DNA from: Candidatus Cloacimonadota bacterium
GTDB taxonomy: Bacteria; Cloacimonadota; Cloacimonadia; Cloacimonadales; Cloacimonadaceae
Assembly: GCA_012839325.1 (NCBI GenBank)
Contig: DUNQ01000029.1
Location: 1-64,000 of the forward strand
DNA: 64,000 nucleotides
Reading direction: 5' to 3'
In this document: positions 1 through 64,000 of the stretch, in pieces
Layout: the number at the start of each line of letters is the position of its first letter
How positions within the stretch are numbered: position 1 is the stretch's first letter
Notes under the pieces: model-generated
Database searches by the model: none
Told to the model about the DNA's origin: nothing
Seen by the model: the letters and a program-made list of their open reading frames with translations, nothing else
Translations under genes and position numbers: made by a program

Positions 1-2
1 CA

Positions 3-1679
3 GTAGAACTCAGCTGGAACGCCCCCGATCCTGAAAACAACTTAGGTTATCAAATCTGGCGCTTAAGCGATGCAGACCAGGATGACGAGACCCTGTGGAG
101 CCTAATCACTCCTGAAACCATCAGCACTACCAGCTTCACCGATAATGGCTGGACAGCGCTCGCAGACGGCGATTACCTCTGGGCAACCAAGGCCATATAC
201 GCCGCCGGCGTGATCTCCGAGCCCATCTTCTCCGATGCGCTTACCAAGTCCAATGCCGACGGCATCTTAGCCGGATTCATCCTTGACGAAGCAGATGATA
301 GCCCGATAATAGGCGCCCTCATCACAGTTGACGATGAACACACCGCAATCTCAGACGACACCGGAGCCTACACGCTCAACCTCGTCCCCGGCCCTCACAC
401 AGTAATCGTTAGCCATACCTACTACGAAGACAGCGATGAGCTAAGCTTCGTAATCCTCCCCGACGAGACCACCAACCTCAATATCGAGCTTGAAAGCTTA
501 CCACAGGTAATGGTCAGCGGCAGGATAATCGGCAGCGACACCGGCGAAGGCCTCGCAGGAGTTGATATAGAAGTCACCGGCTTCATGGACTACAACTTCC
601 AAACCGACGTAGCAGGACAGTTCAGCGTTCTCGCCTATGCAAACCACACTTATGATGTAACCGCTTCAAAACCGGGCTATGAAAGCCTCAGCGGCGAAGT
701 AGTTCTCGGCAGCACCCCTCTGGATGTGGGCGACTTTATGCTAATGGAGATCGCCTATATGCCCACGAACGCAGTGGCTGAGATCAATCCCATCCACACC
801 GCTGTCACCATCAACTGGAACGCTCCCGTGCCTGACCATGCAGATATCCTCTCCTTGAGCGACATCATCCATGGCAAGGCACAGAACAGCCAATACACCC
901 AGAACAGTCGTGCAGCAATAGGCTACAGCGTCTGGCGCCTAAGCGAAGGTGAGGAAGACGACGAAAGCGCCTGGAACCTGCTCACAGCTGAGCCAATAGC
1001 CTCTACTCACTATACAGACGAAGATTGGCTGGCTCTCGACGATGGCAGCTACCTCTGGGCGATCAAAGCCGTATATAACGAAGGAATCATCTCCGACGCT
1101 CTCTTCTCTAACGAACTCGAAAAAGAAGAGATGTATGGCACGGTCTTCGGTTATGTGAAGAACACAAATGACGACACTCCCATCAGCGGCGTGCTCGTCT
1201 CCATCGACGCCGAGATCAATACCCTCACCGACGAAAGCGGCTACTACAGCATCTCGCTGCTTGCCGGTGAATACACCATCACGGCATCTCACGATGAATA
1301 CACCACAGTCACAATAGAAGACATCATAATCACTGGCGGAGAAAGCCTTGAACTCGATATAGACATGGAGCCCACATCAAGCTCCGATCTCATCGAAGTT
1401 GCTCAAACCGAGCTCATGGCGAACTATCCCAACCCCTTCAACCCCGAGACAACCATTGCCTTCCACCTCAAGGATGCAGGCAGAGTAAGCATAAATATCT
1501 ACAACATGCGCGGTCAGCTGATCAGAAAGCTTGTTGATAGCGAAATGCTTGCCGGCGGTCACACGGTAGTTTGGGACGGACGCGATAACACAGGACGCAG
1601 CGTATCTTCCGGCACCTATCTCTACAGAATGCAATCCGGAAAGTACAGCTCCACCAAGAAGATGATCATGATGAAATAA
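3..1679 (+). CDS. Secreted modular protein with T9SS-type C-terminal domain (5' end missing)
   Basis: The reading frame is open to the left edge, so the N-terminus lies outside the window; 558 residues are visible. It is built from repeated modules. A fibronectin-III/adhesin-like stretch (SWNAPDPE near the left edge, then NWNAPVPD about 250 residues later) alternates with carboxypeptidase-regulatory-like beta folds (GYVKNTNDDTPISGVLVSID). The last ~85 residues form a FlgD-Ig/T9SS type A sorting-like domain, with YPNPFNPET, the NMRGQLI motif, WDGRDN and a basic KKMIMMK tail. Known proteins of this architecture are exported surface or extracellular proteins. The catalytic or adhesive function cannot be told because the N-terminal part is absent. 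A strong terminator follows the stop codon. Confidence 0.85.
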   Translation, partial: VELSWNAPDPENNLGYQIWRLSDADQDDETLWSLITPETISTTSFTDNGWTALADGDYLWATKAIYAAGVISEPIFSDALTKSNADGILAGFILDEADDSPIIGALITVDDEHTAISDDTGAYTLNLVPGPHTVIVSHTYYEDSDELSFVILPDETTNLNIELESLPQVMVSGRIIGSDTGEGLAGVDIEVTGFMDYNFQTDVAGQFSVLAYANHTYDVTASKPGYESLSGEVVLGSTPLDVGDFMLMEIAYMPTNAVAEINPIHTAVTINWNAPVPDHADILSLSDIIHGKAQNSQYTQNSRAAIGYSVWRLSEGEEDDESAWNLLTAEPIASTHYTDEDWLALDDGSYLWAIKAVYNEGIISDALFSNELEKEEMYGTVFGYVKNTNDDTPISGVLVSIDAEINTLTDESGYYSISLLAGEYTITASHDEYTTVTIEDIIITGGESLELDIDMEPTSSSDLIEVAQTELMANYPNPFNPETTIAFHLKDAGRVSINIYNMRGQLIRKLVDSEMLAGGHTVVWDGRDNTGRSVSSGTYLYRMQSGKYSSTKKMIMMK

Positions 1680-1714
1680 GAAACAACGAGCATCACGCTC
1701 AAAACATAAAATAT

Positions 1715-1747
1715 GGGCTGTCCCTAAAAAGACAGCCCTTTTTTATT
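1715..1747 (+). terminator. Rho-independent terminator
   Basis: An 8-bp perfect stem, GGGCTGTC / GACAGCCC, with an 8-nt loop is followed by TTTTTTATT. It sits 35 bp after the stop of the modular secreted protein. Confidence 0.92.
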
Positions 1748-1820
1748 AGGAAAATCACCTCACTAAAGCAGCCATGGAGCCATCCGACTGCAGATCGCGC
1801 CACGAACGCCCCTAATCCCT

Positions 1821-1917
1821 TCCTTCCCTATACATTACAGCTTACCCTCCGCCTATGATGTGCTCATGCCTATGACCATATCATGACCACATCATCACCA
1901 GAACCCAATAGGGAAGA
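1821..1917 (+). repeat. Family A palindromic intergenic repeat, copy 1
   Basis: This is one of four ~97-bp copies in the window (others at 13180, 35423 and 54433), all in the same orientation. The ends are inverted (CTTCCCTA ... AATAGGGAAG). The core holds ATGATGTG-C-TCATG facing CATGA-C-CACATCAT, so the element can fold into a long interrupted hairpin. This copy lies in the 417-bp gap between two secreted-protein genes. Confidence 0.9.
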
Positions 1918-2096
1918 GGGTAGAAAGGAGCAAGAAATTCCCAAAAACATGACAAAATATCCAAGTCATGAGGCAACCTTTAAACCCAACACACACAAAG
2001 CGAAAATAAGCCCAGCCAAATCCACCATATTCAAGCAATTGGCTCAAATTTTGCATCCTAATAGAACACAAGACAGAATCTTGAAGGAGAATAGAG

Positions 2097-4916
2097 ATGA
2101 AAACAAGTTGCAGGGTGCCAAGCCTGATTCTCTTGGTGATGTTTATTTTAAGCGTCGGACTAAGTCTCGCAGATGCCAGCGATTACAGTTCCATCTTTGC
2201 CGGAGATCTTGCTGTTTATTTTGACGGTGAGACAATTATCTATGCCGAGGCGCAGATCATAGAGCCTCAAGATACCAACTACTTTGAAGAAATAACTTCT
2301 GTAAACTTACATTACAGTTTTGACTTAGGTGAAAACTGGAATCAACATCAAATACCTGCACCCACAGACGAAACTTGGACTCACAAACCCGTACTCTGCG
2401 ATTTTGATGGCTCTCTTGTGCTTGCGATAGGCAATGCGCGCTTTCTTCTCAGTTTTTCAGAAGATGTTTTGCTGGCTGAAGAATTGCCCGATGCCGATTT
2501 CGTGCTCGATACCGATTTAACTCCCTATCCCTTCATGCGCGACGGTGAGGAACATCTTTTCAAGGTAAATCAACCCTACCCTGATCGCCTTCAATATCAG
2601 TTTACCAAAGATGGAATCACTGACATACGCAATCCGCTTTATGGATATTACTACGATACCTATAAAACCATGAATAACGGGCTTATAGAATGGGGGGTTG
2701 GCGGTGAGGTAAATGCTCCTGTCTGCACAAGACACGATTTTTATGTAAGACAATTTAACAATTATCAAGGAGTGTTCAACGCTCCCGTCATCTGCGGTGG
2801 AGATCTTTTAACAACTTTTATTAACTTAGACCCTGACGATGTGTTTTTAGGCGGAGCCTACGATAATATTGAGTTTGCCGGCATAAGCGGTAGCAATCCG
2901 GTGCGGGAAACCGGCTTTCATATCAATTATAATACTCCCGATAGAACCATAGTCTTTCTCGATGTCCAAGGCGCAGAAATCACCTGTCTCCTGGGCACTC
3001 TTTCCCTGCCAAGAAGAGTGAATGCAGATGTTTATTATCCCTATCCGCCACATCCCGACCAAGCCCCGCTTTATACCAATGTCTATACGGTTCGTGATAC
3101 TGTGTGGACGCCCCTTGATATCTCTTCTGCTCAAATCAAAAACCTCTTTGTAGATGGCGAGCTTTGGTTGAAAGGTGATTTTAGTGGTCATCATATTCTT
3201 AGCGCCAGCGGGGATATCAAGCTCATCGGCGATATTACGCTATCCAATACCGTCCCCGGCGATGATGTGAATACAAATACTGAGGATTCAGTTCACTTAA
3301 TCGGCGAGAGAAATGTGATGATTGGTTATGGTTATAAACACCCGATTACAAATGAGCGCATCCATCCTTTTTGCTGTGCAGATAGTGATCCATGTTATAT
3401 CTATGCAAATATATATGCTTTGGGAAAAGAGCAGCGTACCGGGCTCTTCACCTTTGAATATCAGCATCCTCATCCTTCCGTTCCGGCATTTTATGATTTT
3501 GACTATCCTTCAGGTCAGGTTACTTACCATGATAATGTGGATATTCATCGCTATAGATATCCTCCCACAGCTACGGAGCCCTGGCCTATGAGCCTCGATT
3601 TACCATATTACAATCCGCTATGGCCGGAAGCTCAGCCTTATGGTGAAAGAGGCAAATTGCTCGTGAAAGGTAATGTTTTTCAAAATAGATACGGATATCT
3701 GCACCGCAGTGGAAATGATAGTCAATATCCTTCCAATAACGGAGTTTGGGATGTGGAAAACGATATGTGTGGCGGTCCCATTAATACACCTCCATACAAC
3801 GACTTCTATCCGGGCACTTTAGCCACCAGACCCTATCCCGGTGCTGCCGGCTTTGGAAGCGGCTATAAATATGAAATTACTCCGGACCTACGTTTTAATG
3901 AAATAAATACATCCATCTTTAGCTATGTTTTCGATCACGGGATAAACCTTGTAAATCAAGAGGGGATAATCCTGCCCACGATAAATGAGAAGGTGGTAAC
4001 CACTAAAGCAACGCAGAAAAAGATCTTTGCCAAGAGCGAAAACAGATATGCCTTTGCCCACAACAACAGCATTCTCTATGACGATGGCACCGGTAATCTT
4101 CAAGACCTCACCCAGCTCAACAGCTGGTATATGCCCGGGCACATCAATGATCGCTATAAGATCGTGGATATGGTGTTTTCACCTATGAACACGCTTGCTA
4201 TACTGGCTTCTTATAACAATGATCGTGGTCTTGGACTCATGCTCATCAATCTTGGAGATATGAGCTTCCAAGATATAAAGTCATTCAATTCCGGGCATGA
4301 AATTACCAGTGCTTCTCTTACAAAAACTATTCGTAACACGCTACATTTAGCTTATGTAAGCAACAACCAACTCTTTGTAAATATGATTTGGTGGGGCGGT
4401 GTGGGCAGTGACCCCGTATATGGGTGGCACTGTGAGCCTTATGGTTTAGTCGATAATTACGTGCCGGATAATTGCTCTATCAGCTTCAATATTATGTTGG
4501 AGTATTCTAATGGTATCTTCCCGATTGTGCTATTTGAAAATACCTCCGGCTTACCTTATTCCGGCTGGGGAAATGTGAGCTTTAAGAATTATTATGGATA
4601 TGTTTCAAATGAAGACGAGCTCATCCCGAGTGTGAAGGACTTTGCCCTCAGCTGCTATCCAAATCCTGTGCGCAGCCTCGTTCAGCTCAAGTTAGACACT
4701 CCGCTGCCCACAGAGCATCACGAAGTGGAAATCTATAACCTGCGCGGACAAAAGGTTAACATCATCACCGATACCGGCAAAAAGAGCAACACCGGCTTTG
4801 AATACGATTGGAACCTAAAAGATGTAAATGATAGAAAGGTATCTTCCGGCATCTATTTCATCCGCATAAAAGTAGATGGAAAGACCAAGATAAGCAAGAA
4901 GATTACAGTGTTATAA
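2097..4916 (+). CDS. Large secreted protein with T9SS-type sorting domain (paralogue 1)
   Basis: This is a 939-residue protein of unknown function. A clear signal peptide covers residues 1-27 (basic MKTSCR, hydrophobic core ending in LADA). The mature part is rich in aromatic residues and turns and looks beta-rich; I recognise no enzyme motif. From about residue 850 there is a T9SS/FlgD-like C-terminal domain (SCYPNPVRS, NLRGQKV, SSGIYFIRIK, final KKITVL). An AAGGAG ribosome site lies 9 bp before the ATG. The next gene encodes a close paralogue with the same order of segments, so this is a recent tandem duplication. Secretion and surface display are inferred from the two terminal signals. Confidence 0.85.
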   Translation: MKTSCRVPSLILLVMFILSVGLSLADASDYSSIFAGDLAVYFDGETIIYAEAQIIEPQDTNYFEEITSVNLHYSFDLGENWNQHQIPAPTDETWTHKPVLCDFDGSLVLAIGNARFLLSFSEDVLLAEELPDADFVLDTDLTPYPFMRDGEEHLFKVNQPYPDRLQYQFTKDGITDIRNPLYGYYYDTYKTMNNGLIEWGVGGEVNAPVCTRHDFYVRQFNNYQGVFNAPVICGGDLLTTFINLDPDDVFLGGAYDNIEFAGISGSNPVRETGFHINYNTPDRTIVFLDVQGAEITCLLGTLSLPRRVNADVYYPYPPHPDQAPLYTNVYTVRDTVWTPLDISSAQIKNLFVDGELWLKGDFSGHHILSASGDIKLIGDITLSNTVPGDDVNTNTEDSVHLIGERNVMIGYGYKHPITNERIHPFCCADSDPCYIYANIYALGKEQRTGLFTFEYQHPHPSVPAFYDFDYPSGQVTYHDNVDIHRYRYPPTATEPWPMSLDLPYYNPLWPEAQPYGERGKLLVKGNVFQNRYGYLHRSGNDSQYPSNNGVWDVENDMCGGPINTPPYNDFYPGTLATRPYPGAAGFGSGYKYEITPDLRFNEINTSIFSYVFDHGINLVNQEGIILPTINEKVVTTKATQKKIFAKSENRYAFAHNNSILYDDGTGNLQDLTQLNSWYMPGHINDRYKIVDMVFSPMNTLAILASYNNDRGLGLMLINLGDMSFQDIKSFNSGHEITSASLTKTIRNTLHLAYVSNNQLFVNMIWWGGVGSDPVYGWHCEPYGLVDNYVPDNCSISFNIMLEYSNGIFPIVLFENTSGLPYSGWGNVSFKNYYGYVSNEDELIPSVKDFALSCYPNPVRSLVQLKLDTPLPTEHHEVEIYNLRGQKVNIITDTGKKSNTGFEYDWNLKDVNDRKVSSGIYFIRIKVDGKTKISKKITVL

Positions 4917-4984
4917 TTTTCTTTAGATAATTAATATGCAAAACCAGTAGATTAACAAAGCGAAATTAATATAAGGAGAGAAAA

Positions 4985-7852
4985 GTGAAAGTACGTTATC
5001 GGGTGCCAAGCCTGATTCTCTTGGCTATGTTTGTTTTAAGCGTTGGACTAAGTCTCGCAAATACCACCGACTACAGCTCCATATTTGCCGATGATCTTGC
5101 CATCTATTACGATAGCGAGATATTTATATATGCCGAGGCGCAGATCGCTGAGCCTCAAGATAATAACTATTTTGAAGAAATCACAGCAGTAAACTTACAT
5201 TACAGTTTTGACATGGGTGCAAACTGGGATCAACATATAATACCCGTTCCCGACAGTAAAACTTGGACACACAAGCCCGTGCTCAACGAGATCGAAGGCA
5301 ATATCGTGCTTTCCATAGGCAATACACGCTTCAATGTAATTCCCTCAGAAGGTGCTTTGTTAGTCCAAGAATTGCCCGATGCCGAATATATGCCGGGTAC
5401 AGATTTAGCCCCATATCCCTTCATGCGCAATAACGAAGAATACCTTTTCAAGGTAGATCAACCCTATCCTGAACGCATTCAATATGAATTCACCAAGGAT
5501 GGAACTGCCGACATCCGCAACATGCCTTACGGCGTTTTCTATGAGCAATTTAAGTCAATGAACGACACTACAGTTTTTTGGACTTTGCCCAATAGTTTAT
5601 CTGCTCCTGCTTGCAGTCGTGATAACTTCTTAATCCATTACTCCAACCTCTATCCCGGAATGTTTCAAGCTCCGGTAATCTGCAAAGGAGAAATGCAGTG
5701 CCCTGATGGCATTGACCAGAGCGAAATCTTTGAAAAAGGCTACCACGAAAAACAAGATTTTAATGGCATGAGCGGCGACAATCCGGTGCGTGCATACGGC
5801 ACAATTATCAATGGTCACGGCAACGCTCCTGATAGAACCATTATTTATCTCGATTACCAAGGCAATAACCTTACGGCAATGGAAGGCACCATTTTGACGC
5901 CAAGAAGAGTGGAAGTAGATGTCTATGACACCTATCCGCCCGATGCTTCCTCAACGCTACTTTACACAAATAGCTACACGGTTCAGGATACGCTTTGGTC
6001 TCCGTTTAGCATAAGTCCAGGGCAGAAAAATATCTTTGTAAATGCCGAGCTTTGGCTGAAAGGTAACTTTAGCGGTCATCACAATATAAGCGCAAGCAGG
6101 GATATCAAGATAATTGGAGATATCACCTTAGCCAATACCGCTGCCGGCGACGATATGAATACAAATAATGAGGATTCTGTAAACCTGATCAGCGAGAGAA
6201 ATGTGGTGATCGCCTACGGTTATAAAGATCCTATTACAAACGAGCGTATCCATCCATTCTGTCGTGCAGATGATGATCCCGCTTATATATATGCAAATAT
6301 CTATGCCATGGGCAATCAGCAGCGTACAGGGCTCTTCACCTTTGAATATCAGCATCCCCATCCTTCTACACCGGCGGCACTTATAGAGGAGGATGGTGAG
6401 CAAGTTCTCTATGAAAATATAGATATCCATCGCCGTAAATATCCTCCCACAGCTGCCGAGCCATGGCCTGCAAATCTCGATTTGCCATATTACAATCCCC
6501 TCTGGCCGGAAGCTAATCCCTATAAGGAAAGAGGTAAAATTATTGTGATGGGAAATGTATATCAAAATAGGAAAGGCTACGTGCATCGTAGTGGAAGTGA
6601 TAGCGAATACCCCTCCAATAGCGGAGTTTGGGATGTAGAGCTTGATATGTGTGGCGGGCCTATATCTGCGCCGCCAATAGAGGATCCCATTCTCGGTATC
6701 ACGATGCAAGCTCAGAACTATCCCGGCGCAAGCGGTACCGGAGCAGGCTATAAATATGAAATGTACCCGGATTTACGTCTATTCGAGTTAGCCGACCTTT
6801 ACGGAAATAACTCCTTCATCTTTAACCATATTTTCGATCACGGGATAAACATTGTAAACCAAGCCGGAGAGAGCCTTCCCATAAGGCATGAGAAGGTGAT
6901 AACTGCCAAAGCCACTCAGAAAAAGATCTTTGCAAAGCGTGGAAATAAACATGCCTTTGTCCACAATAACAGCATTATCTACGACGACGGCTCCGGATAC
7001 TTGAAAGACCTCACCCGGCTCAACTATTGGTATATCACTAAACGCTACAATCCAGATGATTCTTACAAGATCAGGGATATGATTCTTTCAGATGAGAACA
7101 CGCTTATTGTGCTGTTATCTTACACCGGCACCCACCACTATATTCTGGAAATGTTGCTCATCAATCTGCAGGATTTTACCTTTAGTAATATGGGGTCATC
7201 TTATTCCGAGCATGAATTCACCAGTGCCTCTCTTAGCACGAGACCTTCTTGGGGAGATGATGATGACTGTTTTTATGTTGCCTATGTGACTAATAGCGAA
7301 CTCTTTGTAAACAAGGCTTGGTGGGAAGCAGGTGATGACTGGGGAGAAGTTTATTACCATTGTTACCATATCCCATACACCTTACAAGACAATTCTGTGC
7401 CGGAAAATTGCTCTTTCAGCCTCAATGTTTCACCGGATACAGATAACACCTACTTCCCGGTTGTGCTATTTGAAGACACCTCCGGCATGCCTTATTCCGG
7501 CTGGGGAAATGTGAGTTTTAAGAACTATCACGGACATGTTTCAAATGAGGACGATCACATCCCGAGCGTGAAAGACTTTGCGCTCAGCTGCTATCCAAAT
7601 CCTGCGCGCAGCCTAATTCAGCTCAAGCTGGATACTCCGCTTCATACACAGCATCACGAAGTGGAGATCTATAACCTGCGCGGACAAAAGGTTAACAGCA
7701 TCACCGATACCGGCAAAAAGAGCAACACCGGCTTTGAATATGATTGGAACCTAAGAGATGCAAATAACAAAAAGGTCTCTTCCGGCATCTATTTCATTCG
7801 CGTGAAGGTAGATGGAAAGACCAAGATCAGCAAGAAGATTACAGTGCTTTGA
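4985..7852 (+). CDS. Large secreted protein with T9SS-type sorting domain (paralogue 2)
   Basis: This 955-residue paralogue follows the preceding gene after 68 bp. It starts with GTG behind an AAGGAGAG ribosome site. The signal peptide (MKVRYR, then a hydrophobic run ending in LSLAN) and the sorting domain (SCYPNPARS, NLRGQKV, SSGIYFIRVK, KKITVL) are almost the same as in its neighbour. The middle (for example the YPPTAAEPWP and HPHPS segments) is strongly conserved, while several loops differ by insertions. Identity is visibly highest over the last ~100 residues, as expected of a shared export signal. The function of the mature part is unknown. No terminator separates the two genes, so they are probably co-transcribed. 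Confidence 0.85.
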   Translation: MKVRYRVPSLILLAMFVLSVGLSLANTTDYSSIFADDLAIYYDSEIFIYAEAQIAEPQDNNYFEEITAVNLHYSFDMGANWDQHIIPVPDSKTWTHKPVLNEIEGNIVLSIGNTRFNVIPSEGALLVQELPDAEYMPGTDLAPYPFMRNNEEYLFKVDQPYPERIQYEFTKDGTADIRNMPYGVFYEQFKSMNDTTVFWTLPNSLSAPACSRDNFLIHYSNLYPGMFQAPVICKGEMQCPDGIDQSEIFEKGYHEKQDFNGMSGDNPVRAYGTIINGHGNAPDRTIIYLDYQGNNLTAMEGTILTPRRVEVDVYDTYPPDASSTLLYTNSYTVQDTLWSPFSISPGQKNIFVNAELWLKGNFSGHHNISASRDIKIIGDITLANTAAGDDMNTNNEDSVNLISERNVVIAYGYKDPITNERIHPFCRADDDPAYIYANIYAMGNQQRTGLFTFEYQHPHPSTPAALIEEDGEQVLYENIDIHRRKYPPTAAEPWPANLDLPYYNPLWPEANPYKERGKIIVMGNVYQNRKGYVHRSGSDSEYPSNSGVWDVELDMCGGPISAPPIEDPILGITMQAQNYPGASGTGAGYKYEMYPDLRLFELADLYGNNSFIFNHIFDHGINIVNQAGESLPIRHEKVITAKATQKKIFAKRGNKHAFVHNNSIIYDDGSGYLKDLTRLNYWYITKRYNPDDSYKIRDMILSDENTLIVLLSYTGTHHYILEMLLINLQDFTFSNMGSSYSEHEFTSASLSTRPSWGDDDDCFYVAYVTNSELFVNKAWWEAGDDWGEVYYHCYHIPYTLQDNSVPENCSFSLNVSPDTDNTYFPVVLFEDTSGMPYSGWGNVSFKNYHGHVSNEDDHIPSVKDFALSCYPNPARSLIQLKLDTPLHTQHHEVEIYNLRGQKVNSITDTGKKSNTGFEYDWNLRDANNKKVSSGIYFIRVKVDGKTKISKKITVL

Positions 7853-7894
7853 TATCCCAAAAATAAAGCATTGTTTGAAATTAGATAAACATAG

Positions 7895-7928
7895 CAAAGC
7901 GGTTGAGAATGTCTCAGCCGCTTTGTTG
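7895..7928. terminator. Bidirectional terminator between convergent secreted-protein genes
   Basis: A 14-bp stem (CAAAGCGGTTGAGA / TCTCAGCCGCTTTG, one G-T pair) has a 3-nt loop. T-rich DNA lies on both sides, between the paralogue ending at 7852 and the minus-strand gene ending at 7945. Confidence 0.8.
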
Positions 7929-7944
7929 CTGTTAAGAACTTTAA

Positions 7945-9279
7945 TTATTTGGTCTTGATTATTTTTCTGATGATACTATCATCCCCCTGCTTGGCACGCA
8001 GGAAATATATTGATGCCGGTAAAGCTCTACCGCTTTCGTCCCTTCCATCCCAAACACAGTTTTTACCTGAAAAGCCGACAAAACTTTTTAGCTTCTGACC
8101 TCTTAGATTAAATATATCGATATCAATGGCATCCACTGTTTTGCTTTCTGCAAAGATGTTGATCTCGTCCTTAAAAGGCTGTGGATACATGGATAAAGAG
8201 ATGGACGGTAGTGCCGGGGACGAAGCATCCTCAATCTCGGTGATATTGCCATAAGAATATTCTTTCAATTTATAGTTTAGAAATTCATTTTGGGCAATAA
8301 TAAAGGATTGCCAAATATCGCGGATAAGATTGCCGTTGTCGTCGTATTCATATATATGACGATAGTTTTCCTGCCAAAAATCATCGTCGTTTAAGGTGTT
8401 TAGCACTATATGATGATAACCCGAATCATAGTAATATTTGTTTTTATAAATAAGCTGAGAAGAATCCGAATAGATATATTCTTCCTTATAGTAAGGCAAC
8501 CAGATTTCATTATCATCCAAAGAATAGTCGATAATCTCTTTGATCTTGCCGCAATTTCTTTCGCCATCGAGAAATATTATGTTATAGATGTTTTCGCTGA
8601 GATGCCGGATATAATCGCGAGAGTCCGTCTCGTCATCCGGATAGTAGATATATTCGGTTTTATATTCTCTATCCACGGCAAACTCGCCGTCTATCACCCG
8701 ATGGGATTGGGCATAAAAATATTTTATTCGATTTTGAGAGTCCAGCTCCATCTGCACAGATCGTTCTTCAGAGCCCTCTTCATAGGTCTTGGATAAATGC
8801 AGTTCAAACTCATATTCAGAGAGGTAGTCTATTGTAATATCAATAGTGTAATCATTGGAATAGCCCATGCTGTAATTGAAGTCTGTGACCCTATTTTCAG
8901 AGTCATAAGTAATCTCGCCATGTTCCACATAAGGGTAATCATCCACGGGGACTGAAGTGAAGCTCGAAATAAGACGGTTTGTACCATAAGTAAATCTGAT
9001 GTCTTCAAAGAGTGTCCATGTTTCGGGATCGTACATCTTGTTATAACGTTCCAAGATCGCAAGCTCGGGCTTATGAATTACAATGGGATTGTATTGGAAA
9101 ACATATTTATAGATTTCTTTCCACCTGCCCGCCCATTGGCAAACTTTAATTTCTTGGAGCACGCTTATGTCGTCTTCTGTGTTAAAATAGGAAAAAGGCT
9201 TGCTCATGGCGCTTAAAATGAGAGCAGATGTCAGCATCAAGATTAGCAGGGTAAGGCTCAATATACTGCGGCTTTTCAT
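7945..9279 (-). CDS. Secreted protein with YD-like repeats and T9SS-type sorting domain
   Basis: The reading frame opens at 9417, but the ATG at 9279 is the likely start. It has an AAGGAGG site just upstream and begins a proper signal peptide (MKSRS, then a hydrophobic run ending in LSAMS). The result is a 444-residue protein. The middle holds loosely repeated Y-x-Y-D/E beta strands (EYDDNGNLIRDIW, EYIYSDSSQ) reminiscent of YD/RHS-type repeats. The last ~85 residues are a T9SS-like sorting domain (SMYPQPF, NLRGQKL, WDGRDESGR, SIYFLRAK). It is convergent with the paralogous pair and is the fourth cargo-like gene in a row. Its function beyond export is not recognisable. Confidence 0.82.
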   Translation of the reverse strand: MKSRSILSLTLLILMLTSALILSAMSKPFSYFNTEDDISVLQEIKVCQWAGRWKEIYKYVFQYNPIVIHKPELAILERYNKMYDPETWTLFEDIRFTYGTNRLISSFTSVPVDDYPYVEHGEITYDSENRVTDFNYSMGYSNDYTIDITIDYLSEYEFELHLSKTYEEGSEERSVQMELDSQNRIKYFYAQSHRVIDGEFAVDREYKTEYIYYPDDETDSRDYIRHLSENIYNIIFLDGERNCGKIKEIIDYSLDDNEIWLPYYKEEYIYSDSSQLIYKNKYYYDSGYHHIVLNTLNDDDFWQENYRHIYEYDDNGNLIRDIWQSFIIAQNEFLNYKLKEYSYGNITEIEDASSPALPSISLSMYPQPFKDEINIFAESKTVDAIDIDIFNLRGQKLKSFVGFSGKNCVWDGRDESGRALPASIYFLRAKQGDDSIIRKIIKTK

Positions 9280-9946
9280 GATATACCTCCTTCGGATATC
9301 ATTTTGAGGTTTGTTGTTTCTTGCCTTTTCTGAGGCGGGTTTGGCTTTCAAAGATGTGTTTTCAAATGAAAAGATTTGATTTGTACTGCATGGCAGCCGC
9401 CAATTTGAAATAAACAAGCACTAAAAGCCTGTAAACTTATGAGATTAACTATATATAGAGAATGCTTACTGTCAAGTTCAAATTTAAGTGCAGTATAAAT
9501 ATTTACACAGCTTGTGGAAATATATCGACTCAGCAGCTTCCCTTAAACGAAAACATAGCGCCGACATGCCCTAATTGCTTGCAGTAGAACAAACATTGCG
9601 CTTTAGATAATAAGTGATAAGTTAAGGGATATCGCTACATAGCTCTTTCCTGTATATTACAGGATCACAGAGATTTTGCCGATATTTACACCCGGCTATG
9701 TGATAGAAATATAATTAAATATGACGATAATCGCAGCCAAGAATAGCCAATAATTACGCATCAATAAATAAACATGAGAAAGGGAGCTATTCTTTGCATA
9801 AAACTTGACAGAAAACTAAGTCTTTTAATTCTTTGTGAAATGTAATTTTTGGACAGAAGGAATCTATTTGATTGTTTCGGTAGATGAATTCTGATAAGTG
9901 CTTAATTTAATCAGTTTTTTAAAAAAGCAAAGGCAGTTTTGTTGAT
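9280..9946. other. AT-rich intergenic region between divergent genes
   Basis: About 670 bp without a convincing gene on either strand. It holds the leader of the minus-strand secreted protein and, presumably, the promoter of the cyclase-like gene. A 15-bp dyad, CCTGTA-TAT-TACAGG, at 9649-9663 is the clearest structured site. A TTGACA hexamer at 9805-9810 has no good -10 partner. Nothing else could be assigned. Confidence 0.5.
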
Positions 9947-10969
9947 ATGATCAGATACACACCAGAGTTTATTTTACGGAAATATGAGGCGGGGCGGATG
10001 GGGGGTACTCTGCGCGGCTTTGTTTTGCTTTTAGACTTGGTGGATTTCACTCACATCGTGGAAAAGATGCAAATGTCCGGCTTACACGGCGTGGATTTAG
10101 TGGCTAAACTTTTGGACGACATTCAACAAATTCCCATCCGATCCATTTATAAACATGGCGGTTTTATCAATCTTTTTGTGGGAGATGCCATTTGCTGCAT
10201 ATTCGAGGGCGAGGACGCTCTTCCCATGCAAAAGACTATTGAGGAGATACGTGAGCATCTTGCCGAGCTCCCTTCTTATGAGGTCAATGACAGCATCATT
10301 CAGCCCGAAATGCGCGAAACGATCGCTTTCGGGGATATTGAATGGGGAATAATGAACACCGAGTATCAGAGCGAATATCTCTTTTTTGGCGAACCCTTGG
10401 CGGAACTCAATACACTCTCAAAAAAGAAGCTGCAATATTCCGCTACGCCTGCCGCACTCAGGCAGATAGAGCTTTCCGCAGACATTGAATGCAAAAGCCG
10501 ATACATACCCAAGCAAAGATTTTCCCTTACACTGCCGGATTCCTTAAAGGAAATAAGGACCCAATTCAATCCCATCAATCATAGAGGTATCTCGGTGGAT
10601 AACGAGGTGCGCCCCATCGTCGCCGTATTTGTAGATATCCATAATGCCAAACACAAATCACGCTGTATCTTAAACCTCAATCGTCTTGCTTATGAAAACG
10701 AAGGTTTTATCAATAAGATCGACTACACCGATAAAGGTGCGCAGGCTGTATTGATCTTCGGCGCTCCCAAAAGCAGCGGACGCAGCATCTCTCAGGCTTG
10801 TGAGTTTTCACTATCCTTTTTAGAGAGCGAGAAAACCATGGCAATAGGCATCAGCAGCGGATACAGCTATGTGGGCATGGTGGGAATAGGAGAAGTATCG
10901 GAATACACCGCCTTGGGGCTAACCGTGAATCACGCCTCTTTTCTTTCAACTCAGGCAAAAGAAGGCTAA
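9947..10969 (+). CDS. Class III adenylate/guanylate cyclase-like module (N-terminal part of a broken gene)
   Basis: This 340-residue piece has two cyclase homology domains in tandem. The first has LLLDLVDFTHIVEKM and FVGDAICCIFE. The second has VAVFVDIHNA, AVLIFGAP and the GISSGYSYVGMVG ... YTALGLTVNHASFL stretch typical of the family. In class III cyclases these give the metal-binding aspartates and the dimer interface, but several catalytic positions look degenerate, so activity is uncertain. The frame ends in TAA immediately before a region that continues the same protein in the same frame (10970-13117). The ribosome site is weak (AAGG about 12 bp before the ATG). Confidence 0.78.
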   Translation: MIRYTPEFILRKYEAGRMGGTLRGFVLLLDLVDFTHIVEKMQMSGLHGVDLVAKLLDDIQQIPIRSIYKHGGFINLFVGDAICCIFEGEDALPMQKTIEEIREHLAELPSYEVNDSIIQPEMRETIAFGDIEWGIMNTEYQSEYLFFGEPLAELNTLSKKKLQYSATPAALRQIELSADIECKSRYIPKQRFSLTLPDSLKEIRTQFNPINHRGISVDNEVRPIVAVFVDIHNAKHKSRCILNLNRLAYENEGFINKIDYTDKGAQAVLIFGAPKSSGRSISQACEFSLSFLESEKTMAIGISSGYSYVGMVGIGEVSEYTALGLTVNHASFLSTQAKEG

Positions 10970-13117
10970 ATACTCTGCGATGCAAATACTTTCAAACAGG
11001 CAAGCGGCGAATATCTTATCCGCCTTCATAGCGGCACCGAGAAAGCCTACCAAATTAAAGGACGCAAGAAAAAGCATGAGCTTACCTTCCAGAGCACCTT
11101 CGTGGGTAGGGAAAAGGAGCTTTCTTGCCTGAACACTCTCTTTGAATATGGACGTCTAAGGCGCGAAAACCACATAGTTTACATTCATGGACACGCGGGG
11201 CAGGGCAAGAGTCGCCTCGCCTGGGAATTCTATGAAAAAACCAAGAATGTAAACAAGATATTTCTTGCCGGATACAGGGAGACTCATTTCGGACTCTATG
11301 CGCTGCGCCAGCTGGTAGATTCATATTTTAAGATAGACGATAAGCTCACCAATGCCGAGGCCTTGGCAAACTATGAACAGATCCTATCTAAGCTGAACTG
11401 GCCAAAACAGGAAGATGAAGAGTTAAAACCCGCACTGGCAAGCTTTTTAGATATACAATACCCGGAAAGCGAGTTTGAGAGGGGAACGCCTCTTGAGCGT
11501 GAAAACCTCCAAAAAGAGGCATTTGTCGGCTTTCTTACCGCACTGATCAACGACTCAGAACTTTTGATATTCTTCGATGACATCCAGTGGTTGGACAAAG
11601 ATTTTGCAGACTATATGCGTAGCATACATATCAAGCAAACTCATGCCTCTTTTATAATTGCAACGAGCAGGTATCTCGATCAAGGGCACACATACGACCT
11701 CTTTCTTGAGGATTTTATCAAGCATGAAATACACTTGGAACAACTAAATGAAAAAGATTCCGCTCTGCTTTTGGAAGATATTATAGATAAAGAGATTAAA
11801 GAGCAGCCCATCTTGCAGGAGATCATCCAAAAATCCCAAGGAAATCCCCTGTTTTTAGAGCAATTGGGCTATAGCTATTTAGAGCATAGTTTTGCATATG
11901 AAGACGGAAAATCCCAACTCAATCAGGCAATATTCAATATCAGCGACGTTATCAACAGCCGTATAGACTGCCTCGGCAAGTCTCTGCAAAAGTGTCTCTA
12001 TTGCGCTGCGATCTTAGGCAACAATTTCAGCACCAATCTCCTTGCTTTCATGATGGAGAGAAGGCTGGATGAAGAGCTCAAGCGCGGCGTTCAAATGAGG
12101 CTCTGGAAAAAATATCGTGAAGGGATCTACTCTTTTGGACACATTCTGATTCGCGATGTGGTCTATGAAAGAATGCTCAGCAGCCAAGCGAAAGAGCTGC
12201 ATAAGATCGCCGCAGGTGCCATATCTTCATACTATGGCGGGGACCTGGGCGCACACATTGATGAGATTGCCTATCATCACGAAAAAAGCTGCAACCTTCC
12301 CCAAGCGGAAGCAGATTATTATAAGGCAGCACTTTATCACAGAAGAAAAAACAATTGGCGCAAAGCACTTTTATACCAAAGGAAATCAACTCTTTTGGCG
12401 GGAAAATATTTTGGATTCGGTAGTTCCAGGCATATCAGCCGTCTGTTTTGGCTGGGAATTATTTACCACTCCGCTCAACTCTATGATAAGGCGGAAGCTA
12501 TTTATAACATTACATTTAGAGCAAATACCGGACTCACCGGCGGGGATGAGATAAAGCTTTCCGGGGATATCAATAACCTCGGTAGATTGTATAAAGATAT
12601 GCAAAGATTTGATGAAGGGGAGATCCTGCTCAGACGCTCGCTGAGGATAGAGGCGATGGTAGCGCCGCGCAGCGCGAATGTGGCAGACAGGCTAAACAAT
12701 CTCAGTTCCCTGTTTCTCAAACGTGGTGATTTTAAGAAGGCTCTCGCCTATGCAAAGCTCGCTTACAAATATTTCACCTCTTGGCCGCATGTGAACTATG
12801 TGGAATATCATGCTTTGATGCGGCATAACTTGGGCAGCATCCACATTAAATTGGGCAATATTGAGCTTGCGGAAGAGATGATACGCCTTGCTATGAGCGA
12901 TTTTAGGCGCGTGCATCACAAAAACCATCCGCGCTATCTTTCCTGCGTTTCACGTTTGGGAGATATTTTCTTTATCAAAAAGGATTTTGAAGCCGCTTTA
13001 AAGTCCTATAAAGAAGCCTATCAGGGATATGTTTTTTATTTTAATAAAGACTTTCCTGCCTGCAAAATTCAGGAGAAAAATATAGCAAAAGTGCACGCTG
13101 CCGTGGCAGCTCTTTAG
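10970..13117 (+). pseudogene. AAA ATPase-TPR portion separated from its cyclase domain by an in-frame stop
   Basis: This stretch is in the same frame as the cyclase piece and continues it directly: ILCDANTFKQA follows KEG-stop, as in intact cyclase-ATPase proteins. No ATG, GTG or TTG occurs in frame until the GTG at 11102, which lies inside the conserved FVGREKEL motif, so that is not a credible natural start. Seen in order are an AAA_16-type ATPase with Walker A (GHAGQGKSR) and Walker B (LLIFFDDIQWLD), a helical region, then TPR-like repeats to the end (NNLGRLYKDMQRFDEGE, HNLGSIHIKLGNIELAE). The intact protein would be about 1,056 residues, a signalling ATPase of STAND-like type. A GCTGCC-GT-GGCAGC hairpin with a T-rich tail spans the stop codon and may terminate transcription. 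Confidence 0.75.
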
Positions 13118-13179
13118 TCTGTTTTTTTGTCCTTTTTCTGTTCCATGAGCAATTCCTTTCGCAGCTACGCTCTAAGTCA

Positions 13180-13277
13180 TTGCTTCCCTATTGATTGCTG
13201 CCTATCTTCCGCTTATGATGTGCTCATGGCTATGACCATATCATGACCACATCATCACCGGAACCCTATAAGGAAGC
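13180..13277 (+). repeat. Family A palindromic intergenic repeat, copy 2
   Basis: Outer GCTTCCCTA ... TAAGGAAGC ends are visible. Inner pairings are TTCCG (13207-13211) with CGGAA (13259-13263), ATGATGTG (13215-13222) with CACATCAT (13248-13255), and TCATG (13224-13228) with CATGA (13242-13246), around a loop of about 13 nt. It lies in the gap after the broken cyclase-ATPase gene. Confidence 0.9.
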
Positions 13278-13397
13278 CATGAAAAAGAGGGCAGAATTTA
13301 CTCGATAAACCAGTATGTGCGGCAGGGAAAAAAACATCATGCTTGACAGGCATGCGCTTTCCTTCTTAGTGGTGCAAATCATCAAATTGGAGTAATA

Positions 13398-13829
13398 GTG
13401 AGAAAATTATCTATCATAGCGCTGTTTCTTTGTTTCGGGATCGCTTTTGCAAATCCGAATAAAGCCATGCTATATTCCGCGCTCGTGCCCGGCGGGGGAC
13501 AGGTCTATAATGGCGCCTATCTCAAAGCTGGAGCGGTGGTTGGTGTGCAAAGTTTCTTGATCGCAAACACCATTATTCAGGATAACAAGGCGCGTGATGC
13601 AAAGAGACTCATGAAAGATGCCGATCCTGCCATGGAAGGCTTTTATAAGGCAGAATATGAAACTCATAAAGAAGCGCGAAATAGCAATATATGGTGGATT
13701 GGTGTCACTACTGTACTCAGCATGATAGATGCCTATGTAGATGCTCATTTGGTGGATTTTGAGGAGCGAAAAGAGGGATTGAGACTGCGCTTTGAAGATG
13801 ATATGCTCACCCTCAGATATAAGTTTTAG
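13398..13829 (+). CDS. DUF5683-like small exported/membrane protein
   Basis: This is a 143-residue protein starting with GTG, with TTGGAG 5 bp upstream. An N-terminal signal peptide (MRKLSIIALFLCFGIAFA) precedes a conserved-looking SALVPGGGQVYNGAYLKAG motif. A second hydrophobic stretch follows (NIWWIGVTTVLSMIDAYVDA), then a short charged beta tail. The PGGGQxYN plus IDAYVDAHL arrangement is that of the DUF5683 family, whose function is unknown but which is associated with the envelope in FCB bacteria. It stands alone between two repeat-bearing gaps. Confidence 0.7.
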   Translation: MRKLSIIALFLCFGIAFANPNKAMLYSALVPGGGQVYNGAYLKAGAVVGVQSFLIANTIIQDNKARDAKRLMKDADPAMEGFYKAEYETHKEARNSNIWWIGVTTVLSMIDAYVDAHLVDFEERKEGLRLRFEDDMLTLRYKF

Positions 13830-13846
13830 CTTAACGCCCTTGGTTT

Positions 13847-13937
13847 GGGCAGGCAACATCCTGTTGCCTGAGAAAGCGTAGCTTTCTATATATCAGTAGG
13901 TTAACGTTCCCGTTGACCGAGAAAACCCCAGTTTCTG
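13847..13937 (+). repeat. Family B twin-hairpin elements (two units)
   Basis: Unit 1 (13847-13889) has a perfect 9-bp stem CAGGCAACA / TGTTGCCTG with a TCC loop, followed at once by AGAAAGC / GCTTTCT with a GTA loop. Unit 2 (13898-13937) has the same plan with different bases: GGTTAACG / CGTTGACC with a TTCC loop, then AGAAA / TTTCT. The first unit is nearly identical to 54280-54322. Confidence 0.85.
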
Positions 13938-14028
13938 TCTTTTAATGCAAGCACCCGCCCGATGTCGCTCGTTGCAACAAGCGCGTCGCAACACCGCCCC
14001 CGTCATCACTTTCGCCCCTGTTTTTGGG

Positions 14029-14070
14029 GCGGGAACGTCCCCGTTGCCGCATGCGCCGTTAGCGCATTCC
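14029..14070 (+). repeat. Family B twin-hairpin element, diverged unit
   Basis: GGGAACG / CGTTGCC (one mismatch) with a TCCC loop is followed by ATGCGC / GCGCAT with a 5-nt loop. It has the same two-stem plan as 13847 but different stem bases. An extra stem CGCCCC / GGGGCG (14013-14031) abuts it. It lies just beyond the 3' end of the minus-strand licD-like gene and may act in 3'-end formation. Confidence 0.65.
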
Positions 14071-14072
14071 CT

Positions 14073-14687
14073 CTACTTATCACCCCTATCAAAATACTCA
14101 ATATTACAACCACATTCATCCCGAAAATCATAGTCCTTCTTAGGTGTCCGCCAGTCCCCATAATGCCTGGTAAGATATCCATCATAATCCTGTGGAATAT
14201 AATACTCTCTACCGTTAAATTCTCTTTTCACCCTCTCGTCCAAATGCCTTGCCTCACAAGATTGCAGGATGGGCTCATCACTTTGCACCACCCAATAGTA
14301 GCTGTCTCCATCTTTATATTTCACAAAGATATCCATGAGCTTCTCTTTTTTGAAGATGAAAAACCGGCGTGTATAAACCCGAAACAGGCGGAAAGATTTG
14401 GCAGGAATGGGGCCGCAATTCAAACGAGAAAACCTCAATCGGGTGAGATAACCCGCTTTATATAGCTTTTTTCTCAGCTCTTTCAGGCGCTCGCCATGAT
14501 TGGCAGGGATGGCGATATCCAAATCCGTATCCCAGGGAAGCAGTCTATCTTCCCGAACTATTCCCAATAAAGTGCCCGCATCCAAAGCATAAGGAATATC
14601 TGCTTCTTCCAAAATCTCACACACGTCTTCTAACATCTTTAAAGCATCTTGTAGGTTTTTACCGACCAGTTCTGCACTACCTGCCAT
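14073..14687 (-). CDS. LicD-family phosphotransferase-like protein
   Basis: This 204-residue protein has the LicD/nucleotidyltransferase core: YALDAGTLLGIVRE followed by LPWDTDLDIAIP (residues ~35-62), the GxxLGxxR...D-x-D arrangement that binds metal and nucleotide. LicD proteins move phosphocholine or similar phospho-groups from CDP-linked donors onto cell-surface glycans. Here the acceptor is unknown. The ribosome site is weak (GCAGGAA). It is followed 3' by family B hairpins. Four kb further right lie glycerol-phosphate polymer genes, so a role in surface-polymer decoration is a reasonable inference. Confidence 0.78.
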   Translation of the reverse strand: MAGSAELVGKNLQDALKMLEDVCEILEEADIPYALDAGTLLGIVREDRLLPWDTDLDIAIPANHGERLKELRKKLYKAGYLTRLRFSRLNCGPIPAKSFRLFRVYTRRFFIFKKEKLMDIFVKYKDGDSYYWVVQSDEPILQSCEARHLDERVKREFNGREYYIPQDYDGYLTRHYGDWRTPKKDYDFRDECGCNIEYFDRGDK

Positions 14688-14742
14688 TTGTTCCTGCCTT
14701 GTTCATCTTCTTTCCTTTCTTCACAATCCCTATTAAAGCTTA

Positions 14743-15513
14743 TTAAATCTCAATTTCCACATAAACGGGGCAATGATCAGAACCCATGATATCCTGTCTG
14801 ATTCCCGCTTTTTTCACTATGTCAATATGTTCTTCATTGATAAAGAAATAGTCAATCCTCCAGCCTACGTTCCTGGCACGCGCGCCCGAGCGATAGCTCC
14901 ACCATGAATATTCATCCGGATCGGGATTGAATTTGCGGAAGGTATCCACCCAGCCGTGCTCAACAATCTTATCCAGCCAATCGCGCTCAATTCTGAGGAA
15001 TCCGGAGGTGTTTTCATTCGCTTTGGGACGAGCGAGATCGATGGGGAAGTGGGCTGTGTTATAGTCTCCGCCCACAAGCACTGCCTTGCCTTTGGCGCGC
15101 ATATCTTGCATCACTTCAAAGGCGCGGTCATAAAACCTGAGTTTATAGTCCAGCCTTTCCTCGCTTTGCTGTCCATTGGGGAAATAGACGTTAAATAAAA
15201 TGAAGTCTTCATATTCGGCGATATTTATCCTGCCTTCGATGTCAAACTCGTGGGTATCAAACTTTTCGCTGAAGTGCAAAGGCTTCTCTTTGCTGAATAT
15301 GGCGGTTCCGGAGTATCCCTTGCGCTCGCCGTGAGACCAATAGTCGTGATAGCCTTCCAGTTCGCTGATTTGCGGGGGAATCTGATGGGCTTGCAGCTTG
15401 GTTTCTTGTATGCCCAAGATGTCGGGGTTTTCGCGATTGATTATCTTTGTAAAGTCTTTATTTATGATGGCTCTCAAGCCGTTTACATTCCAGCTCCAAA
15501 TGGTAAGTTTCAT
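14743..15513 (-). CDS. xth: Exodeoxyribonuclease III / AP endonuclease
   Basis: This 256-residue member of the exonuclease-endonuclease-phosphatase family repairs abasic sites and trims 3' blocks in DNA base-excision repair. The full set of family motifs is visible: WNVNGLRA, GIQETK with the metal-binding Glu, GxxxYSGTAIFSK, VGGDYNTAH, WWSYR, and the catalytic GSDHCPVYVEI at the C-terminus. Length is normal for the family. It is divergent from the acyl-CoA ligase gene, with a ~200-bp shared upstream region that holds a TTGACA hexamer for this strand. The minus-strand neighbour (licD-like) follows 55 bp downstream. Confidence 0.95.
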   Translation of the reverse strand: MKLTIWSWNVNGLRAIINKDFTKIINRENPDILGIQETKLQAHQIPPQISELEGYHDYWSHGERKGYSGTAIFSKEKPLHFSEKFDTHEFDIEGRINIAEYEDFILFNVYFPNGQQSEERLDYKLRFYDRAFEVMQDMRAKGKAVLVGGDYNTAHFPIDLARPKANENTSGFLRIERDWLDKIVEHGWVDTFRKFNPDPDEYSWWSYRSGARARNVGWRIDYFFINEEHIDIVKKAGIRQDIMGSDHCPVYVEIEI

Positions 15514-15712
15514 TGTTTTCCTCTTTTATGGTCTATAATATTATCTTGATTCAATTCTTTATATTGCTTGCTTTTGTCAATCTTTCTTTGCTTTTACAAG
15601 ATTTATCTTTACTTAAAATAGGCTTTTATTATATTGCCTCAATCGTGCTTGATTGTCTGAAACATCAGGTTTTCATGCACTTTACCATATGAAAAACAAG
15701 GAGTTTGTCGTG

Positions 15713-17401
15713 ATGGAACCAACAAAATTTACTTTGAAGGCGATGATACAAAAAACCATCGCTACCCACGGTGAAAGACCGGCACTTTCCATGGTTGAAG
15801 GCGAGCCGATCAGCTACTCTCAACTCGGAGAATTGATTGATCAGGTTATCGTAATGTTGCGCGAATATGGAATTCGCAAAGGCGACAGAGTTGCTATTCT
15901 CTCCCAGAATATGCCTAATTGGGGAGTTGCTTATTTGGCGATCACGAGCATGGGTGCAGTCGTTGTTCCCATACTCGTGGATTTCCACGAAAATGAAATA
16001 AAGCAGATCCTCAGGCACAGCGGAGCGAAGGCTATCTTTGTATCCAACACGCATTACGATAAGGTTGGCTATGCCGATTTTGAACAGGATCCACAGATCT
16101 TTCTTACGGACAGTCTTAGTCCGGTGGATGCAAATCTCACAAAAGATAAGCTTGCGGAATATCTGCAGGATACGAAAAATGTCTTTTTGAGGTTCAGAAA
16201 CAAAGCCATGGAAGCGGTAGGTCTTATCGGCACCGAGCCGGATGAGGAAGATGTCGCAGCGATTATCTATACCTCGGGTACCACCGGGAACCCAAAGGGA
16301 GTGGTCTTGACGCATAGAAATCTCGTCAAGGACACCTGGCTCACGCTTCGGATCCAGGAAGTGGACGAATTTGATCGCTTGATCTCTGTTTTGCCGCTTT
16401 CACACACCTACGAATGCACCATAGGATTTCTTATCCCAATGCTCAAAGGTGCATGCGTCTTTTATTTAGATAAACCGCCCACAGCGAGGATTCTCATCCC
16501 TGCAATGCAGAAGATCAAGCCCACGATGATCCTCACCGTGCCGCTTATCATAGAAAAGATCTTTAAGTTGCAGGTATATCCTCAACTTAATGCAAATCCC
16601 GTGATGAGAAAGATGTATAAGTTCCCGCCAACGCGTAAAATGCTGCACAAGATCGCGGGCAAAAAGCTGATGAAAACCTTTGGCGGAGAGTTGCACTTCT
16701 TCGGCATCGGCGGCGCGCTTTTGTCCCACGATGTGGAGCGCTTTCTCAATGACGCATCCTTCCCTTATGCAATCGGTTATGGGCTTACGGAAACCTCTCC
16801 GCTCATCGCCGGATGCAGTCCTTCCGTGGTGAAATTCCGCTCTACCGGCGTGATCATCCCGGAGCTGGAAGTGCGCATAGCGGATGCAGATCCTAAGACC
16901 AAAATCGGTGAAATTCAGGTGAAAGGACCCACCGTCATGAAAGGATATTACAAAGATAAAGAGCTTACCGCTCAATCCTTTACCAAAGACGGATTCTTCC
17001 GCACGGGGGATCTGGGCTTGCTCACCAAAAAGAACTATCTCTATATCAAAGGCAGGATCAAGAATGTGATCATCGGCGCAAATGGTGATAACATCTATGC
17101 CGAAGAGCTGGAAGCAATGCTCAATGAAAATGATACCGTTCTTGAGTCTTTGGTCTATGAAAGCGAAGGGAATATCGTTGCGCGGGTTTACTTCAATCAG
17201 GATGTCTTGAAAAAGAAACACAATGTTTCGATGTTCAATGCGGTGCAATATGAAAAGTTCATGGAAAAACACCTCTCTGAATTGCGCGATAATCTGAATT
17301 CCAGTGTGTCTTCGTTCTCGCGTGTGCATAAGATCATCGAGCAAAAAGAACCCTTTGAAAAGACGCCTACGCAAAAGATTAAGAGATTCCTCTATCAGTA
17401 A
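15713..17401 (+). CDS. AMP-forming long-chain acyl-CoA synthetase family protein
   Basis: The frame is open from 15653, but the ATG at 15713 sits 9 bp after AAGGAG and gives a normal N-terminus (MEPTKFTLKAMIQK), so it is preferred; 562 residues. The adenylation motif IIYTSGTTGNPKGVVLTHRN, the YGLTETSP motif, the RTGDLG hinge region and a C-terminal IKNVIIGANGDNIY motif identify an ANL-superfamily acyl-CoA ligase, which activates fatty acids through acyl-AMP. The C-terminal ~60 residues are lysine-rich and longer than usual for bacterial FadD. It is followed after 16 bp by the NIF3-like gene. Substrate chain length cannot be read from the sequence. Confidence 0.9.
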   Translation: MEPTKFTLKAMIQKTIATHGERPALSMVEGEPISYSQLGELIDQVIVMLREYGIRKGDRVAILSQNMPNWGVAYLAITSMGAVVVPILVDFHENEIKQILRHSGAKAIFVSNTHYDKVGYADFEQDPQIFLTDSLSPVDANLTKDKLAEYLQDTKNVFLRFRNKAMEAVGLIGTEPDEEDVAAIIYTSGTTGNPKGVVLTHRNLVKDTWLTLRIQEVDEFDRLISVLPLSHTYECTIGFLIPMLKGACVFYLDKPPTARILIPAMQKIKPTMILTVPLIIEKIFKLQVYPQLNANPVMRKMYKFPPTRKMLHKIAGKKLMKTFGGELHFFGIGGALLSHDVERFLNDASFPYAIGYGLTETSPLIAGCSPSVVKFRSTGVIIPELEVRIADADPKTKIGEIQVKGPTVMKGYYKDKELTAQSFTKDGFFRTGDLGLLTKKNYLYIKGRIKNVIIGANGDNIYAEELEAMLNENDTVLESLVYESEGNIVARVYFNQDVLKKKHNVSMFNAVQYEKFMEKHLSELRDNLNSSVSSFSRVHKIIEQKEPFEKTPTQKIKRFLYQ

Positions 17402-17417
17402 ATAGGAGAATTGTTCA

Positions 17418-18182
17418 GTGAAATTAAAAGATATATTGATACAGCTGGAAAGGTATGCGCCTAAAGAGCTTGCGCAGGATTGGGACAACGTTGGCTTGCT
17501 TATCGGTGAGCCGGATAGAGTCGCCAAAAAAGTGTTGATAGCGCTCGATGCGGGAGCCATGGGGATAGACTATGCCATCGAGCATGGATATGATCTCATT
17601 CTCACGCATCATCCGCTTATCTTTCAGCCGCTAAGAAATATCAGCAACCCCAATATAATCAAGATGATAGAGCATAAGATTGCCCTGATTAGCATGCATA
17701 CGAATTTTGATGCTGCAATAGGCGGGGTCAATCATGCGCTTGCCAATGCTTTGGATCTGGAAGTGATAGAGCCATTGGGAGATAGCGCTAAAAAGGAGCT
17801 GGGGCTTTTGTGTCATGCAGATTCGCCGCAAAACTTAAACGAGCTCTCCGAAAAGGTGAAGGAAAATCTCAACGTTCCGCGGCTGAGGCTGTGGACAGCG
17901 GGGCGAGATGATGATGCACGCTACCTACGCATTGCCATCTGTGGCGGAGCGGGGGGTGCATCGCTGGCTCTCGCCGAAGAGAAAGCAGATATCTTCATCA
18001 GCGGAGATCTTAGCTATCATAGCTTCTTAGATAGCAGTATTCCCATCATCGATGCAGGACATTTCTACACAGAATATCCGGCATTGGAGAAACTGGCTGA
18101 ATTGCTTATCCCTACGGGGCTTGAGAGCTTTGTTTTGCCTCAAAATCTGCACGAGTGGCACAACTTTATTCGTTATTACTAA
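17418..18182 (+). CDS. NIF3-family dinuclear metal protein (GTP cyclohydrolase I type 2 homologue)
   Basis: This 254-residue NIF3 protein begins at a GTG with TAGGAG 9 bp upstream. Metal-ligand motifs are present: LTHHPLIF near residue 65, MHTNFDAA, and the C-terminal GHFYTEYPALEKL stretch. Family members form hexameric toroids with a dinuclear metal site, and their physiological reaction is still disputed. In many genomes nif3 neighbours a zinc-ribbon gene that is absent here. It probably shares a transcript with the acyl-CoA ligase upstream. tRNA-Arg begins 62 bp after its stop. Confidence 0.9.
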   Translation: MKLKDILIQLERYAPKELAQDWDNVGLLIGEPDRVAKKVLIALDAGAMGIDYAIEHGYDLILTHHPLIFQPLRNISNPNIIKMIEHKIALISMHTNFDAAIGGVNHALANALDLEVIEPLGDSAKKELGLLCHADSPQNLNELSEKVKENLNVPRLRLWTAGRDDDARYLRIAICGGAGGASLALAEEKADIFISGDLSYHSFLDSSIPIIDAGHFYTEYPALEKLAELLIPTGLESFVLPQNLHEWHNFIRYY

Positions 18183-18202
18183 GCTCGGTGATAACTTTTT
18201 TG

Positions 18203-18231
18203 TTGACAAAAAAGCCCTTTGTAGAATCTTG
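18203..18231 (+). promoter_or_regulatory. Possible promoter of tRNA-Arg (-35 TTGACA)
   Basis: TTGACAAAAAA at 18203 is identical to the hexamer and A-run upstream of the tRNA cluster at 39929. The -10 is poor: ATCTTG at 17-bp spacing, or TAGAAT at a short 13-bp spacing. Confidence 0.4.
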
Positions 18232-18244
18232 AAAGAACCAGTGC

Positions 18245-18321
18245 GCGCCGTTAGCTCAATTGGATAGAGCATCTGACTACGGATCAGAAGGTTAGGGGTT
18301 CGAATCCCTTACGGCGTGCCA
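18245..18321 (+). tRNA. tRNA-Arg (anticodon ACG)
   Basis: A 77-nt cloverleaf with encoded CCA. The acceptor stem is GCGCCGT / ACGGCGT, the anticodon arm is TCTGA-CTACGGA-TCAGA, the T loop is GGTTCGAATCC. Anticodon ACG reads CGN arginine codons after A-to-I editing. Confidence 0.97.
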
Positions 18322-18342
18322 TTTTTTATATATGGAGAAAAT

Positions 18343-18735
18343 GTGATAAAAGTATTGACCTACGGAACTTATGACCTCTTTCATTATGGGCATTTGAGGC
18401 TGCTTGAGAGGGCTAAGGAGCTGGGGGACTACCTTATCGTTGGCATTTCTACAGACGAATTTAATCATATCAAAGGCAAGGTTTGCGTTTATCCCTATGA
18501 AGAGCGCGCTGCAATCGTTCAAGCAATCTCTTACGTGGATGAAGTTATCCCGGAAGAAAATTGGGAGCAAAAAGTGCGTGATGTGATTGAAAATGAGATA
18601 GATATCTTCGTAATGGGCGATGATTGGAAGGGTGAGTTCGACTTCTTGGAAGAGCATTGTCGCGTGGTCTATCTTCCGCGCACTGATGGAATCTCTTCTA
18701 CCGAAATCAAGGAAGATATCAAAAACGGAATCTGA
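18343..18735 (+). CDS. tagD: Glycerol-3-phosphate cytidylyltransferase (TagD-like)
   Basis: This ~130-residue cytidylyltransferase makes CDP-glycerol from CTP and glycerol-3-phosphate. A frame opening at 18316 would overlap the tRNA 3' end. The GTG at 18343, 5 bp after GGAG, begins the conserved VLTYGTYDLFHYGHLRLL segment directly and is preferred. The HxGH nucleotide-binding motif (HYGH), the MGDDWKGEFD segment and the C-terminal ISSTEIK signature are all present. It lies 21 bp after tRNA-Arg and 3 bp before a CDP-glycerol glycerophosphotransferase-like gene, so the pathway is coherent: donor synthesis followed by polymer transfer. Confidence 0.9.
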   Translation: MIKVLTYGTYDLFHYGHLRLLERAKELGDYLIVGISTDEFNHIKGKVCVYPYEERAAIVQAISYVDEVIPEENWEQKVRDVIENEIDIFVMGDDWKGEFDFLEEHCRVVYLPRTDGISSTEIKEDIKNGI

Positions 18736-18738
18736 GCC

Positions 18739-19779
18739 ATGCGCTATCTCTTTTACATTACAAAGCAATATACTCCTGCGGTGATACGTCCGCTTACTCG
18801 CTTGCTTAGCAGAGAGGGGCGGGATTGGGCGGTGCTTTGCTCTCCTGAAATGAAGTCGTTTGTGGAAGAAGAACTGCGTCCTCCCAAGTGCTTTCTCAGG
18901 CTGGATCAGGTGATAGACTATGCGCCTGATTTCGTGCTCACGCCGGAGAATCGTGTTCATCATAGATTGCCGGGTGTGAAGGTTCAGCTTTTCCACGGTT
19001 TGGGCGTGGAGAAAAAGTCTCACTTTGTTATACGGGGCTTCTTTGATGTTTATTTCACGTCAGGGCCTTATGTTACGCGTCGCTTTTTGAAGATGCAGAG
19101 AAGAAAGAAGTATTTTAAGGTCTTTGAAACCGGTTGGATCAAGATTGATGGCATCTTAGAAGGTGAGATTGAGGGGCTCAGGCAAAGGTTGAATATCCCG
19201 TCCGATAAGAATATCGTTCTCTATGCGCCCACTTTCAGCCGCAGCATGCAAAGCGCGTCGAAGCTCTCGCAGATTATTCCTAAGATCATGAAGGATGATG
19301 AGTATTGGCTTTTCAAGTTCCATCCCATTATGCCTAAAGAGCTTATACAGCCTTTCAAAGAGATGGATCCTACGCGGGCGCTGTATGTCACAGATGCGGA
19401 TATCACGCCCTATTTGCACTTGGCTGATGTCATGATTTCGGATACCTCTTCGGTGGTATATGAGTTTTATGCGCTAAACAAACCAGTTATCACTTTTCGC
19501 GGGATAAAGGGCATCAATCGAGCCATCGATGTGGAAGATGAAGCTGGGCTGAGAGAGGCTTTAGATTTGCTCCTAAAAGAGCCTCAAAGGCAGTTGGACG
19601 TGATTTCGGAGGTCATGGGGGAGATCAACCCCTATCTGGATGGAAGTATCGCGCGGCGCACTCTTGAGGCATTGGACGCTATCGATCCGGGTGAGTTTCC
19701 TCATAAAAGAAAGCCTAAGAACCTAATGCGGAAACGGAAGTTTGAAAAGCAAACAAAAAAGCTGGGAATTGATGGATAA
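18739..19779 (+). CDS. CDP-glycerol glycerophosphotransferase-family protein (TagF/TagB-like)
   Basis: This 346-residue GT-B-like protein has the CDP-glycerol transferase features LFHGLGVEKKS (substrate loop), VLYAPTFSRS, LFKFHPIMP and the C-terminal DTSSVVYEFYALNKPVITFRG signature. Known members add glycerol-phosphate units to teichoic acids or capsules. It follows tagD by 3 bp and precedes a second, diverged family member. The protein lacks the large N-terminal extension of TagF polymerases, so a primase- or single-addition role is possible. Its basic C-terminus (KRKPKNLMRKRKFEKQTKK) could contact membrane phospholipid. Confidence 0.85.
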   Translation: MRYLFYITKQYTPAVIRPLTRLLSREGRDWAVLCSPEMKSFVEEELRPPKCFLRLDQVIDYAPDFVLTPENRVHHRLPGVKVQLFHGLGVEKKSHFVIRGFFDVYFTSGPYVTRRFLKMQRRKKYFKVFETGWIKIDGILEGEIEGLRQRLNIPSDKNIVLYAPTFSRSMQSASKLSQIIPKIMKDDEYWLFKFHPIMPKELIQPFKEMDPTRALYVTDADITPYLHLADVMISDTSSVVYEFYALNKPVITFRGIKGINRAIDVEDEAGLREALDLLLKEPQRQLDVISEVMGEINPYLDGSIARRTLEALDAIDPGEFPHKRKPKNLMRKRKFEKQTKKLGIDG

Positions 19780-19800
19780 GAGGGTGAATTAGAGGTATAA

Positions 19801-20817
19801 ATGGTTTTATCACACTATCTTCTCAAGCCTTTCTATTCCACGATGTGGCGGCTGCTTAACGTCTTCAAAAAGCGCGAGGAGACGGTCTTTTATTGTCATA
19901 CTTTGGTGGATATGGAGAATTGGCTGCCCGTTCAGAAGCACCTCAAGCCCATTGAGATTGTCACCGATAAGAAAGCCGTTTATAAAGAGCTGAAAAACCA
20001 AGGGATTAAGGTCAGGCGCTTACCCGTCTTTCCCAAGGCGGCGATCATGTGTAGAGTTTCTGCTCATAAGTTCCCTTCCTCAAAGGTGATGAAGATAGGA
20101 CTAAAGCATGGTGTGCACTACTTTAAGCGCATCGGCTCCGCAAAGTATTACTCTCATTTTGCGCTTTATCTCTATGGTTCTGAAGATGACCTTGCCATTG
20201 CAAAGAAAGCGGGGGTGAAGTGCGGCAAAGTGGGTGGCTTCCCCAAACTCGATCCTTATCTGAATCAAGAACCGGAGGTGCGAGAGCCCGGGGCAAAGCC
20301 AAGAATCCTTTTTACAGCTACTTACGATAAAAGTGGCATGAGCGGAATTGAGTTTTGGGTTGATAGACTCGCCGAACTCACCGCCGATTACGAGATCTAC
20401 GTGAGCGTGCATCCATGGACTTCGCCTGAGTATATAAAGAAGCTGAAAGATACTCCCGGCATTACTTTCATCCAGGGGACACCTCTGCCATATATCCAAA
20501 AAGCTGATGTCTGCATAGTGGATACTTCCTCCATCACGGCGGAATGTTCTGCGATGGATAAGCCTATCATCTCTTGGAAGATCCCGCCTGCGCCGCGAAG
20601 TGTGCCCGAGATTCTTGCCCTCATTGCCGATATCAGCGTACAGATAGATACTTTTGATCAGCTTGTGCCGGCAATTCAGCGTTCTTTGGCGAATCCGGGT
20701 GAATACGCACATAAACGTGCCGAGGCAAATAAGATCTTCTTTGATGCGCTTGATGGCAAGGCGGGGGAGCGTTCTGCAAGCCTCATTACCGAGCTTTTAC
20801 CGGAGTTGATACCATGA
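19801..20817 (+). CDS. CDP-glycerol glycerophosphotransferase-like protein, second copy
   Basis: This 338-residue protein has the same fold and signature as the gene before it: GLKHGVHYFKR near residue 100, the ILFTATYDKS segment, SVHPWTSPE and the DTSSITAECSAMDKPIISW motif. It is clearly diverged, so the two probably do successive steps such as first unit and chain extension. A short 21-bp spacer separates it from the preceding gene and it overlaps the tatD-like gene by 4 bp, so the genes are translationally coupled. Acceptor and polymer length cannot be deduced. Confidence 0.8.
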   Translation: MVLSHYLLKPFYSTMWRLLNVFKKREETVFYCHTLVDMENWLPVQKHLKPIEIVTDKKAVYKELKNQGIKVRRLPVFPKAAIMCRVSAHKFPSSKVMKIGLKHGVHYFKRIGSAKYYSHFALYLYGSEDDLAIAKKAGVKCGKVGGFPKLDPYLNQEPEVREPGAKPRILFTATYDKSGMSGIEFWVDRLAELTADYEIYVSVHPWTSPEYIKKLKDTPGITFIQGTPLPYIQKADVCIVDTSSITAECSAMDKPIISWKIPPAPRSVPEILALIADISVQIDTFDQLVPAIQRSLANPGEYAHKRAEANKIFFDALDGKAGERSASLITELLPELIP

Positions 20818-21557
20818 TGCTTTGCGATGCTCATGCACACTTGGCAAATCTTTCTAAGAAGGTGGATATAGAGCCGCTCTTGGCTGCTGCAAATGATGCG
20901 GGAATCAAGGCTTGGCTCTCAAATGCACTTACTAAAGAAGAGCTTGCAGTCTATGAGAGGCTTGTCCGGCTTCCTGATTTTAACTTGCGCTATAGCGCCG
21001 GGATACATCCCTTTTGGCATGAGTGCGATCTGGAGCTTGAAGATATTACCTCTCTTGCTGATCAGCGAAAGATATGGGCGATCGGGGAGATAGGGCTGGA
21101 TAGAGCAAATAAGGATCACGCCGAGATGAGAGAGCTCTTCATAGAGCAGCTCAAGCTGGCAGTGGAATACTCCCTGCCCGTGGTTCTGCACATCGTGGGA
21201 CATCAGCAAGAAGCTTATAACATTCTGCGCGAATATCCGCTTAGATATCTCACGCACGGCTATGCGGGGCATGTAAATCCCATGCAAAACTTTCTTAAGT
21301 TCGATATGTTTTTCACTATCAGCCGGCGTATTATCAGGGAAGATAAGAGGGATCTCTTAAAGCTTATGCTAAACAGCGGGCGCTATCTTTTCGAGACGGA
21401 TATCACTGCGGAGTATGTAGTTGAGGGTGAAAAGAATCCCTTGCTCAGACTACTTGACTTAGTTGAACAGTGTTCGCATATCAGCGGCATCCCGATCAAT
21501 GAGCTCATCAGCGTGCAGGCAGAGAACTACGAGAAGCTGACAGGAGAGAGACTATGA
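20814..21557 (+). CDS. TatD-family metal-dependent hydrolase
   Basis: This 247-residue TIM-barrel hydrolase of the TatD family has metal ligands in order: CDAHAHL, IGEIGLDR, VLHIVGH, LTHGYAG and FETDI. The family includes 3'-to-5' DNA/RNA exonucleases and D-aminoacyl-tRNA deacylase-like enzymes. The usual HCRDA and HCFSG motifs are replaced by HIVGH and HGYAG, so it is a diverged member. The start overlaps the stop of the glycerophosphotransferase gene (ATGATG; a second ATG at 20817 is also possible), and its own stop overlaps the tcdA-like gene by 4 bp. Confidence 0.82.
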   Translation: MMLCDAHAHLANLSKKVDIEPLLAAANDAGIKAWLSNALTKEELAVYERLVRLPDFNLRYSAGIHPFWHECDLELEDITSLADQRKIWAIGEIGLDRANKDHAEMRELFIEQLKLAVEYSLPVVLHIVGHQQEAYNILREYPLRYLTHGYAGHVNPMQNFLKFDMFFTISRRIIREDKRDLLKLMLNSGRYLFETDITAEYVVEGEKNPLLRLLDLVEQCSHISGIPINELISVQAENYEKLTGERL

Positions 21558-22312
21558 CAGACTTTAGCCGCACAGAGCTACTCATAGGAGCGCAGGCTTT
21601 GGACATGCTCAAAGAAACCACGGTCTGCATCGCAGGCTTGGGCGGAGTGGGCTCCTATGCCGCAGAAGCGCTTGCTCGCGCGGGCATCGGACACTTTATC
21701 CTCATAGATTTCGATACAGTCGGCGCCAGCAATCTCAATAGACAGCTTTTGGCTACCCTTGACACCATAGGCAAGCACAAAACCACTCTCATGGAAGAGC
21801 GTATCGCCTCTATCAACAAAGAGGCAAGGGTAGAGTGTCACCGCGTATTCCTCGACGAGAACAACCGCAAAGAGCTTTGCTTTCCTGCCGATTATGTGAT
21901 AGATGCCATAGATAGCCTCGGCCCCAAGATCGGGCTTTTGGAGGATCTCGCGCGCAACAGACGCCGCTTCATCTCCATCATGGGCGCAGGAAACAGGCTG
22001 GACTCCACCAAGATACATCTGGATAAGATCAGCAAAAGCTATAACTGCCCTCTTGCGAGAAGGGTGCGTAAGTTCCTCCGCCGTCGCGGGATAAAGCTGG
22101 ACTTCCCCTGCATATACTCCAGCGAACTGCCCATGAAGACCTTGGGTGAAGTAGAAAGCGACAACGAGCTTACTCTTGAGCGAGGACGCAAGCGCCAGAC
22201 CATCGGCTCCATCAGTTATATGCCCTCGATAATGGGCATGATGGCGGCCTCCTGGGTGCTCCGAGATGTGATCTCAAAGAGCAAGAAAGAACAGACTGAA
22301 CAACAGGGATAA
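21554..22312 (+). CDS. tcdA: tRNA threonylcarbamoyladenosine dehydratase (TcdA/ThiF family)
   Basis: This 252-residue E1-like enzyme has the Rossmann ATP-binding motif GLGGVGSYAAEALARAG near residue 28, DFDTVGASNLNRQLLA, and the YVIDAIDSLGPK segment. The YxPSIMGMMAASWVL C-terminus is usual for TcdA. TcdA cyclises N6-threonylcarbamoyladenosine at position 37 of ANN-reading tRNAs to ct6A. The nearby queH gene is a second tRNA-modification gene. The start (ATGA) overlaps the TatD gene, which suggests one transcript from tagD to tcdA. A weak AGGGA / TCCCT stem spans the stop codon. Confidence 0.88.
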   Translation: MTDFSRTELLIGAQALDMLKETTVCIAGLGGVGSYAAEALARAGIGHFILIDFDTVGASNLNRQLLATLDTIGKHKTTLMEERIASINKEARVECHRVFLDENNRKELCFPADYVIDAIDSLGPKIGLLEDLARNRRRFISIMGAGNRLDSTKIHLDKISKSYNCPLARRVRKFLRRRGIKLDFPCIYSSELPMKTLGEVESDNELTLERGRKRQTIGSISYMPSIMGMMAASWVLRDVISKSKKEQTEQQG

Positions 22313-22460
22313 CGTCCCTCATAAATAGTAGATAAAAGCATGAAGTATAGATCTTTTACACTAAATAGTGAGCATCATTCGTTTTATTTATCGCTTGACA
22401 TAATACCACAATCAAGTCAGGCTGCACCAATATTTAGAATGTAAATTATAGGAGATAAAC

Positions 22461-23606
22461 ATGGATTACTTTTTGACTGAAGACCAGCTTGAGATGCAGG
22501 AAATAGCCCGCAGGATAGCCCAGGAAAGGATGAAACCTGTGTCAGAGCAATACGACAAGGACGGCACTTTCCCTTGGGACATAGTGGAAGTCATGCGTCA
22601 GAGCGACCTCTTTGCCATACTCGTGCCGGAAGAATATGACGGCATCAGCGGCATGGTGATGGATCTCGCAGTGGTCACCGAAGAGCTTTGCACGGTTGAT
22701 GCAGGCATCTCTCTTGCTTTTGGAGCCACCGGCTTGGGCATGTATCCCATCCTTCTTGCCGGCAGCGAAGAGCAGAAACAGAAATACCTTCCGCAGATTG
22801 CAGCCGGTGAACAACTTGCAGCCTTTGCACTCACCGAAGCCAATGCCGGAAGCGATGCCAGCGCAATAGAGACCACAGCCCGCAAAGACGGAGATCATTA
22901 CATCTTAAACGGCACCAAACAGTGGATCACAAACGGTGGCGAAGCAGGCATCTACACCGTATTTGCCATGACCGATCGTTCACGCGGCGCACGCGGAGCA
23001 TCCTGCTTTATAGTAGAGAAAGACACCCCCGGTTTCAGCTTCGGCAAAAAGGAAGACAAGATGGGAATACGCGCAAGCTCCACTCGTGAACTCATCTTTG
23101 AAGACTGCCGCATCCCGAAAGAGAACCTCGTGGGACGCGAAGGCACCGGCTTCATTACTGCAATGAAGGTCTTTGACAAATCTCGCCCCATGGTTGGCGC
23201 TCAAGCCATAGGCGTTGCCCGCGGAGCTTTTGAAGCCGCAGCTCGCTATTCCAAGGAAAGACGCCAGTTTGGCCAGCCCATCTCTAGTTTCCAAGCTGTG
23301 CAATTCATGCTCGCCGATATGGCAACCCAGATAGAGGCCGCCCGTGCGCTGGTATTTCAGACAGCACGCATGATTGACTCCGGCGCCAGACGCTATGCCA
23401 AAGAGAGCGCGATGTGCAAATACTTCGCCTCGGACGTCGCCATGAAAGTGACGGTCGATGCAGTTCAGATCCTCGGCGGATATGGCTATATGAAAGAGTA
23501 TCCCGTAGAGAAGATGATGCGCGACGCCAAGATTCTTCAGATATATGAAGGAACGAACCAAATCCAGCGCGGAATCGTAGCATCGAACCTGCTCAAAGAA
23601 TTCTAA
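22461..23606 (+). CDS. Acyl-CoA dehydrogenase (short-chain, Bcd-like)
   Basis: This 381-residue flavoprotein of standard family length oxidises acyl-CoA to enoyl-CoA or, in fermenters, reduces crotonyl-CoA. Motifs present are AFALTEANAGSDAS, the WITNGGEAG FAD/substrate segment, SKERRQFGQPI, QILGGYGYM, and the catalytic glutamate in IYEGTNQIQRG. An AGGAGA ribosome site lies 7 bp before the ATG. No etfAB genes are in the window, so its electron partner is encoded elsewhere. With Rnf and the acyl-CoA ligase nearby it fits fatty- or organic-acid metabolism. Chain-length preference is an inference. Confidence 0.93.
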   Translation: MDYFLTEDQLEMQEIARRIAQERMKPVSEQYDKDGTFPWDIVEVMRQSDLFAILVPEEYDGISGMVMDLAVVTEELCTVDAGISLAFGATGLGMYPILLAGSEEQKQKYLPQIAAGEQLAAFALTEANAGSDASAIETTARKDGDHYILNGTKQWITNGGEAGIYTVFAMTDRSRGARGASCFIVEKDTPGFSFGKKEDKMGIRASSTRELIFEDCRIPKENLVGREGTGFITAMKVFDKSRPMVGAQAIGVARGAFEAAARYSKERRQFGQPISSFQAVQFMLADMATQIEAARALVFQTARMIDSGARRYAKESAMCKYFASDVAMKVTVDAVQILGGYGYMKEYPVEKMMRDAKILQIYEGTNQIQRGIVASNLLKEF

Positions 23607-23634
23607 AGACTTACACTAAAAGAGTTCGATAGAC

Positions 23635-24195
23635 TTGGCAAAGATCCTCGTTCAAACCTGTTGCGCGCCCTGCCTCATCGCCCCATACAAGCGGTTGATA
23701 GAAGCAGGGCACGCCGTCTCTGCCTTTTGGTATAACCCCAATATCCACCCCCTGTTAGAGTATCAAAAGAGACGTGATACCCTGCGCGACTTTGCCTCTG
23801 ATGAAGGCTTTGAACTCATAGAAAGGGACGACTATGGTCTGCAAGAGTTCCTCAGCCACACCATGGACGACATTGAGGCAAGATGTGAATATTGCTATCG
23901 TAGCCGCCTTGAAGCAAGCGCAAAGCTCGCCAAAGAACGCGGATTTGATGCCTTCACCACCACGCTTTTGTATAGCCGCTATCAAAAGCACGAGCGCATC
24001 ATAGCGATAGCCCAAGAGATGTCTCGCCTGTATGAAATAGACTTTTTCTATGAAGACTGGCGCCCACTCTGGCAAGAGGGGATACGCCTCTCCAAAGAAG
24101 AAGGCATGTATAGACAACAATATTGCGGCTGCATATTTAGCGAAGAAGAGCGTTACCGTGAGCAAATACACAGAAACAGACCTAAGAAAAGTTAG
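23635..24195 (+). CDS. queH: Epoxyqueuosine reductase QueH
   Basis: This 186-residue QueH/DUF208 protein carries out the last step of queuosine synthesis in tRNA, reducing epoxyqueuosine. Cysteine pairs typical of the family are visible: TCCAPC near residue 9, RCEYCYRSR near residue 82 and QYCGC near residue 161, which bind an Fe-S cluster and a metal. The start is TTG, with only a weak upstream AAGAG. It lies 28 bp behind the acyl-CoA dehydrogenase gene, and its 3' end overlaps the next gene. No other queuosine gene is visible in the window. Confidence 0.9.
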   Translation: MAKILVQTCCAPCLIAPYKRLIEAGHAVSAFWYNPNIHPLLEYQKRRDTLRDFASDEGFELIERDDYGLQEFLSHTMDDIEARCEYCYRSRLEASAKLAKERGFDAFTTTLLYSRYQKHERIIAIAQEMSRLYEIDFFYEDWRPLWQEGIRLSKEEGMYRQQYCGCIFSEEERYREQIHRNRPKKS

Positions 24196-25090
24196 CACAT
24201 ACTCCATTCAAGATCGCCCCAGCATCGTGGATAAATCCCTTTTTGCCCAGAAAGGAGAGGTGGATACCGCCTCATTCCTGGATTGCCTACCCGAAATACT
24301 CAGTGCGAAAGACCTAAGAGAGCTCATCCCGCGCATAAGGGAAGCTAAAGCCAAAGAGAAAGGTATCATACTCGGCATGGGCGGGCACGTGATCAAATGC
24401 GGCTTAGCCCCTCTTTTCATAGAGATGATAGAGGCGGGCTATGTCTCTGCCATCGCCGTGAACGGCTCCGTTATCATACACGACTTCGAGATCGCCTTTT
24501 TCGGGCAAACCTCAGAGGATGTAGGCAGCGCCTTGGCAGACGGCTCTTTCGGTATGGCTGAAGAGACCTCAGAAATGCTGAACAGCTTCATCAAAAAGGG
24601 TAGAAACGAAGGCTTAGGCCTCGGCGAAGCAGTAGGCAAAGAAATACTCAGTCTTGCACCTAATAAAGAGCTTTCCCTGCTCGCAATGGCATATAAATAC
24701 GACATCCCCATCACGGTTCACGTAGCAATCGGAACGGATATCATACACCAAAGCCCTCATGCAGACGGCGCAGCGATAGGGGAGTGTTCTCACCGCGATT
24801 TCCGCATTCTTTGCCACCAGGTAAGTAAGATGAATGATGGCGGCGCATATCTCAATTTCGGCTCTGCTGTGGTCTTACCGGAGGTGTTCCTCAAAGCGCT
24901 CACCGTAGCCCGCAACATCTATGGCGAGGTAAAAGACTTCACCACCGCCGTCTTTGATATGAACCAACACTATCGCGCAAGAGTAAATGTGGTGCAAAGA
25001 CCCGTTCTCACCGGTGGCAAAGGCTATTATTTCATTGGGCAACACGAGATCCTCATCCCGCTTTTGATAAAAGCTCTTTTGTATTCCTAA
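24158..25090 (+). CDS. Deoxyhypusine-synthase-like conserved protein
   Basis: The frame opens at 24050 inside queH, but a GTG at 24158 gives a sensible start (VSKYTETDLRKVSTYSIQDR) with a 38-bp overlap. This makes ~310 residues. The glycine-rich ILGMGGHVIKCGLAPLF motif resembles the GGGVxKHH-type segment of deoxyhypusine synthase-like NAD-binding folds. HxDG (HADGAAIGECSHRD) and NFGSAVVLPEVFLKAL are also conspicuous. Bacteria have no eIF5A, so the substrate would differ; function is unknown. The overlap with queH suggests translational coupling. The assignment to this superfamily is from memory of motifs and should be treated as tentative. Confidence 0.6.
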   Translation: MSKYTETDLRKVSTYSIQDRPSIVDKSLFAQKGEVDTASFLDCLPEILSAKDLRELIPRIREAKAKEKGIILGMGGHVIKCGLAPLFIEMIEAGYVSAIAVNGSVIIHDFEIAFFGQTSEDVGSALADGSFGMAEETSEMLNSFIKKGRNEGLGLGEAVGKEILSLAPNKELSLLAMAYKYDIPITVHVAIGTDIIHQSPHADGAAIGECSHRDFRILCHQVSKMNDGGAYLNFGSAVVLPEVFLKALTVARNIYGEVKDFTTAVFDMNQHYRARVNVVQRPVLTGGKGYYFIGQHEILIPLLIKALLYS

Positions 25091-25287
25091 TCCCTTTTTA
25101 TGTGTGATGCTGTTTTACTCAAAAGATGAAATAATGGCAAGCTAACTAACGCCATGATAATAGCTAAGCGCATTCAGACATCACTACACTACAAGAAAAA
25201 ACTTGCCAAAGCAGACAGTCTAATAAACTTGGCAGAAATATATTTTAAGTGCTTCACACATTACTTTGAAAGCCCATAGGAGAGTCA

Positions 25288-26604
25288 ATGCGGTTAAAGA
25301 CCTTTCCCGGAGGATCACACCCTCCAGACCAAAAGCATTTTTCGAGCTCTGAGCCAATAACAGAGCTACCCTTGGCAGAAAAAGTGGTCATACATCTTTC
25401 ACAACACATCGGAGCCCCTTCCACTCCTTTTGTAAAGGTAGGGGATGAAGTAAAGAAAGGCGATCTCATTGCCGGAGCTGCCGGCTTTGTATCGCTGAAT
25501 CAGCATGCTTCAATCAGCGGCAAAATAAGCAAGATAGGCAAGTTTTTGCATCCCACAGGCATCATGAGCGAAGCCATAGAGATCACCTCAGACGGCAAGA
25601 ATGAGGCCATACAGCTCACCGATGATGAAGACTATCTCACCTTTGATCCCGTAATTCTCAGAGAGCGCATCGCCAAAGCCGGTATCTGCGGCATGGGCGG
25701 CGCCGGATTTCCCACCCATGTAAAGCTTTCACCTCCCAAAGAAAAGCCCATCGATACCGTGATTCTAAACGGTGTAGAATGCGAGCCTTATCTCACCTCA
25801 GACCACAGGCTTATGCTGGAAAAGGGTGAAGAGATAATAGCCGGCCTGAAAGTGATAATGAGGACGGTGGGAGCCAGCAAAGGCATAGTGGGCATTGAAG
25901 AGAACAAGCCCGATGCAATTGACGTAATGCAAAAGCATTGCACCAAAGAGAAAGACCTCAGCGTTATAGCTTTTCGCCTGCAATACCCCCAAGGCGCCGA
26001 AAAGCAGCTTATCTACGCCGCAACGAGACGCAAAGTTCCCGCAGGCGGCTTGCCCATGGAAGTAGGCGTTGTAGTGCAAAACGTAGGCACAGCTTATGCC
26101 ATCTATGAGGCCGTGAGATACCAGAAACCTTTGATAGACAGAGTGATCAGCGTCACCGGCTCCATGGTCAAGAGCCCCAAAAACCTAAGAGCACCCATAG
26201 GCACATCCTTCGCCGATCTCGTTGACTTTTGCGACGGACTAAAAGGCGAACTGGGCAAGGCCATCTCCGGCGGCCCCATGATGGGCTTCGCGATGCCCTC
26301 CCTGGAAGCATCCATGGGCAAAGGCAGCAGCGGACTGGTTCTTCTAAGCCCACAGGAAGCCCATAGCATAGAGGAACACACCTGCATCAGATGCGCGCGT
26401 TGCGTGGATGCTTGCCCCATGAATCTCATGCCACTCGGCATAGTAAACGCCGTTAAATATGACGATGCGAAGATGGCAATCCGCGCCGGACTGGGAGATT
26501 GCATCAAGTGCGGCAGCTGCGCTTTCGTATGCCCCGCCCACATCCGCCTCGTGCAATGGATAGACACCGGCAAGATCCGCTATGCAGCAGAACTGAGGAA
26601 TTAG
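25288..26604 (+). CDS. rnfC: Rnf complex subunit C
   Basis: This 438-residue peripheral subunit of the Rnf ferredoxin:NAD+ oxidoreductase is the site of NADH/FMN binding. Visible in order are an N-terminal GGSHPP motif and barrel-sandwich region, the GICGMGGAGFPTHVKL nucleotide-binding motif near residue 133, an SLBB-like segment, and two [4Fe-4S] clusters near the C-terminus (CIRCARCVDACP and CIKCGSCAFVCP). GGAGAG lies 6 bp before the ATG. It is first of six genes in the order C-D-G-E-A-B, with spacings of at most about 10 bp or 4-bp overlaps. No clear promoter could be read in the 197 bp upstream. Confidence 0.96.
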   Translation: MRLKTFPGGSHPPDQKHFSSSEPITELPLAEKVVIHLSQHIGAPSTPFVKVGDEVKKGDLIAGAAGFVSLNQHASISGKISKIGKFLHPTGIMSEAIEITSDGKNEAIQLTDDEDYLTFDPVILRERIAKAGICGMGGAGFPTHVKLSPPKEKPIDTVILNGVECEPYLTSDHRLMLEKGEEIIAGLKVIMRTVGASKGIVGIEENKPDAIDVMQKHCTKEKDLSVIAFRLQYPQGAEKQLIYAATRRKVPAGGLPMEVGVVVQNVGTAYAIYEAVRYQKPLIDRVISVTGSMVKSPKNLRAPIGTSFADLVDFCDGLKGELGKAISGGPMMGFAMPSLEASMGKGSSGLVLLSPQEAHSIEEHTCIRCARCVDACPMNLMPLGIVNAVKYDDAKMAIRAGLGDCIKCGSCAFVCPAHIRLVQWIDTGKIRYAAELRN

Positions 26605-26608
26605 TATT

Positions 26609-27712
26609 ATGGAAAATCAAAATAAACTTATAGTTTCATCTGCCCCGCATATTCATGAGGGCTCTACAGTTAAGAACGTAATGTGGAACGTAGTTTTGGC
26701 GCTTACGCCCGCACTTATCTTCTCCGTATATTTCTGGGGAATAAGGGCACTCATACTCTCTTTGACGGGAGCGATCACCGCCGTATTGGTAGAAGCGCTG
26801 ATCCAAAAACTACGCAAAGTTCCTATCACGGTGCACGATGGCTCGGCTTTTCTCACGGGACTGCTTCTCGCCTTCAATATACACGTGGGCGCGCCGCTTT
26901 GGCTTCCCATCATCGGCGCCATAGTCGCGATCACCATTGGGAAGCAGGTCTTTGGCGGCCTTGGCAACAATCCCGTAAACCCCGCATTGGTAGGCCGTGC
27001 CTTCCTCTTGGCAAGCTGGCCGACCCGCATGACCGCCGGCTGGGTAGCAGTGAAAGGTTACACCATGAGCGGGATAAACAATTTCAACACGATTGCTACA
27101 AACTTTGAGGGAACATCCCAAAAAGCCTATGATCTCATCACTTCGGCAACTCCCCTGAAAGTAGCCCAAACCCTGCGCGATACCACTTTCGTGAGCGAGA
27201 TCAACGCCGAGGCAGGCATAGACCTCGCCGGACGCATCTTCTCCGGCCTTACCGAGATGGAGACACTGAAGAACCTCTTTTGGGGAAACATCGGCGGCTG
27301 CATAGGCGAAGTCTCCGCTTTTGCCCTCCTTCTTGGCGCAGCTTACCTCTTATATAAGAACATCATAGAGTGGCGCATACCGCTATTTTATTTGGGCACG
27401 GTCTTCGTGCTCAGCTTCGCTTTTGGAAGCATTCCCGGCAGCGAGCCTTCCTTGATGTTGCCCTTCTTCCACATCTTTTCCGGCGGACTCTTACTCGGCG
27501 CATTCTTCATGGCGACAGACTATACAACCACCCCGGTGACGAAGAACGGAAGGATAATATTCGGCATCGGCTGCGGAGTTTTGACCATCATCATCCGCTT
27601 GGTAGGCGGCTATCCCGAAGGCGTGAGCTATAGCATCCTGCTCATGAACGTATTCACGCCGCTTATCGACATGATTACCATGCCAAAAGCTTTTGGGAAG
27701 GTGAAGAAATGA
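26609..27712 (+). CDS. rnfD: Rnf complex subunit D
   Basis: This 367-residue integral membrane subunit has about nine hydrophobic helices, for example NVVLALTPALIFSVYFWGI and GAFFMATDYTTTPV. A threonine in the ITSATPLKVAQ stretch corresponds to the S-x-A-T flavinylation site where FMN is covalently bound in RnfD/NqrB. The GGLGNNPVNPALVGRAFLLASWP segment is highly typical of the family. With E, A and G it forms the ion-translocating membrane part. It overlaps rnfG by 4 bp. Confidence 0.95.
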   Translation: MENQNKLIVSSAPHIHEGSTVKNVMWNVVLALTPALIFSVYFWGIRALILSLTGAITAVLVEALIQKLRKVPITVHDGSAFLTGLLLAFNIHVGAPLWLPIIGAIVAITIGKQVFGGLGNNPVNPALVGRAFLLASWPTRMTAGWVAVKGYTMSGINNFNTIATNFEGTSQKAYDLITSATPLKVAQTLRDTTFVSEINAEAGIDLAGRIFSGLTEMETLKNLFWGNIGGCIGEVSAFALLLGAAYLLYKNIIEWRIPLFYLGTVFVLSFAFGSIPGSEPSLMLPFFHIFSGGLLLGAFFMATDYTTTPVTKNGRIIFGIGCGVLTIIIRLVGGYPEGVSYSILLMNVFTPLIDMITMPKAFGKVKK

Positions 27713-28254
27713 AATACTATCTCAAGCTTGGACTCATCTTATTTATTTTCAGCGTAGTAGCCAGCGGCATACTTGCCTTTGTGAATAGCCTAACCACTCC
27801 CATCATCGCCGCAAAGAAGGCGCAAGACGAGATAGATGCTCGTGAGAAGCTCATCCCCGGCGCAGTTTTTGAAGAGCATGAAACCGTTGACGGAGAGAGC
27901 TATTTTATCGCGCTTGATGAAGATAGCGAGCCCCTCGGTTTCGTGTTTATCGCATCTGAGAACGGCTATTCCAGCAAGATCTTGACCATGGTGGGAATCG
28001 ACGCAGATTTCAACATCATCGGCATAGAAATTTTGGATCAAGGCGAGACTCCCGGCCTGGGCGCAAATTGCGAGAACGAGAGCTTCACCGCTCAGTTTGC
28101 AGAAAAGCAGGCGCTGAATCTCAAAGTGAATCAAGACGATGGAGAGATCACTTCGCTCGCGGGTGCAACCATCACCTCGCGCACCATTGCAAACTCCATC
28201 CGAGAGCGCGCAAACAGCCTGAAATCGGCGCTTGAAACAGGAGGCGAACAATGA
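27709..28254 (+). CDS. rnfG: Rnf complex subunit G
   Basis: This 181-residue subunit has one N-terminal transmembrane helix (LGLILFIFSVVASGILAFVN) and a periplasmic FMN-binding domain. The covalent-FMN motif is seen as SLAGATITSRTI near residue 150, where the second threonine of the A-T-x-T pattern is the predicted attachment point. The ETPGLGANCENESF segment is also diagnostic. It is embedded in the rnf operon with 4-bp overlaps on both sides. A flavin transferase (ApbE) would be needed to load it and is not encoded here. Confidence 0.94.
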   Translation: MKYYLKLGLILFIFSVVASGILAFVNSLTTPIIAAKKAQDEIDAREKLIPGAVFEEHETVDGESYFIALDEDSEPLGFVFIASENGYSSKILTMVGIDADFNIIGIEILDQGETPGLGANCENESFTAQFAEKQALNLKVNQDDGEITSLAGATITSRTIANSIRERANSLKSALETGGEQ

Positions 28255-28841
28255 GCTTTTTAAAGGAATTAACCAAAGGGATCATCAAAGAAAATCCCAT
28301 ATTCGTCATAGTTTTGGGCATGTGTCCCACGCTGGCGGTCACCACCTCCGTGGTAAACGCTTTGGGCATGGGACTCGCAGCCACCTTCGTGCTGATCTGC
28401 TCAAACATCATGATTTCACTGATCAAAGACATCACGCCCGCAAGCATACGCATCCCAGTCTATATCGTTGTGATAGCAGCATTTGTCTCCATCGTAGATA
28501 TGATAATGGAGGCCTATTTGCCCGGCTTGCACAAGAGCTTAGGGCTTTTCATTCCGCTGATCGTGGTGAACTGCATCATCCTGGGCAGGGCAGAGGCCTT
28601 TGCCGGCAAAAACACGGTGCTGATGAGCATTGCCGACGCTATCGGGATGGGCTTGGGCTTCACGCTTTCGCTGACCATCGTGGGTACGATTCGCGAGATT
28701 TTGGGCGCAGGAACATGGCTAAATATCAGAGTGACGCCCGCGGGCTACGATCCCATGCTGATCGCCATCCTCGCTCCCGGCGCATTTATCACCCTCGGCT
28801 TTTTGATGGCCGTCATGAACATGATCAAGGAGAGGAAATAA
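28251..28841 (+). CDS. rnfE: Rnf complex subunit E
   Basis: This 196-residue membrane subunit has six predicted helices and is a paralogue of RnfA; the two pair in inverted topology. Family motifs are VLGMCPTLAVTTSVVNALGMG near the N-terminus and IVVNCIILGRAEAFA in the middle. Conserved cysteines in the two half-repeats (LGMCP and VNCII) coordinate the membrane-embedded [2Fe-2S] cluster between RnfA and RnfE. It is directly abutted by rnfA. Confidence 0.95.
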   Translation: MSFLKELTKGIIKENPIFVIVLGMCPTLAVTTSVVNALGMGLAATFVLICSNIMISLIKDITPASIRIPVYIVVIAAFVSIVDMIMEAYLPGLHKSLGLFIPLIVVNCIILGRAEAFAGKNTVLMSIADAIGMGLGFTLSLTIVGTIREILGAGTWLNIRVTPAGYDPMLIAILAPGAFITLGFLMAVMNMIKERK

Positions 28842-29450
28842 ATGGGTTACTTAGGTGAAATCTTCGTGATGGCGATGACAGCCATCTTTATCCAAAACTT
28901 CGTTCTTTCTCGCTTCCTTGGCCTTTGTCCTTATCTGGGCGTATCCAAAAAGCTGGATTCTGCGCTGGGCATGGGCTTGGCGGTGATCTTTGTGATGACC
29001 CTTGCCAGCTCTTTCACTTTCCTTATAAACCGATACCTGCTAATGCCTTACAATATGGAATATCTGCAGACAATCGCTTTCATCCTCACCATTGCCGCCC
29101 TCGTGCAATTTGTGGAAATGGTGATCCAGAAGTACGCGCCCGCCCTGTATAGCGCGCTGGGCGTATATCTTCCGTTGATCACCACAAACTGTGCTGTCTT
29201 GGGCGTTGCAATCCTGAACACATCCATGTTTCGCAGCGATGGCATCACGCCCTACAACTTCCTTGATAGCACCCTAAACGGCTTTTTTAGCGGAGTTGGC
29301 TTCACGGTTGTGCTGCTTGCAATGGCCGGAATTCGCATGCGCATAGAAAAAGCTGAAATCCCCAAAAGCATGCAGGGAATGCCGATCGCGCTCATACTCG
29401 CCGGCATAATGGCTCTGGCTTTTTACGGCTTCATCGGCTTCAAGATCTAA
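28842..29450 (+). CDS. rnfA: Rnf complex subunit A
   Basis: This 202-residue membrane subunit has six helices. Motifs are FIQNFVLSRFLGLCPYLGVS at the N-terminus and LITTNCAVLGVAI in the middle; the two cysteines (GLCP and TNCA) bind the shared [2Fe-2S] cluster with RnfE. The start codon follows the rnfE stop immediately and has AAGGAGAGG upstream. The C-terminal helix ends in the usual AFYGFIGFKI. Confidence 0.95.
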   Translation: MGYLGEIFVMAMTAIFIQNFVLSRFLGLCPYLGVSKKLDSALGMGLAVIFVMTLASSFTFLINRYLLMPYNMEYLQTIAFILTIAALVQFVEMVIQKYAPALYSALGVYLPLITTNCAVLGVAILNTSMFRSDGITPYNFLDSTLNGFFSGVGFTVVLLAMAGIRMRIEKAEIPKSMQGMPIALILAGIMALAFYGFIGFKI

Positions 29451-29460
29451 AGGAGAAAAG

Positions 29461-30483
29461 ATGCTATTTACTATTCTGCAAACTGCCTCACTTTTCGCCA
29501 CGATAGGAATCCCCGTGATTGTAATCGGCTCTTTGGGGCTGATCTTCGGGCTCATCCTCGCCGTGGCTTCAAAGGTTTTTGAAGTAAAGATCGACCCACG
29601 AGTTGCCGAGATCATCGAGATTTTACCCGGTGCAAACTGTGGCGCCTGCGGTCTCGCCGGATGTGCCGGATATGCCGATCGCATCGTAAAAGAAGGCGAG
29701 GCAATCAATAAATGTGCTCCCGGCGGAGCGGCGACGGTTGCCATCATCGCCAAGATCATGGGCATGGAAGCCAAGGCCATGGAGCAAAGAGTGGCTGTGA
29801 TCCATTGCTCAAGCGGCGGCAAGAACAATACCAAATGGAAATATTCTTACGAAGGAGTGGATTCCTGCAAAGCGGCTGTGAATATCGCCGGCGGACCAAA
29901 CTCCTGCGCATGGGGCTGCATGGGGCTGAACGACTGTCTCAAGGCTTGTCCCTTCGACGCTATCTCTTTGGATCCCAATGGCATGAGAGTGATTGATTAT
30001 GACAAATGCACCGCCTGCGGAATGTGCGTCGAAGCCTGTCCGCGCAATCTCATCCACCTCATCCCGATCAACCGCAACGTATATATCAAATGTTCTTCAA
30101 ATGATAGAGGCGCCGATGCACGCAAAGTGTGTGGAAGTGCAAAGCCTTGCATAGCTTGCGGACTCTGCGCCAAAGAATGTCCTGAGCAGTGCATCACCAT
30201 TGAAAACAATATTGCACGCATAGATTATAGCCTTTGCACGAACTGTGGACTTTGTGCCACGGTGTGCCCTTCTAAGACCATTCAAGACCTTCTCGCCGGC
30301 ATGCGCAAGAAGGCCGATATAAACCCCGAGGCTTGCATAGGTTGCACGCTTTGCACCAAGGTTTGCCCCACAGACGCCATACAGGGCGAGCTCAAAGAAG
30401 TTCATGTGGTGGACAAGGCAAAGTGTATAGGCTGCGCAAGATGCGTAGAGAAGTGCCCTAAGAACGCCATTGAAATGATTTGA
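29461..30483 (+). CDS. rnfB: Rnf complex subunit B with an expanded ferredoxin region
   Basis: This 340-residue electron-entry subunit accepts electrons from reduced ferredoxin. One N-terminal membrane helix precedes the Fe-S domain CGACGLAGCAGYAD near residue 60. The first ferredoxin cluster follows (CAWGCMGLNDCLKACP), then five more CxxCxxCxxxCP sets (CTACGMCVEACP, CIACGLCAKECP, CTNCGLCATVCP, CIGCTLCTKVCP, CIGCARCVEKCP). Proteobacterial RnfB usually has two such ferredoxin motifs, so this one has a long intramolecular wire, as in some anaerobes. It is last in the operon and is followed 17 bp later by a strong terminator. Confidence 0.95.
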   Translation: MLFTILQTASLFATIGIPVIVIGSLGLIFGLILAVASKVFEVKIDPRVAEIIEILPGANCGACGLAGCAGYADRIVKEGEAINKCAPGGAATVAIIAKIMGMEAKAMEQRVAVIHCSSGGKNNTKWKYSYEGVDSCKAAVNIAGGPNSCAWGCMGLNDCLKACPFDAISLDPNGMRVIDYDKCTACGMCVEACPRNLIHLIPINRNVYIKCSSNDRGADARKVCGSAKPCIACGLCAKECPEQCITIENNIARIDYSLCTNCGLCATVCPSKTIQDLLAGMRKKADINPEACIGCTLCTKVCPTDAIQGELKEVHVVDKAKCIGCARCVEKCPKNAIEMI

Positions 30484-30500
30484 CAATCCAACCACAAAAA

Positions 30501-30548
30501 GCCGGAATCCTTTAAGCTCCTATCATATTGGGTTCCGGCGTTTTTTAT
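30501..30548. terminator. Bidirectional terminator between rnfB and the M81 peptidase gene
   Basis: A 10-bp stem, GCCGGAATCC / GGGTTCCGGC (one G-T pair), with a 19-nt loop. TTTTTTATT follows on the plus strand and TTTTTG on the minus strand, so it serves both convergent operons. Confidence 0.9.
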
Positions 30549-30556
30549 TGTCTATT

Positions 30557-31981
30557 TTATATCAAATTGTATGTATGAGTGTAGTTTAGCCGGCTGAGAA
30601 CCTCATCCGTGCAACCGCGGCTGAGCGCGAGATAGCCCCTTGCGGCGATCTCTTTGAAATCCGGCGTGAGATAGCCCAGTTTCACCACAATTACGTCCGT
30701 ATTCATATAATCAATTTCAAGGGCTTTAAACATCTCAACTCCCGTAAAGCCTATATGTTTAGAGGTGATGATGAGATCAAAGTTTTCGGTTTCAAAAAGC
30801 ATTAGTTCTGAGGCGAAAATCCCGAAGTTTTCCACATGACGCACTGCTTTGCCTTTCAGAGTGCAGGGTTCAGAATACTCTGTATCATAGACCCCGCCTA
30901 TGGAAAGCTCGATTTCTTGGTGCATATTTTCTTTTAGTTTCTCCAGCGCAATAGGATCATAAATACCTGCAACTAATATCTTTTTACCTTTGCAATTGTC
31001 TATCAGATCGGTGGAAAGCAGAGTGATAATGGTGGTATTATCTCCGGTAGAGCCCGCGGTGGGGTTATCCCCGGAATCAGATACAAATACGGGCTTTACA
31101 GTTTCGTTAAGCGCAAGTTCCAGGGCCTTTTCTGCTTCATAAGCAGGCGAGGAAAAGCCGAACTCATCTTTGCGGGCTTCAAATTCTCGTGCGATCTGAT
31201 GAGCATAGTCGTCTGCTTTGGCCTGATTGTTATTTGTCACCACTAAAGCCGTGACGCCGTTCTCCTCGGTATCAGCCCAAGGAAAGCCCAGTAGCAGCGA
31301 AGCCGCGAGCACATCATCACCCTCTTCCATCTCTTTGAGCCTCGCGATTATTTCGCGCATGGGAGAGAAGTCTGTCTCGCTTTTTTCGCCGGCGATGAGG
31401 TAGGGGAGCTTTTCATAGCCAACAGTGAGCTTTGCGCCTTTACGCAGCAATTCATCCGCCATCTTCGCCGCGTGATAACCGGTTTCCCAAGCGTCTATAT
31501 GCGGCGCAGTCTTAAAGCCAACCATACCTGCCGTGTGCGAAAGCATGCTCTGGGTGATCGTGGCGTGCATATCAAGTCCAAGGACAATCGGCACGTTCGG
31601 ATAGCGCGCTTTAATGTCCTTTAGCAGATCGCTTTCTGCCGAGCCAATTCCTTCTATGCGCATAGAGCCATGTAGCGGCAAAACAAAGATATCCGGCGTT
31701 TCATCTTGTTCGAGCAACTCAAAGAATCTATCTTTAAGGCTTTGATAAAGATTGCGGTCTATCTCGCCATTTGGAACTGCTCGGGCAAAGAACAGCGGCA
31801 AGACTTTATAATAATCCTTACGCTCTTCAAAGAAATCAACCATGCCTTTGGCAAGGAGATAGCTATTCTTCTTGTCTTCATATTCGTCGCCTTCAAAGAT
31901 GTTGAAATCTTCCAGCCCAGTGATGATGGGATTGAAGGTATTCGATTCGTGAAAGAATCCGCCTATCGCTACTGTTTTCAT
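30557..31981 (-). CDS. M81-family (MlrC-like) metallopeptidase
   Basis: This 474-residue member of the M81/MlrC family is named for linearised-microcystin degradation, although most members have unknown substrates. Family features are the N-terminal GGFFHESNTFNP metal-ligand motif, LPLHGSM, LGLDMHATIT, TAPHIDAWETG and the GSTGDNT phosphate-like loop. No signal peptide is visible, so it is probably cytoplasmic. Its start overlaps the cutC stop by 4 bp (ATGA), so the two form an operon transcribed leftward to the shared terminator. Confidence 0.85.
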   Translation of the reverse strand: MKTVAIGGFFHESNTFNPIITGLEDFNIFEGDEYEDKKNSYLLAKGMVDFFEERKDYYKVLPLFFARAVPNGEIDRNLYQSLKDRFFELLEQDETPDIFVLPLHGSMRIEGIGSAESDLLKDIKARYPNVPIVLGLDMHATITQSMLSHTAGMVGFKTAPHIDAWETGYHAAKMADELLRKGAKLTVGYEKLPYLIAGEKSETDFSPMREIIARLKEMEEGDDVLAASLLLGFPWADTEENGVTALVVTNNNQAKADDYAHQIAREFEARKDEFGFSSPAYEAEKALELALNETVKPVFVSDSGDNPTAGSTGDNTTIITLLSTDLIDNCKGKKILVAGIYDPIALEKLKENMHQEIELSIGGVYDTEYSEPCTLKGKAVRHVENFGIFASELMLFETENFDLIITSKHIGFTGVEMFKALEIDYMNTDVIVVKLGYLTPDFKEIAARGYLALSRGCTDEVLSRLNYTHTYNLI

Positions 31982-32709
31982 GAAAATAGCTCTCTTATTT
32001 TCTTGATTTCTTCAATGTCGGTTTTGCGCACAAGATAGTCGCCCTCTCCGCTTTCCGAAAGGCTTAGCGCAAGGTTCTTATGTTTCATCATGCCGGGTAT
32101 CTTTTTTGAGGCGGAGAAGTGAAGCTCTTGCACTCCTGCGGTGGAGGCAATGATTCTCGCATTGTGCCTGTTTATGCCTGAGCCGGGCATGATGACTACT
32201 CTACTATCAGCTAAAGCATTTAATTCTACTATCTTAGGCAGCCCTTGAATGGCCTTTTGTTTGCCGCCGGAGGTGAGGATTCGTGCAATGCCGCACTCAA
32301 TTATATCCTCCAAAGCGGAGCTCATATCCTTCACATAATCGAAGGCGCGATGGAAGGTGACGCTCATGGGCAAAGCTTCATCCACCAATATCTTAACGCG
32401 CTCTATGTCCACTTCGCCTTGGGGCGTAAGTATTCCCAGAACCACACCTTCCGCGCCCATCTCTTTGGCAAAACGGATTTCACTGAGCATGGTGTCAAAT
32501 TCGTAATCGTCATAGCAGAAATCCCCGCTACGAGGGCGGATGAGCACATGGACGGCGATGGGAAGCTGACTTTTGACCTGTCTTAATAGTCCGGCAGAAG
32601 GACTGAGCCCACCGAGATCCAGCGCGCTGCAAAGCTCTATCCTATCTGCACCGGCCTCATGCGTAAGCTTCGCAGACTCAAAGCTTTCCACACATATTTC
32701 TAAGATCAT
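31978..32709 (-). CDS. cutC: CutC-family TIM-barrel protein
   Basis: This 243-residue protein has the CutC signatures LEICVESFESAKLTHEAGADR at the N-terminus (ELCSALDLGGLSPS follows), VLIRPRSGDF and TFHRAFDY, plus the MPGSGINRHN motif. It was first described in copper homeostasis, but a direct metal role is doubtful and the enzyme activity is unsettled. GGAGG lies just upstream of the ATG. It is first gene of a two-gene operon with the M81 peptidase. The 271 bp to its right are AT-rich. Confidence 0.9.
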   Translation of the reverse strand: MILEICVESFESAKLTHEAGADRIELCSALDLGGLSPSAGLLRQVKSQLPIAVHVLIRPRSGDFCYDDYEFDTMLSEIRFAKEMGAEGVVLGILTPQGEVDIERVKILVDEALPMSVTFHRAFDYVKDMSSALEDIIECGIARILTSGGKQKAIQGLPKIVELNALADSRVVIMPGSGINRHNARIIASTAGVQELHFSASKKIPGMMKHKNLALSLSESGEGDYLVRKTDIEEIKKIRELFS

Positions 32710-32863
32710 GATATCCTCCGGATATTCTTATATACAACTAAATTATACATATTAAATTACATGATTTCGGCAAGGCTCAGAGCTCGCGGCTTTTTGTCAA
32801 CTCATCATTTGCAATTTAGCTAAATAAAAACAGCAACAATTAAGATAATCGGCTTGAGAAGTT

Positions 32864-32885
32864 CTTATTGTTTGTGAACAATAAG
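32864..32885. repeat. Perfect inverted repeat at the edge of the restriction-modification island
   Basis: CTTATTGTT-TGTG-AACAATAAG: a 9-bp perfect stem with a 4-nt loop, about 100 bp past the 3' end of the methyltransferase gene. It is AT-rich and has no T-tract on either side, so it is a weak terminator candidate and could equally be a protein-binding dyad. Confidence 0.5.
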
Positions 32886-32980
32886 ACAATGTGGTAGAAG
32901 GTTATGCTTAGTTCCAAACATAGTATAAAAAATGCGACCACAAAATCTGGGATTCTATCTCAATGTTTGTTAATGTTGAT

Positions 32981-34033
32981 TTAAGCCTGTCGCATTGATA
33001 CGGATTGCATGGGCTCACTTAGTATCATTTCTGAATCTTGTACGTTGGTACGTTTTTGCAAGGCATGTTTGATCGAACAGGCAAGCACTCTGGCTAACTC
33101 AACCGGTACAGCATTACCAACCATTTTATACCCATCAGCAATCTTATTATACATAAATATAAAATTGTCTGGGAAAGTTTGAATTCTTGCACATTCTCGC
33201 ACAGAAAGCCTTCTGTATTTATGCTCATGACCGGGTTTGAAAATCCTGACATTTTGTTCTATAAATTTCATTTTTGGTGCACTTGGATGAATGGGGGCGT
33301 GTCGACCACCGGCTTGTATCGTGAAAGATACTTCATCCCAAGCTCTTACTCTATTGCGAGACATGTAGATCGAAGAAAAGCCTCCAGTCATATATTCGTG
33401 ATTAGGAATAGCTAAGGATGCGGGATTATTAGCCTTATTAGATTCGAGTGCAGGCAGGGGTTCAGGCATATCACCTATTGATTCTCTCAATGGTTTTATT
33501 CTCAAACTGGGCGAGGGGTAAAGATAATTGATATTCAAGTCCTTCCGAAATCCGATAATAATGACTCGTTTTCTATCCTGTGGCACACTATAGTTGCTCG
33601 CATTTAGTAGCGACCACCAAACATTATAGCCTATGGAATTAAAGCTATGTATTATCGCATTAAAAGCCGTTTTGTGCCTCGGCAGCAAGATGCCTGAAAC
33701 ATTTTCAGCAAGGAAGAATTTTGGCTTTTTATCTTTCAACACTCTTACATATTCATAGAATAGCTTACCTCTTTCATCATTGATACCACGTCCAGCACCA
33801 GCCTCGCTCCAGCTTTGGCAAGGAGGTCCACCGATGATTCCATCAGCATCTGGAATGCTTGCAGAATCAACGTTTACTATGCTATTAGTTACTAAGGTTG
33901 TATCTGGAAAATTAAACTGGAACGTGTCCCAAATGGATTGATCAAACTCATTTGCCCAAATTGTCTTAAACCCTGCCTGTTCAAATCCAAGATCAAGTCC
34001 GCCAGCACCTGTGAAAAGCGATACTATTTTCAA
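32981..34033 (-). CDS. HaeIII-type DNA (cytosine-5) methyltransferase
   Basis: This 350-residue C5 methyltransferase starts at TTG with AGGAGG 5 bp upstream. Motif I LFTGAGGLDLGF, the catalytic GGPPCQSW loop, the ENV motif (FLAENVSG), QDRKR and the C-terminal GYKMVGNAVPVELA are all present. The whole protein resembles M.HaeIII closely (for example RGKLFYEYVRVLK and NPASLAIPNHEYMTGG), so GGCC is the expected target. Codons are much more AT-rich than in neighbouring genes, which suggests horizontal acquisition. The cognate endonuclease gene lies upstream on the same strand, 119 bp away, and this gene has its own promoter in that gap. Confidence 0.93.
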   Translation of the reverse strand: MKIVSLFTGAGGLDLGFEQAGFKTIWANEFDQSIWDTFQFNFPDTTLVTNSIVNVDSASIPDADGIIGGPPCQSWSEAGAGRGINDERGKLFYEYVRVLKDKKPKFFLAENVSGILLPRHKTAFNAIIHSFNSIGYNVWWSLLNASNYSVPQDRKRVIIIGFRKDLNINYLYPSPSLRIKPLRESIGDMPEPLPALESNKANNPASLAIPNHEYMTGGFSSIYMSRNRVRAWDEVSFTIQAGGRHAPIHPSAPKMKFIEQNVRIFKPGHEHKYRRLSVRECARIQTFPDNFIFMYNKIADGYKMVGNAVPVELARVLACSIKHALQKRTNVQDSEMILSEPMQSVSMRQA

Positions 34034-34100
34034 GTCAACCTCCTATGCTATAACTATATGTCAAGCTACTGTCTGCAATAATGCTTTTAACTTTGCGACA

Positions 34101-34128
34101 ATACTAAAAAAGTGCATATATATGTCAA
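34101..34128 (-). promoter_or_regulatory. Promoter for the methyltransferase gene
   Basis: Reading the minus strand, TTGACA (34128-34123), a 16-bp spacer and TAGTAT (34106-34101) lie in the gap after the endonuclease stop. This would let the methyltransferase be made independently of the endonuclease. Confidence 0.6.
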
Positions 34129-34152
34129 GTATTCATGGTGTTATTTGATGTG

Positions 34153-35109
34153 TTAGTCGTTCCATTTTACCATAATGTTTAATATCGTGGCAGGCAGACC
34201 AACTAATCTTATGTCAAACTTTAAGCTTGGTTCTACTTTTGAACTGGCATTATGTATTCTGAAAGTAAAAGCCCAGCCATTATCTAAGCACATCTCTACG
34301 GTAGTGAATGATTTTTGTTTCATTCCTATGTATAATATACGGGTTGGCAGTTTACTGATGTTTATAACTTTTAGTAATTTTTCACCTTTTACAGCTTGAT
34401 TGAGTTCGCCTCTTAGATTGAATGTCGAGATTTCAGTAACTCTTTTTTGTTTCTTGCCGATTATTTTATAGAAATCGTGCATCCCAACAAGATATTCGAC
34501 CATATTTCTCGCTATATTTTTATTTGTCTTTTCGCTTCTTTTAATTTCCTCTATAAATGCGTTTAAGAGAGGTAAGTATATAGCTTGCTGCTTGTTGGGA
34601 ATGTCTCGCCAAAGTGTCTTTTTAGCTTTTTCTCTTTCAAGATAATCAAATATCGGGTTAATATCTTGCCAATATTCTTTTGAGCAAGGCTGGTTAAACC
34701 ATCTTTCACCAAAGTCAATGTTTTTTGAAAGACGGCTGTGTTTTACAGCATCATGATTGTGTTTTACACTTAATCCGATTTCCCATTTAATATTGGGTCT
34801 GGCGATTATAATATCTCGCACATCACCACTTTTACCGGCACTATCAGTTTGGATGCTTAAATCTATGCAATCGGAACATTTTTCTATTATTAATGGCTCA
34901 TAATCGATCACAACCTTAACTGCGGCAATTGCAGCACTTCTAAAGTTTTGCAACATTTCATTGCTCATGGAAGCATGCGCTTGCTTGGCAGCATCATATC
35001 CGGCATCTGTGTTAAGTTTAACCGATCTGTGTTTACTGATTTCTCTTTCGAAGGCTTTGATTACTTCATATTCAAAAGCTCTTCCATTATCGTTGCTTCT
35101 TCTATTCAT
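34153..35109 (-). CDS. HaeIII-family type II restriction endonuclease
   Basis: This 318-residue protein matches my memory of R.HaeIII over its whole length: RSNDNGRAFEYEVIKAFE at the start, KSGDVRDIIIARPNIKWEIG in the middle (D-x-x-x...E-x-G, a likely PD-(D/E)xK-type centre), SVKHNHDAVKHSRLS, and FGERWFNQPCSKEYWQDI. It should cut GGCC. AAGAGGT lies 9 bp before the ATG. It is transcribed ahead of its methyltransferase; no controller (C) gene or dyad was found. Base composition is AT-rich like the partner gene. The frame is intact, so the system is probably functional. Confidence 0.92.
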   Translation of the reverse strand: MNRRSNDNGRAFEYEVIKAFEREISKHRSVKLNTDAGYDAAKQAHASMSNEMLQNFRSAAIAAVKVVIDYEPLIIEKCSDCIDLSIQTDSAGKSGDVRDIIIARPNIKWEIGLSVKHNHDAVKHSRLSKNIDFGERWFNQPCSKEYWQDINPIFDYLEREKAKKTLWRDIPNKQQAIYLPLLNAFIEEIKRSEKTNKNIARNMVEYLVGMHDFYKIIGKKQKRVTEISTFNLRGELNQAVKGEKLLKVINISKLPTRILYIGMKQKSFTTVEMCLDNGWAFTFRIHNASSKVEPSLKFDIRLVGLPATILNIMVKWND

Positions 35110-35422
35110 CTGATAGTACCTCTTTTAAGTAGCGAGTCCACAATTTATCATTGATACAGAAAATTATTAACTCAGTTTTAAACCACCATAATTATACGCT
35201 ATTTTAGTTTTGCGAAAAATAGTCATAAAACTAAACGGATACATATGTTATGCCATGCACACATTAAGTGATATTCCCTTCAATTTTGTCAAGCAATATG
35301 ATTTCTGCGAGATACAATGTGCGAAATCAAGCTTGTTAAATTGTAGTGATTTATTTCCACAAAATTAGCTGTTTTTTAGCCAAAGCCTCATGAGTTCTCA
35401 CATAGATGAGCCTAAACCATTG
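35110..35422. other. AT-rich flank of the restriction-modification island
   Basis: About 310 bp with no gene. It is low in G+C like the island and contains the leader of the endonuclease gene. A family A repeat begins directly after it, marking a plausible boundary with native sequence. Confidence 0.45.
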
Positions 35423-35517
35423 CTTCCCCATAGGATACAGCTTAGCTTCCGCTTATGATATGCTCATGGCGATGACCATATCATGACCACATCATGACCG
35501 GAACCCAATAGGGAAGA
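35423..35517 (+). repeat. Family A palindromic intergenic repeat, copy 3
   Basis: GCTTCCCCATAGG ... CCCAATAGGGAAG ends with the ATGATATG-C-TCATG / CATGACCACATCAT core. It lies between the AT-rich island and the 3' end of the AMMECR1 gene. Confidence 0.9.
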
Positions 35518-35553
35518 CTTGGAAAAAATGCAGAAAATGTGGCAAAATATCAA

Positions 35554-36102
35554 CTAATCAGCGAAATCTTCTTCAGAAAATATATCGGCTGTGAAGCTGA
35601 AAAGCATAGCAGAGGGATCCAAATAGCTTCCCGAAGGCAAGCCCGCCTTGTGACAAATTTGCCTTAAGAACTCCTCTTTATCCCAGCCCCAATCCGGCGC
35701 CACTTGCGGAAGTAGAAGTCCGCTACCATAAGGATGTTGCAAATAAAGCCCATGAGTTCCTATCACTATCTCGTCCGCATTCTTCATCTCTTCCATGGGG
35801 CTAAGTATCGAGATCTCAATAGATAGCTCGCTGAGTTCATGCGCAGCGAGGGGCGGAAAGCGTGAGTCTTCAAAAGCTGCGGCAAGCGCCATATCATGAA
35901 TGCTGTCTAAGATGTTCTTAAATGGGCGGATATATCCTATGCATCCGCGGAGATTGCCACGTATTGTAAGAGTCACAAATATGCCTCGCATCTCGGAGTA
36001 TAAGGGGTCTTCAGGCGTGATGTAGCCAACGCCTTCCAGCCTTTTTCTGATCACATTGCGCGCATAGCCGAGCAGCTCTCGCTTTTGCTTTTCATCAAAC
36101 AT
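35554..36102 (-). CDS. AMMECR1-domain protein (AmmeMemoRadiSam system protein A)
   Basis: This 182-residue single-domain AMMECR1 protein has the family core RGIFVTLTIRGNLRGCIGYIRP near residues 42-63, with the invariant LRGCIG. EDSRFPPLAAHEL and VIGTHGLYLQH, then LLPQVAPDWGWDKEEFLRQICHKAGL, complete the fold. An AAGGAGAAAA site precedes the ATG. It lies downstream of a MEMO-family gene (16-bp gap), as in the bacterial and archaeal AMMECR1-MEMO-radical SAM triads. The radical SAM partner is not next to them. Biochemical function is unknown. Confidence 0.9.
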   Translation of the reverse strand: MFDEKQKRELLGYARNVIRKRLEGVGYITPEDPLYSEMRGIFVTLTIRGNLRGCIGYIRPFKNILDSIHDMALAAAFEDSRFPPLAAHELSELSIEISILSPMEEMKNADEIVIGTHGLYLQHPYGSGLLLPQVAPDWGWDKEEFLRQICHKAGLPSGSYLDPSAMLFSFTADIFSEEDFAD

Positions 36103-36118
36103 AATTTTCTCCTTATAT

Positions 36119-36937
36119 TTAGATCAGAACTTGTGCGGAAACATAGCCCACAACTTGGTCTTTCATGCCGCTGGTTTCGCCTGAATTTGTATAGCAAATA
36201 AGTTTGCCTTTTGCGGTGTCATAATGCTTTGCGAGCTCGAGTAGAGCCATGATGCAGCCTATCCCGCAGGCTTCCAGTTTCCCTTTTTTCATCTCGTTCC
36301 ACATGCCCTCGGCGTCGAGCTTCAGGATGTAATCAATCAGGTGCATGTCCATATTTACGGCGGTGGGTGAATCGTAATAATGCGAGAGGTCTGTGGAAAC
36401 CATCACCAATATCTTGCGTGCGGATTTGTAAACCGCTTCATATAGCGCGGCGGCAAGCTTTTGCGAGACCGTCGGGCTCTGCCTTCCCATCATCACGGGG
36501 CAGATCTGCGCTTGCGGGAAAAAGTAGCGGATGAGCGGGAGTTGAACTTCCAGGGAGTGCTCCAAAGCGTGGTAATCGATTTGCACATTCTGATCTGCAT
36601 AGGGCATAAGGTTTTGATACGTTTTATCGTCTCTTTCGATATTGCCCAAAGGGGTCTCATATTCCTCAAAAGGTGAGAGGCAGAAATCGAAGTGATTGCC
36701 TTGGTGGGAGGGATGGATCACGATGATGCTGTCCCAGTTTTCGTGGCGGACGGATGCCATGCCTTTCGCGGCGCACTCGCCTGAATAAACGTATCCGGCA
36801 TGCGGCACGATCAGCCCTAAGTTCCTTCCTTTGTCATTGATATTTTCGGCTTTTGCCAGCCAAGAATCTATCATCTCGGTGATCTGGTGTGCGAATCTGG
36901 GGTAAAAAGTTCCGGCGTGAACGGTTTTGCGAATCAT
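36119..36937 (-). CDS. MEMO1-family protein (AmmeMemoRadiSam system protein B)
   Basis: This ~272-residue MEMO protein starts at the ATG at 36937, 6 bp after AAGGAG; a TTG one codon earlier is less likely. Motifs are RKTVHAGTFYP, the histidine-containing IVPHAGYVYSG, IIVIHPSHQG, LEHSLEVQLPLIRYF and VSTDLSHY. These resemble the metal site of class III aromatic-ring dioxygenases, although dioxygenase activity is not established. Start and upstream stop overlap by one base (TGATG), so it is coupled to the ChaN-like gene. The next gene is AMMECR1. Confidence 0.9.
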   Translation of the reverse strand: MIRKTVHAGTFYPRFAHQITEMIDSWLAKAENINDKGRNLGLIVPHAGYVYSGECAAKGMASVRHENWDSIIVIHPSHQGNHFDFCLSPFEEYETPLGNIERDDKTYQNLMPYADQNVQIDYHALEHSLEVQLPLIRYFFPQAQICPVMMGRQSPTVSQKLAAALYEAVYKSARKILVMVSTDLSHYYDSPTAVNMDMHLIDYILKLDAEGMWNEMKKGKLEACGIGCIMALLELAKHYDTAKGKLICYTNSGETSGMKDQVVGYVSAQVLI

Positions 36938-37812
36938 CAATCTCTCCTTACATCTTTTCTATTTACCATGAGGAAATGGCTGCCTAAGTTCTTGTCTATT
37001 CGTGAAATGAGATCTTCCTCGTCTTCTTCTATGACAATGGTGGTGATCACGGCGATATTTAGCTCGGGATGGTGATTTTTAAATGCCGTCACCGTGCCGA
37101 GATATCCGCGCGAATGGAAGTCTCCATTGTAATGTATGATAAGGCTTTGAGGGTTTTCTTTGTGCGCACGTGCGATGCTCTCTGCCATGGTGGCATCTTT
37201 GACAATCTGCGCTTGGTAATACTTCTCCATCATGTCGCTATCGGGGGTATGTCCCTTGCCAATATTCATCACCTCGCTGAAGAGTTCTCTATAGGTATCA
37301 TCCTCAAAATAGGGCGTTTCGGCTATGAGTTTGCGCTGTTCCGGTTCCATTTCATCCAAAAAGCCAAGTCCTTCGCGTGCTACTTGCGCTGCATAATTCC
37401 TGGGAACATTGGCTGCGACTACTTTCAAGCCCTTTTCTTTGGCAAAATAAAGCATGGGCAGATAGTCCTCAAAGTTCACCCACACTCGGCTTTGCGTGGT
37501 GAGTTCATCCAAGGATATATCATTATTCAGGAAGGCGTTAACCACCTCTTGATGGTCTCTTTCCCACATCTCGAAAGAGAGGATGAGGGAGTTGTCATGC
37601 TCCCAAAGTCCGGGCAGGATTGCGTGCTCTAATTCGTGGATGAGCCTCACTCCATGTTTCTCGCCAAAGAAGATTACTTGGGAGGTGCTGAGCTGATCCA
37701 CGAAGCTCTCTAAGTTCAGTTCTTTCTTGCTCTTGCTGTTAAAGATTTTCACTTGTGCGAGAAGCGAACAAGTAAGAAAAACGAGCAAAAATAAGATGAT
37801 TATTCGTCTCAT
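36937..37812 (-). CDS. ChaN-family (DUF399) exported protein
   Basis: This 291-residue protein has an N-terminal signal peptide (MRRIIILFLLVFLTCSLLA). The C-S-L-L context may permit lipidation, as in ChaN lipoproteins. ChaN/Tiki-superfamily motifs are VIFFGEKHG near residue 50, LSFEMWERDHQ, and the C-terminal IIHYNGDFHSRGYLGTV. Campylobacter ChaN binds haem and related proteins are metalloproteases; which applies here is unknown. It heads the ChaN-MEMO-AMMECR1 run and lies 4 bp after the IMPACT-family gene. Confidence 0.83.
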   Translation of the reverse strand: MRRIIILFLLVFLTCSLLAQVKIFNSKSKKELNLESFVDQLSTSQVIFFGEKHGVRLIHELEHAILPGLWEHDNSLILSFEMWERDHQEVVNAFLNNDISLDELTTQSRVWVNFEDYLPMLYFAKEKGLKVVAANVPRNYAAQVAREGLGFLDEMEPEQRKLIAETPYFEDDTYRELFSEVMNIGKGHTPDSDMMEKYYQAQIVKDATMAESIARAHKENPQSLIIHYNGDFHSRGYLGTVTAFKNHHPELNIAVITTIVIEEDEEDLISRIDKNLGSHFLMVNRKDVRRD

Positions 37813-37816
37813 AATA

Positions 37817-38419
37817 TTATTTCTCCATAGAATAACTTAGTCTATTTTGTGCCGTATAGGAGTTTAGAATTTCCTCTAATTCCTCGCGGGCTGAATCCGG
37901 AACGGAAAGTTTGAGTACTACTTGCTCGGAATATTCTGCGTCTGTTTCTTTGATTTTTAAGCCCTGGAACCTGTGGCGCAAGCTTTCCAAGAGGGGGTAT
38001 TCGGTCTGAACTTCATAACTGAAAAGCTCTTGATATTGGCAAAGTCTTGCCTTTTCAAGGGTCTCGGCGGTGCTTTGGGTGTAGGCATCGATGAGCCCTT
38101 TTACGCCGAGCTTGATGCCGCCATAATAGCGCGTGACGATTGCCAACACTCCGGAAAGTTCATTGCGTAAAAGCACGTTTAAGATGGGCTTGCCTGCTGT
38201 TCCCGAAGGCTCGCCGGCATCTGAATAATAGCTGGTTTCGCCCTTGTAGCCCAGGATGTAGGCATAACAATTGTGGGTGGCGTCGGCATAGGTTTGTTGA
38301 TGTTCTTTTAATATCTCTTGCACTTCGTCCATGCTTTGCACGGGGAAGAGGAAGCCGATGAACTCGCTGCGCTGTATCTTGATCCTGTGCTCGGTTTTGG
38401 CTCTAATCGTGTATTTCAT
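37817..38419 (-). CDS. IMPACT/YigZ-family protein
   Basis: This 200-residue protein with an N-terminal UPF0029/IMPACT domain shows RSEFIGFLFPVQSMDEV, ATHNCYAYILG, SDAGEPSGTAGKPILNVL and VTRYYGGIKLGVKGLIDAY. A short ferredoxin-like C-terminal domain follows (DUF1949-like). The family is widely conserved and its molecular role in bacteria is not settled. It starts one base after the umuC-like stop, so the two are co-transcribed. Confidence 0.9.
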   Translation of the reverse strand: MKYTIRAKTEHRIKIQRSEFIGFLFPVQSMDEVQEILKEHQQTYADATHNCYAYILGYKGETSYYSDAGEPSGTAGKPILNVLLRNELSGVLAIVTRYYGGIKLGVKGLIDAYTQSTAETLEKARLCQYQELFSYEVQTEYPLLESLRHRFQGLKIKETDAEYSEQVVLKLSVPDSAREELEEILNSYTAQNRLSYSMEK

Positions 38420-39709
38420 TTATTTCACCTTGGGAAGGTCTTTCCAATTTGTGGTATAGCGCGGGCTGAGCAGCTCTCGTTTCATCTCCCAATCGCGCTT
38501 GATTCCGCTGCCGGCATAGCGCACGGTGTCGCGCCCCATGCTTCTATTCAGGCTGTCAATAGCCTTCATCAGGTCGCTGCGTTCGTCGTCTAAATAGCTC
38601 TTTTCTAAGAAGCTGAGAGGCGCATCCTCTTCAGCGATTATCCCGGAAAGCATTACTCCGGCCTTCTTATATTCAAAGCCGGGCAGCCAGATTTCTCTTA
38701 GCAGCTCCAAGGATTGTCTGATGATTTGAGGAGTGTATGCCGTTGGTGGAAAAAGAGTTGCGGTGAGTGAGTTATTGTATTGCGGCCCTTTTCTGTAGCG
38801 ATTTGTTCCTAAAAACACCATCAGCGAGCCGGCGAGGCTATTTTGTTCGCGCAGTTTTTCTGTGCAGCGCGTGGCATATTCGCAGACTGCTTCTTCCAGC
38901 TGGTTGAGGTCGGAGATGAGGCTGCCAAAGGATTTTGAGGTGAGTATGCTCTTTTTGGGTGGCGGGAGTTCTTCGAGATCTATCACGGAAAAGCCTCTGA
39001 GTTCGAGCGCGGTCTTTTCGCCTACGATGGTCATGTATTTACGGATGAAGCCCAGGTCGGCGCGACTGAATTCAAGGGCGTTCTCTATACCGTGTTGCTT
39101 TAAAAACTTTTCATACTGGCGGCCAATACCCCAGATATCGCCTACTTTGGTGCGCTTCAGGGCTTCTTCGCGGCGAGTTTCACTTAGTATGGCTAAAACG
39201 TTGTGGAAACCGGCATGGCGCTTGGAGTGATGATTCGCGACTTTTGCTAAGGTTTTGCTGTTTGAGATGCCGATCGAAACGGGGATGCCTGTCCAGCGTA
39301 GCACCTTTCTTCTCATGTCTTTAGCCCAGGCTTCCCAGTCGCGTATCTGCATGCCGGTGAGTCTCATGAAGGCTTCGTCTATGGAATATTGTTCAAATTC
39401 GGGGCTAAACTCTTGCAAGACTTCCATCACGCGCGCGCTCATATCGCCATAGAGGGAGTAATTTGAGGAAAGCAGCACTCCGCCTGCCTTGCGAATCATG
39501 GCTTCATATTTAAATCCGGGAGCGCCCATGGGGACGCCTAAGGCCTTGATCTCATTGCTGCGCGAGACAATGCAGCCATCGTTGTTGGAAAGAACGGCTA
39601 CGGGGATATTCTGCAAACGAGGATTGAACACGCGCTCACATGAGGCGTAGAAATTGTTGCAATCCACGAGTGCGATGATTTCATTATCCAAGTAGCAGGT
39701 TTTTTCCAT
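38420..39709 (-). CDS. umuC: Y-family DNA polymerase (UmuC-like)
   Basis: This 429-residue UmuC-type translesion polymerase shows ALVDCNNFYASCERVFNP with the first metal-binding Asp, VLSNNDGCIVSRS, YSIDEAFMRL with the catalytic D-E pair, and VSIGISNSKTLAKVANHHSK. A helix-hairpin-helix segment follows (VGDIWGIGRQYEKFL), then the little-finger domain and a UmuC-type C-terminal tail. No umuD-like gene is adjacent, unlike in the classical umuDC operon. A good promoter with a nearby dyad (ACAGC ... GCTGT) precedes the gene and may mediate damage control; no canonical LexA box was found. Confidence 0.92.
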   Translation of the reverse strand: MEKTCYLDNEIIALVDCNNFYASCERVFNPRLQNIPVAVLSNNDGCIVSRSNEIKALGVPMGAPGFKYEAMIRKAGGVLLSSNYSLYGDMSARVMEVLQEFSPEFEQYSIDEAFMRLTGMQIRDWEAWAKDMRRKVLRWTGIPVSIGISNSKTLAKVANHHSKRHAGFHNVLAILSETRREEALKRTKVGDIWGIGRQYEKFLKQHGIENALEFSRADLGFIRKYMTIVGEKTALELRGFSVIDLEELPPPKKSILTSKSFGSLISDLNQLEEAVCEYATRCTEKLREQNSLAGSLMVFLGTNRYRKGPQYNNSLTATLFPPTAYTPQIIRQSLELLREIWLPGFEYKKAGVMLSGIIAEEDAPLSFLEKSYLDDERSDLMKAIDSLNRSMGRDTVRYAGSGIKRDWEMKRELLSPRYTTNWKDLPKVK

Positions 39710-39727
39710 GATTTTTCTCCTGCGCCA

Positions 39728-39755
39728 TCTATATCAAAGGGGGAGCTTTTGTCAA
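39728..39755 (-). promoter_or_regulatory. Promoter of the umuC-like gene
   Basis: On the minus strand, TTGACA (39755-39750), a 16-bp spacer and TATAGA (39733-39728) are seen, with GGAG and the ATG shortly after. An inverted repeat ACAGC-TTGGAG-GCTGT (39760-39775) touches the upstream side of the -35. Confidence 0.65.
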
Positions 39756-39928
39756 GTAAACAGCTTGGAGGCTGTGTGATTTTAGTGGAAATCGGCGAAT
39801 ATGCAGGTGAATTTCAAAGAGTGTTTCGCACCTGATAACAGCTTGAAGCCGGTCAAGATATCTCAGGAAAAAAGGTGCTTAATAATAGCATTATTTCCTC
39901 TTTCGCGCGGGTGGAAAACATTTTTTTA

Positions 39929-39957
39929 TTGACAAAAAACCCGTTCCGTGGCTTTTG
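39929..39957 (+). promoter_or_regulatory. Possible promoter of the tRNA cluster
   Basis: TTGACAAAAAA at 39929, shared with the tRNA-Arg upstream region; the -10 (CTTTTG at 17 bp) is poor. The first tRNA starts 20 bp further on. Confidence 0.45.
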
Positions 39958-39977
39958 GTTATTTCACGATAGTTAGG

Positions 39978-40052
39978 GCGGGAATAGCTCAGTGGTAGAG
40001 CGCTACCTTGCCAAGGTAGATGTCGCGGGTTCGACCCCCGTTTCCCGCTCCA
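39978..40052 (+). tRNA. tRNA-Gly (anticodon GCC), copy 1
   Basis: A 75-nt cloverleaf with CCA encoded. Acceptor GCGGGAA / TTCCCGC, anticodon arm CTACC-TTGCCAA-GGTAG, T loop GGTTCGACCCC. Identical to the copy at 40276. Confidence 0.98.
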
Positions 40053-40064
40053 GAGATTTTTTGA

Positions 40065-40138
40065 GGCGACATAGCCAAGCGGTAAGGCAGAGGTCTGCAA
40101 AATCTCCATCCCCGGTTCAAATCCGGGTGTCGCCTCCA
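40065..40138 (+). tRNA. tRNA-Cys (anticodon GCA)
   Basis: A 74-nt cloverleaf with CCA encoded. Acceptor GGCGACA / TGTCGCC, anticodon loop CTGCAAA, T loop GGTTCAAATCC. A small CCGGC / GCCGG hairpin follows before tRNA-Leu. Confidence 0.97.
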
Positions 40139-40176
40139 CCTTTTTCCGGCTCAGTGCCGGATGTTTTAACTGGGAT

Positions 40177-40264
40177 GCCGGAGTGGTGGAACAGGTAGAC
40201 ACAAGGGACTTAAAATCCCTCGGGCGAATAACCCGTGCCGGTTCAAGTCCGGCCTCTGGTACCA
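40177..40264 (+). tRNA. tRNA-Leu (anticodon TAA)
   Basis: An 88-nt class II tRNA with a long variable arm (CGGGCGAATAACCCG) and CCA encoded. Anticodon loop CTTAAAA; the acceptor GCCGGAG / CTCTGGT includes two G-U pairs. Confidence 0.96.
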
Positions 40265-40275
40265 TTTTTTAAATC

Positions 40276-40350
40276 GCGGGAATAGCTCAGTGGTAGAGCG
40301 CTACCTTGCCAAGGTAGATGTCGCGGGTTCGACCCCCGTTTCCCGCTCCA
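40276..40350 (+). tRNA. tRNA-Gly (anticodon GCC), copy 2
   Basis: Base-for-base the same 75-nt gene as at 39978, including CCA. The ATG of the HAD phosphatase gene starts 8 nt after its last base, with only T residues between. Confidence 0.98.
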
Positions 40351-40357
40351 TTTTTTT

Positions 40358-41026
40358 ATGACTATAAATACTATAATATTTGACCTCGATGGCACTTTGA
40401 TCGATTCTATGGGGCTGTGGCGGCAGGTGGATGAAGATTTTCTCACCTCGCGCGGAATAGAAGTGCCGGAAGACCTCTTCGATAATATCCCCGGTGGCAA
40501 TAGCTTTGTCCAAACTGCGCAGTATTTTAAAGATCGCTTTTCCTTGAAAGAGAATGTCTATCAAATCATGCAGGAATGGACGGATCAGGTGGGATATCAT
40601 TATAGAAACACCATTGAACTGCGGCCGGAAGCCGAAAATCTGCTCAAGGCGATCAAGGCCTCATCGCTGAAACTCGGGCTGGCAACGAGTAATTCCTATG
40701 AACTCGCAGAGATCGTGCTCAAAAGAAACGGGGTCTGGGAGCTCTTTGACTTTGCTTCCACGGGCTGTAAGATCACCAAGGGTAAACCATACCCTGATAT
40801 ATACTTATATTGCCTGGAAGGGCTGGGCTCGGATGCTGCAGAGTCGCTTGCGGTGGAGGATACTCTCAGCGGAGTGATGGCTGCAAAAGCCGCGGGGATA
40901 TATACCTATGGCATTTGGGATGGGGATAGCGTCCGCGATCACGAAAAGATCAGAAAACTTGCCGATGACTACTGTATGGACTATATTTGTTTATATGAAC
41001 AGATGAAAAAGAGAGTAAAATTATGA
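40358..41026 (+). CDS. HAD-superfamily phosphatase (beta-phosphoglucomutase-like)
   Basis: This 222-residue haloacid-dehalogenase hydrolase has motif I IIFDLDGTLIDS (nucleophile Asp at residue 9), motif II LATSNS, motif III lysine in KGKPYPDIYL, and motif IV AVEDTLSGVMAAKAAG. A helical cap domain lies after motif I. The substrate is a small phosphorylated metabolite that cannot be told. The ATG is only 7 nt after tRNA-Gly with no ribosome site, yet motif I starts so early that a later start is impossible. The mRNA must therefore be liberated by tRNA 3' processing or be leaderless. It overlaps the next gene by 4 bp. Confidence 0.88.
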   Translation: MTINTIIFDLDGTLIDSMGLWRQVDEDFLTSRGIEVPEDLFDNIPGGNSFVQTAQYFKDRFSLKENVYQIMQEWTDQVGYHYRNTIELRPEAENLLKAIKASSLKLGLATSNSYELAEIVLKRNGVWELFDFASTGCKITKGKPYPDIYLYCLEGLGSDAAESLAVEDTLSGVMAAKAAGIYTYGIWDGDSVRDHEKIRKLADDYCMDYICLYEQMKKRVKL

Positions 41027-41709
41027 ATAAATTATATGTAATCATCGGTGCTTATGGCAGCGGTAAAAGTGAATATAGCATACACCTTGCGCGCTCTTTG
41101 AGAGAGGAAGGCAAAGATGTTTCCCTGGCAGATTTAGACGTGGTAAATCCATATTTCCGCTCGCGTGATGTGCGCGACGAATTTGAAGGCGAGGGCATTG
41201 AGCTCATCGCGCCGGAAGGACAATTCTCGCATGCAGATCTGCCCATGATCTCGCCGAGAATTCAAGGCGCTATCCAAAATGAAGATAAGACCGTGATCTT
41301 GGACGTTGGGGGAGATCCTGCCGGATGTCGCACCTTGGGTAGGTTCGTGGAAAACATTGAAAAGCGGGGATATACCATGCGCTTGGTGGTGAATACTTCA
41401 CGGCCTTTTACCACGAATAAAGACGAAATTATCGCTATGATTGATATGTTGCAAAAGGCATCTAAACTCAAGATTGACGAGCTTGTTTGCAATACGAATC
41501 TCATGGAATTCACCGATCAAGAGTTGGTGGAAAATGGGATCAAGATATGTGAGGAAGTGGCGTCTGAACTGGATTTGGTCTTTGAAAACTATATGGTTTT
41601 GGATGCTTATGAAGATAGGGTTCCGGATGGACTCTTGGGCAAAAAGCGGCGTATTATGGGCTATACTCTGCGTAAGCCTTGGGAAGCGCTGGTGATGAAG
41701 GGGATATAG
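41023..41709 (+). CDS. P-loop ATPase of the CobQ/MinD-like type
   Basis: This 228-residue NTPase has Walker A GAYGSGKSEYS near residue 9, a DLDVVNPYFRSRD segment and a Walker B-like VILDVGGDPAGCRTLG. The DVVNP and DVGGDPAG motifs suggest a SIMIBI-class (MinD/ParA/CobQ-like) ATPase rather than a kinase. I cannot assign a substrate or partner. It is coupled to the HAD phosphatase by a 4-bp overlap and the pair ends at a terminator, so they probably form a small operon read through from the tRNA cluster. Confidence 0.75.
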   Translation: MNKLYVIIGAYGSGKSEYSIHLARSLREEGKDVSLADLDVVNPYFRSRDVRDEFEGEGIELIAPEGQFSHADLPMISPRIQGAIQNEDKTVILDVGGDPAGCRTLGRFVENIEKRGYTMRLVVNTSRPFTTNKDEIIAMIDMLQKASKLKIDELVCNTNLMEFTDQELVENGIKICEEVASELDLVFENYMVLDAYEDRVPDGLLGKKRRIMGYTLRKPWEALVMKGI

Positions 41710-41770
41710 GCTTTAACAAAGCTTCTCTGGTATGTTGAGAGCTCCTGTAAGTCAGACAATTATATTATAA

Positions 41771-41808
41771 AAAAGGCTCAGAACAATGATTCTGAGCCTA
41801 ATTATTTG
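41771..41808 (+). terminator. Rho-independent terminator after the P-loop ATPase gene
   Basis: A perfect 9-bp stem, GGCTCAGAA / TTCTGAGCC, with a 6-nt loop is preceded by an A-run and followed by TAATTATTT. The A-run makes it usable on the minus strand as well. Confidence 0.85.
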
Positions 41809-41894
41809 TGGCAATCTAAACATTATTTCTTCTTCAAAATAGACATCTTATAGAGTGCTGAGTCGGGGTGTTTCAGCACAAAAGCCGATCTTGC

Positions 41895-41922
41895 TTGACA
41901 AGAATTGGGCTTCTGCTTAAAT
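41895..41922 (+). promoter_or_regulatory. Promoter of the oadB-like gene
   Basis: TTGACA (41895-41900), a 16-bp spacer and TTAAAT (41917-41922), 27 bp before the ATG. Confidence 0.6.
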
Positions 41923-41949
41923 TGAGTAAAGCGAAATCTTGGAGATAAA

Positions 41950-43050
41950 ATGGATATAATGTTAGCATCATTGCAGGCAATAAAGTTGCAGAACGTGATC
42001 ATGCTCCTCATTGGAATGGTCTTGATCTGGCTCGCCATACGCAAAAAATATGAGCCTGCCTTGCTCTTGCCCATGGGTTTTGGAACTATATTGGCAAATA
42101 TCCCGAAGTCTGCGGCGATAGGGGAGGGCGGCCCGCTAACCATACTCTTTGATGCGGGGATTAGAACGGAGCTCTTTCCGCTTCTGATCTTCATTGCCAT
42201 AGGTGCGATGATTGATTTCACTCCGCTCTTAAAGAGTCCTTTCATGTTGCTTTTTGGAGCTGCGGCTCAATTTGGCATCTTTGTGACCATCCTGCTGGCG
42301 GCAGCTTGGGGCTTTGATATCAAAGAAGCGGCGTCCATCGGCATCATCGGTGCGGCGGATGGACCTACCTCCATCTATGTGGCAAATCGCTTTGCTCCCA
42401 ATCTTTTGGGGCCTATCTCCGTGGCGGCGTATTCATATATGGCACTGGTGCCAATCATTCAACCGCCGGTGATAAAGCTGCTCACCACCAAAAAAGAGCG
42501 GCTGATCCGTATGGATTATGAGGATGGCGAGGTTTCGCGCACGGTGAAGATCATCTTTCCCATCGCGATCACGGTCATCGCCGGGCTCTTTGTGCCGGAG
42601 TCTTTGCCCTTGATCGGTTTTCTCATGTTTGGCAATTTGCTGCGTGAGTGCAGGGTCTTGGACAGCCTCTCAAATTCTGCGCAAAATGAGCTGGGTAATA
42701 TAATTACGATACTTTTGGGGATCACTATTGCCAGCACCATGCAGGGCGAGCTGTTCCTGCGCAAAGAGACTCTTTTTATCCTGCTTTTGGGGCTGATTGC
42801 CTTCGTCTTTGATACGGCGGGAGGGGTGCTTTTTGCCAAGCTTTTGAACCTCTTTAGGAAGGAAAAGGTCAATCCTATGATAGGTGCTTGCGGCATCTCG
42901 GCATTCCCCATGAGTGCGCGTGTTGTGCATCAGATGGGGCAAAAGGAAGATCCTTTCAACTTCCTCTTAATGCCGGCTGTGAGTGTGAATGTGGGCGGAC
43001 AGATCGCCTCTGTGATCGCGGGCGGGATATTGCTCTCGCTCTTGGCTTAG
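41950..43050 (+). CDS. Sodium-pumping decarboxylase beta subunit (OadB/GcdB/MmdB family)
   Basis: This 366-residue integral membrane protein has about ten hydrophobic helices. The family signatures are the LLPMGFGTILAN and FIAIGAMIDF segments, the Na+-site motif GIIGAADGPTSIYV near residue 135, and C-terminal GACGISAFPMSARVV. In oxaloacetate, methylmalonyl-CoA or glutaconyl-CoA decarboxylases this subunit decarboxylates carboxybiotin and exports Na+. TTGGAGA lies upstream of the ATG. The alpha, gamma/delta and biotin-carrier genes are not adjacent, so the substrate cannot be told here. cdd follows 11 bp later. Confidence 0.93.
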   Translation: MDIMLASLQAIKLQNVIMLLIGMVLIWLAIRKKYEPALLLPMGFGTILANIPKSAAIGEGGPLTILFDAGIRTELFPLLIFIAIGAMIDFTPLLKSPFMLLFGAAAQFGIFVTILLAAAWGFDIKEAASIGIIGAADGPTSIYVANRFAPNLLGPISVAAYSYMALVPIIQPPVIKLLTTKKERLIRMDYEDGEVSRTVKIIFPIAITVIAGLFVPESLPLIGFLMFGNLLRECRVLDSLSNSAQNELGNIITILLGITIASTMQGELFLRKETLFILLLGLIAFVFDTAGGVLFAKLLNLFRKEKVNPMIGACGISAFPMSARVVHQMGQKEDPFNFLLMPAVSVNVGGQIASVIAGGILLSLLA

Positions 43051-43061
43051 GTGGGTCGATT

Positions 43062-43445
43062 ATGAATAAAGATATGCAAGAACTTTTAGATGAAGCAAGA
43101 GATGTGGCATCAAAGGCTTATGCTCCATATTCCGGCTTCAAAGTAGGCAGTGCGCTGAGGCTTTCCGATGGTAAGATAATCAGCGGCTGCAACGTGGAAA
43201 ACGCCAGTTATTCGCTGAGTATATGTGCCGAACGCAGCGCAATCTTCAAAGCCATCAGCGAAGGCAGGAAGGATATCACAGCGCTCGCTATCTGGGTGGA
43301 CAGCGACAAGATCTTCCCTCCCTGTGGCGCTTGCAGGCAAGTTATATATGAGTTTGCGCCCGAGATTCCGATCTGGTATGCAAATGAAAATGAGACAGTT
43401 AAAACGACAATGCAGGAGCTTTTGCCCGGAGCTTTCATGCTCTGA
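43062..43445 (+). CDS. cdd: Cytidine deaminase
   Basis: A frame opens further upstream inside the oadB-like gene, but the ATG at 43062 gives the standard 127-residue homotetrameric CDA. It deaminates cytidine and deoxycytidine in pyrimidine salvage. Motifs are YAPYSGFKVGSAL, NVENASYSLSICAERSA with the zinc-binding Cys and catalytic Glu, and PPCGACRQVIYEF with the other two zinc cysteines. It lies in the run oadB-cdd-amidase. Confidence 0.96.
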   Translation: MNKDMQELLDEARDVASKAYAPYSGFKVGSALRLSDGKIISGCNVENASYSLSICAERSAIFKAISEGRKDITALAIWVDSDKIFPPCGACRQVIYEFAPEIPIWYANENETVKTTMQELLPGAFML

Positions 43446-43463
43446 TGTGTGAAGGTATAGGTT

Positions 43464-44588
43464 ATGAAAAAGATTAGAAATATATTACTTATCATGCTGA
43501 TGGTCTTTGTGATCACGTCGGCTTTTGGACTCAGTATTCAAATCAGAGGAGAAGCGGGAAGGAAGAACATACCCGAAAAGAAGATCGACGGCATAGATTA
43601 CCTTGCCATCGAAGAGCTTACGCCCGTTTTTAAGTGTATCAGTAAACAAGAAAAAGCCGATCAGAGGCTATATTTTCACCTCTATGGAGAGACCTTTATA
43701 TTCCTCGAATCGGCGCCGTATTATACCTTTAAGAATCAATCTTATAATGCTCATTTCCCATTGCTTAGCCAAGGCGGGAAGTATTATATTCCGCTTAATT
43801 TCTTTACGGAACTATTGCCGCAGCACTTTCCCGGGAAGGTGAGCTTTACCCAGAATGTGCTTCGCATAGAAGACCCGCAAGATTATGGCGTGCATGTGAT
43901 TGTGCTCGATCCGGGACATGGCGGCAAAGATCCGGGAGCAATCGGCAGAAGGCTGAAAGCCAAGGAAAAAGATATCAATCTCGATGTGGCTCTGAAGCTC
44001 AAAGTCTTGCTCGAAAAGGAACTGGGCTTGCAGGTGCTCATGACGAGGAGTGATGATAGGTTTGTATCCTTGGGCGATAGAACCAAGTTCGCCAACGATA
44101 ACAAGGCAAATCTCTTTATCAGTATTCATGCAAATGCCTCTAAAAGCAGTAGTTCCAAGGGAACCGAGACCTACTATCTCTCTACTGCGGTAACCTCTGA
44201 TGCACGCGCTGTGGAAGCACTGGAAAACCAAGTTGTGGATCTCTATGAAGGCGGGGTAGAAGCGCGTAGCAAGTATGACGGGCTGGACTTTATCCTGAGC
44301 GATCTCAGTCAGACCGAGCATCTGGAAAGCAGTAACGAACTTGCCGGCAATATTCAGCAAAACATCGTTGCCGGAACCAGATCCTATGATCGAGGTGTAA
44401 AGCAGGCAAACTTCTATGTCTTGCGCGGTGCTTTCATGCCGGCTGTATTGGTGGAACTGGGCTTCATCTCCAATCCCGAAGAGGAGAGGCTGCTAATTGA
44501 TCCCGACTATCAACAGAGGCTGGCGAGAACCATATTCGAGGGAATAAAACGCTTTAAATATAGGTATGATAGGATACGAAACACATGA
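43464..44588 (+). CDS. N-acetylmuramoyl-L-alanine amidase (AmiC type)
   Basis: This 374-residue exported amidase cleaves the lactyl-amide bond of peptidoglycan. A signal peptide (MKKIRNILLIMLMVFVITSAF) precedes an AMIN-like N-terminal beta region. The Amidase_3 domain runs from about residue 145 with zinc ligands in VLDPGHGGKDPGAIG, a conserved Glu (KEKDINLDVA) and FISIHANAS, and the catalytic VELGFISNPEEE at the C-terminus. It overlaps the histidine kinase gene by 4 bp, which is an unusual pairing. Confidence 0.92.
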   Translation: MKKIRNILLIMLMVFVITSAFGLSIQIRGEAGRKNIPEKKIDGIDYLAIEELTPVFKCISKQEKADQRLYFHLYGETFIFLESAPYYTFKNQSYNAHFPLLSQGGKYYIPLNFFTELLPQHFPGKVSFTQNVLRIEDPQDYGVHVIVLDPGHGGKDPGAIGRRLKAKEKDINLDVALKLKVLLEKELGLQVLMTRSDDRFVSLGDRTKFANDNKANLFISIHANASKSSSSKGTETYYLSTAVTSDARAVEALENQVVDLYEGGVEARSKYDGLDFILSDLSQTEHLESSNELAGNIQQNIVAGTRSYDRGVKQANFYVLRGAFMPAVLVELGFISNPEEERLLIDPDYQQRLARTIFEGIKRFKYRYDRIRNT

Positions 44589-45370
44589 ATAGCAAGGATG
44601 AGGCACCCAAGGATAAGGGGTCTGCAGGCAAAGACTTAGACAGGCTGGATGGGGACCGTGCCTTTAGAGCGAAGAAGTCTTTTATCGCCAATATCAGCCA
44701 TGAGATTCGCACTCCGATGAATGCCATTATGGGCTTTGCTCAGATGCTCAAAAATAGCGATCTCAGCGAAGAACAAGATGAGTATGTAGATGTCATAATC
44801 GATAGTGGGACAAAGCTTTTGAGCATTATACACAGCCTCCTTGAGCTATCTAACTTGGAGACCGGTGAGGCAGCCGTGAAGCCCGTTATTTGCGATATGT
44901 ATCTATTCTTCAGCCGGCTTTGGCAGAACTGTGAAATGCAGATAAAAAGCAAACAATTAGACCCCGTTTTGGAGCTCCCGAGCGAGTTGCCGAAAGTGAT
45001 AATAGACGAAGATAAGTTGGAAAGAGTGCTTGATCTTTTGATCTCCAATGCCGTCAAATTCACAGGTAGCGGGATGGTGCAGCTCAGCGTTGAAATGGAA
45101 TCCGACGATGACGAATATCAGCTTGTAATCAATGTTTGCGATACAGGTTGCGGCATCGCTCCCCATAGAATGAGGACCATCTACGATATCTTTGAGCAAG
45201 GAGATTCCGGCATCACCAGAACCCACTCAGGCTTAGGCTTGGGCTTAAGCATAGTGAGCAGGCTTGTAGAGCTCATGGGCGGTGATATCTTGGCATCCTC
45301 CGTGGTGGGAGCAGGCACCTGTTTCAAGCTCATCCTTCCCGTGGAAATCTATAAAGAATATGGCGCTTAA
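44585..45370 (+). CDS. Soluble sensor-less histidine kinase
   Basis: This 261-residue kinase consists of little more than HisKA plus HATPase domains. The H-box SHEIRTPMNAIMGFAQML carries the phospho-accepting His near residue 39. The N-box (LLISNAVKFT), G1 (VCDTGCGIAP) and G2 (GLGLGLSIVSRL) of the ATP-binding domain are present. There is no membrane helix or recognisable sensory domain, only a ~30-residue charged N-terminus. No response regulator is adjacent. It overlaps the amidase gene (4 bp) and the DUF512 gene (11 bp), so its synthesis is tied to both. The phosphotransfer partner is unknown. Confidence 0.88.
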   Translation: MNSKDEAPKDKGSAGKDLDRLDGDRAFRAKKSFIANISHEIRTPMNAIMGFAQMLKNSDLSEEQDEYVDVIIDSGTKLLSIIHSLLELSNLETGEAAVKPVICDMYLFFSRLWQNCEMQIKSKQLDPVLELPSELPKVIIDEDKLERVLDLLISNAVKFTGSGMVQLSVEMESDDDEYQLVINVCDTGCGIAPHRMRTIYDIFEQGDSGITRTHSGLGLGLSIVSRLVELMGGDILASSVVGAGTCFKLILPVEIYKEYGA

Positions 45371-46643
45371 GATACTGAGCTTAGACAGTTTCGGGCAGGC
45401 TTATGAAGCAGGCTTAAGGGAGGGCGATACCATTCTCAGCATCAATGGCTTTGAGATTCATGACATCCTGCAACTTGAAAGATATAGCTCGGAATATGAG
45501 CTTAATATAGACTATTTGGACGCCGGCGGTGCAGAGCAAAGCCTCGTTATACAGCGAGAATGGGGGCGCAGCTTGGGCATAGATAAAGTGGACTATCGTC
45601 CGCGCATGTGCTCAAACAATTGCATATTCTGTTTTATAGACCAAATGCCGCCCAATCTGAGGCGTAGTCTCTATGTGAAAGACGACGACTATCTGCTCTC
45701 GCAAACCTATGGGAATTATATCACTTTGACCAATCTCAATGAGGAAGACTTGAATCGCATCTGCGAGGACGATATCAACCCGCTCTTTGTTTCCTTGCAT
45801 ACCACAGATCCCATTCTGAGACAGACCATGATGCGCTCGGCAAAGCCAATTGATCCGCTTGAAGTCATGCTGGAACTGGCAGATTGCGGAGTGAGCTTTC
45901 ACGTTCAATTCGTTGTGGTGCCAGGCTATAACAATGGCGATAAGCTATGGGAGTCGCTCAGCGAATTACTCGAAGCAGAGCTGGATATCCTCTCCATCGG
46001 CATCGTGCCTGTGGGGCTGAGTAAGTTCCGTGATGGGCTCTGTGAATTGCGCGGCTTCGATGAAGCTTCCGCGCGTGATCTGCTCAAGCTGGTCTCGGAT
46101 TTCAGAGAAGAACACGGTTGTGATATAGTCTATCCCGCCGATGAGTTCTATGTTTTAGCCGGATATGAGCCGCCTGAATACGACTTTTACCACGGCTTCC
46201 CGCAACTGGAAAATGGCATAGGCATGCTACGCTTGGGCTATGAGAACTTCACGGATCAGAAAGATGCGCTCGTGCATGAGTTCAAAGAAAGCGGCAAGAA
46301 ACATCTCCTGATCTGCTCAGAAAGCGCAGAGAGACACATCAAGGGCATCAAGGATGAGCTCAACTCTCTCTTAGGCGAAACACAACTGAGACATCAGACA
46401 ATCCGGAACGACTTCTTGGGCGAAAAGATCACAGTTGCCGGACTCTTAAGCGCCAAAGATATCATCGCACAGGAAAATAGCGAAGAGGGCGAAGTAATCG
46501 TGCTTCCCGAAAGCATATTCAACTTTGAAGGACTGACCTTGGATGACATGGATATCAACGCGATACAAGCAGAGCTAAAGCGCGAAATCCTCGTATGCGA
46601 CCCGCTTTGGCAGGCATGGGAGAGACATCCTTTCACGCATTAA
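45360..46643 (+). CDS. PDZ-DUF512 radical SAM protein
   Basis: The ATG at 45360 is preferred over the earlier frame opening at 45282, since MALKILSLDSFGQAYEAGL begins the PDZ-like domain directly; 427 residues. An N-terminal PDZ-like fold (AGLREGDTILSING) is followed by the radical SAM cluster motif CSNNCIFCFIDQMP near residue 85 and a C-terminal DUF512 region. The YxNYITLTNL and SLHTTDP motifs are characteristic. Family members are widespread in anaerobes, their reaction undefined, and often neighbour der/engA. It closes the run of overlapping genes starting at the oadB-like gene. Confidence 0.9.
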   Translation: MALKILSLDSFGQAYEAGLREGDTILSINGFEIHDILQLERYSSEYELNIDYLDAGGAEQSLVIQREWGRSLGIDKVDYRPRMCSNNCIFCFIDQMPPNLRRSLYVKDDDYLLSQTYGNYITLTNLNEEDLNRICEDDINPLFVSLHTTDPILRQTMMRSAKPIDPLEVMLELADCGVSFHVQFVVVPGYNNGDKLWESLSELLEAELDILSIGIVPVGLSKFRDGLCELRGFDEASARDLLKLVSDFREEHGCDIVYPADEFYVLAGYEPPEYDFYHGFPQLENGIGMLRLGYENFTDQKDALVHEFKESGKKHLLICSESAERHIKGIKDELNSLLGETQLRHQTIRNDFLGEKITVAGLLSAKDIIAQENSEEGEVIVLPESIFNFEGLTLDDMDINAIQAELKREILVCDPLWQAWERHPFTH

Positions 46644-46775
46644 ACAGCCCGCTTTTATATAGGACAAGACAGCCGTATTTCCATTCTTATCCCCAAAGCA
46701 AAGATTTTACTTGAATGTTTTTCCCACTCCTATATCTTGACATTCATGAAAAAACGCTATTTTAAGGAGCTATAG

Positions 46776-47255
46776 ATGAGAGTTATTCAAGGAAGTTTGG
46801 TCTCCAAAGGCTATCGCTTCAGCATCGTGGTGAGCCGCTTTAACGAGCTCATCAGTGGAAAGCTGTTGGAAGGCGCTTTGGATTGCCTTAAACGCAGTGA
46901 AGTCAGAGATGAGGACATTACCGTTATCTGGGTTCCCGGCGCATTTGAGATCCCGCTCGTAGCGCAGAAAGCTGCAAGTGATCCCAATACCGACGCCGTG
47001 ATCTGTCTTGGAGCTGTGATCCGCGGTTCCACTCCCCATTTCGAGTATGTTTCTGCTGAGGTGAGCAAGGGCGTAGCCCAAGCCGGTTTAGCCTCACAAA
47101 AGCCGGTGATCTTCGGCGTGCTTACCACAGACAGCGTGGATCAAGCGATCGAAAGAGCCGGAACCAAAGCCGGAAACAAAGGCTTCAGCGCAGCCACCAG
47201 TGCCGTAGAAATGGTGAACCTCATGCGGGAGATGAAAGATGGGTCAAAGGCGTAA
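46776..47255 (+). CDS. ribH: 6,7-dimethyl-8-ribityllumazine synthase
   Basis: This 159-residue lumazine synthase carries out the penultimate step of riboflavin synthesis, condensing the ribityl-aminouracil and dihydroxybutanone-phosphate. Motifs are [43 protein letters not shown] with the catalytic histidine, and [14 protein letters not shown] lies 6 bp before the ATG. A TTGACA/TATTTT pair with short spacing precedes the gene; no FMN riboswitch is visible in the ~130-bp leader. It overlaps nusB by 17 bp, a common ribH-nusB arrangement. Confidence 0.97.
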
Positions 47256-47709
47256 GGCAAGAGAGATCGCCGTTCAGAGCATGTATGTTCTGGACTTTGC
47301 TGATGTAACCGAGGAGTTTCGCGAATACAGTTTGCTCAACGCCTATCCCGATATCTTGAATCAGATCAGCTCGGCGGACAACATCAAAAGCGGCTCATCG
47401 GTCTATGCTTTTGCCGACGAACTTATCAAGAACACCATTATCAATATCGAAGACATAGAGGCAGAGATAGATAAACATACCGACCATTGGTCACTCGAGA
47501 CCATTGCGCATCTGGATAAGAGCCTGATGCTTATCGCGGTCTATGAACTGATGTTTACAGACACCCCTTCTGCCGTGATCATCAACGAGGCGATAGAGAT
47601 CGCCAAGAAGTTTTGCAGCGAGCATACCGGTGGCTTTGTCAACGGTATCTTGGATGCCATCAATAAAGGCATCCCGCACAGCATGCCGGGAAGAAAGAGG
47701 CCCACATAA
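47239..47709 (+). CDS. nusB: Transcription antitermination factor NusB
   Basis: This 156-residue all-helical RNA-binding protein acts with NusE (S10) in rRNA antitermination. Typical features are the N-terminal [17 protein letters not shown], the middle [20 protein letters not shown] and the C-terminal [24 protein letters not shown]. It lacks nothing expected. It begins inside ribH and is followed 2 bp later by a glycosyltransferase gene, heading a long run of envelope-related genes. Confidence 0.95.
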
Positions 47710-47711
47710 AA

Positions 47712-48599
47712 ATGACTATACAAGCCAGCATAGGAATCTTTGCCCACAACGAAGAGGCGAACATCCTGCATCTGCTTAAAGCCATCATGGCTCAAAAGCT
47801 GAAGCAGGTAGAGATTGTCGAAGTTATCGTCGTCTCCAGCGCCAGCACAGATAAAACAGATGAATTAGTTCAAGAGTTTGCCGAGGACAACCCCAAAGTT
47901 CGGCTGTATATACAGGCAAAAAGAGAGGGCAAGTCCAGTGCTATCAATCTCTTCATCAAAGAAGCGATATCCGAGGTCTTGGTAGTGATCTCCGGCGATG
48001 TTATCCCCGAAGAAAATACCATTGAGCTCTTAGTATCTGCCTTTAATGACAAACAGATAGGCGCAACCGGCGGACGTCCCGTTCCCGTGAATCCTGATAA
48101 CACTTTCATTGGCTATGCCGTGAACCTGCTTTGGCGCATGCACCACAGGATGGCACTGATCTCGCCCAAATTAGGCGAAATGATAGCCTTCCGCAAGCTG
48201 ATGGACGAGATCCCCAAAGAGAGCGCAGTGGACGAAGCCAGCATAGAAGCAATCATCCGCAGCGAAGGTCTGCAACTCAAATACATCCCCAATGCCAAGA
48301 TCATCAACAAGGGCCCCGAGAATGTGCGCGATTTCATCAAGCAACGTCGCCGCATCCAAAACGGCCATCTCTGGCTCAAGAGAGCGCAGGAATATGAAGT
48401 TGTGTCCCAGGACAGCGGACTCCTCCTTAAGATCTTTTGGCAAGAACTCATGGACAGACCCGGTGATATCTTCCGCATGGCAGGCGTGATCCTGCTTGAG
48501 GTATATTGCCGCGCCTTAGGCAGTTGGGACTATCATGTCCGCGGTAAAAACCCCTTCGCTTGGGAAATCTCCAAAAGCACAAAGAAAGTAAAGAGTTAA
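47712..48599 (+). CDS. Family 2 glycosyltransferase
   Basis: This 295-residue GT-A protein shows ASIGIFAHNEEANI at the start, EVIVVSSASTDKTDELV (nucleotide-binding D), AKREGKSSAINLFIKEA, and VVISGDVIPEEN in the D-x-D position, here reduced to SGDV. A later VDEASIEAIIRSEG may supply the acceptor-site acids. A hydrophobic C-terminal stretch (FRMAGVILLEVYCRAL) suggests membrane association. The donor sugar is unknown. It is adjacent to a SPASM radical SAM gene, 7 bp downstream. Confidence 0.85.
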   Translation: MTIQASIGIFAHNEEANILHLLKAIMAQKLKQVEIVEVIVVSSASTDKTDELVQEFAEDNPKVRLYIQAKREGKSSAINLFIKEAISEVLVVISGDVIPEENTIELLVSAFNDKQIGATGGRPVPVNPDNTFIGYAVNLLWRMHHRMALISPKLGEMIAFRKLMDEIPKESAVDEASIEAIIRSEGLQLKYIPNAKIINKGPENVRDFIKQRRRIQNGHLWLKRAQEYEVVSQDSGLLLKIFWQELMDRPGDIFRMAGVILLEVYCRALGSWDYHVRGKNPFAWEISKSTKKVKS

Positions 48600-48606
48600 G
48601 CGTATT

Positions 48607-49689
48607 ATGATCTCAGTAGCCTATCGCATCGTGCTTTACTGGATGGCAAAGTATCTCGGTTTCCCCAGACTTTTGCCGATGAACTACACCGTTAGCCTGC
48701 TTTATTCTTGCAATTCGCGCTGCAACACCTGCCGCGTATGGCGCAAGAAGGCAAAGAACCTCACAGTGGATGAATATGCCAAGATCTTCAAGAGCGTAGG
48801 GAGATCGCCATATTGGATCACCTTCAGCGGCGGCGAGCCCTTCCTCAGACGCGATCTCACCGAAGTAATTACCACGATCTACAAGATTTCCCGTCCGCGC
48901 ATCATAAACATCCCCACCAACGGCATCTTGGTAAACACAATAGTGGAAGAGACCAAGAAGATTTCCAAGAACTGCCCCAAAGCACAGATCATCGTCAACA
49001 TATCCATAGACGGGATCGGTGAACAGCACGACGAGATCCGCAACGTTCCCGGCAATTATAAGAAGGCAATCGCCACCTTTAACAAACTGAAAGCCCTGAA
49101 CTTACCCAATGTGAATGTCGGCATACACACCGTGATTTCCAGCTTCAATGTGGATAGCTTCTTCTCCGTGGCAAATGAGCTTATGCGCCTGCAACCTGAT
49201 AGCTACATCACCGAGATCGCCGGCGAGCGCGAAGAACTCGACACGATCGGCTTGGACATCGTTCCCGGCATGGTGGCATACAAATCCGCCATAGACTACC
49301 TCATACATCGCATCAAAAACGAGAAATACACCGGCATGGCAAAGATCACAATGGCTTTCAGGATAGAATATTACAACTATGTGAAGAAGATCATGCGCGA
49401 TGAGAAGCAGGTCATTCCCTGTTATTCCGGCTTGGCTTCTTGCCAGATCTCGCCGGACGGAGACGTATGGACATGCTGCGTGAAAGCAAAGCCTTTGGGC
49501 AACCTGCGCGACACCAAATATAAGTTCAAAAAGGTCTGGTATTCAAGGATTGCCAAGAGAGAACGCAAAAGCATACATCGCAAAGAATGCCACTGCACCC
49601 TGGCAAATGCCGCCTACACCAATATGCTGATGCACATTCCAACCCTCTTCAGAGTGAGTTACAGATCCTTCATCAAATGGTGGAGCTAA
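48607..49689 (+). CDS. SPASM-type radical SAM protein
   Basis: This 360-residue protein has the cluster motif CNSRCNTC near residue 37 and WITFSGGEPFLR, the SAM-binding GGEP. A C-terminal cysteine set (CYSGLASCQISPDG ... WTCC ... CHC) forms a SPASM domain that should bind one or two auxiliary [4Fe-4S] clusters. Such enzymes mature peptides or modify glycans and lipids; no small precursor peptide gene was found nearby. The N- and C-termini are hydrophobic and basic (VSYRSFIKWW), so membrane contact is likely. It is immediately followed by the next gene with no spacer, and TGGAG ends its own coding sequence. Confidence 0.87.
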   Translation: MISVAYRIVLYWMAKYLGFPRLLPMNYTVSLLYSCNSRCNTCRVWRKKAKNLTVDEYAKIFKSVGRSPYWITFSGGEPFLRRDLTEVITTIYKISRPRIINIPTNGILVNTIVEETKKISKNCPKAQIIVNISIDGIGEQHDEIRNVPGNYKKAIATFNKLKALNLPNVNVGIHTVISSFNVDSFFSVANELMRLQPDSYITEIAGEREELDTIGLDIVPGMVAYKSAIDYLIHRIKNEKYTGMAKITMAFRIEYYNYVKKIMRDEKQVIPCYSGLASCQISPDGDVWTCCVKAKPLGNLRDTKYKFKKVWYSRIAKRERKSIHRKECHCTLANAAYTNMLMHIPTLFRVSYRSFIKWWS

Positions 49690-51099
49690 ATGTTAGCGCT
49701 GGAGCATAGCAATCTCGTTCCGCCTTACAGCCTCATAGAAAGCAGGCTGAGCCAAGACGGGCGTTTCGGCTGGATCATGGCGATTCGGCACCCCGAAAAA
49801 GATGACGTTTTAGAAGAGATCACGGCAGAGATTATCCTTGCCTTGCGCGCTGCAGAAGCCCATGAGATCAACCGCATGGAAGCGGAAAAGTGGCTCAAAG
49901 AGTTCTTTGCAGACCTGCATTGGAAGCTGCACGCATCGCTGAGGAAGACTGATCTCAACGAGAAAGGACTCTCCTTATTCTTCGCGCTCATCTACGACCA
50001 CGAGATTTTCTATGTGCAATTCGGCAGGATCTTTTGCGCCATATCCGACGGCAAAAAGCTGAGCATATCCGGCGCCGACCACAGAAAGTATCGCATGCAA
50101 ACCTTTGAAAAGCTCAACCTTCTGGGCTTTGCTCCCTACGACATCCGCTTCAGGATACACAGGGAATTCATCGAAAAAGACCAGCGTTTTATTGCCCTCA
50201 GCGCGAACCTTGCCCCAAAGGTGTTTGACACTTATAAAGACCCCGACGGCATGCAGTTTTTCTTGGATTCAAACAAGAGCGGGGAAGACGGTGTCTGGCT
50301 GACGCTCACAAGCAGGCCGATGGCTAACAAGCCGAAACGCAAGCGACTTACCCGCCTGCAGATCAGCACCATCATCATACTTTCACTTACTTTGCTGGCA
50401 ACACTTTACATGCTTTTTGGCAACAGAGTGATAGAGCAATTTTGGCACAAAACAAGGCTGAATGTGCAACACACCAAAAGCATGAGATTGGAGCAGATTC
50501 CCAACAGTCTGGCAGAAGATACGCAAAACATTCTCAAATATATAAATCGCATCGTAAACCAGCCCGCCCGCGAGATAGAACTGGGCGTAACCTGGAGCGC
50601 GACCTTGCCTTACACCATAACTAGCACCCCCGTTTTCAGCCGCGACAATATCTTCCTCTCTGCCGGCGAGCATCTCTTGGCTTTCGACAAAAAGACCCGC
50701 GAACTGAGATGGAAGAAGTCTTTCGAGAGCCATATCAACGCGATTTCCTTCAGCGATGCCGTGCTCATCGTATATCTCGAAAACGACGAAGCGATAGGCA
50801 TCCGCGATGACGGCAGCGTGATTTGGGAGCATGAATTGCCTTGTCCGCAAGAGGATCTCGGCAGACTCAAACCCAGCCGCATCAGCCCAGAGGATGATCC
50901 CCGTCTGATGCGCTCAATCAGCGTTGTGCCCTCGCTCAGCCATATCACCATCCTCGATCCCGCCCGCGGTGAAAACCTTTCTTCAGTAAGCTTTACGAAT
51001 GAGATCATCAGCCTCTCTGCCTACGATAATTACGCATATTGTTTCTACGCAGTTGTCGATGACGGCATACTTTGCATCAATCTCAAAATAGATAACTAA
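49690..51099 (+). CDS. Membrane protein with PP2C-like N-terminal and propeller-like C-terminal domain
   Basis: This is a 469-residue protein that I cannot name. Residues 1-200 resemble a degenerate PP2C fold (GLSLFFALIYDHEIFYVQFG, then FIALSANLAPKVF), but the metal-binding D-G-x-G motif is missing, so phosphatase activity is doubtful. One transmembrane helix follows a lysine/arginine-rich stretch (LQISTIIILSLTLLATLYML, about residue 222). The outer part has PQQ/WD-like strands (VFSRDNIFLSAGEHLLAFDK, ELRWKKSF, GIRDDGSVIWEHEL). The topology suggests a cytoplasmic pseudo-phosphatase linked to a periplasmic propeller. It lies between the radical SAM and DUF4159-like genes. Confidence 0.65.
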   Translation: MLALEHSNLVPPYSLIESRLSQDGRFGWIMAIRHPEKDDVLEEITAEIILALRAAEAHEINRMEAEKWLKEFFADLHWKLHASLRKTDLNEKGLSLFFALIYDHEIFYVQFGRIFCAISDGKKLSISGADHRKYRMQTFEKLNLLGFAPYDIRFRIHREFIEKDQRFIALSANLAPKVFDTYKDPDGMQFFLDSNKSGEDGVWLTLTSRPMANKPKRKRLTRLQISTIIILSLTLLATLYMLFGNRVIEQFWHKTRLNVQHTKSMRLEQIPNSLAEDTQNILKYINRIVNQPAREIELGVTWSATLPYTITSTPVFSRDNIFLSAGEHLLAFDKKTRELRWKKSFESHINAISFSDAVLIVYLENDEAIGIRDDGSVIWEHELPCPQEDLGRLKPSRISPEDDPRLMRSISVVPSLSHITILDPARGENLSSVSFTNEIISLSAYDNYAYCFYAVVDDGILCINLKIDN

Positions 51100-51114
51100 G
51101 AGGGTGCGATTTTC

Positions 51115-51780
51115 ATTAAGCTCAAGCCTCTTTCCCTTTTTATAGCCCTCCTATTGCTAAGCGCAGCGCTTTTTGCATCGCCTATCTACACCGGCTTTGC
51201 GAGGCTGCACTACGACGGCGGCGGCGATTGGTATAACGATCCCGAAGTTTTGCCCAATCTCGCCAAATTCATCAATCAGGAAACCGGCTCGGATATTCCT
51301 ATAGATCAAAGCGTTGTGCGCGCCGGAGAGTCCCGCCTTTTTGAGTATCCCTTCGTATATATGACGGGACACGGCAACGTCCGCTTCACTGAAAATGAGA
51401 TCAACAACCTGCGCAAATGGATGCTCAGAGGCGGCTTCCTTTATGCCGATGACGATTATGGCATGGACGAGAGCTTTCGCCGCGAGATTAAGCGCATCTT
51501 TCCCGAACGCGAGCTGATTGAGATAGACAGCAGCCATCCGCTTTTCACCTCATACTTCGACTTCAGCGACGGCTTACCCAAGATTCACGAACACGACGAC
51601 CAGCCTCCTCAGGCATTCGCAATGTTCGACGACAACGGCCGCATGATGATGCTCTATACCTATGAAACCAATATCAGCGACGGCTGGGCAGATCCCGATA
51701 CTCACGGCAATCCGCCAGAACTCCGCGAGATCGCCCTGCGCTTTGGCCTGAACATCGTTTATTATGTAATGCAAAAGTAG
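51115..51780 (+). CDS. Exported DUF4159-like protein with a probable ATT start
   Basis: No ATG or GTG lies in frame ahead of the first TTG at 51154, and that TTG would remove most of the leader. An ATT at 51115 (or 51109), behind AGAGGGTG, gives an intact signal peptide (KLKPLSLFIALLLLSAALFA). The mature part of ~200 residues shows ARLHYDGGGDWYNDP, VYMTGHGNVRFTENEINNLRKW and GGFLYADDDYGMDESF, then LREIALRFGLNIVYYVM, the features of the DUF4159/N-terminal glutamine-amidotransferase-like fold. Function is unknown. The start codon choice is an inference. The gene is embedded in the GT2-radical SAM run. Confidence 0.72.
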   Translation: MKLKPLSLFIALLLLSAALFASPIYTGFARLHYDGGGDWYNDPEVLPNLAKFINQETGSDIPIDQSVVRAGESRLFEYPFVYMTGHGNVRFTENEINNLRKWMLRGGFLYADDDYGMDESFRREIKRIFPERELIEIDSSHPLFTSYFDFSDGLPKIHEHDDQPPQAFAMFDDNGRMMMLYTYETNISDGWADPDTHGNPPELREIALRFGLNIVYYVMQK

Positions 51781-51786
51781 GCTGTC

Positions 51787-52533
51787 ATGCGCATCTGCAT
51801 CATTTCCGACATCCATTTCAAGTACAAGCGAAACGCTCCCGAAGACAGGGAAAACGAAGCGATTGTCCTGCGATTCTTAGAAAAGGCAATCGGTAAATAT
51901 GACCTGCTCATCCTCGCCGGAGACATCTTTGATCTCTGGTTCGACTGGCGCTATGCCATTGTGAAGCAATACTTTCCCTTGCTCGTGCGCCTTGATGAGA
52001 TCCGCCGCGCGGGCTGCCGTATCGTACACATCAGCGGCAATCACGACTTTTGGTTCAACGACTTTCTTCCCGAATATCTGAACGTAGAGCTCTATGACCG
52101 CTCTTTCAGCATTAAGGCAGATGGCAAGAAGATACACGTTTGCCACGGTGATGAACACACCGTGAACGACCTCAGATACCAGGTCTATCGCTCCTTCATC
52201 CGTCTTCCTTTCATCAGATGGATATTTTCTTTATTACATCCCGATCTTGCTTTGAGCATAGGCAGCTTGCTTTCTCGCTCCAGCCGCGGTAGAAAGAAGG
52301 ATCCAAACATAAGAAGCAAACAGCAGGGAGGCTTGGTGAAACACGCTCAGTCCCTGATCAAACGCGGCAAAGCAGACTATGTAATCATGGGACACAGCCA
52401 TCACCCCGTGCTGAAAAAGCTTGACGGCGGAGTCTATGCAAATTGTGGTGATTGGATAACTCATCACAGTTTTGTTGAAGTTATTGGCGGAGAGATTAGT
52501 ATAAACTATTATATAGACAAAGGAGTTATATAA
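51787..52533 (+). CDS. LpxH-like UDP-2,3-diacylglucosamine diphosphatase / metallophosphatase
   Basis: This 248-residue calcineurin-like phosphatase has metal ligands in the standard order: IISDIHFK, LAGDIFDLW, ISGNHDFWF, VCHGDEH and MGHSHHPV. The IFDLWFDW and GNHDFW contexts are those of LpxH-type enzymes that cut UDP-diacylglucosamine in lipid A synthesis. With no lipid A genes adjacent, another pyrophosphatase role is possible. A basic loop (RSSRGRKKDPNIRSKQQGG) may contact membrane. The stop shares a base with the cyclophilin ATG. Confidence 0.82.
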   Translation: MRICIISDIHFKYKRNAPEDRENEAIVLRFLEKAIGKYDLLILAGDIFDLWFDWRYAIVKQYFPLLVRLDEIRRAGCRIVHISGNHDFWFNDFLPEYLNVELYDRSFSIKADGKKIHVCHGDEHTVNDLRYQVYRSFIRLPFIRWIFSLLHPDLALSIGSLLSRSSRGRKKDPNIRSKQQGGLVKHAQSLIKRGKADYVIMGHSHHPVLKKLDGGVYANCGDWITHHSFVEVIGGEISINYYIDKGVI

Positions 52534-53396
52534 TGAAGCTTAAGAAAAACTATTTAGTGCTGGTGTTGATCCCCACGATCTTGATTTTGGGGCTCACCAT
52601 GCTTTACACACAAAATAGAAAAAAAACAGACTTACCTAAGGAGATACCATTGGAACTACAAACTGATGAAATGGCAAAGGTGAAGGTAGAACTCAATACC
52701 ACTCAAGGTGTTATCGGTCTCGAGCTTTGGCCTGATATTGCCCCCAAAACCGTGGCAAACTTTATCAAGCTCGCTCAGGAAGGCTATTATAATGGCACCT
52801 ACTTTCATAGAGTCATCCCCGATTTCATGATCCAAGGCGGCTGTCCTAATACCAAAGATAGCGATAGATCAAACGACGGAACCGGCGGTCCCGGCTATAC
52901 ATTTGAAGATGAATGCTATGGTGATGGCGAAGAACTCACCGGCGATATCAAGACGGACAGCAGAGCAGAAGCGGTCTGGACGAATATCATCGTGCCCCAT
53001 ATGCAGCAAAATAGAACCCCGAACGAAGAGATCGCCGCAGTAGTGCGTGAATGCCAAACAGCGCAAAACTTCGATCCGCTCAAAGAAAAGACGGTTGAAT
53101 ATTTCATGGTTCGCGCAAATATCACCGAACCCGTTTTTACCAAGATACTGAAAGCTCAAGTTCTCTACGGCAATATCGCCATGGCAAACAGCGGCCCCAA
53201 TACAAACGGCAGCCAGTTTTTCATAGTCACCAAAGAAGACGGAACCCCATGGCTCAACGGCAAACACACCGTATTCGGCAAAGTTATAAGCGGCATGGAC
53301 ATCGTTCATGAGATAGAAAATCTTCCCCGCGATGCACGCGATAACCCGAAACCTGAGAATCAATCTTTCATAAACAGCGTATCATTCCCAAAATAA
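52533..53396 (+). CDS. Membrane-anchored cyclophilin-type peptidyl-prolyl isomerase with an insert
   Basis: This 287-residue protein has an N-terminal helix (YLVLVLIPTILILGLTML) that anchors it on the outer face of the membrane. The cyclophilin fold is seen as GVIGLELWPDIAPKTVANF, FHRVIPDFMIQGG and, at the C-terminal side, AMANSGPNTNGSQFFIV and LNGKHTVFG. About 90 extra residues (around 129-218), charged and helical, lie between the two halves. This is much longer than the loop in minimal bacterial cyclophilins and might bind a client. AAAGGAG precedes the ATG. Confidence 0.9.
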   Translation: MKLKKNYLVLVLIPTILILGLTMLYTQNRKKTDLPKEIPLELQTDEMAKVKVELNTTQGVIGLELWPDIAPKTVANFIKLAQEGYYNGTYFHRVIPDFMIQGGCPNTKDSDRSNDGTGGPGYTFEDECYGDGEELTGDIKTDSRAEAVWTNIIVPHMQQNRTPNEEIAAVVRECQTAQNFDPLKEKTVEYFMVRANITEPVFTKILKAQVLYGNIAMANSGPNTNGSQFFIVTKEDGTPWLNGKHTVFGKVISGMDIVHEIENLPRDARDNPKPENQSFINSVSFPK

Positions 53397-53409
53397 AAGG
53401 ATTATATTA

Positions 53410-53850
53410 ATGGCTCGCATCAAAGAATCAGCTTTGCAGCAAGAGATCATGACTTGGATCAGACAAAATCAATATGTCTATCTCGCAACGTCTGACGGCA
53501 AACAGCCTCGCGTGCGCCCCGTCGTGCTCTTCATCCATGAAGGAAGATATTTCTTTGCTACCTTCAGCGGCGATTCTAAGGTTGCGCAGATCAGAAGCAA
53601 CAGATTAGTTGAAATCAATATCCCGCTTTCCGAAGATGGCCACACCGGCTATATACGGCTCAGCGGGAATGCGAAGATTGTAAATAATGCGGCGCTCAAG
53701 GCTGATGCTTCCGAGCGCTGCTTCTTTTTCGATCAATATTTTCGCGGCTACGACGATCCGGATTATACTCTCATCGAGTTTGAACCGGATATAGCCGAAT
53801 ATCTGCGCCCCGGAGAATCCTATAGACAAAGCTGCAACCTGAGATTCTGA
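53410..53850 (+). CDS. Pyridoxamine 5'-phosphate oxidase-family flavin-binding protein
   Basis: This 146-residue split-barrel protein shows YLATSDGKQPRVRPV near residue 21, FATFSGDSKVAQI and a C-terminal FEPDIAEYLRPGE. These mark the PNPOx-like superfamily, members of which bind FMN, F420 or haem. Whether it is a true PdxH is doubtful, since it is too short. AAAGGA lies upstream. It is the last gene of the run that starts at ribH or nusB, with ~13-bp spacing to the cyclophilin gene. Confidence 0.8.
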   Translation: MARIKESALQQEIMTWIRQNQYVYLATSDGKQPRVRPVVLFIHEGRYFFATFSGDSKVAQIRSNRLVEINIPLSEDGHTGYIRLSGNAKIVNNAALKADASERCFFFDQYFRGYDDPDYTLIEFEPDIAEYLRPGESYRQSCNLRF

Positions 53851-53972
53851 TCTTACAAGCTCTTTAAGATCGATCGTCTCAACCGGTGAGAAAGCCGTGT
53901 AAGAACACAATTTACGGTTCTTTGCCGGAGCGGGCATACCCACGTCTAAATTCACACTAAAAGGAACAAATA

Positions 53973-54161
53973 ATGAATAAAGTCTTTGAATATTCTGATC
54001 AAGACCTCGGCAAGAGCTATCTCGTTGTAAGCCACGTCCGAGAGATATCTAAAACCTTGGGCGACCTGGTGATTACCTTCACAAATGGTGATAGGAAAGT
54101 ATTGAATGTAGCCGATGCGAATGCAACTTTGGAGCAGCTTTTGGAGGCAATTCGGGGGTAG
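53973..54161 (+). CDS. Small conserved-looking protein of unknown function
   Basis: This 62-residue frame has AAAGGAAC 5 bp before the ATG. Its composition is that of a compact soluble beta-alpha protein (SYLVVSHVREISKTLGDLVITF, then an acidic helix ATLEQLLEAIRG). I do not recognise a family. A GCTCGC-AA-GCGAGC hairpin (54161-54174) begins at the stop codon. The good ribosome site and the position beyond the operon end support it as real. Confidence 0.6.
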   Translation: MNKVFEYSDQDLGKSYLVVSHVREISKTLGDLVITFTNGDRKVLNVADANATLEQLLEAIRG

Positions 54162-54174
54162 CTCGCAAGCGAGC

Positions 54175-54206
54175 CGATTTAACGATTCGACGATTTAACG
54201 ATTTAA
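54175..54206. repeat. Octamer tandem repeat (CGATTTAA)x4
   Basis: Four contiguous octamers (CGATTTAA, CGATTCGA, CGATTTAA, CGATTTAA) lie directly after the GCTCGC hairpin, in the same gap as family A and B elements. Confidence 0.75.
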
Positions 54207-54279
54207 CGAGCTTCGCTATTGCTGCAGATGTTCTCTGTATAGGCACGGGAAGGGCATGGACAGGCTTTGAGCAGGCTTT

Positions 54280-54322
54280 GGGCAGGCAACATCCTGTTGC
54301 CTGAGAAAGCGCAGCTTTCTAT
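54280..54322 (+). repeat. Family B twin-hairpin element
   Basis: CAGGCAACA / TGTTGCCTG with a TCC loop, then AGAAAGC / GCTTTCT with a GCA loop. It differs from 13847-13889 only in the second loop (GTA to GCA). Two CAGGCTTTG(A/G)G direct repeats lie just before it. Confidence 0.85.
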
Positions 54323-54432
54323 CCTTTGACGCAGAAACGTCCTCATTGCCGCAAGCCTTATCCAAAGAAATCCAAAACAGGTGATATACCTGACTAACAC
54401 ACCAAATCAACAGGCAAAATACATGCATCCCC

Positions 54433-54530
54433 TTGCTTCCCCATAGGATACAGCTTAACTTCCGCCTATGATACGCTCATGCCTATGACCACATCATGAC
54501 CACATCATCACCGGAACCCTATAAGGAAGG
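54433..54530 (+). repeat. Family A palindromic intergenic repeat, copy 4
   Basis: GCTTCCCCATAGG ... CCCTATAAGGAAGG ends with the same internal dyad as the other copies. It lies between the family B element and the 3' end of the minus-strand MBL gene. Confidence 0.9.
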
Positions 54531-54533
54531 CAT

Positions 54534-54571
54534 AGAAAAAAGCGCGGGAAAACAGTAATCCCACGCTTTTA
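54534..54571 (-). terminator. Terminator of the rpmH-to-MBL operon
   Basis: On the minus strand, AAAGCGTGGGA / TCCCGCGCTTT (one A-C mismatch) with a ~9-nt loop is followed by TTTTTC, about 20 bp after the MBL gene stop. Confidence 0.7.
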
Positions 54572-54591
54572 TCAAATCAATTTATTTGTAA

Positions 54592-55389
54592 TCAGACTCT
54601 CAATTCAGAGATATGTATATCCCAACGCTTTTCATCGTGATTGATGAGCAGCGTGCCGTCTTTCTCCTTGAGTGTCTTATAGATACGCTGTTTTGCCGCA
54701 AAGGTATCCTCACGACTTACATCATAAGCCGAGGTGATTGCCGGCGAGGTATGAAACATCGTTGCGATGATATCGCCCGAATAGATATAAAAGCCGTCAT
54801 CTGCTTCTATTTCAACATATTGGCTGCCCACGGTATGACCGCCGGAAAGTATTGCGCGCACTCCTTTTGCGACCTGGACATCACCTTCGATGATCTGCAA
54901 GTGACAGCATTCACGCAAGCCGGAAAGCTGGTGCTCAAAATCATAAGCCGCTCTGTTCAAGCCATCGGGATTCTTAGCAATCTCCCACTCAGCCTTTTGT
55001 ATCCAATACTTTGCACGCGGGAAGGTGTGCACATCGATCTCGCCCATGCCCGTCATCACTCCGCCGGCATGATCAAAATGCAGATGCGTCATGATTACGT
55101 CAGTGATGTCCTTATCCTTAAATCCTTTTTCATGAAGGGCATAGGGAAGTAGGAAATCGCTGGGACGATATATCTTCTTCTGCTTATCGCTGAGGCGATT
55201 GCCGATGCCTGTATCGATGAGAATGAGCCTGTCTTCGCTTTCTATGAGCAAGAGATTCAGCTCCATCTTCTTGCGGCGCAGTTCATCGGTCTCCGCTTTA
55301 TCTTTCCAAAGGGCATAGGGGAGGACGCCGAGTAGCGCTCCGCCATCCGACCAATAATGCCCGGCGTTTATTTTATGAATCTTTACCAT
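54592..55389 (-). CDS. MBL-fold metallohydrolase
   Basis: This ~265-residue metallo-beta-lactamase-fold enzyme starts at the ATG at 55389, 6 bp after GAGAG; an ATG two codons earlier is possible. Zinc ligands are seen in VIMTHLHFDHAGGV (HxHxDH), in LSGGHTVGSQ, in YSGDI and in a C-terminal LLINHDEKRWD. A lactonase/quorum-quenching-like subgroup is likely (ENLLLIESEDRLILIDTGIG-type start). Its 5' end overlaps jag by 17 bp, so it is co-expressed with the membrane-biogenesis genes upstream. Confidence 0.85.
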   Translation of the reverse strand: MVKIHKINAGHYWSDGGALLGVLPYALWKDKAETDELRRKKMELNLLLIESEDRLILIDTGIGNRLSDKQKKIYRPSDFLLPYALHEKGFKDKDITDVIMTHLHFDHAGGVMTGMGEIDVHTFPRAKYWIQKAEWEIAKNPDGLNRAAYDFEHQLSGLRECCHLQIIEGDVQVAKGVRAILSGGHTVGSQYVEIEADDGFYIYSGDIIATMFHTSPAITSAYDVSREDTFAAKQRIYKTLKEKDGTLLINHDEKRWDIHISELRV

Positions 55390-56194
55390 GATCATCTCTC
55401 TGGGTTCTGGGTTTGGGTCTGCGAGGGCGATGCATCTGCTTTTTGGCTTGTTTGCTTACGCCCGGTTTGCTGTCAGTACGCGGTTTATAGGGTCTGCGAG
55501 GTCTGCCTTTGCCACGCGGTGCTCTGGAGGGTCTTTGCTTGAAGCCGCTGCTTTTGCGAACTTCATCAGCATTCTTTTTGGAGGAGAAGATGATTACTCT
55601 CTTTCTATCTCCTTCGCCCACCGTGAGGGTTCTGAGTCCGCGATCTTTTTCCACATGGCGATGGATGATTCTTCTTTCGCCTGCGGTCATGGGTTCTAAT
55701 GTGAGCGTTTCCTCGGTCTTTTTGACCTTGTTAATCTGCGCCAGGTATCTATTTAAAAATTGGGATTCACGACGCTTACGATAGTCGTCGGCATCGATAT
55801 ATACTCTTTGATATTCTTTGGAGTTTTCAAAAGTTCTGTTGATGAGATATTGTATAGTTTCGAGCATTGAGCCGTTCTTTCCGATCAAAAATCCGGTCTC
55901 CACCACTCCTTCAACGGCGAGATAGAGTGTTTTTCCTTCTGTTTTACAGTCGATATTTGTGAAACTTATTCCCATTCTATCAAGGAGAGTCTCGGTGTAA
56001 AGCCTTATGCGATCGGCTTCGCTGGGAAGCTTGAAGCGCACGACGGCAGTCTTATTTGCAAAGAGCCCAAAAAAGCCCCTGCTCGGCTTCTGTAATATTT
56101 CATAATGTAGCTCGTGATCACGAATCTTGTGTTCACGGCGAAACTGGCGGATAATTTCTTCAACGCTATGTCCGCTTCTATCAATGGTAGTCAT
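55373..56194 (-). CDS. jag: Jag/KhpB RNA-binding protein
   Basis: This 273-residue protein has the Jag order of domains: an N-terminal Jag_N domain (GHSVEEIIRQF, SRGFFGLFANKTAVV), a KH domain with the GFLIGKNGSMLETIQYLINR loop, and an R3H domain (MTAGERRIIHRHVEKD). The C-terminal ~60 residues are a basic, proline-rich, low-complexity tail (RAPRGKGRPRRPYKPR) that is longer than in Firmicutes. Jag/KhpB binds RNA and, with KhpA, affects division and cell-wall synthesis. It is directly downstream of yidC (2 bp). Confidence 0.92.
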   Translation of the reverse strand: MTTIDRSGHSVEEIIRQFRREHKIRDHELHYEILQKPSRGFFGLFANKTAVVRFKLPSEADRIRLYTETLLDRMGISFTNIDCKTEGKTLYLAVEGVVETGFLIGKNGSMLETIQYLINRTFENSKEYQRVYIDADDYRKRRESQFLNRYLAQINKVKKTEETLTLEPMTAGERRIIHRHVEKDRGLRTLTVGEGDRKRVIIFSSKKNADEVRKSSGFKQRPSRAPRGKGRPRRPYKPRTDSKPGVSKQAKKQMHRPRRPKPRTQRDDHGKDS

Positions 56195-56196
56195 TA

Positions 56197-57825
56197 TTAT
56201 TCCTTACTAAATTTTTTGCGTAGATAGTATTGGTGGGCGATGGTGAATACGTTAAATATCGTCCAATACAATACTAAGCCCGCCGGCATGTTTTTGAAGA
56301 TGAAGAACATCATGACAGGCATCATATATGTCATCATCTTTTGGGAAGATTGAGCCGCTTTCTGCTTTTCATCCATCTGGTCGATATCTCCCGGTTTAGG
56401 CTGCGTCATCTTGGATTGGATGATCATAAATAGTCCCATCAATATCGGGAGTATAAGGTACGGATCCGGCTCTGAGAGATCTTTAAGCCAAAAGACAAAT
56501 TTCGCATTTCTCATGTCCATAGAATAGCGTAAAACGCTGTAGAGTGCAAAGAATACAGGCATCTGCAAGAGTAGCGGTAAGCATCCTGAAAGCGGATTTG
56601 CTCCTGCCTCTTTATAGAGTTTGCCCATCTCTTGTTGCAGCATCTGGGGATTGTCTTTATACTTGGCTTGCAAGGCGTTAAGTTCGGGCTGTATCTCTTG
56701 CATTTTGATGGTGGTTCTCATGCTCTTTGTGGTAAGCGGCGAGAGTGCAAACTTCAAAAGCAAGGCAAAGATGATGATTACAACGCCATAGTTTGGAATC
56801 AAGCCATGCAGCCAATTGAGGAACCATGCAAAGAAGTTTGCCAGCCAACGCAGCCAGTTTGCTCCTCGCTCGGCTATGTTTTCCATCTGAAGTCCATAAT
56901 TGCCAAGAATCTTGGCGTCTGCCGGTCCTGCATAGAGGGTGTAACTCTCGTTCCAGAAAGCCTTTGCGTCTTTGCTGAAACTGTCTATACTGAAGCCGGG
57001 ATTCTTTGTTTCGGGGTTCAGGCATGCCGAATAGCTCCTGAAGAGTGCTACCTCATTTGCCCGAACTGCAAGAGTGAAATATTTACTGCGTACCGCTGCC
57101 CAGCTGAAGCTGCCGAAGCTTCCCTGTGGTTGAGCCTTTCTCATCTTGGAAAGAGGGAGCTTAAATAACTTGTTATCGGCATTCAGTAGGAAGCGATAGT
57201 CCTGCATCTTGTGGCGTGGATTCGGCTCGCTATCGGCTATGCCGGAGTCCAGGCTCACGCGAAAACCGTTTACATTACCCATATTTTGCACATTATATTC
57301 CACCGCTATACCGTATAGATCGTCCAATTTATAACTGATCGAAAGCTGTGGATTCTCCTCTTCTCCCAAGTAAAATGCAAGACTTCTCTCGTCCTGATTT
57401 TCCACTGTAGAAAAGATGACCTCATCGAGATCGGAACTCTTGCCCTGAGTGTATAGTTTGCTGTTTAAAAGCACGCTTCTATCGGGCACGAGATCCACCG
57501 GTGTGCCTTCTGTGATGTCATATTCCTTGAGTTCAAGAGAGGTGATCACGGCACCGCGGGAGCTAAAAACTGCGCGCAGATTGTCGTTTTCCAGAATGTA
57601 ATCTTGGGCATCACTTTCTGCGGATGCTATCTCTATCCCGTTTTCGGAAGAGGGGAGAGCTGCTGCTGCTTCGCCGGGTCTTTCTTCTTCGGCGGGAGGC
57701 TCTTCAAGGCTCTCAACTTGAGCTAAAGCAGCTTGTTGCTCGCGCTGGGGTTTCCACACAAAGGTGTCGAAGCCGATATATACGAGCAAGATCATGAGTA
57801 GGGCAATAATAGTTTGTTTATCCAA
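56197..57825 (-). CDS. yidC: Membrane protein insertase YidC
   Basis: This 542-residue Gram-negative-type YidC has an N-terminal anchor (IIALLMILLVYIGFDTFVW), a large periplasmic beta domain (residues ~60-330), and the five-helix insertase core from ~340. Motifs are NYGVVIIIFALLLKFALSPLT, MKxxMQEIQPEL-like sequence, QMPVFFALYSVLR and MTYMMPVMMFFIF. It inserts and folds inner-membrane proteins alone or with SecYEG. The order rpmH-rnpA-yidD-yidC-jag is the classical cluster often found near the replication origin. Confidence 0.97.
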   Translation of the reverse strand: MDKQTIIALLMILLVYIGFDTFVWKPQREQQAALAQVESLEEPPAEEERPGEAAAALPSSENGIEIASAESDAQDYILENDNLRAVFSSRGAVITSLELKEYDITEGTPVDLVPDRSVLLNSKLYTQGKSSDLDEVIFSTVENQDERSLAFYLGEEENPQLSISYKLDDLYGIAVEYNVQNMGNVNGFRVSLDSGIADSEPNPRHKMQDYRFLLNADNKLFKLPLSKMRKAQPQGSFGSFSWAAVRSKYFTLAVRANEVALFRSYSACLNPETKNPGFSIDSFSKDAKAFWNESYTLYAGPADAKILGNYGLQMENIAERGANWLRWLANFFAWFLNWLHGLIPNYGVVIIIFALLLKFALSPLTTKSMRTTIKMQEIQPELNALQAKYKDNPQMLQQEMGKLYKEAGANPLSGCLPLLLQMPVFFALYSVLRYSMDMRNAKFVFWLKDLSEPDPYLILPILMGLFMIIQSKMTQPKPGDIDQMDEKQKAAQSSQKMMTYMMPVMMFFIFKNMPAGLVLYWTIFNVFTIAHQYYLRKKFSKE

Positions 57826-57833
57826 AATGTCTC

Positions 57834-58076
57834 CTAAGGCAGAGGGTCATAGCCGCCCTTGCAAAATGGATTGCAGCGTAAGATGCGGTAGATGCTGAGG
57901 TAAGTGGCTCTGAAAAAGCCATAACGTTCGTAGGCGAGAAGTGCATAGTTTGAGCAGCTGGGGCTAAATCTACAAGATTTTGGCAAAACAGGCGACAGTG
58001 CCATCTGGTAACCGCGTACCAAAAGCATCGCCAAATTCGATGGTAATGCCGTTATAATTCTTGCTGCTTTATGCAT
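57834..58076 (-). CDS. yidD: Membrane protein insertion efficiency factor YidD
   Basis: This 80-residue YidD/DUF37 protein shows VRGYQMALSPVLPKSCRFSP and CSNYALLAYERYGFF, plus RCNPFCKGGYDPLP at the C-terminus. These are the four conserved cysteine positions of the family. It lies between rnpA, which it overlaps by 25 bp, and yidC. Its role is to assist YidC-dependent insertion at the inner membrane. Confidence 0.97.
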   Translation of the reverse strand: MHKAARIITALPSNLAMLLVRGYQMALSPVLPKSCRFSPSCSNYALLAYERYGFFRATYLSIYRILRCNPFCKGGYDPLP

Positions 58077-58381
58077 TTTACAAGCCCTTCAAGTTCATCG
58101 CTCAGCTGTTGCCAATTCAAATCGGCAGCCCCTGTCCGGGCGATGATGTTCATTTTTAATTGATTGGGCAAAAAAGCCGCGGAAGCCCGCAACCAAGCTT
58201 TCATTCGGCGTTTTAGTAGGTTGCGACCTACGGCATTGGCTACTTTTTTGCTGATTGTTATTCCCACAGCCGGTGCTTGAGCGTCGGGTAGAAGCAAGGC
58301 TTTGAAATGCTTGCTCTTTACGCTGCGCCGGCATTTGGAAAATTCCACATATTCCCGGTGGGATGTGATCCAGCGGATCAT
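58052..58381 (-). CDS. rnpA: Ribonuclease P protein component
   Basis: This 109-residue protein cofactor of RNase P matures tRNA 5' ends. The AVGITISKKVANAVGRNLLKRRMK stretch carries the RNR-type RNA-binding motif (GRNLLKRR). A C-terminal helix (LSDELEGLVKCIKQ) is typical. The ATG lies 3 bp after the rpmH stop. The protein is acidic at its C-terminus and slightly short, but all core elements are there. Confidence 0.94.
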   Translation of the reverse strand: MIRWITSHREYVEFSKCRRSVKSKHFKALLLPDAQAPAVGITISKKVANAVGRNLLKRRMKAWLRASAAFLPNQLKMNIIARTGAADLNWQQLSDELEGLVKCIKQQEL

Positions 58382-58384
58382 GGC

Positions 58385-58519
58385 TCATGCGCTGAGAGTC
58401 TTTCTCCCTTTGGCGCGACGACGGCTCAATATCTTTCTTCCTGATTTGCTTGCCATGCGAATACGGAAGCCGTGTGTGTTTTTACGAGCACGTCTTGAGG
58501 GTTGATAAGTCCTTTTCAT
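58385..58519 (-). CDS. rpmH: Ribosomal protein bL34
   Basis: This 44-residue, very basic protein reads [20 protein letters not shown] at the start, then a [14 protein letters not shown] helix and the LSA end: the near-invariant L34 sequence. AAAGGAG lies 7 bp before the ATG. A TTGACT hexamer lies further upstream (58591-58586) as a possible -35. It leads the rpmH-rnpA-yidD-yidC-jag-MBL operon on the minus strand. No dnaA or DnaA-box cluster was found in the window. Confidence 0.97.
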
Positions 58520-58603
58520 GTATTATTCTCCTTTGAATTTCAAAAATTTATCTCATAAATACCAAGCTTTTTATCTATGCTGAATAAGTCAAGGTTTTTC
58601 ACA

Positions 58604-58633
58604 TAAAAAAAGGCGAAAGATCACTCTCTCGCC
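58604..58633 (-). terminator. Terminator of the groES-trxA operon
   Basis: On the minus strand, GGCGAGAG / CTTTCGCC (8 bp, one G-T) with a 6-nt loop is followed by TTTTTTT, 21 bp after the thioredoxin stop. Confidence 0.88.
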
Positions 58634-58653
58634 ATAATTGCTATTTCCTAATA

Positions 58654-58977
58654 TCAAGAGATATGAGGGTTAAGCTTGTCCATAATCTTACGCTTTTGTA
58701 CCAAGCCGACCAATTGGTCAACCGGCTCCCCGTCTTTCATTATAAGAAGAGTGGGGATAGACATAATCGAATATTTGCCGGCAATATCCGGGCTTTCATC
58801 GATGTTTATCTTACAGATCTTTACGCTGTCACCTACTTCGGTGGCGAGCTTTTCTATCACAGGACCAAGAGCCTTGCAAGGCCCGCACCAAGGTGCCCAA
58901 AAGTCTATCAATACAGGTTTATCGGATTGCAAGACTTCGCTTTCAAAGCTTGCACTATTTACTTCTATGATAGCCAT
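58654..58977 (-). CDS. trxA: Thioredoxin
   Basis: This 107-residue classical thioredoxin has the WCGPC active site at residues 30-34 (FWAPWCGPCKALGP), the buried KINIDESPDIA segment and the cis-proline SIPTLLIM motif. It keeps cytoplasmic protein thiols reduced. It follows groES by 6 bp and has its own terminator, so expression should follow the heat-shock operator of groES. Confidence 0.97.
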   Translation of the reverse strand: MAIIEVNSASFESEVLQSDKPVLIDFWAPWCGPCKALGPVIEKLATEVGDSVKICKINIDESPDIAGKYSIMSIPTLLIMKDGEPVDQLVGLVQKRKIMDKLNPHIS

Positions 58978-58983
58978 TTTGTC

Positions 58984-59259
58984 TTACTCTTCCACGATTG
59001 CGAGTATGTCGCTCTTGGAGAGAATGAGATATTTCTCGCCATCAAGCTCAACTTCTGTGCCTGAGTATTTGCCATAGAGAACATTGTCCCCTACTTTTAC
59101 TACGGCTTGTAAGTCTTCATCGGTGCCGACCGCGATTACTTCAGCGATCTGCGGCTTCTCTTTTGCTGTGTCCGGAATGATGATTCCGCCAATGGTCTTC
59201 TCTTCAGCTGCGGCAGCAATTTTTACCACAACATTATCTTCGATAGGTCTCAGTTTCAT
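58984..59259 (-). CDS. groES: Co-chaperonin GroES
   Basis: This 91-residue Cpn10 is the lid of the GroEL chamber. The N-terminal [13 protein letters not shown], the mobile-loop [20 protein letters not shown] and the [16 protein letters not shown] motif are all standard. A CIRCE-like operator lies ~60 bp upstream. The GroEL gene, usually next, is missing; trxA takes its place. This may mean groEL is elsewhere in the genome. Confidence 0.97.
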
Positions 59260-59321
59260 AACTAATCCTCCATATAATTCAATTATTATTGTTATAAATT
59301 ATACTAATCTGTTTTGACGAT

Positions 59322-59348
59322 TTAGCAAACACTTTTTTAGAGTGCTAA
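59322..59348. promoter_or_regulatory. CIRCE-type operator (HrcA site) upstream of groES
   Basis: TTAGCAAAC-N9-GAGTGCTAA (on the minus strand TTAGCACTC-N9-GTTTGCTAA): exact 9-9-9 geometry with one half-site perfect and two mismatches in the other. A TTGACA hexamer for groES ends just upstream, at 59357-59352. HrcA repression of this operon is inferred. Confidence 0.85.
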
Positions 59349-59427
59349 TTTTTGTCAAGGCAAAAGCTCATTGTTTTCGTTGATTTTGCGAAGCTGCCGC
59401 GGTCGGTGTGGAGAGGCCGCTTATTGG

Positions 59428-59469
59428 TCAGGTGAGATTCTCTCGCCGGAGAATGCGCAGCTTTCTATC
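59428..59469 (+). repeat. Family B twin-hairpin element, diverged unit
   Basis: GGTGAGA / TCTCGCC with a TTC loop, then GAGAATGC / GCTTTCT-like second stem ending in AGCTTTCTATC as in other copies. The first stem shares no bases with the 13847 unit, yet pairs. Confidence 0.7.
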
Positions 59470-59780
59470 TTTGATGTCGGAGCGTTCTCTTTGCTATGAA
59501 TGTCAGCTGAAGTATCCTAAGACAGGTAGCAAATCGGCAGTTTGTCAACTAAAGAGGGCTTCATCCAAGCAAAAATCAGAACTTTTACTTGCACAAAGCC
59601 CTATAATCAGTATATATTATATACAGAGTCCCAAACGTGGCTCACTGTATTTACAAACTTCGATAATAAAGCGCGGCACCACACAAGCTGTCGCAAGAGA
59701 GCAAAATAATCGCAAACAAACAAATACCAAGATCATCCTAATTGAACCAAAACCCAAGACAATCAACAAAGGAGATACCG
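59470..59780. other. Intergenic region upstream of the zinc-ribbon gene
   Basis: About 310 bp without a gene. A 15-bp AT palindrome GTATATA-T-TATATAC (59610-59624) is the only structured site seen, with a TATAAT hexamer just before it (59602) that lacks a good -35. AAAGGAG at 59768 belongs to the following gene. Confidence 0.45.
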
Positions 59781-60056
59781 ATGTATTGCTCACACTGCGG
59801 AAACGAAATCGACGACCGGTCAGCCGTCTGCATCTACTGCGGCGAGACCATCTTAGCAAATGTGAAAGCTTATAAGAGAGCAGCCGAGCCCCTCAGCCTT
59901 TTGCTCTCTATCCTCTCTTTTATTTTGCCGCCCTTAGGCTTCTTTTTATATATTTATTGGCGAGAATCCTCGCTGCGAAAGTCGGACACAGCCGGCTTGT
60001 TAGGCTTTTTTGGCTTCCTCATGATGGTGATTATCTATCTGGTTGTATTCTGCTGA
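59781..60056 (+). CDS. Zinc-ribbon small membrane protein
   Basis: This 91-residue protein starts at the ATG at 59781, 6 bp after AAAGGAG; an earlier frame opening has no site. A zinc ribbon of CSHCGNEIDDRSAVCIYCGE form (CxxC ... CxxC) is followed by two hydrophobic helices (LSLLLSILSFILPPLGFFLYIY and GLLGFFGFLMMVIIYLVVF). Such proteins are common and of unknown function. It converges with the CBM9-like gene, leaving 2 bp between the stops. Confidence 0.75.
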   Translation: MYCSHCGNEIDDRSAVCIYCGETILANVKAYKRAAEPLSLLLSILSFILPPLGFFLYIYWRESSLRKSDTAGLLGFFGFLMMVIIYLVVFC

Positions 60057-60058
60057 TT

Positions 60059-61138
60059 CTACTCCTGCCAAGTCATGCCATCTTCGCGAATGAAGAGCTT
60101 TGGCAAGCCTTGTTTGGGATCGATAGAGATGATATAGCCATGAGAATGTCGCTGGATCTTGGGCGTGATCTTCTTGCCCAAATAGCGGTATGGCTGAGCT
60201 TTAAGCTGTCCTAAGCGCGTGGCATATCTTCCTTTATCAAAGAAATACTGCTTTTGTTTATAATACAATTGTCTGAGATATTCTTTGGCATATTCCACAT
60301 CAGGGATGTCGTAATCCGGCACGAATTCACCCGCTTCGCTATGCGAAAAGAAGAGGAATCCCCAACGCTCAGGATAGTGCATGGCAATCAAGCCCTGCGG
60401 ACTCCAAACCCAGTTATATTCAGGCTTATCCGGCACTTTTTGATAGTTTCCATTCTTGATTTCGGTATCCCAATGCACGCGTGAAAAGTTAATGCGCCAA
60501 TAGTCTCCTTCCGGCGGCGGAACGGGCTTGTGTGCACATTCTTTGAGCACTTCCATGGGGATCTTCATCTCCACATACCAGGCTCTGTCTGTGTCTGAGG
60601 GATCATTCAAAGTGCCGTCTATATGTATTGCATACTCTATGTCTCTGATATCCCATGCGTTTATCGCTACTTGCTGTCTATCCCTGTAGGGCTTTATTAA
60701 AAAGAGATCCCAGAGCGTGCCCAAAGCATTTACTTCCAGTTCATAATAATCGTGTGTATCGCCGTCGGGATCTATGAAGACCTCAAAATCGTTATCTTGA
60801 AAGATCACAGCATCGCGCTCGGTGAGTTTTGCCCAGATATGTGGCTCGATCAGCTCTGCACCTATATACAGCGCCTCTTCATCCCAGAGCATTTTAACGC
60901 GCGTTCTGTGAAAAGGCAAAGGCTTTAGATCGCCCTCAATATCCACAAAGTCTTCTGTGAAAGGCATCTTTTGCCATGATTCTTCATCCAGCTTGCCATC
61001 TATTACTATCTGTGAACATGGCTTTTGTGCCGTGTATTTCAGCGGGGCAAAGTCGCCCACGGGAACGGGGAAGATCTCGTGCGCTACGAGCGGCATTAAA
61101 GCCAAGCCCAGCGCCAAGATAATTACTGTTCTTTTCAT
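60059..61138 (-). CDS. Secreted CBM9-like carbohydrate-binding protein
   Basis: This 359-residue protein has a signal peptide (MKRTVIILALGLALMPLVA) and one carbohydrate-binding family 9-like domain: CSQIVIDGKLDEESW, RTRVKMLWDEEALYIGAEL, FQDNDFEVFIDPDGDTHDYYE, and WYVEMKIPMEVL. Such domains occur on glycan-foraging proteins and as stand-alone binders. A lysine-rich helical tail (YLRQLYYKQKQYFF) follows. It is the 3' member of a minus-strand run with GH130, GH20 and GH38 genes, so a binding role for the same glycans is a reasonable guess. Confidence 0.82.
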   Translation of the reverse strand: MKRTVIILALGLALMPLVAHEIFPVPVGDFAPLKYTAQKPCSQIVIDGKLDEESWQKMPFTEDFVDIEGDLKPLPFHRTRVKMLWDEEALYIGAELIEPHIWAKLTERDAVIFQDNDFEVFIDPDGDTHDYYELEVNALGTLWDLFLIKPYRDRQQVAINAWDIRDIEYAIHIDGTLNDPSDTDRAWYVEMKIPMEVLKECAHKPVPPPEGDYWRINFSRVHWDTEIKNGNYQKVPDKPEYNWVWSPQGLIAMHYPERWGFLFFSHSEAGEFVPDYDIPDVEYAKEYLRQLYYKQKQYFFDKGRYATRLGQLKAQPYRYLGKKITPKIQRHSHGYIISIDPKQGLPKLFIREDGMTWQE

Positions 61139-61148
61139 TTTATAAACC

Positions 61149-62096
61149 TCATTTTGCTTTAGCGTGGGCTATCAGCTCGCCGACGGTCGCCATGGCAAGC
61201 CCCACGCAAGTATCTGCAGCGCCATAATATATGTTGATGACGCAATTGTTATCCAAAATCTCATCTTCGCTATGCGGGATCGCGGCGGAAGGGAATACCA
61301 CATTCGGCACTTGTCCTAAAAGCTCATAATCCTCGCGCGGTTCTAAGATGTTATATCGCCCACGCGCAATCGTGATCCAAGGGCGCTCTGCTTCATGCAA
61401 GGAAACCCCTGCCTGATATATGTTTGAACTGCCAAAATGTGTAGCCACGCCGTGATATATATGCAACCAGCCTTCCTCTGTGAGTAGAGGCGGCGGGCCT
61501 GAGCCGATAAGCTCGTCCCAATAGTGCGGTCTGCCTGAGAAAACCTCGCCTATCTCCTCCCATTCTAACATGTTATCACTCTTGGAACATATTATGCGCA
61601 CGCCGCTTTTCACTCCGCCGGAAACTCGCTCTTCATTGGGGCGTTCAAAACGTATGTTGCGCCCGGGAAGCAGCACGCCATTGCGCACATCAGGCTTGGA
61701 AGCGAGACCGATGAAATCCACCTCTATGAAGTCTTTACTGGTGAAGTATCCCAAAAAGCAGCCCTTGTCCGTATCCATGGCGGCAAAGATATGATAGAAG
61801 CCTGCCTTATCGGCAGTTATGCGCGCATCATAGATGTGATATATCTTATGCGGACAGCGCTCAAGATTCTTGATGATTGTAGGCTCTTCATATATGTCAA
61901 AATCTACGCCATTATGCGAGATCGCCGGCAAGAGGAAGGTCTCCCGCGCGCGGTTCTGCACCCTTAAGAGCAAGAGGAACTTGCCTTCATGCCTCACTCC
62001 GCCGGGATTGAATACTGAGGATACATCCTGCAAAGCGGGATGCTTCAGCTTTATATCGCGCCGCGTGATTACGGGGTTTTTCAAGTGTCGTCTCAT
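61149..62096 (-). CDS. GH130-family beta-mannoside phosphorylase
   Basis: This 315-residue five-bladed propeller enzyme shows SSVFNPGGVRHEGKFLLLLRV near the start, YHIYDARITADKAGFYHIF with the catalytic Asp position, RNGVLLPGRNIRFERP and the GSGPPPLLTEEGWLHIYHG motif. Family members phosphorolyse beta-1,4-mannosidic bonds, including mannosyl-GlcNAc from N-glycans or mannosyl-glucose. No signal peptide is present, so it works inside the cell on imported disaccharides. It overlaps the GH20 gene by 4 bp. Confidence 0.9.
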   Translation of the reverse strand: MRRHLKNPVITRRDIKLKHPALQDVSSVFNPGGVRHEGKFLLLLRVQNRARETFLLPAISHNGVDFDIYEEPTIIKNLERCPHKIYHIYDARITADKAGFYHIFAAMDTDKGCFLGYFTSKDFIEVDFIGLASKPDVRNGVLLPGRNIRFERPNEERVSGGVKSGVRIICSKSDNMLEWEEIGEVFSGRPHYWDELIGSGPPPLLTEEGWLHIYHGVATHFGSSNIYQAGVSLHEAERPWITIARGRYNILEPREDYELLGQVPNVVFPSAAIPHSEDEILDNNCVINIYYGAADTCVGLAMATVGELIAHAKAK

Positions 62097-63523
62097 CTTA
62101 TATCTCCCAAAAGTTTTAGCCTCTTCAAAAAGCCGTCATAGTCGGGCTCAGGGTTCCAAGCACGCTCTGCCAGAGCCATTGCTCGCGGATGCAGCATGGT
62201 GAAAAGCCGCTCTTCATCCGTGATATGCTCAGTCCAAAGATTTGCTTGCAAGCCCAGGCAGAGATGCGCGCCTTCATAGCTTTGCGGATCGATGTTATAC
62301 ACATTCTCCAAGGTGCTGATCTCTTTGCGTCCCGGTTCGCCTTCGCCCGCACTCCAATCTAAATAGGTGATGGAATTTGGACAAAGCACATAGCGATTGC
62401 CGTTCTTGTTAGCCAACTTTGCCGAGTCTTTAGCATCTCCGCGCCAGGCTAAGGCAATGATACTGCTATCCACAGGACTATCTAAAACCTCGTCCCATGC
62501 AAGCACTTCCTTGCCTTTCTCGCGCAGGATCTTCACCATTTCATTGGTGAACCAGCCCTGCAAAGCCTCATAATCTGAAAGCTCGTGTTTATCCAGCATA
62601 GCAGTGCAAAGCTCGCACTCTTTCCAGCGCGTCTTAGGCGCTTCATCGCCGCCAATGTGGAAGTATTTACCGGGGAAAAGCTCGCAGAGTTCATCCAAAA
62701 GCTCTCTTAAAAAGTCAATGGTCTCAGGCTTGCCCACGCAGAGAATGTCGTCGAATATACCCCAGCGCGTTTCCACCTCAAACTCGCACGGAAAGCATGC
62801 CAGCTCGGGATATGCGGCGAGGATTGCCAAAGTATGCCCAGGCAGATCGATCTCGGGGATTACCTCTATACCCAGCATCTCGGCGTAGTCCAAAACTTGC
62901 CTGATCTCATCATGGCTATAATAGCCGCCATAACGCGTGCCATCAGCCTGATTGCGATATGCGCCCACCTCATGCAAAAGCAGGAACTTATGGCTCTTTA
63001 TGCGCCAACCTTGATCGTCGCTGAGGTGCCAATGCAAGTGATTGAGCTTAGCTTTATCCATGTAATCTAAGTATCTTTTCACCGTTTCCACGCCGAAGAA
63101 ATGACGGCTCACATCCAGATGCAGCCCACGATAATCATAAGCAGGATAGTCTATAATGCGCGCCGTTTCCAGATGGTCTTTGCCGGTATTCACCGCAATC
63201 TTACAAAGCTGTGTGATGGTAGTGAGTGCGTAGCGGAAGCCATTTTCACTCTTTGCCGCAACTGTGATGCCACCTTCATCTATCATTATCATGTGCATAT
63301 CTTTATGACTTGCGGCGATGCGTGGCATGAGGTTCAGCTTTATGCTTATGCTCTCGCCCTGCATTAGTTCAGTAGAGCCATCTACTATGCGCTGATAGCC
63401 TTCATTAAAGCGTTGAATATAAGCGGCTAAGGATGGCATAGCCTCGGGGCAAACGGCATCCAAACGCTTAGGAAGCAGCATTTTGCCGCCTAAGTTCTGT
63501 ATCTCACGCGGGCGCGGGATCAT
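62093..63523 (-). CDS. GH20 beta-N-acetylhexosaminidase
   Basis: This 476-residue enzyme removes terminal beta-GlcNAc/GalNAc by substrate-assisted catalysis. A short N-terminal beta domain precedes the TIM barrel with RGLHLDVSRHFF, LNHLHWHLSDDQGWRI, VIPEIDLPGHT and the catalytic D-E pair in FHIGGDEAPKTRW, then LWTEHITDEERL. No signal peptide is visible, so it is probably cytoplasmic. It overlaps both neighbours by 4 bp, being one operon with GH38 (upstream) and GH130 (downstream). Confidence 0.93.
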   Translation of the reverse strand: MIPRPREIQNLGGKMLLPKRLDAVCPEAMPSLAAYIQRFNEGYQRIVDGSTELMQGESISIKLNLMPRIAASHKDMHMIMIDEGGITVAAKSENGFRYALTTITQLCKIAVNTGKDHLETARIIDYPAYDYRGLHLDVSRHFFGVETVKRYLDYMDKAKLNHLHWHLSDDQGWRIKSHKFLLLHEVGAYRNQADGTRYGGYYSHDEIRQVLDYAEMLGIEVIPEIDLPGHTLAILAAYPELACFPCEFEVETRWGIFDDILCVGKPETIDFLRELLDELCELFPGKYFHIGGDEAPKTRWKECELCTAMLDKHELSDYEALQGWFTNEMVKILREKGKEVLAWDEVLDSPVDSSIIALAWRGDAKDSAKLANKNGNRYVLCPNSITYLDWSAGEGEPGRKEISTLENVYNIDPQSYEGAHLCLGLQANLWTEHITDEERLFTMLHPRAMALAERAWNPEPDYDGFLKRLKLLGDIR

Positions 63524-64000
63524 TTCTTTTGCTCCAGCTTGAGCGTGACGATCTCAAAGGGTCTTACCTTTATGCTTTCATCCGCACGCAAAGCCTCTAT
63601 GGGCTGTTCAATCATGTTACATTTATGAGTCTCGCGTGTAAACTCTCCGCCCTTAAGCACAGGGAAAGCCTCTCTGCCAGAGGGTTCATAGAAGCGCAAG
63701 ACTATGGCATCGCCTTCTTCTGCGGGTTTGATTGCCGAGATATTCACTCCGTTTTGCTCTATCAAATCCTGCATGGGTTTGATCACAGGAGCTCCGGGCT
63801 TAGAGATCAGCTCTCTATCCAAAGCCTCAGCCATGGCGTGCAAAGGCATATCGTCTATGCCTTTATTCTCGCAGACGAAGCCATAAGTATAGCTATGCTT
63901 GCCTATATCCGCCGTGGGATCAACGTCTGCGGGACTGCGCAAGAGCGTGAGATCCATCATATTCTCCAAAGCGGAGAAGCCGTATTTGCCGGCTGAAAGT
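63520..64000 (-). CDS. GH38 alpha-mannosidase, C-terminal part (runs off the right edge)
   Basis: The frame is open to the edge of the window, so the N-terminus and catalytic domain lie beyond it; a TTG at 63969 is not a real start because the family sequence continues upstream (KYGFSALENMMDLTLLRSP). Visible landmarks of the GH38 C-terminal beta domain are LTLLRSPADVDPTADIGKH, VNISAIKPAEEGDAIVLRFYEPSG and VRPFEIVTLKL. Known enzymes remove alpha-mannose from high-mannose glycans. It leads the GH20-GH130-CBM9 run (4-bp overlap with GH20). Confidence 0.88.
   Translation of the reverse strand, partial: LSAGKYGFSALENMMDLTLLRSPADVDPTADIGKHSYTYGFVCENKGIDDMPLHAMAEALDRELISKPGAPVIKPMQDLIEQNGVNISAIKPAEEGDAIVLRFYEPSGREAFPVLKGGEFTRETHKCNMIEQPIEALRADESIKVRPFEIVTLKLEQKK

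Follow-up and report, generated by a model that had tools for sequence, protein, structure and literature searches.

The locus at 9947-13117 raises a simple question: does the TAA at 10967-10969 break a gene that was until recently intact, does it exist only in the consensus sequence, or is it put to use by the cell? We examined the reading frame, its domains, its relatives and the selection acting on it, in the 64,000-nt window (the whole stretch of DNA analysed here) and in further sequence of this Cloacimonadota metagenome-assembled genome.

An interrupted frame and its relatives

From the ATG at 9947 to the TAA at 13115-13117 on the forward strand, the TAA at 10967-10969 is the sole in-frame stop, flanked by AKEG before and ILCDANTF after, with stop-to-stop open lengths of 348 and 715 codons on its two sides. 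An earlier note had placed this TAA between KEG and ILCDANTF in an otherwise continuous frame with no usable start before FVGRE, and both statements are borne out. The first in-frame ATG, GTG or TTG past the stop is the GTG at 11102, 44 codons on, which is the Val codon of the FVGRE motif itself, and reading by eye revealed no evident ribosome site in the 16 bases 5' of it. The 44 codons in between are coding-like (score 7.5 in a codon-usage scan), and scans for promoters and terminators gave nothing attributable to the stop. The features of the locus and its neighbourhood are collected in Table 1.

Table 1. Features of the interrupted gene and flanking genes collinear with the nearest relative (L062)
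Feature	Position	Strand	Description
Upstream part, 340 aa	9947..10969	+	First cyclase homology domain plus the larger share of the second, up to the in-frame TAA
In-frame TAA	10967..10969	+	A residue stands at this column in 11/11 compared relatives
Start-less open coding-like stretch, 44 codons	10970..11101	+	Linker, preceded by the end of the second cyclase domain
NTPase (AAA_16) and TPR part	11099..13117	+	Begins at FVGRE, same frame as upstream part
Collinear gene	210-1679		
Collinear pair	2097-7852		
Collinear gene	13398-13829		
Collinear gene	14743-15513		
Collinear gene	15653-17401		
Collinear gene	17418-18182		

Homologues were sought in 59 genomes, our own included. The downstream part was matched in 49 of the 59 and the upstream part in 40, though many of these matches are probably paralogues or share single domains only. 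As relatives we took the 11 best-scoring loci outside the genome itself in the search with the downstream part. All 11 have one frame with zero inner stops, and three kinds of residue fill the column of the stop. The earlier note had proposed an alignment of orthologues around the stop and had named orthologues encoded as two genes as a refutation; a sense residue was found in every relative and a two-gene arrangement in none (0/11). One relative (L073) has no start codon where its aligned row begins. Among the rows listed, two others carry one inner stop each (a TGA in G029:C111 and a TAG in G040:C146), neither of them at the column of TAA 10967, as judged by query range.

The nearest relative is a gene of Cloacimonetes bacterium UBA5456 (L062, DIQS01000036.1; taken to be the same record as G001), with 73% identity in the upstream and 70% in the downstream part. 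It shares neighbours on both sides with our gene, and the flanking genes are collinear at 58-90% identity. Unlike the window copy, it is an uninterrupted frame of 1064 aa, with a linker 8 residues longer downstream of the stop. Both open stretches of the window align with this single frame with exactly one codon facing the stop, so the interruption is beyond chance. That sense codon differs from TAA at one of three positions, which supports the single-base origin previously suggested for the stop.

The tandem genes 2097-4916 (58%) and 4985-7852 (72%) correspond to a single L062 gene at 3036-5903. The gene at 7945-9417 on the reverse strand is without an L062 counterpart and has short C-terminal matches only, and that at 14073-14687, also on the reverse strand, has no match in the otherwise collinear L062 region. 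A plasmid search returned only relatives below 60% identity, and a search of the genus covered 12 genomes, one per species, our own included. Literature searches on class III cyclases, STAND proteins and Cloacimonetes gave nothing on this gene among the matches listed; a search on Cloacimonadota pseudogenes had a sole match, which concerns tRNAs, and one on truncated soluble adenylyl cyclase with tetratricopeptide and NTPase domains had no match.

Domain architecture and cyclase residues

In the downstream part Pfam recognised AAA_16 (1.2e-14) and TPR_12 (1.9e-22). The window's upstream part alone gave no Pfam match, and Guanylate_cyc was matched by 7 of the 12 rows comprising the window and its relatives. 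A profile of the upstream region built from 11 rows (the window, L062 and nine further relatives; L072 was left out) had as its best solved match human ADCY10 (PDB 4CM2/4CLF; E 8.3e-30), in two stretches, profile positions 21-184 and 224-394, that span both cyclase domains. A profile of whole proteins matched kinesin light chain TPRs and ADCY10. With two ADCY10-like cyclase stretches, AAA_16 and TPRs, the gene is, as read from its sequence, one for a soluble-adenylyl-cyclase (sAC)-like protein of the order CHD1-CHD2-AAA NTPase-TPR, which agrees with the cyclase-ATPase-TPR reading of the earlier note. The NTPase and TPR domains belong to the same polypeptide in the single frame of all 11 relatives; in the window they lie in frame but behind the TAA.

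ADCY10 resembles the cyclase part in its pair of cyclase homology domains, which follow one another in the same order, and a P-loop/STAND region has been predicted behind them in the full-length protein (PMC12802110). On the other hand, the window protein is bacterial, the best match of solved structure for its C-terminal TPRs is to the repeats of kinesin light chain, and the window copy is interrupted. Moreover, the window and its nearest relative are without the Arg of the CHD2 NxAxR motif.

In class III cyclases, CHD1 carries a pair of metal-binding Asp residues, and CHD2 an Asn and a transition-state Arg in NxAxR. D30 and D80, which we take to be the CHD1 Asp pair, are invariant in all 11 rows of the upstream profile and align to VDISGFT and GDA of ADCY10, while L072, outside the profile, differs at the first Asp. 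The window also keeps a CHD2 Lys. In NxAxR (10925-10945) the Asn is present and the Arg is replaced by F in the window and by S in L062; the Arg is present in 9 of the 11 relatives, L072 also differing. The missing Arg, as a sequence feature, weakens the case for an active enzyme and leaves the case for descent untouched. Because it is absent from both the window and L062, catalysis in this pair may already have been weak before the stop arose. For the uninterrupted tandem cyclase region in L062, a structure predicted from a two-row alignment had a mean pLDDT of 33.1 and was set aside.

By our own count on the printed alignment, the stop faces ADCY10 near residue 425 (the chain has 475), eight residues past the Arg of the NLAAR motif and with the last part of CHD2 still to come. 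The truncated product would thus be without the end of CHD2 and everything beyond, and the 340-aa product is probably inactive.

Selection on the two parts

Changes between the window and L062 by codon position number 56/56/157 upstream and 142/102/335 downstream, the third position being the most variable. Nei-Gojobori estimates of dN/dS are 0.184/1.319 (about 0.14) upstream and 0.183/1.768 (about 0.10) downstream, ratios that are rough because dS is large. These substitution patterns indicate constraint on both parts through most of their history since the divergence of window and L062. With four unanimous outgroups, the upstream part had 6 changes on the window branch vs 1 on the relative's branch (p 0.125), a hint of relaxation, and the downstream part 5 vs 6. 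Under a looser outgroup rule the counts were 20 on the window branch vs 25 on the relative's upstream, and 32 vs 57 downstream (p 0.011), the excess being on the relative's branch. FastTree branch lengths for window vs relative were 0.26 vs 0.18 upstream and 0.20 vs 0.27 downstream. Across these outgroup tests and trees, with parts and stringencies that disagree, no consistent acceleration or decay of the window copy was found. Since both sides are constrained and the window branch is without consistent acceleration, the change is either recent or an error.

Origin of the stop codon

We lean towards a real nonsense allele that arose by one recent change, either fixed or polymorphic among strains, although that the base is real is itself inferred. 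Neither half contains another stop or frameshift, the orthologues are intact (11/11) where this copy is interrupted, gene order is kept with L062, and TAA is the commonest ordinary stop of this genome. A single base change would have created the TAA in the sAC-like gene, and translation would end within the second cyclase domain, giving 340 residues and never reaching the NTPase and TPR part. The outcome would probably be a young loss-of-function allele, because translation ends inside CHD2 and the NTPase-TPR part is lost.

The sequence is explained just as well by an error of consensus or assembly. This reading, which also covers a minority strain's base entering the consensus, is a possibility that we take seriously while holding it the less probable; the gene would then be intact in the organism. 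The genome is a draft of 147 contigs, 94.86% complete and 3.28% contaminated, and the rest of the gene bears no consistent mark of decay. Internal stops are known to arise from assembly errors, and a published survey attributes many bacterial internal-stop pseudogenes to them (PMC11017572). Nonsense-type pseudogenes and their assembly-error look-alikes share with our gene a single internal stop and intact relatives, with no difference in kind. Against an error stands the isolation of the interruption. Same-frame neighbours were sought with a codon-usage scan that required at least 15 coding codons lacking a start downstream of the stop. In the window it picked out this TAA as the only interruption of its kind; a further 552,437 bases of this genome gave no other (so none besides it in 616,437 bases, window included), nor did 304,133 bases of G001, the nearest relative. 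This is weak evidence that does not tell a mutation from an error, and a handful may be missed, because the scan's sensitivity on simulated stops was 21% (638 of 3100). A laxer same-frame scan gave 20 neighbours, most of which read as antisense shadows or as adjacent genes that start within a few codons; under the stricter scan a single case is left in the window. Whether recent mutation or sequencing error, the event is an ordinary one.

It is improbable that the 340-aa cyclase is made on purpose without its NTPase-TPR part, like the short isoform of mammalian sAC. That isoform has both catalytic domains without the C-terminal regulatory region and exceeds the full-length form about 3.5-fold in specific activity (PMC12802110), and the window retains the CHD1 Asp residues and the CHD2 Lys. 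The parallel is loose, however, because CHD2 itself is cut here; moreover, the two parts are under similar constraint, and the CHD2 of the window and L062 is without the Arg of most relatives. More doubtful still is a short isoform that, freed from the NTPase-TPR regulator and with its CHD2 Arg already lost, would serve as a signalling or dimerisation partner of the genome's other class III cyclases.

Programmed readthrough, which had been offered earlier as one explanation, or the reading of TAA as sense, is very unlikely. The frame is constrained on both sides, but in the relatives the column is filled by residues and never by stops. Of 310 long frames in a sample of the genome, 178 end in TAA, the commonest stop, 99 in TGA and 33 in TAG. 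No stop-reading anticodon was found among 41 tRNAs (found with Rfam, typed with ARAGORN), though a tRNA could have been missed because the genome is 94.86% complete, and the 121 nt around the stop are no more stably folded as RNA than shuffled sequences (z 1.03). Separate translation of the downstream part by reinitiation is hardly credible either, as the constraint on that part is set against 44 codons without ATG, GTG or TTG, a first GTG that lies inside conserved FVGRE without an evident ribosome site, and the single frame of the relatives.

For annotation, the locus 9947-13117 should be entered as one interrupted gene and not as two; beyond this its significance is small. If the recent nonsense change that we favour is real, it would be a new loss affecting a signalling gene which a sister species keeps constrained, in a genome that retains two further genes recognised by Pfam as class III cyclases and three cNMP-binding proteins scoring above the cut-off.

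Follow-up and report, generated by a model that had tools for sequence, protein, structure and literature searches.

Twin-hairpin units of a Cloacimonadota genome as probable REP elements of a RAYT system

The small intergenic hairpins that recur in the DNA analyzed here are very probably REP elements of a RAYT (TnpA-REP) system in a Cloacimonadota genome, elements whose movement we infer. We favor this reading because the units share a fixed unpaired tag, because hairpins that share this tag, and the loop as well, lie on both sides of the host's RAYT gene, and because twin hairpins of the same kind flank RAYT genes in other genera. A preliminary description of this DNA had offered two explanations for the units, a mobile REP-like DNA hairpin and a structured RNA, and it is the first that the data bear out.

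REP/RAYT systems have been studied best in Proteobacteria, and a literature search found no description of one for the Cloacimonadota. What is new here is a REP variant with an NYGG tag and 36 stems under one spacing, in a phylum for which we found no REP description. Which features of its REP a RAYT recognizes is left open by published work, and the answer varies between systems (PMC8266576). A genome with at least 36 stems, one tag, one spacing, and a single RAYT is a natural experiment on whether the tag, the loop, the spacing, or the stem is read. Hairpins of this type are not to be read as small RNAs or terminators.

Structure of the hairpin units

The window, by which we mean the entire 64,000-nucleotide stretch that was analyzed, comes from a Cloacimonadota metagenome-assembled genome (MAG) of 2.0 Mb in 147 contigs that is 94.9% complete; its sister species is Cloacimonetes bacterium UBA5456 (90% complete). 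Four places in the window had been noted as sharing a twin-hairpin plan, and hairpins are present at all four, on the + strand. We distinguish six units there, all on the + strand and either in the same orientation as their neighbors or single, with a tag that reads TTGG or is degraded. Unit 1 (13846..13889), a member of repeat family D8 recognized from its sequence, carries the tag TGG at 13846 and folds as CAGGCAACA-TCC-TGTTGCCTG followed by AGAAAGC-GTA-GCTTTCT (covariance-model match 13846-13870, 20.5 bits). Unit 2 (13894..13937; match 13894-13919, 16.4 bits) has a degenerate tag, CAG, then GGTTAACG-TTCC-CGTTGACC and a second stem, GAGAAAACCCCAGTTTCT, and is related to a GGTA-GGTTAACG subfamily. 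The strongest match belongs to unit 3 (14025..14070; match 14025-14050, 39.0 bits, E=4e-9), in which the tag TGG precedes GCGGGAACG-TCCC-CGTTGCCGC, a stem with a G.G mismatch, and then ATGCGC-CGTTA-GCGCAT.

Some 40 kb further on, unit 4 (54279..54322; match 54279-54303, 20.5 bits) reads TGGG-CAGGCAACA-TCC-TGTTGCCTG and AGAAAGC-GCA-GCTTTCT, and the repeats that start at 13844 (unit 1) and 54277 (unit 4) are 98% identical over 46 nt. The preliminary description overlooked unit 5 (54327..54352), a degenerate copy with the tag TGA and the apex AACGTCCTCATT, whose model match is weak by itself (11.3 bits, E=0.86) and which we placed by its position directly 3' of unit 4. Unit 6 (59425..59468), in the gap upstream of groES, was identified from its sequence and a BLAST match: it has the tag TGG, the hairpin CAGGTGAGA-TTC-TCTCGCCGG (pairing read as AGGTGAGA-ttc-TCTCGCC), and a degraded second hairpin, GAGAATGCGCAGCTTTCT. 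Its repeat, from 59423, is a 76% relative of unit 1, too diverged for the covariance model to reach, and it has kept both the loop and the tag at position -13. A 204-amino-acid open reading frame (ORF) at 14073-14687 lies just 3' of REP units and matches LicD over 50 residues only; it is missing from the orthologous 152-nt gap of the sister species and is possibly a gene fragment gained in a REP-rich gap.

The preliminary description held that the stems change in sequence and yet each finds its complement. To avoid circularity, we picked sites by the 12-nt apex AACGNCCNCGTT alone and then examined the outer positions. Over 73 distinct sequences from two species, the covariation score was 0.316, against 0.091±0.013 for shuffled pairings (none of 500 shuffles was as high) and at most 0.082 for slid partners. 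Pair 8 is Watson-Crick in 61 of 65 host sites, in four pair types, where 19.4 are expected. The sequences are related, so that the shuffles alone overstate the significance, but the slid controls and the presence of at least 36 stem versions among 95 host units make it safe to conclude that the stem covariation is real. The stems also contain G-U pairs. The claim that every stem finds its complement stands less firmly in one place: GGGAACG and CGTTGCC in unit 3 pair imperfectly, with a G.G mismatch that is itself conserved in several subfamilies.

Outside the stem lies an unpaired YGG, which the preliminary description had not noted. Its first base is exactly 13 nt ahead of the loop, and the full triplet is present in 64 of 65 host and 33 of 34 sister sites. 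A pyrimidine occupies position -13 and a G position -12 at every site in both species (65/65 and 34/34), with a G at -11 in 64/65 and 33/34, respectively; position 11 of the apex-chosen sites is unpaired. When hairpins were selected by stem and loop only, the tag was found in 95 of 111, compared with 0 of 99 in reversed sequence; conversely, selection by tag and stem only returned the listed pyrimidine loops (TCC, TCT, TCCC, TCCT, CCCT, or CCCC) in 95 of 104 cases. The two free loop positions are pyrimidines without exception at the apex-chosen sites of the host sample. Stem length varies from 7 to 10 bp, the combined length of tag and stem is constant, and all of the stem versions share one tag-to-loop distance.

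A second stem had been described as following directly on the first. It does so far more often than chance allows: with strict criteria, a second hairpin begins within 8 nt of the first stem in 26 of 95 units, and shuffled sequences gave a mean of 1.0 and a maximum of 4. Those same strict criteria also confine the twin plan to these 26 units. Examples are AGAAAGC-NNN-GCTTTCT and ATGCGC-N-GCGCAT, and one first hairpin can bear second hairpins of either the AGAAAGC or the ATGCGC type, from which it follows that parts have been exchanged. Neighboring units within 150 nt of each other form 50 pairs, of which 31 are co-oriented and 19 inverted. Six "+-" inverted pairs are spaced 32 to 35 nt apart, GGTGGATTGCAAGCGTCCCCGCTTGCACC...CTCGACACGAGGACGTGTCGAATCCAAC among them, so that the family contains the inverted pairs at short, regular spacing by which REPINs are recognized; the twin unit itself resembles half of a REPIN. 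Elsewhere in the host genome, in L025:1-500 (G000:C25), at least five different hairpins follow one another (REP, AGAAAGC, AGCCGACTGAAGTCAGC, AGCCGGC, and GAGCGAAGCGAGC); together they form a palindromic block that faces its own inverted copy, a mosaic that looks like a large BIME.

Copy number, genomic location, and turnover

A covariance model, a search of the whole genome and of its relatives, and a covariation control had been proposed as checks on the preliminary description, and all of them came out positive. The covariance model (R1) finds at least 118 matches in the host and 79 in the sister UBA5456, with 0 to 36 in 48 other members of the family. With a 76-nt query, the host yielded 22 good matches and UBA5456 yielded 18; 38 other relatives yielded none. 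In a 431-kb host sample, no 12-mer is more over-represented than the core AACGCCCTCGTT, with 28 occurrences observed against 0.03 expected, and the 12-nt apex occurs 103 times genome-wide, against 11 for a control pattern. Given this over-representation, the excess over the control pattern, and the retention of pairing in stems whose sequence has changed, the hairpins of the window are not chance structures.

The units are intergenic in a genome whose DNA is 89% coding: 78 of 95 sampled units lie between genes, and the other 17 fall inside short ORFs of 91 to 146 codons that are apparently spurious. Gaps between convergent genes are over-represented, with 23 of 69 units compared with 18% of intergenic bases, a figure that comes from a simple ORF caller and counts clustered units as independent.

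REP content differed between the host and its sister in all seven orthologous gaps that we compared, some of which contain runs of N in the sister. The gap at the window's first site is 923 nt long in the host, with REPs and the LicD-like ORF, and 152 nt long in the sister, where two other, partly degraded REP-like units are found. Upstream of groES, the sister carries a different unit, TTTGGGGCAATAACA-TCT-TGTTGCCAC, and one host gap of 347 nt with three units corresponds to a sister gap of 100 nt with none. No exact insertion or target-site junction was recovered across the seven gaps, whose lengths differ by more than one unit and in which the differences exceed the REP itself. The comparison shows fast change and no clean insertion event. 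The multi-hairpin gaps of these MAGs are accounted for by REP units.

RAYT genes and known REP systems

The host genome contains one Y1 transposase gene (G000:C101; L050:13252-13905), and its product is a RAYT: it scores 91.5 bits on the NF047646 (REP_Tyr_transpos) model, against a cut-off of 80, and 23.8 bits on the IS200 model, below the cut-off of 55. It has the motifs NHVH and YILNNP, and its sole sequence match among solved structures is 4er8, the E. coli TnpA-REP. Four hairpins upstream and six downstream flank the gene; each has its YGG at -13 and a loop of TCCC or TCCT, and most read GTGGAT. Some ten units thus occupy about 1.1 kb, compared with at least 118 model matches over the entire 2.0 Mb.

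The same association recurs among relatives. RAYT matches were found in 31 of 50 family genomes, and tagged hairpins (YGG at -13, loop TCY or TCCY) lie on the flanks of the RAYT genes of G007, from the same genus, and of G056, G065, G041, and G019, from four other genera (g4, g5, g9, and g10); the RAYT-flanking hairpins of G050 have CGG or GGG versions. Twin plans occur at the RAYT loci of G065 (L128), G041 (L133), G056 (L134), and G007 (L080). The G065 unit, TTGGG-CTGTCAAGC-TCCT-GCTTGACAG-AAGAAGC-GCA-GCTTCTT, is the twin plan of the window written in other letters and faces a second unit in inverted orientation, an arrangement that G041 shares. In G056, the RAYT-flanking unit has the stem GGTTAACG, as in a subfamily of the window, followed by a second hairpin. 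A tree of 15 proteins places the five RAYTs with tagged flanking hairpins inside one branch of seven (support 96/95); being small and with long branches, it suggests clustering and is not proof of one origin.

The units resemble the REPs, REPINs, and BIMEs of RAYT systems in being short extragenic palindromes with a 5' unpaired tag and stems that change but still pair, and in their high copy number, their pairs in opposite orientation, and the presence of a REP-flanked RAYT in the same genome (PMC2817692, PMC3116915, PMC6006769). They differ from these systems in their tag, which is NYGG (YGG invariant) rather than GT[AG]G, in a 13-nt tag-to-loop distance that is fixed over 36 stems, in their pyrimidine tri- and tetranucleotide loops, and in the second stem that follows many units. 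The strict unpaired tag is NYGG; exact GTGG is found in most RAYT-flanking units and is rare in the others. REP classes that lack GT[AG]G have been described (PMC6006769).

Among known REPs, the short REPs of TnpA-Y1 subclass 2.5 also have a tag 0 to 2 nt from the stem, offset by stem length, so that foot and stem together are near constant (10 to 13 nt there), but they have been reported in Xanthomonads and Pseudomonads and have GT[AG]G tags, and the NHVH and YILNNP motifs of the host RAYT are nearer to subclasses 2.4 and 2.7 than to 2.5 (PMC6006769). We considered whether the "double foot" REPs of subclass 2.4 could explain the twin plan and rejected this, since what lies 3' is a hairpin with a palindrome of its own rather than a reverse-complement tag. 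The degenerated GTAG-1 units of Pseudomonas putida and P. fluorescens TIRtrons are likewise REP palindromes joined directly to an unrelated stem-loop, present in many copies and flanking transposase genes; they differ in sequence and phylum, and here the first hairpin usually retains its tag (PMC3733652). E. coli REPs, the partners of TnpA-REP (4er8), also conserve an internal mismatch, in this resembling the G.G described above, but their tag is strictly GTAG and their loop has little sequence role (PMC8266576).

Work on other RAYTs has established how the process begins, with the tag directing cleavage and, in some systems, a contribution from the loop (PMC8266576). By analogy with the GTGG variant studied there, cleavage is predicted at a CC dinucleotide. 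In the most likely mechanism here, the REP strand would fold into its hairpin when single-stranded, for example as lagging-strand template, and the RAYT, an HUH/tyrosine nuclease, would bind the tag and loop of the folded strand, then nick and rejoin the DNA so that units spread into intergenic gaps. The stem sequence would be free to change provided that pairing is kept, and two facing twin units, as seen near the RAYT genes of relatives, would make up a REPIN. We tentatively propose, as an idea somewhat likelier to fail than to hold, that one clade of Cloacimonadota RAYTs reads a stem-independent code consisting of the unpaired YGG, the fixed 13-nt distance, and the pyrimidine loop, with the twin hairpin as a mobile half-REPIN. 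With such a code, if true, dozens of unrelated stems could exist side by side in a single genome and spread there.

The window's subfamilies CAGGCAACA, GCGGGAACG, and GGTTAACG are not beside the host RAYT, and no RAYT was found in the 90%-complete sister genome despite its many units. For these reasons the subfamilies may be served in trans or may be remnants of lost RAYTs; we infer that they are, or were, mobilized by the host's single RAYT or by a lost relative of it.

Other readings of the units and further features

The preliminary description had also suggested an RNA, for 3'-end processing or as a small RNA. In the broader form of this reading, the units are 3'-end stabilizers, processing sites, or small RNAs, kept by selection on RNA folding. 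Covarying stems with G-U pairs are what such a role would produce, and the surplus of units in convergent-gene gaps means that many are probably transcribed as 3' ends, but nothing in our data supports the role specifically. An Rfam scan of the window at the gathering threshold matched tRNAs only, the difference in gap content between sister species is unexpected for a conserved regulatory RNA, and an RNA role leaves unexplained two hallmarks of REPs, the fixed unpaired YGG 13 nt before the loop and the linkage to RAYT. We therefore consider RNA elements an unlikely explanation of the family. E. coli REPs are known to have a secondary RNA effect, and a secondary RNA role could coexist with the REP role here.

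Less probable still is that the units are passive palindromic repeats with no link to a RAYT, such as MITE relics of an ordinary DNA transposon. The position of the window's subfamilies away from the RAYT, and a sister species with units and no detected RAYT, would agree with passive repeats, but the tag and loop are shared with the RAYT-flanking units, twin units flank RAYT genes in other genera, and neither long terminal inverted repeats nor target duplications turned up in a non-exhaustive search. As GC-rich hairpins in gaps, frequent between convergent genes, the units could also be taken for intrinsic transcription terminators, a reading to which we give very little credence, since a T-rich tract follows the stem in only 13 of 95 units on the REP strand and in 0 of 95 on the other, and terminators lack a common tag and a loop at a fixed distance from it. 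We also rejected CsrA-type GGA loops on the opposite strand: over a third of the loops are CCCT or CCCC and would read AGGG or GGGG there, so that GGA is missing.

Several further features of the window and of the host genome were noted. A separate, longer intergenic repeat of about 100 to 130 nt with TGACCACATCATGACCA motifs occurs at 1812-1939, 13172-13299, 35412-35539, and 54425-54552; it is apparently the family that the preliminary description called A, and it has more than 30 matches in UBA5456, where assembly N runs often start at it. Another sequence, CACAAGTTTACATAACATTTT...TTTTGGGCTCCTATATAA, is conserved in 11 occurrences within 431 kb. At L050:14270-15191 it lies just upstream of a 241-amino-acid cysteine-rich ORF (MKTTFENHSN...), and it has the look of a promoter or cassette leader shared among the members of a multicopy gene family. 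Two tandem paralogous genes of 939 and 955 amino acids, about 70 to 90% identical in blocks, occupy 2097-7852 of the window, and a profile match identifies a type IX secretion sorting domain in the first of them. Two tRNA genes of 75 nt, at 39978-40052 and 40276-40350, are 100% identical and lie 298 bp apart.
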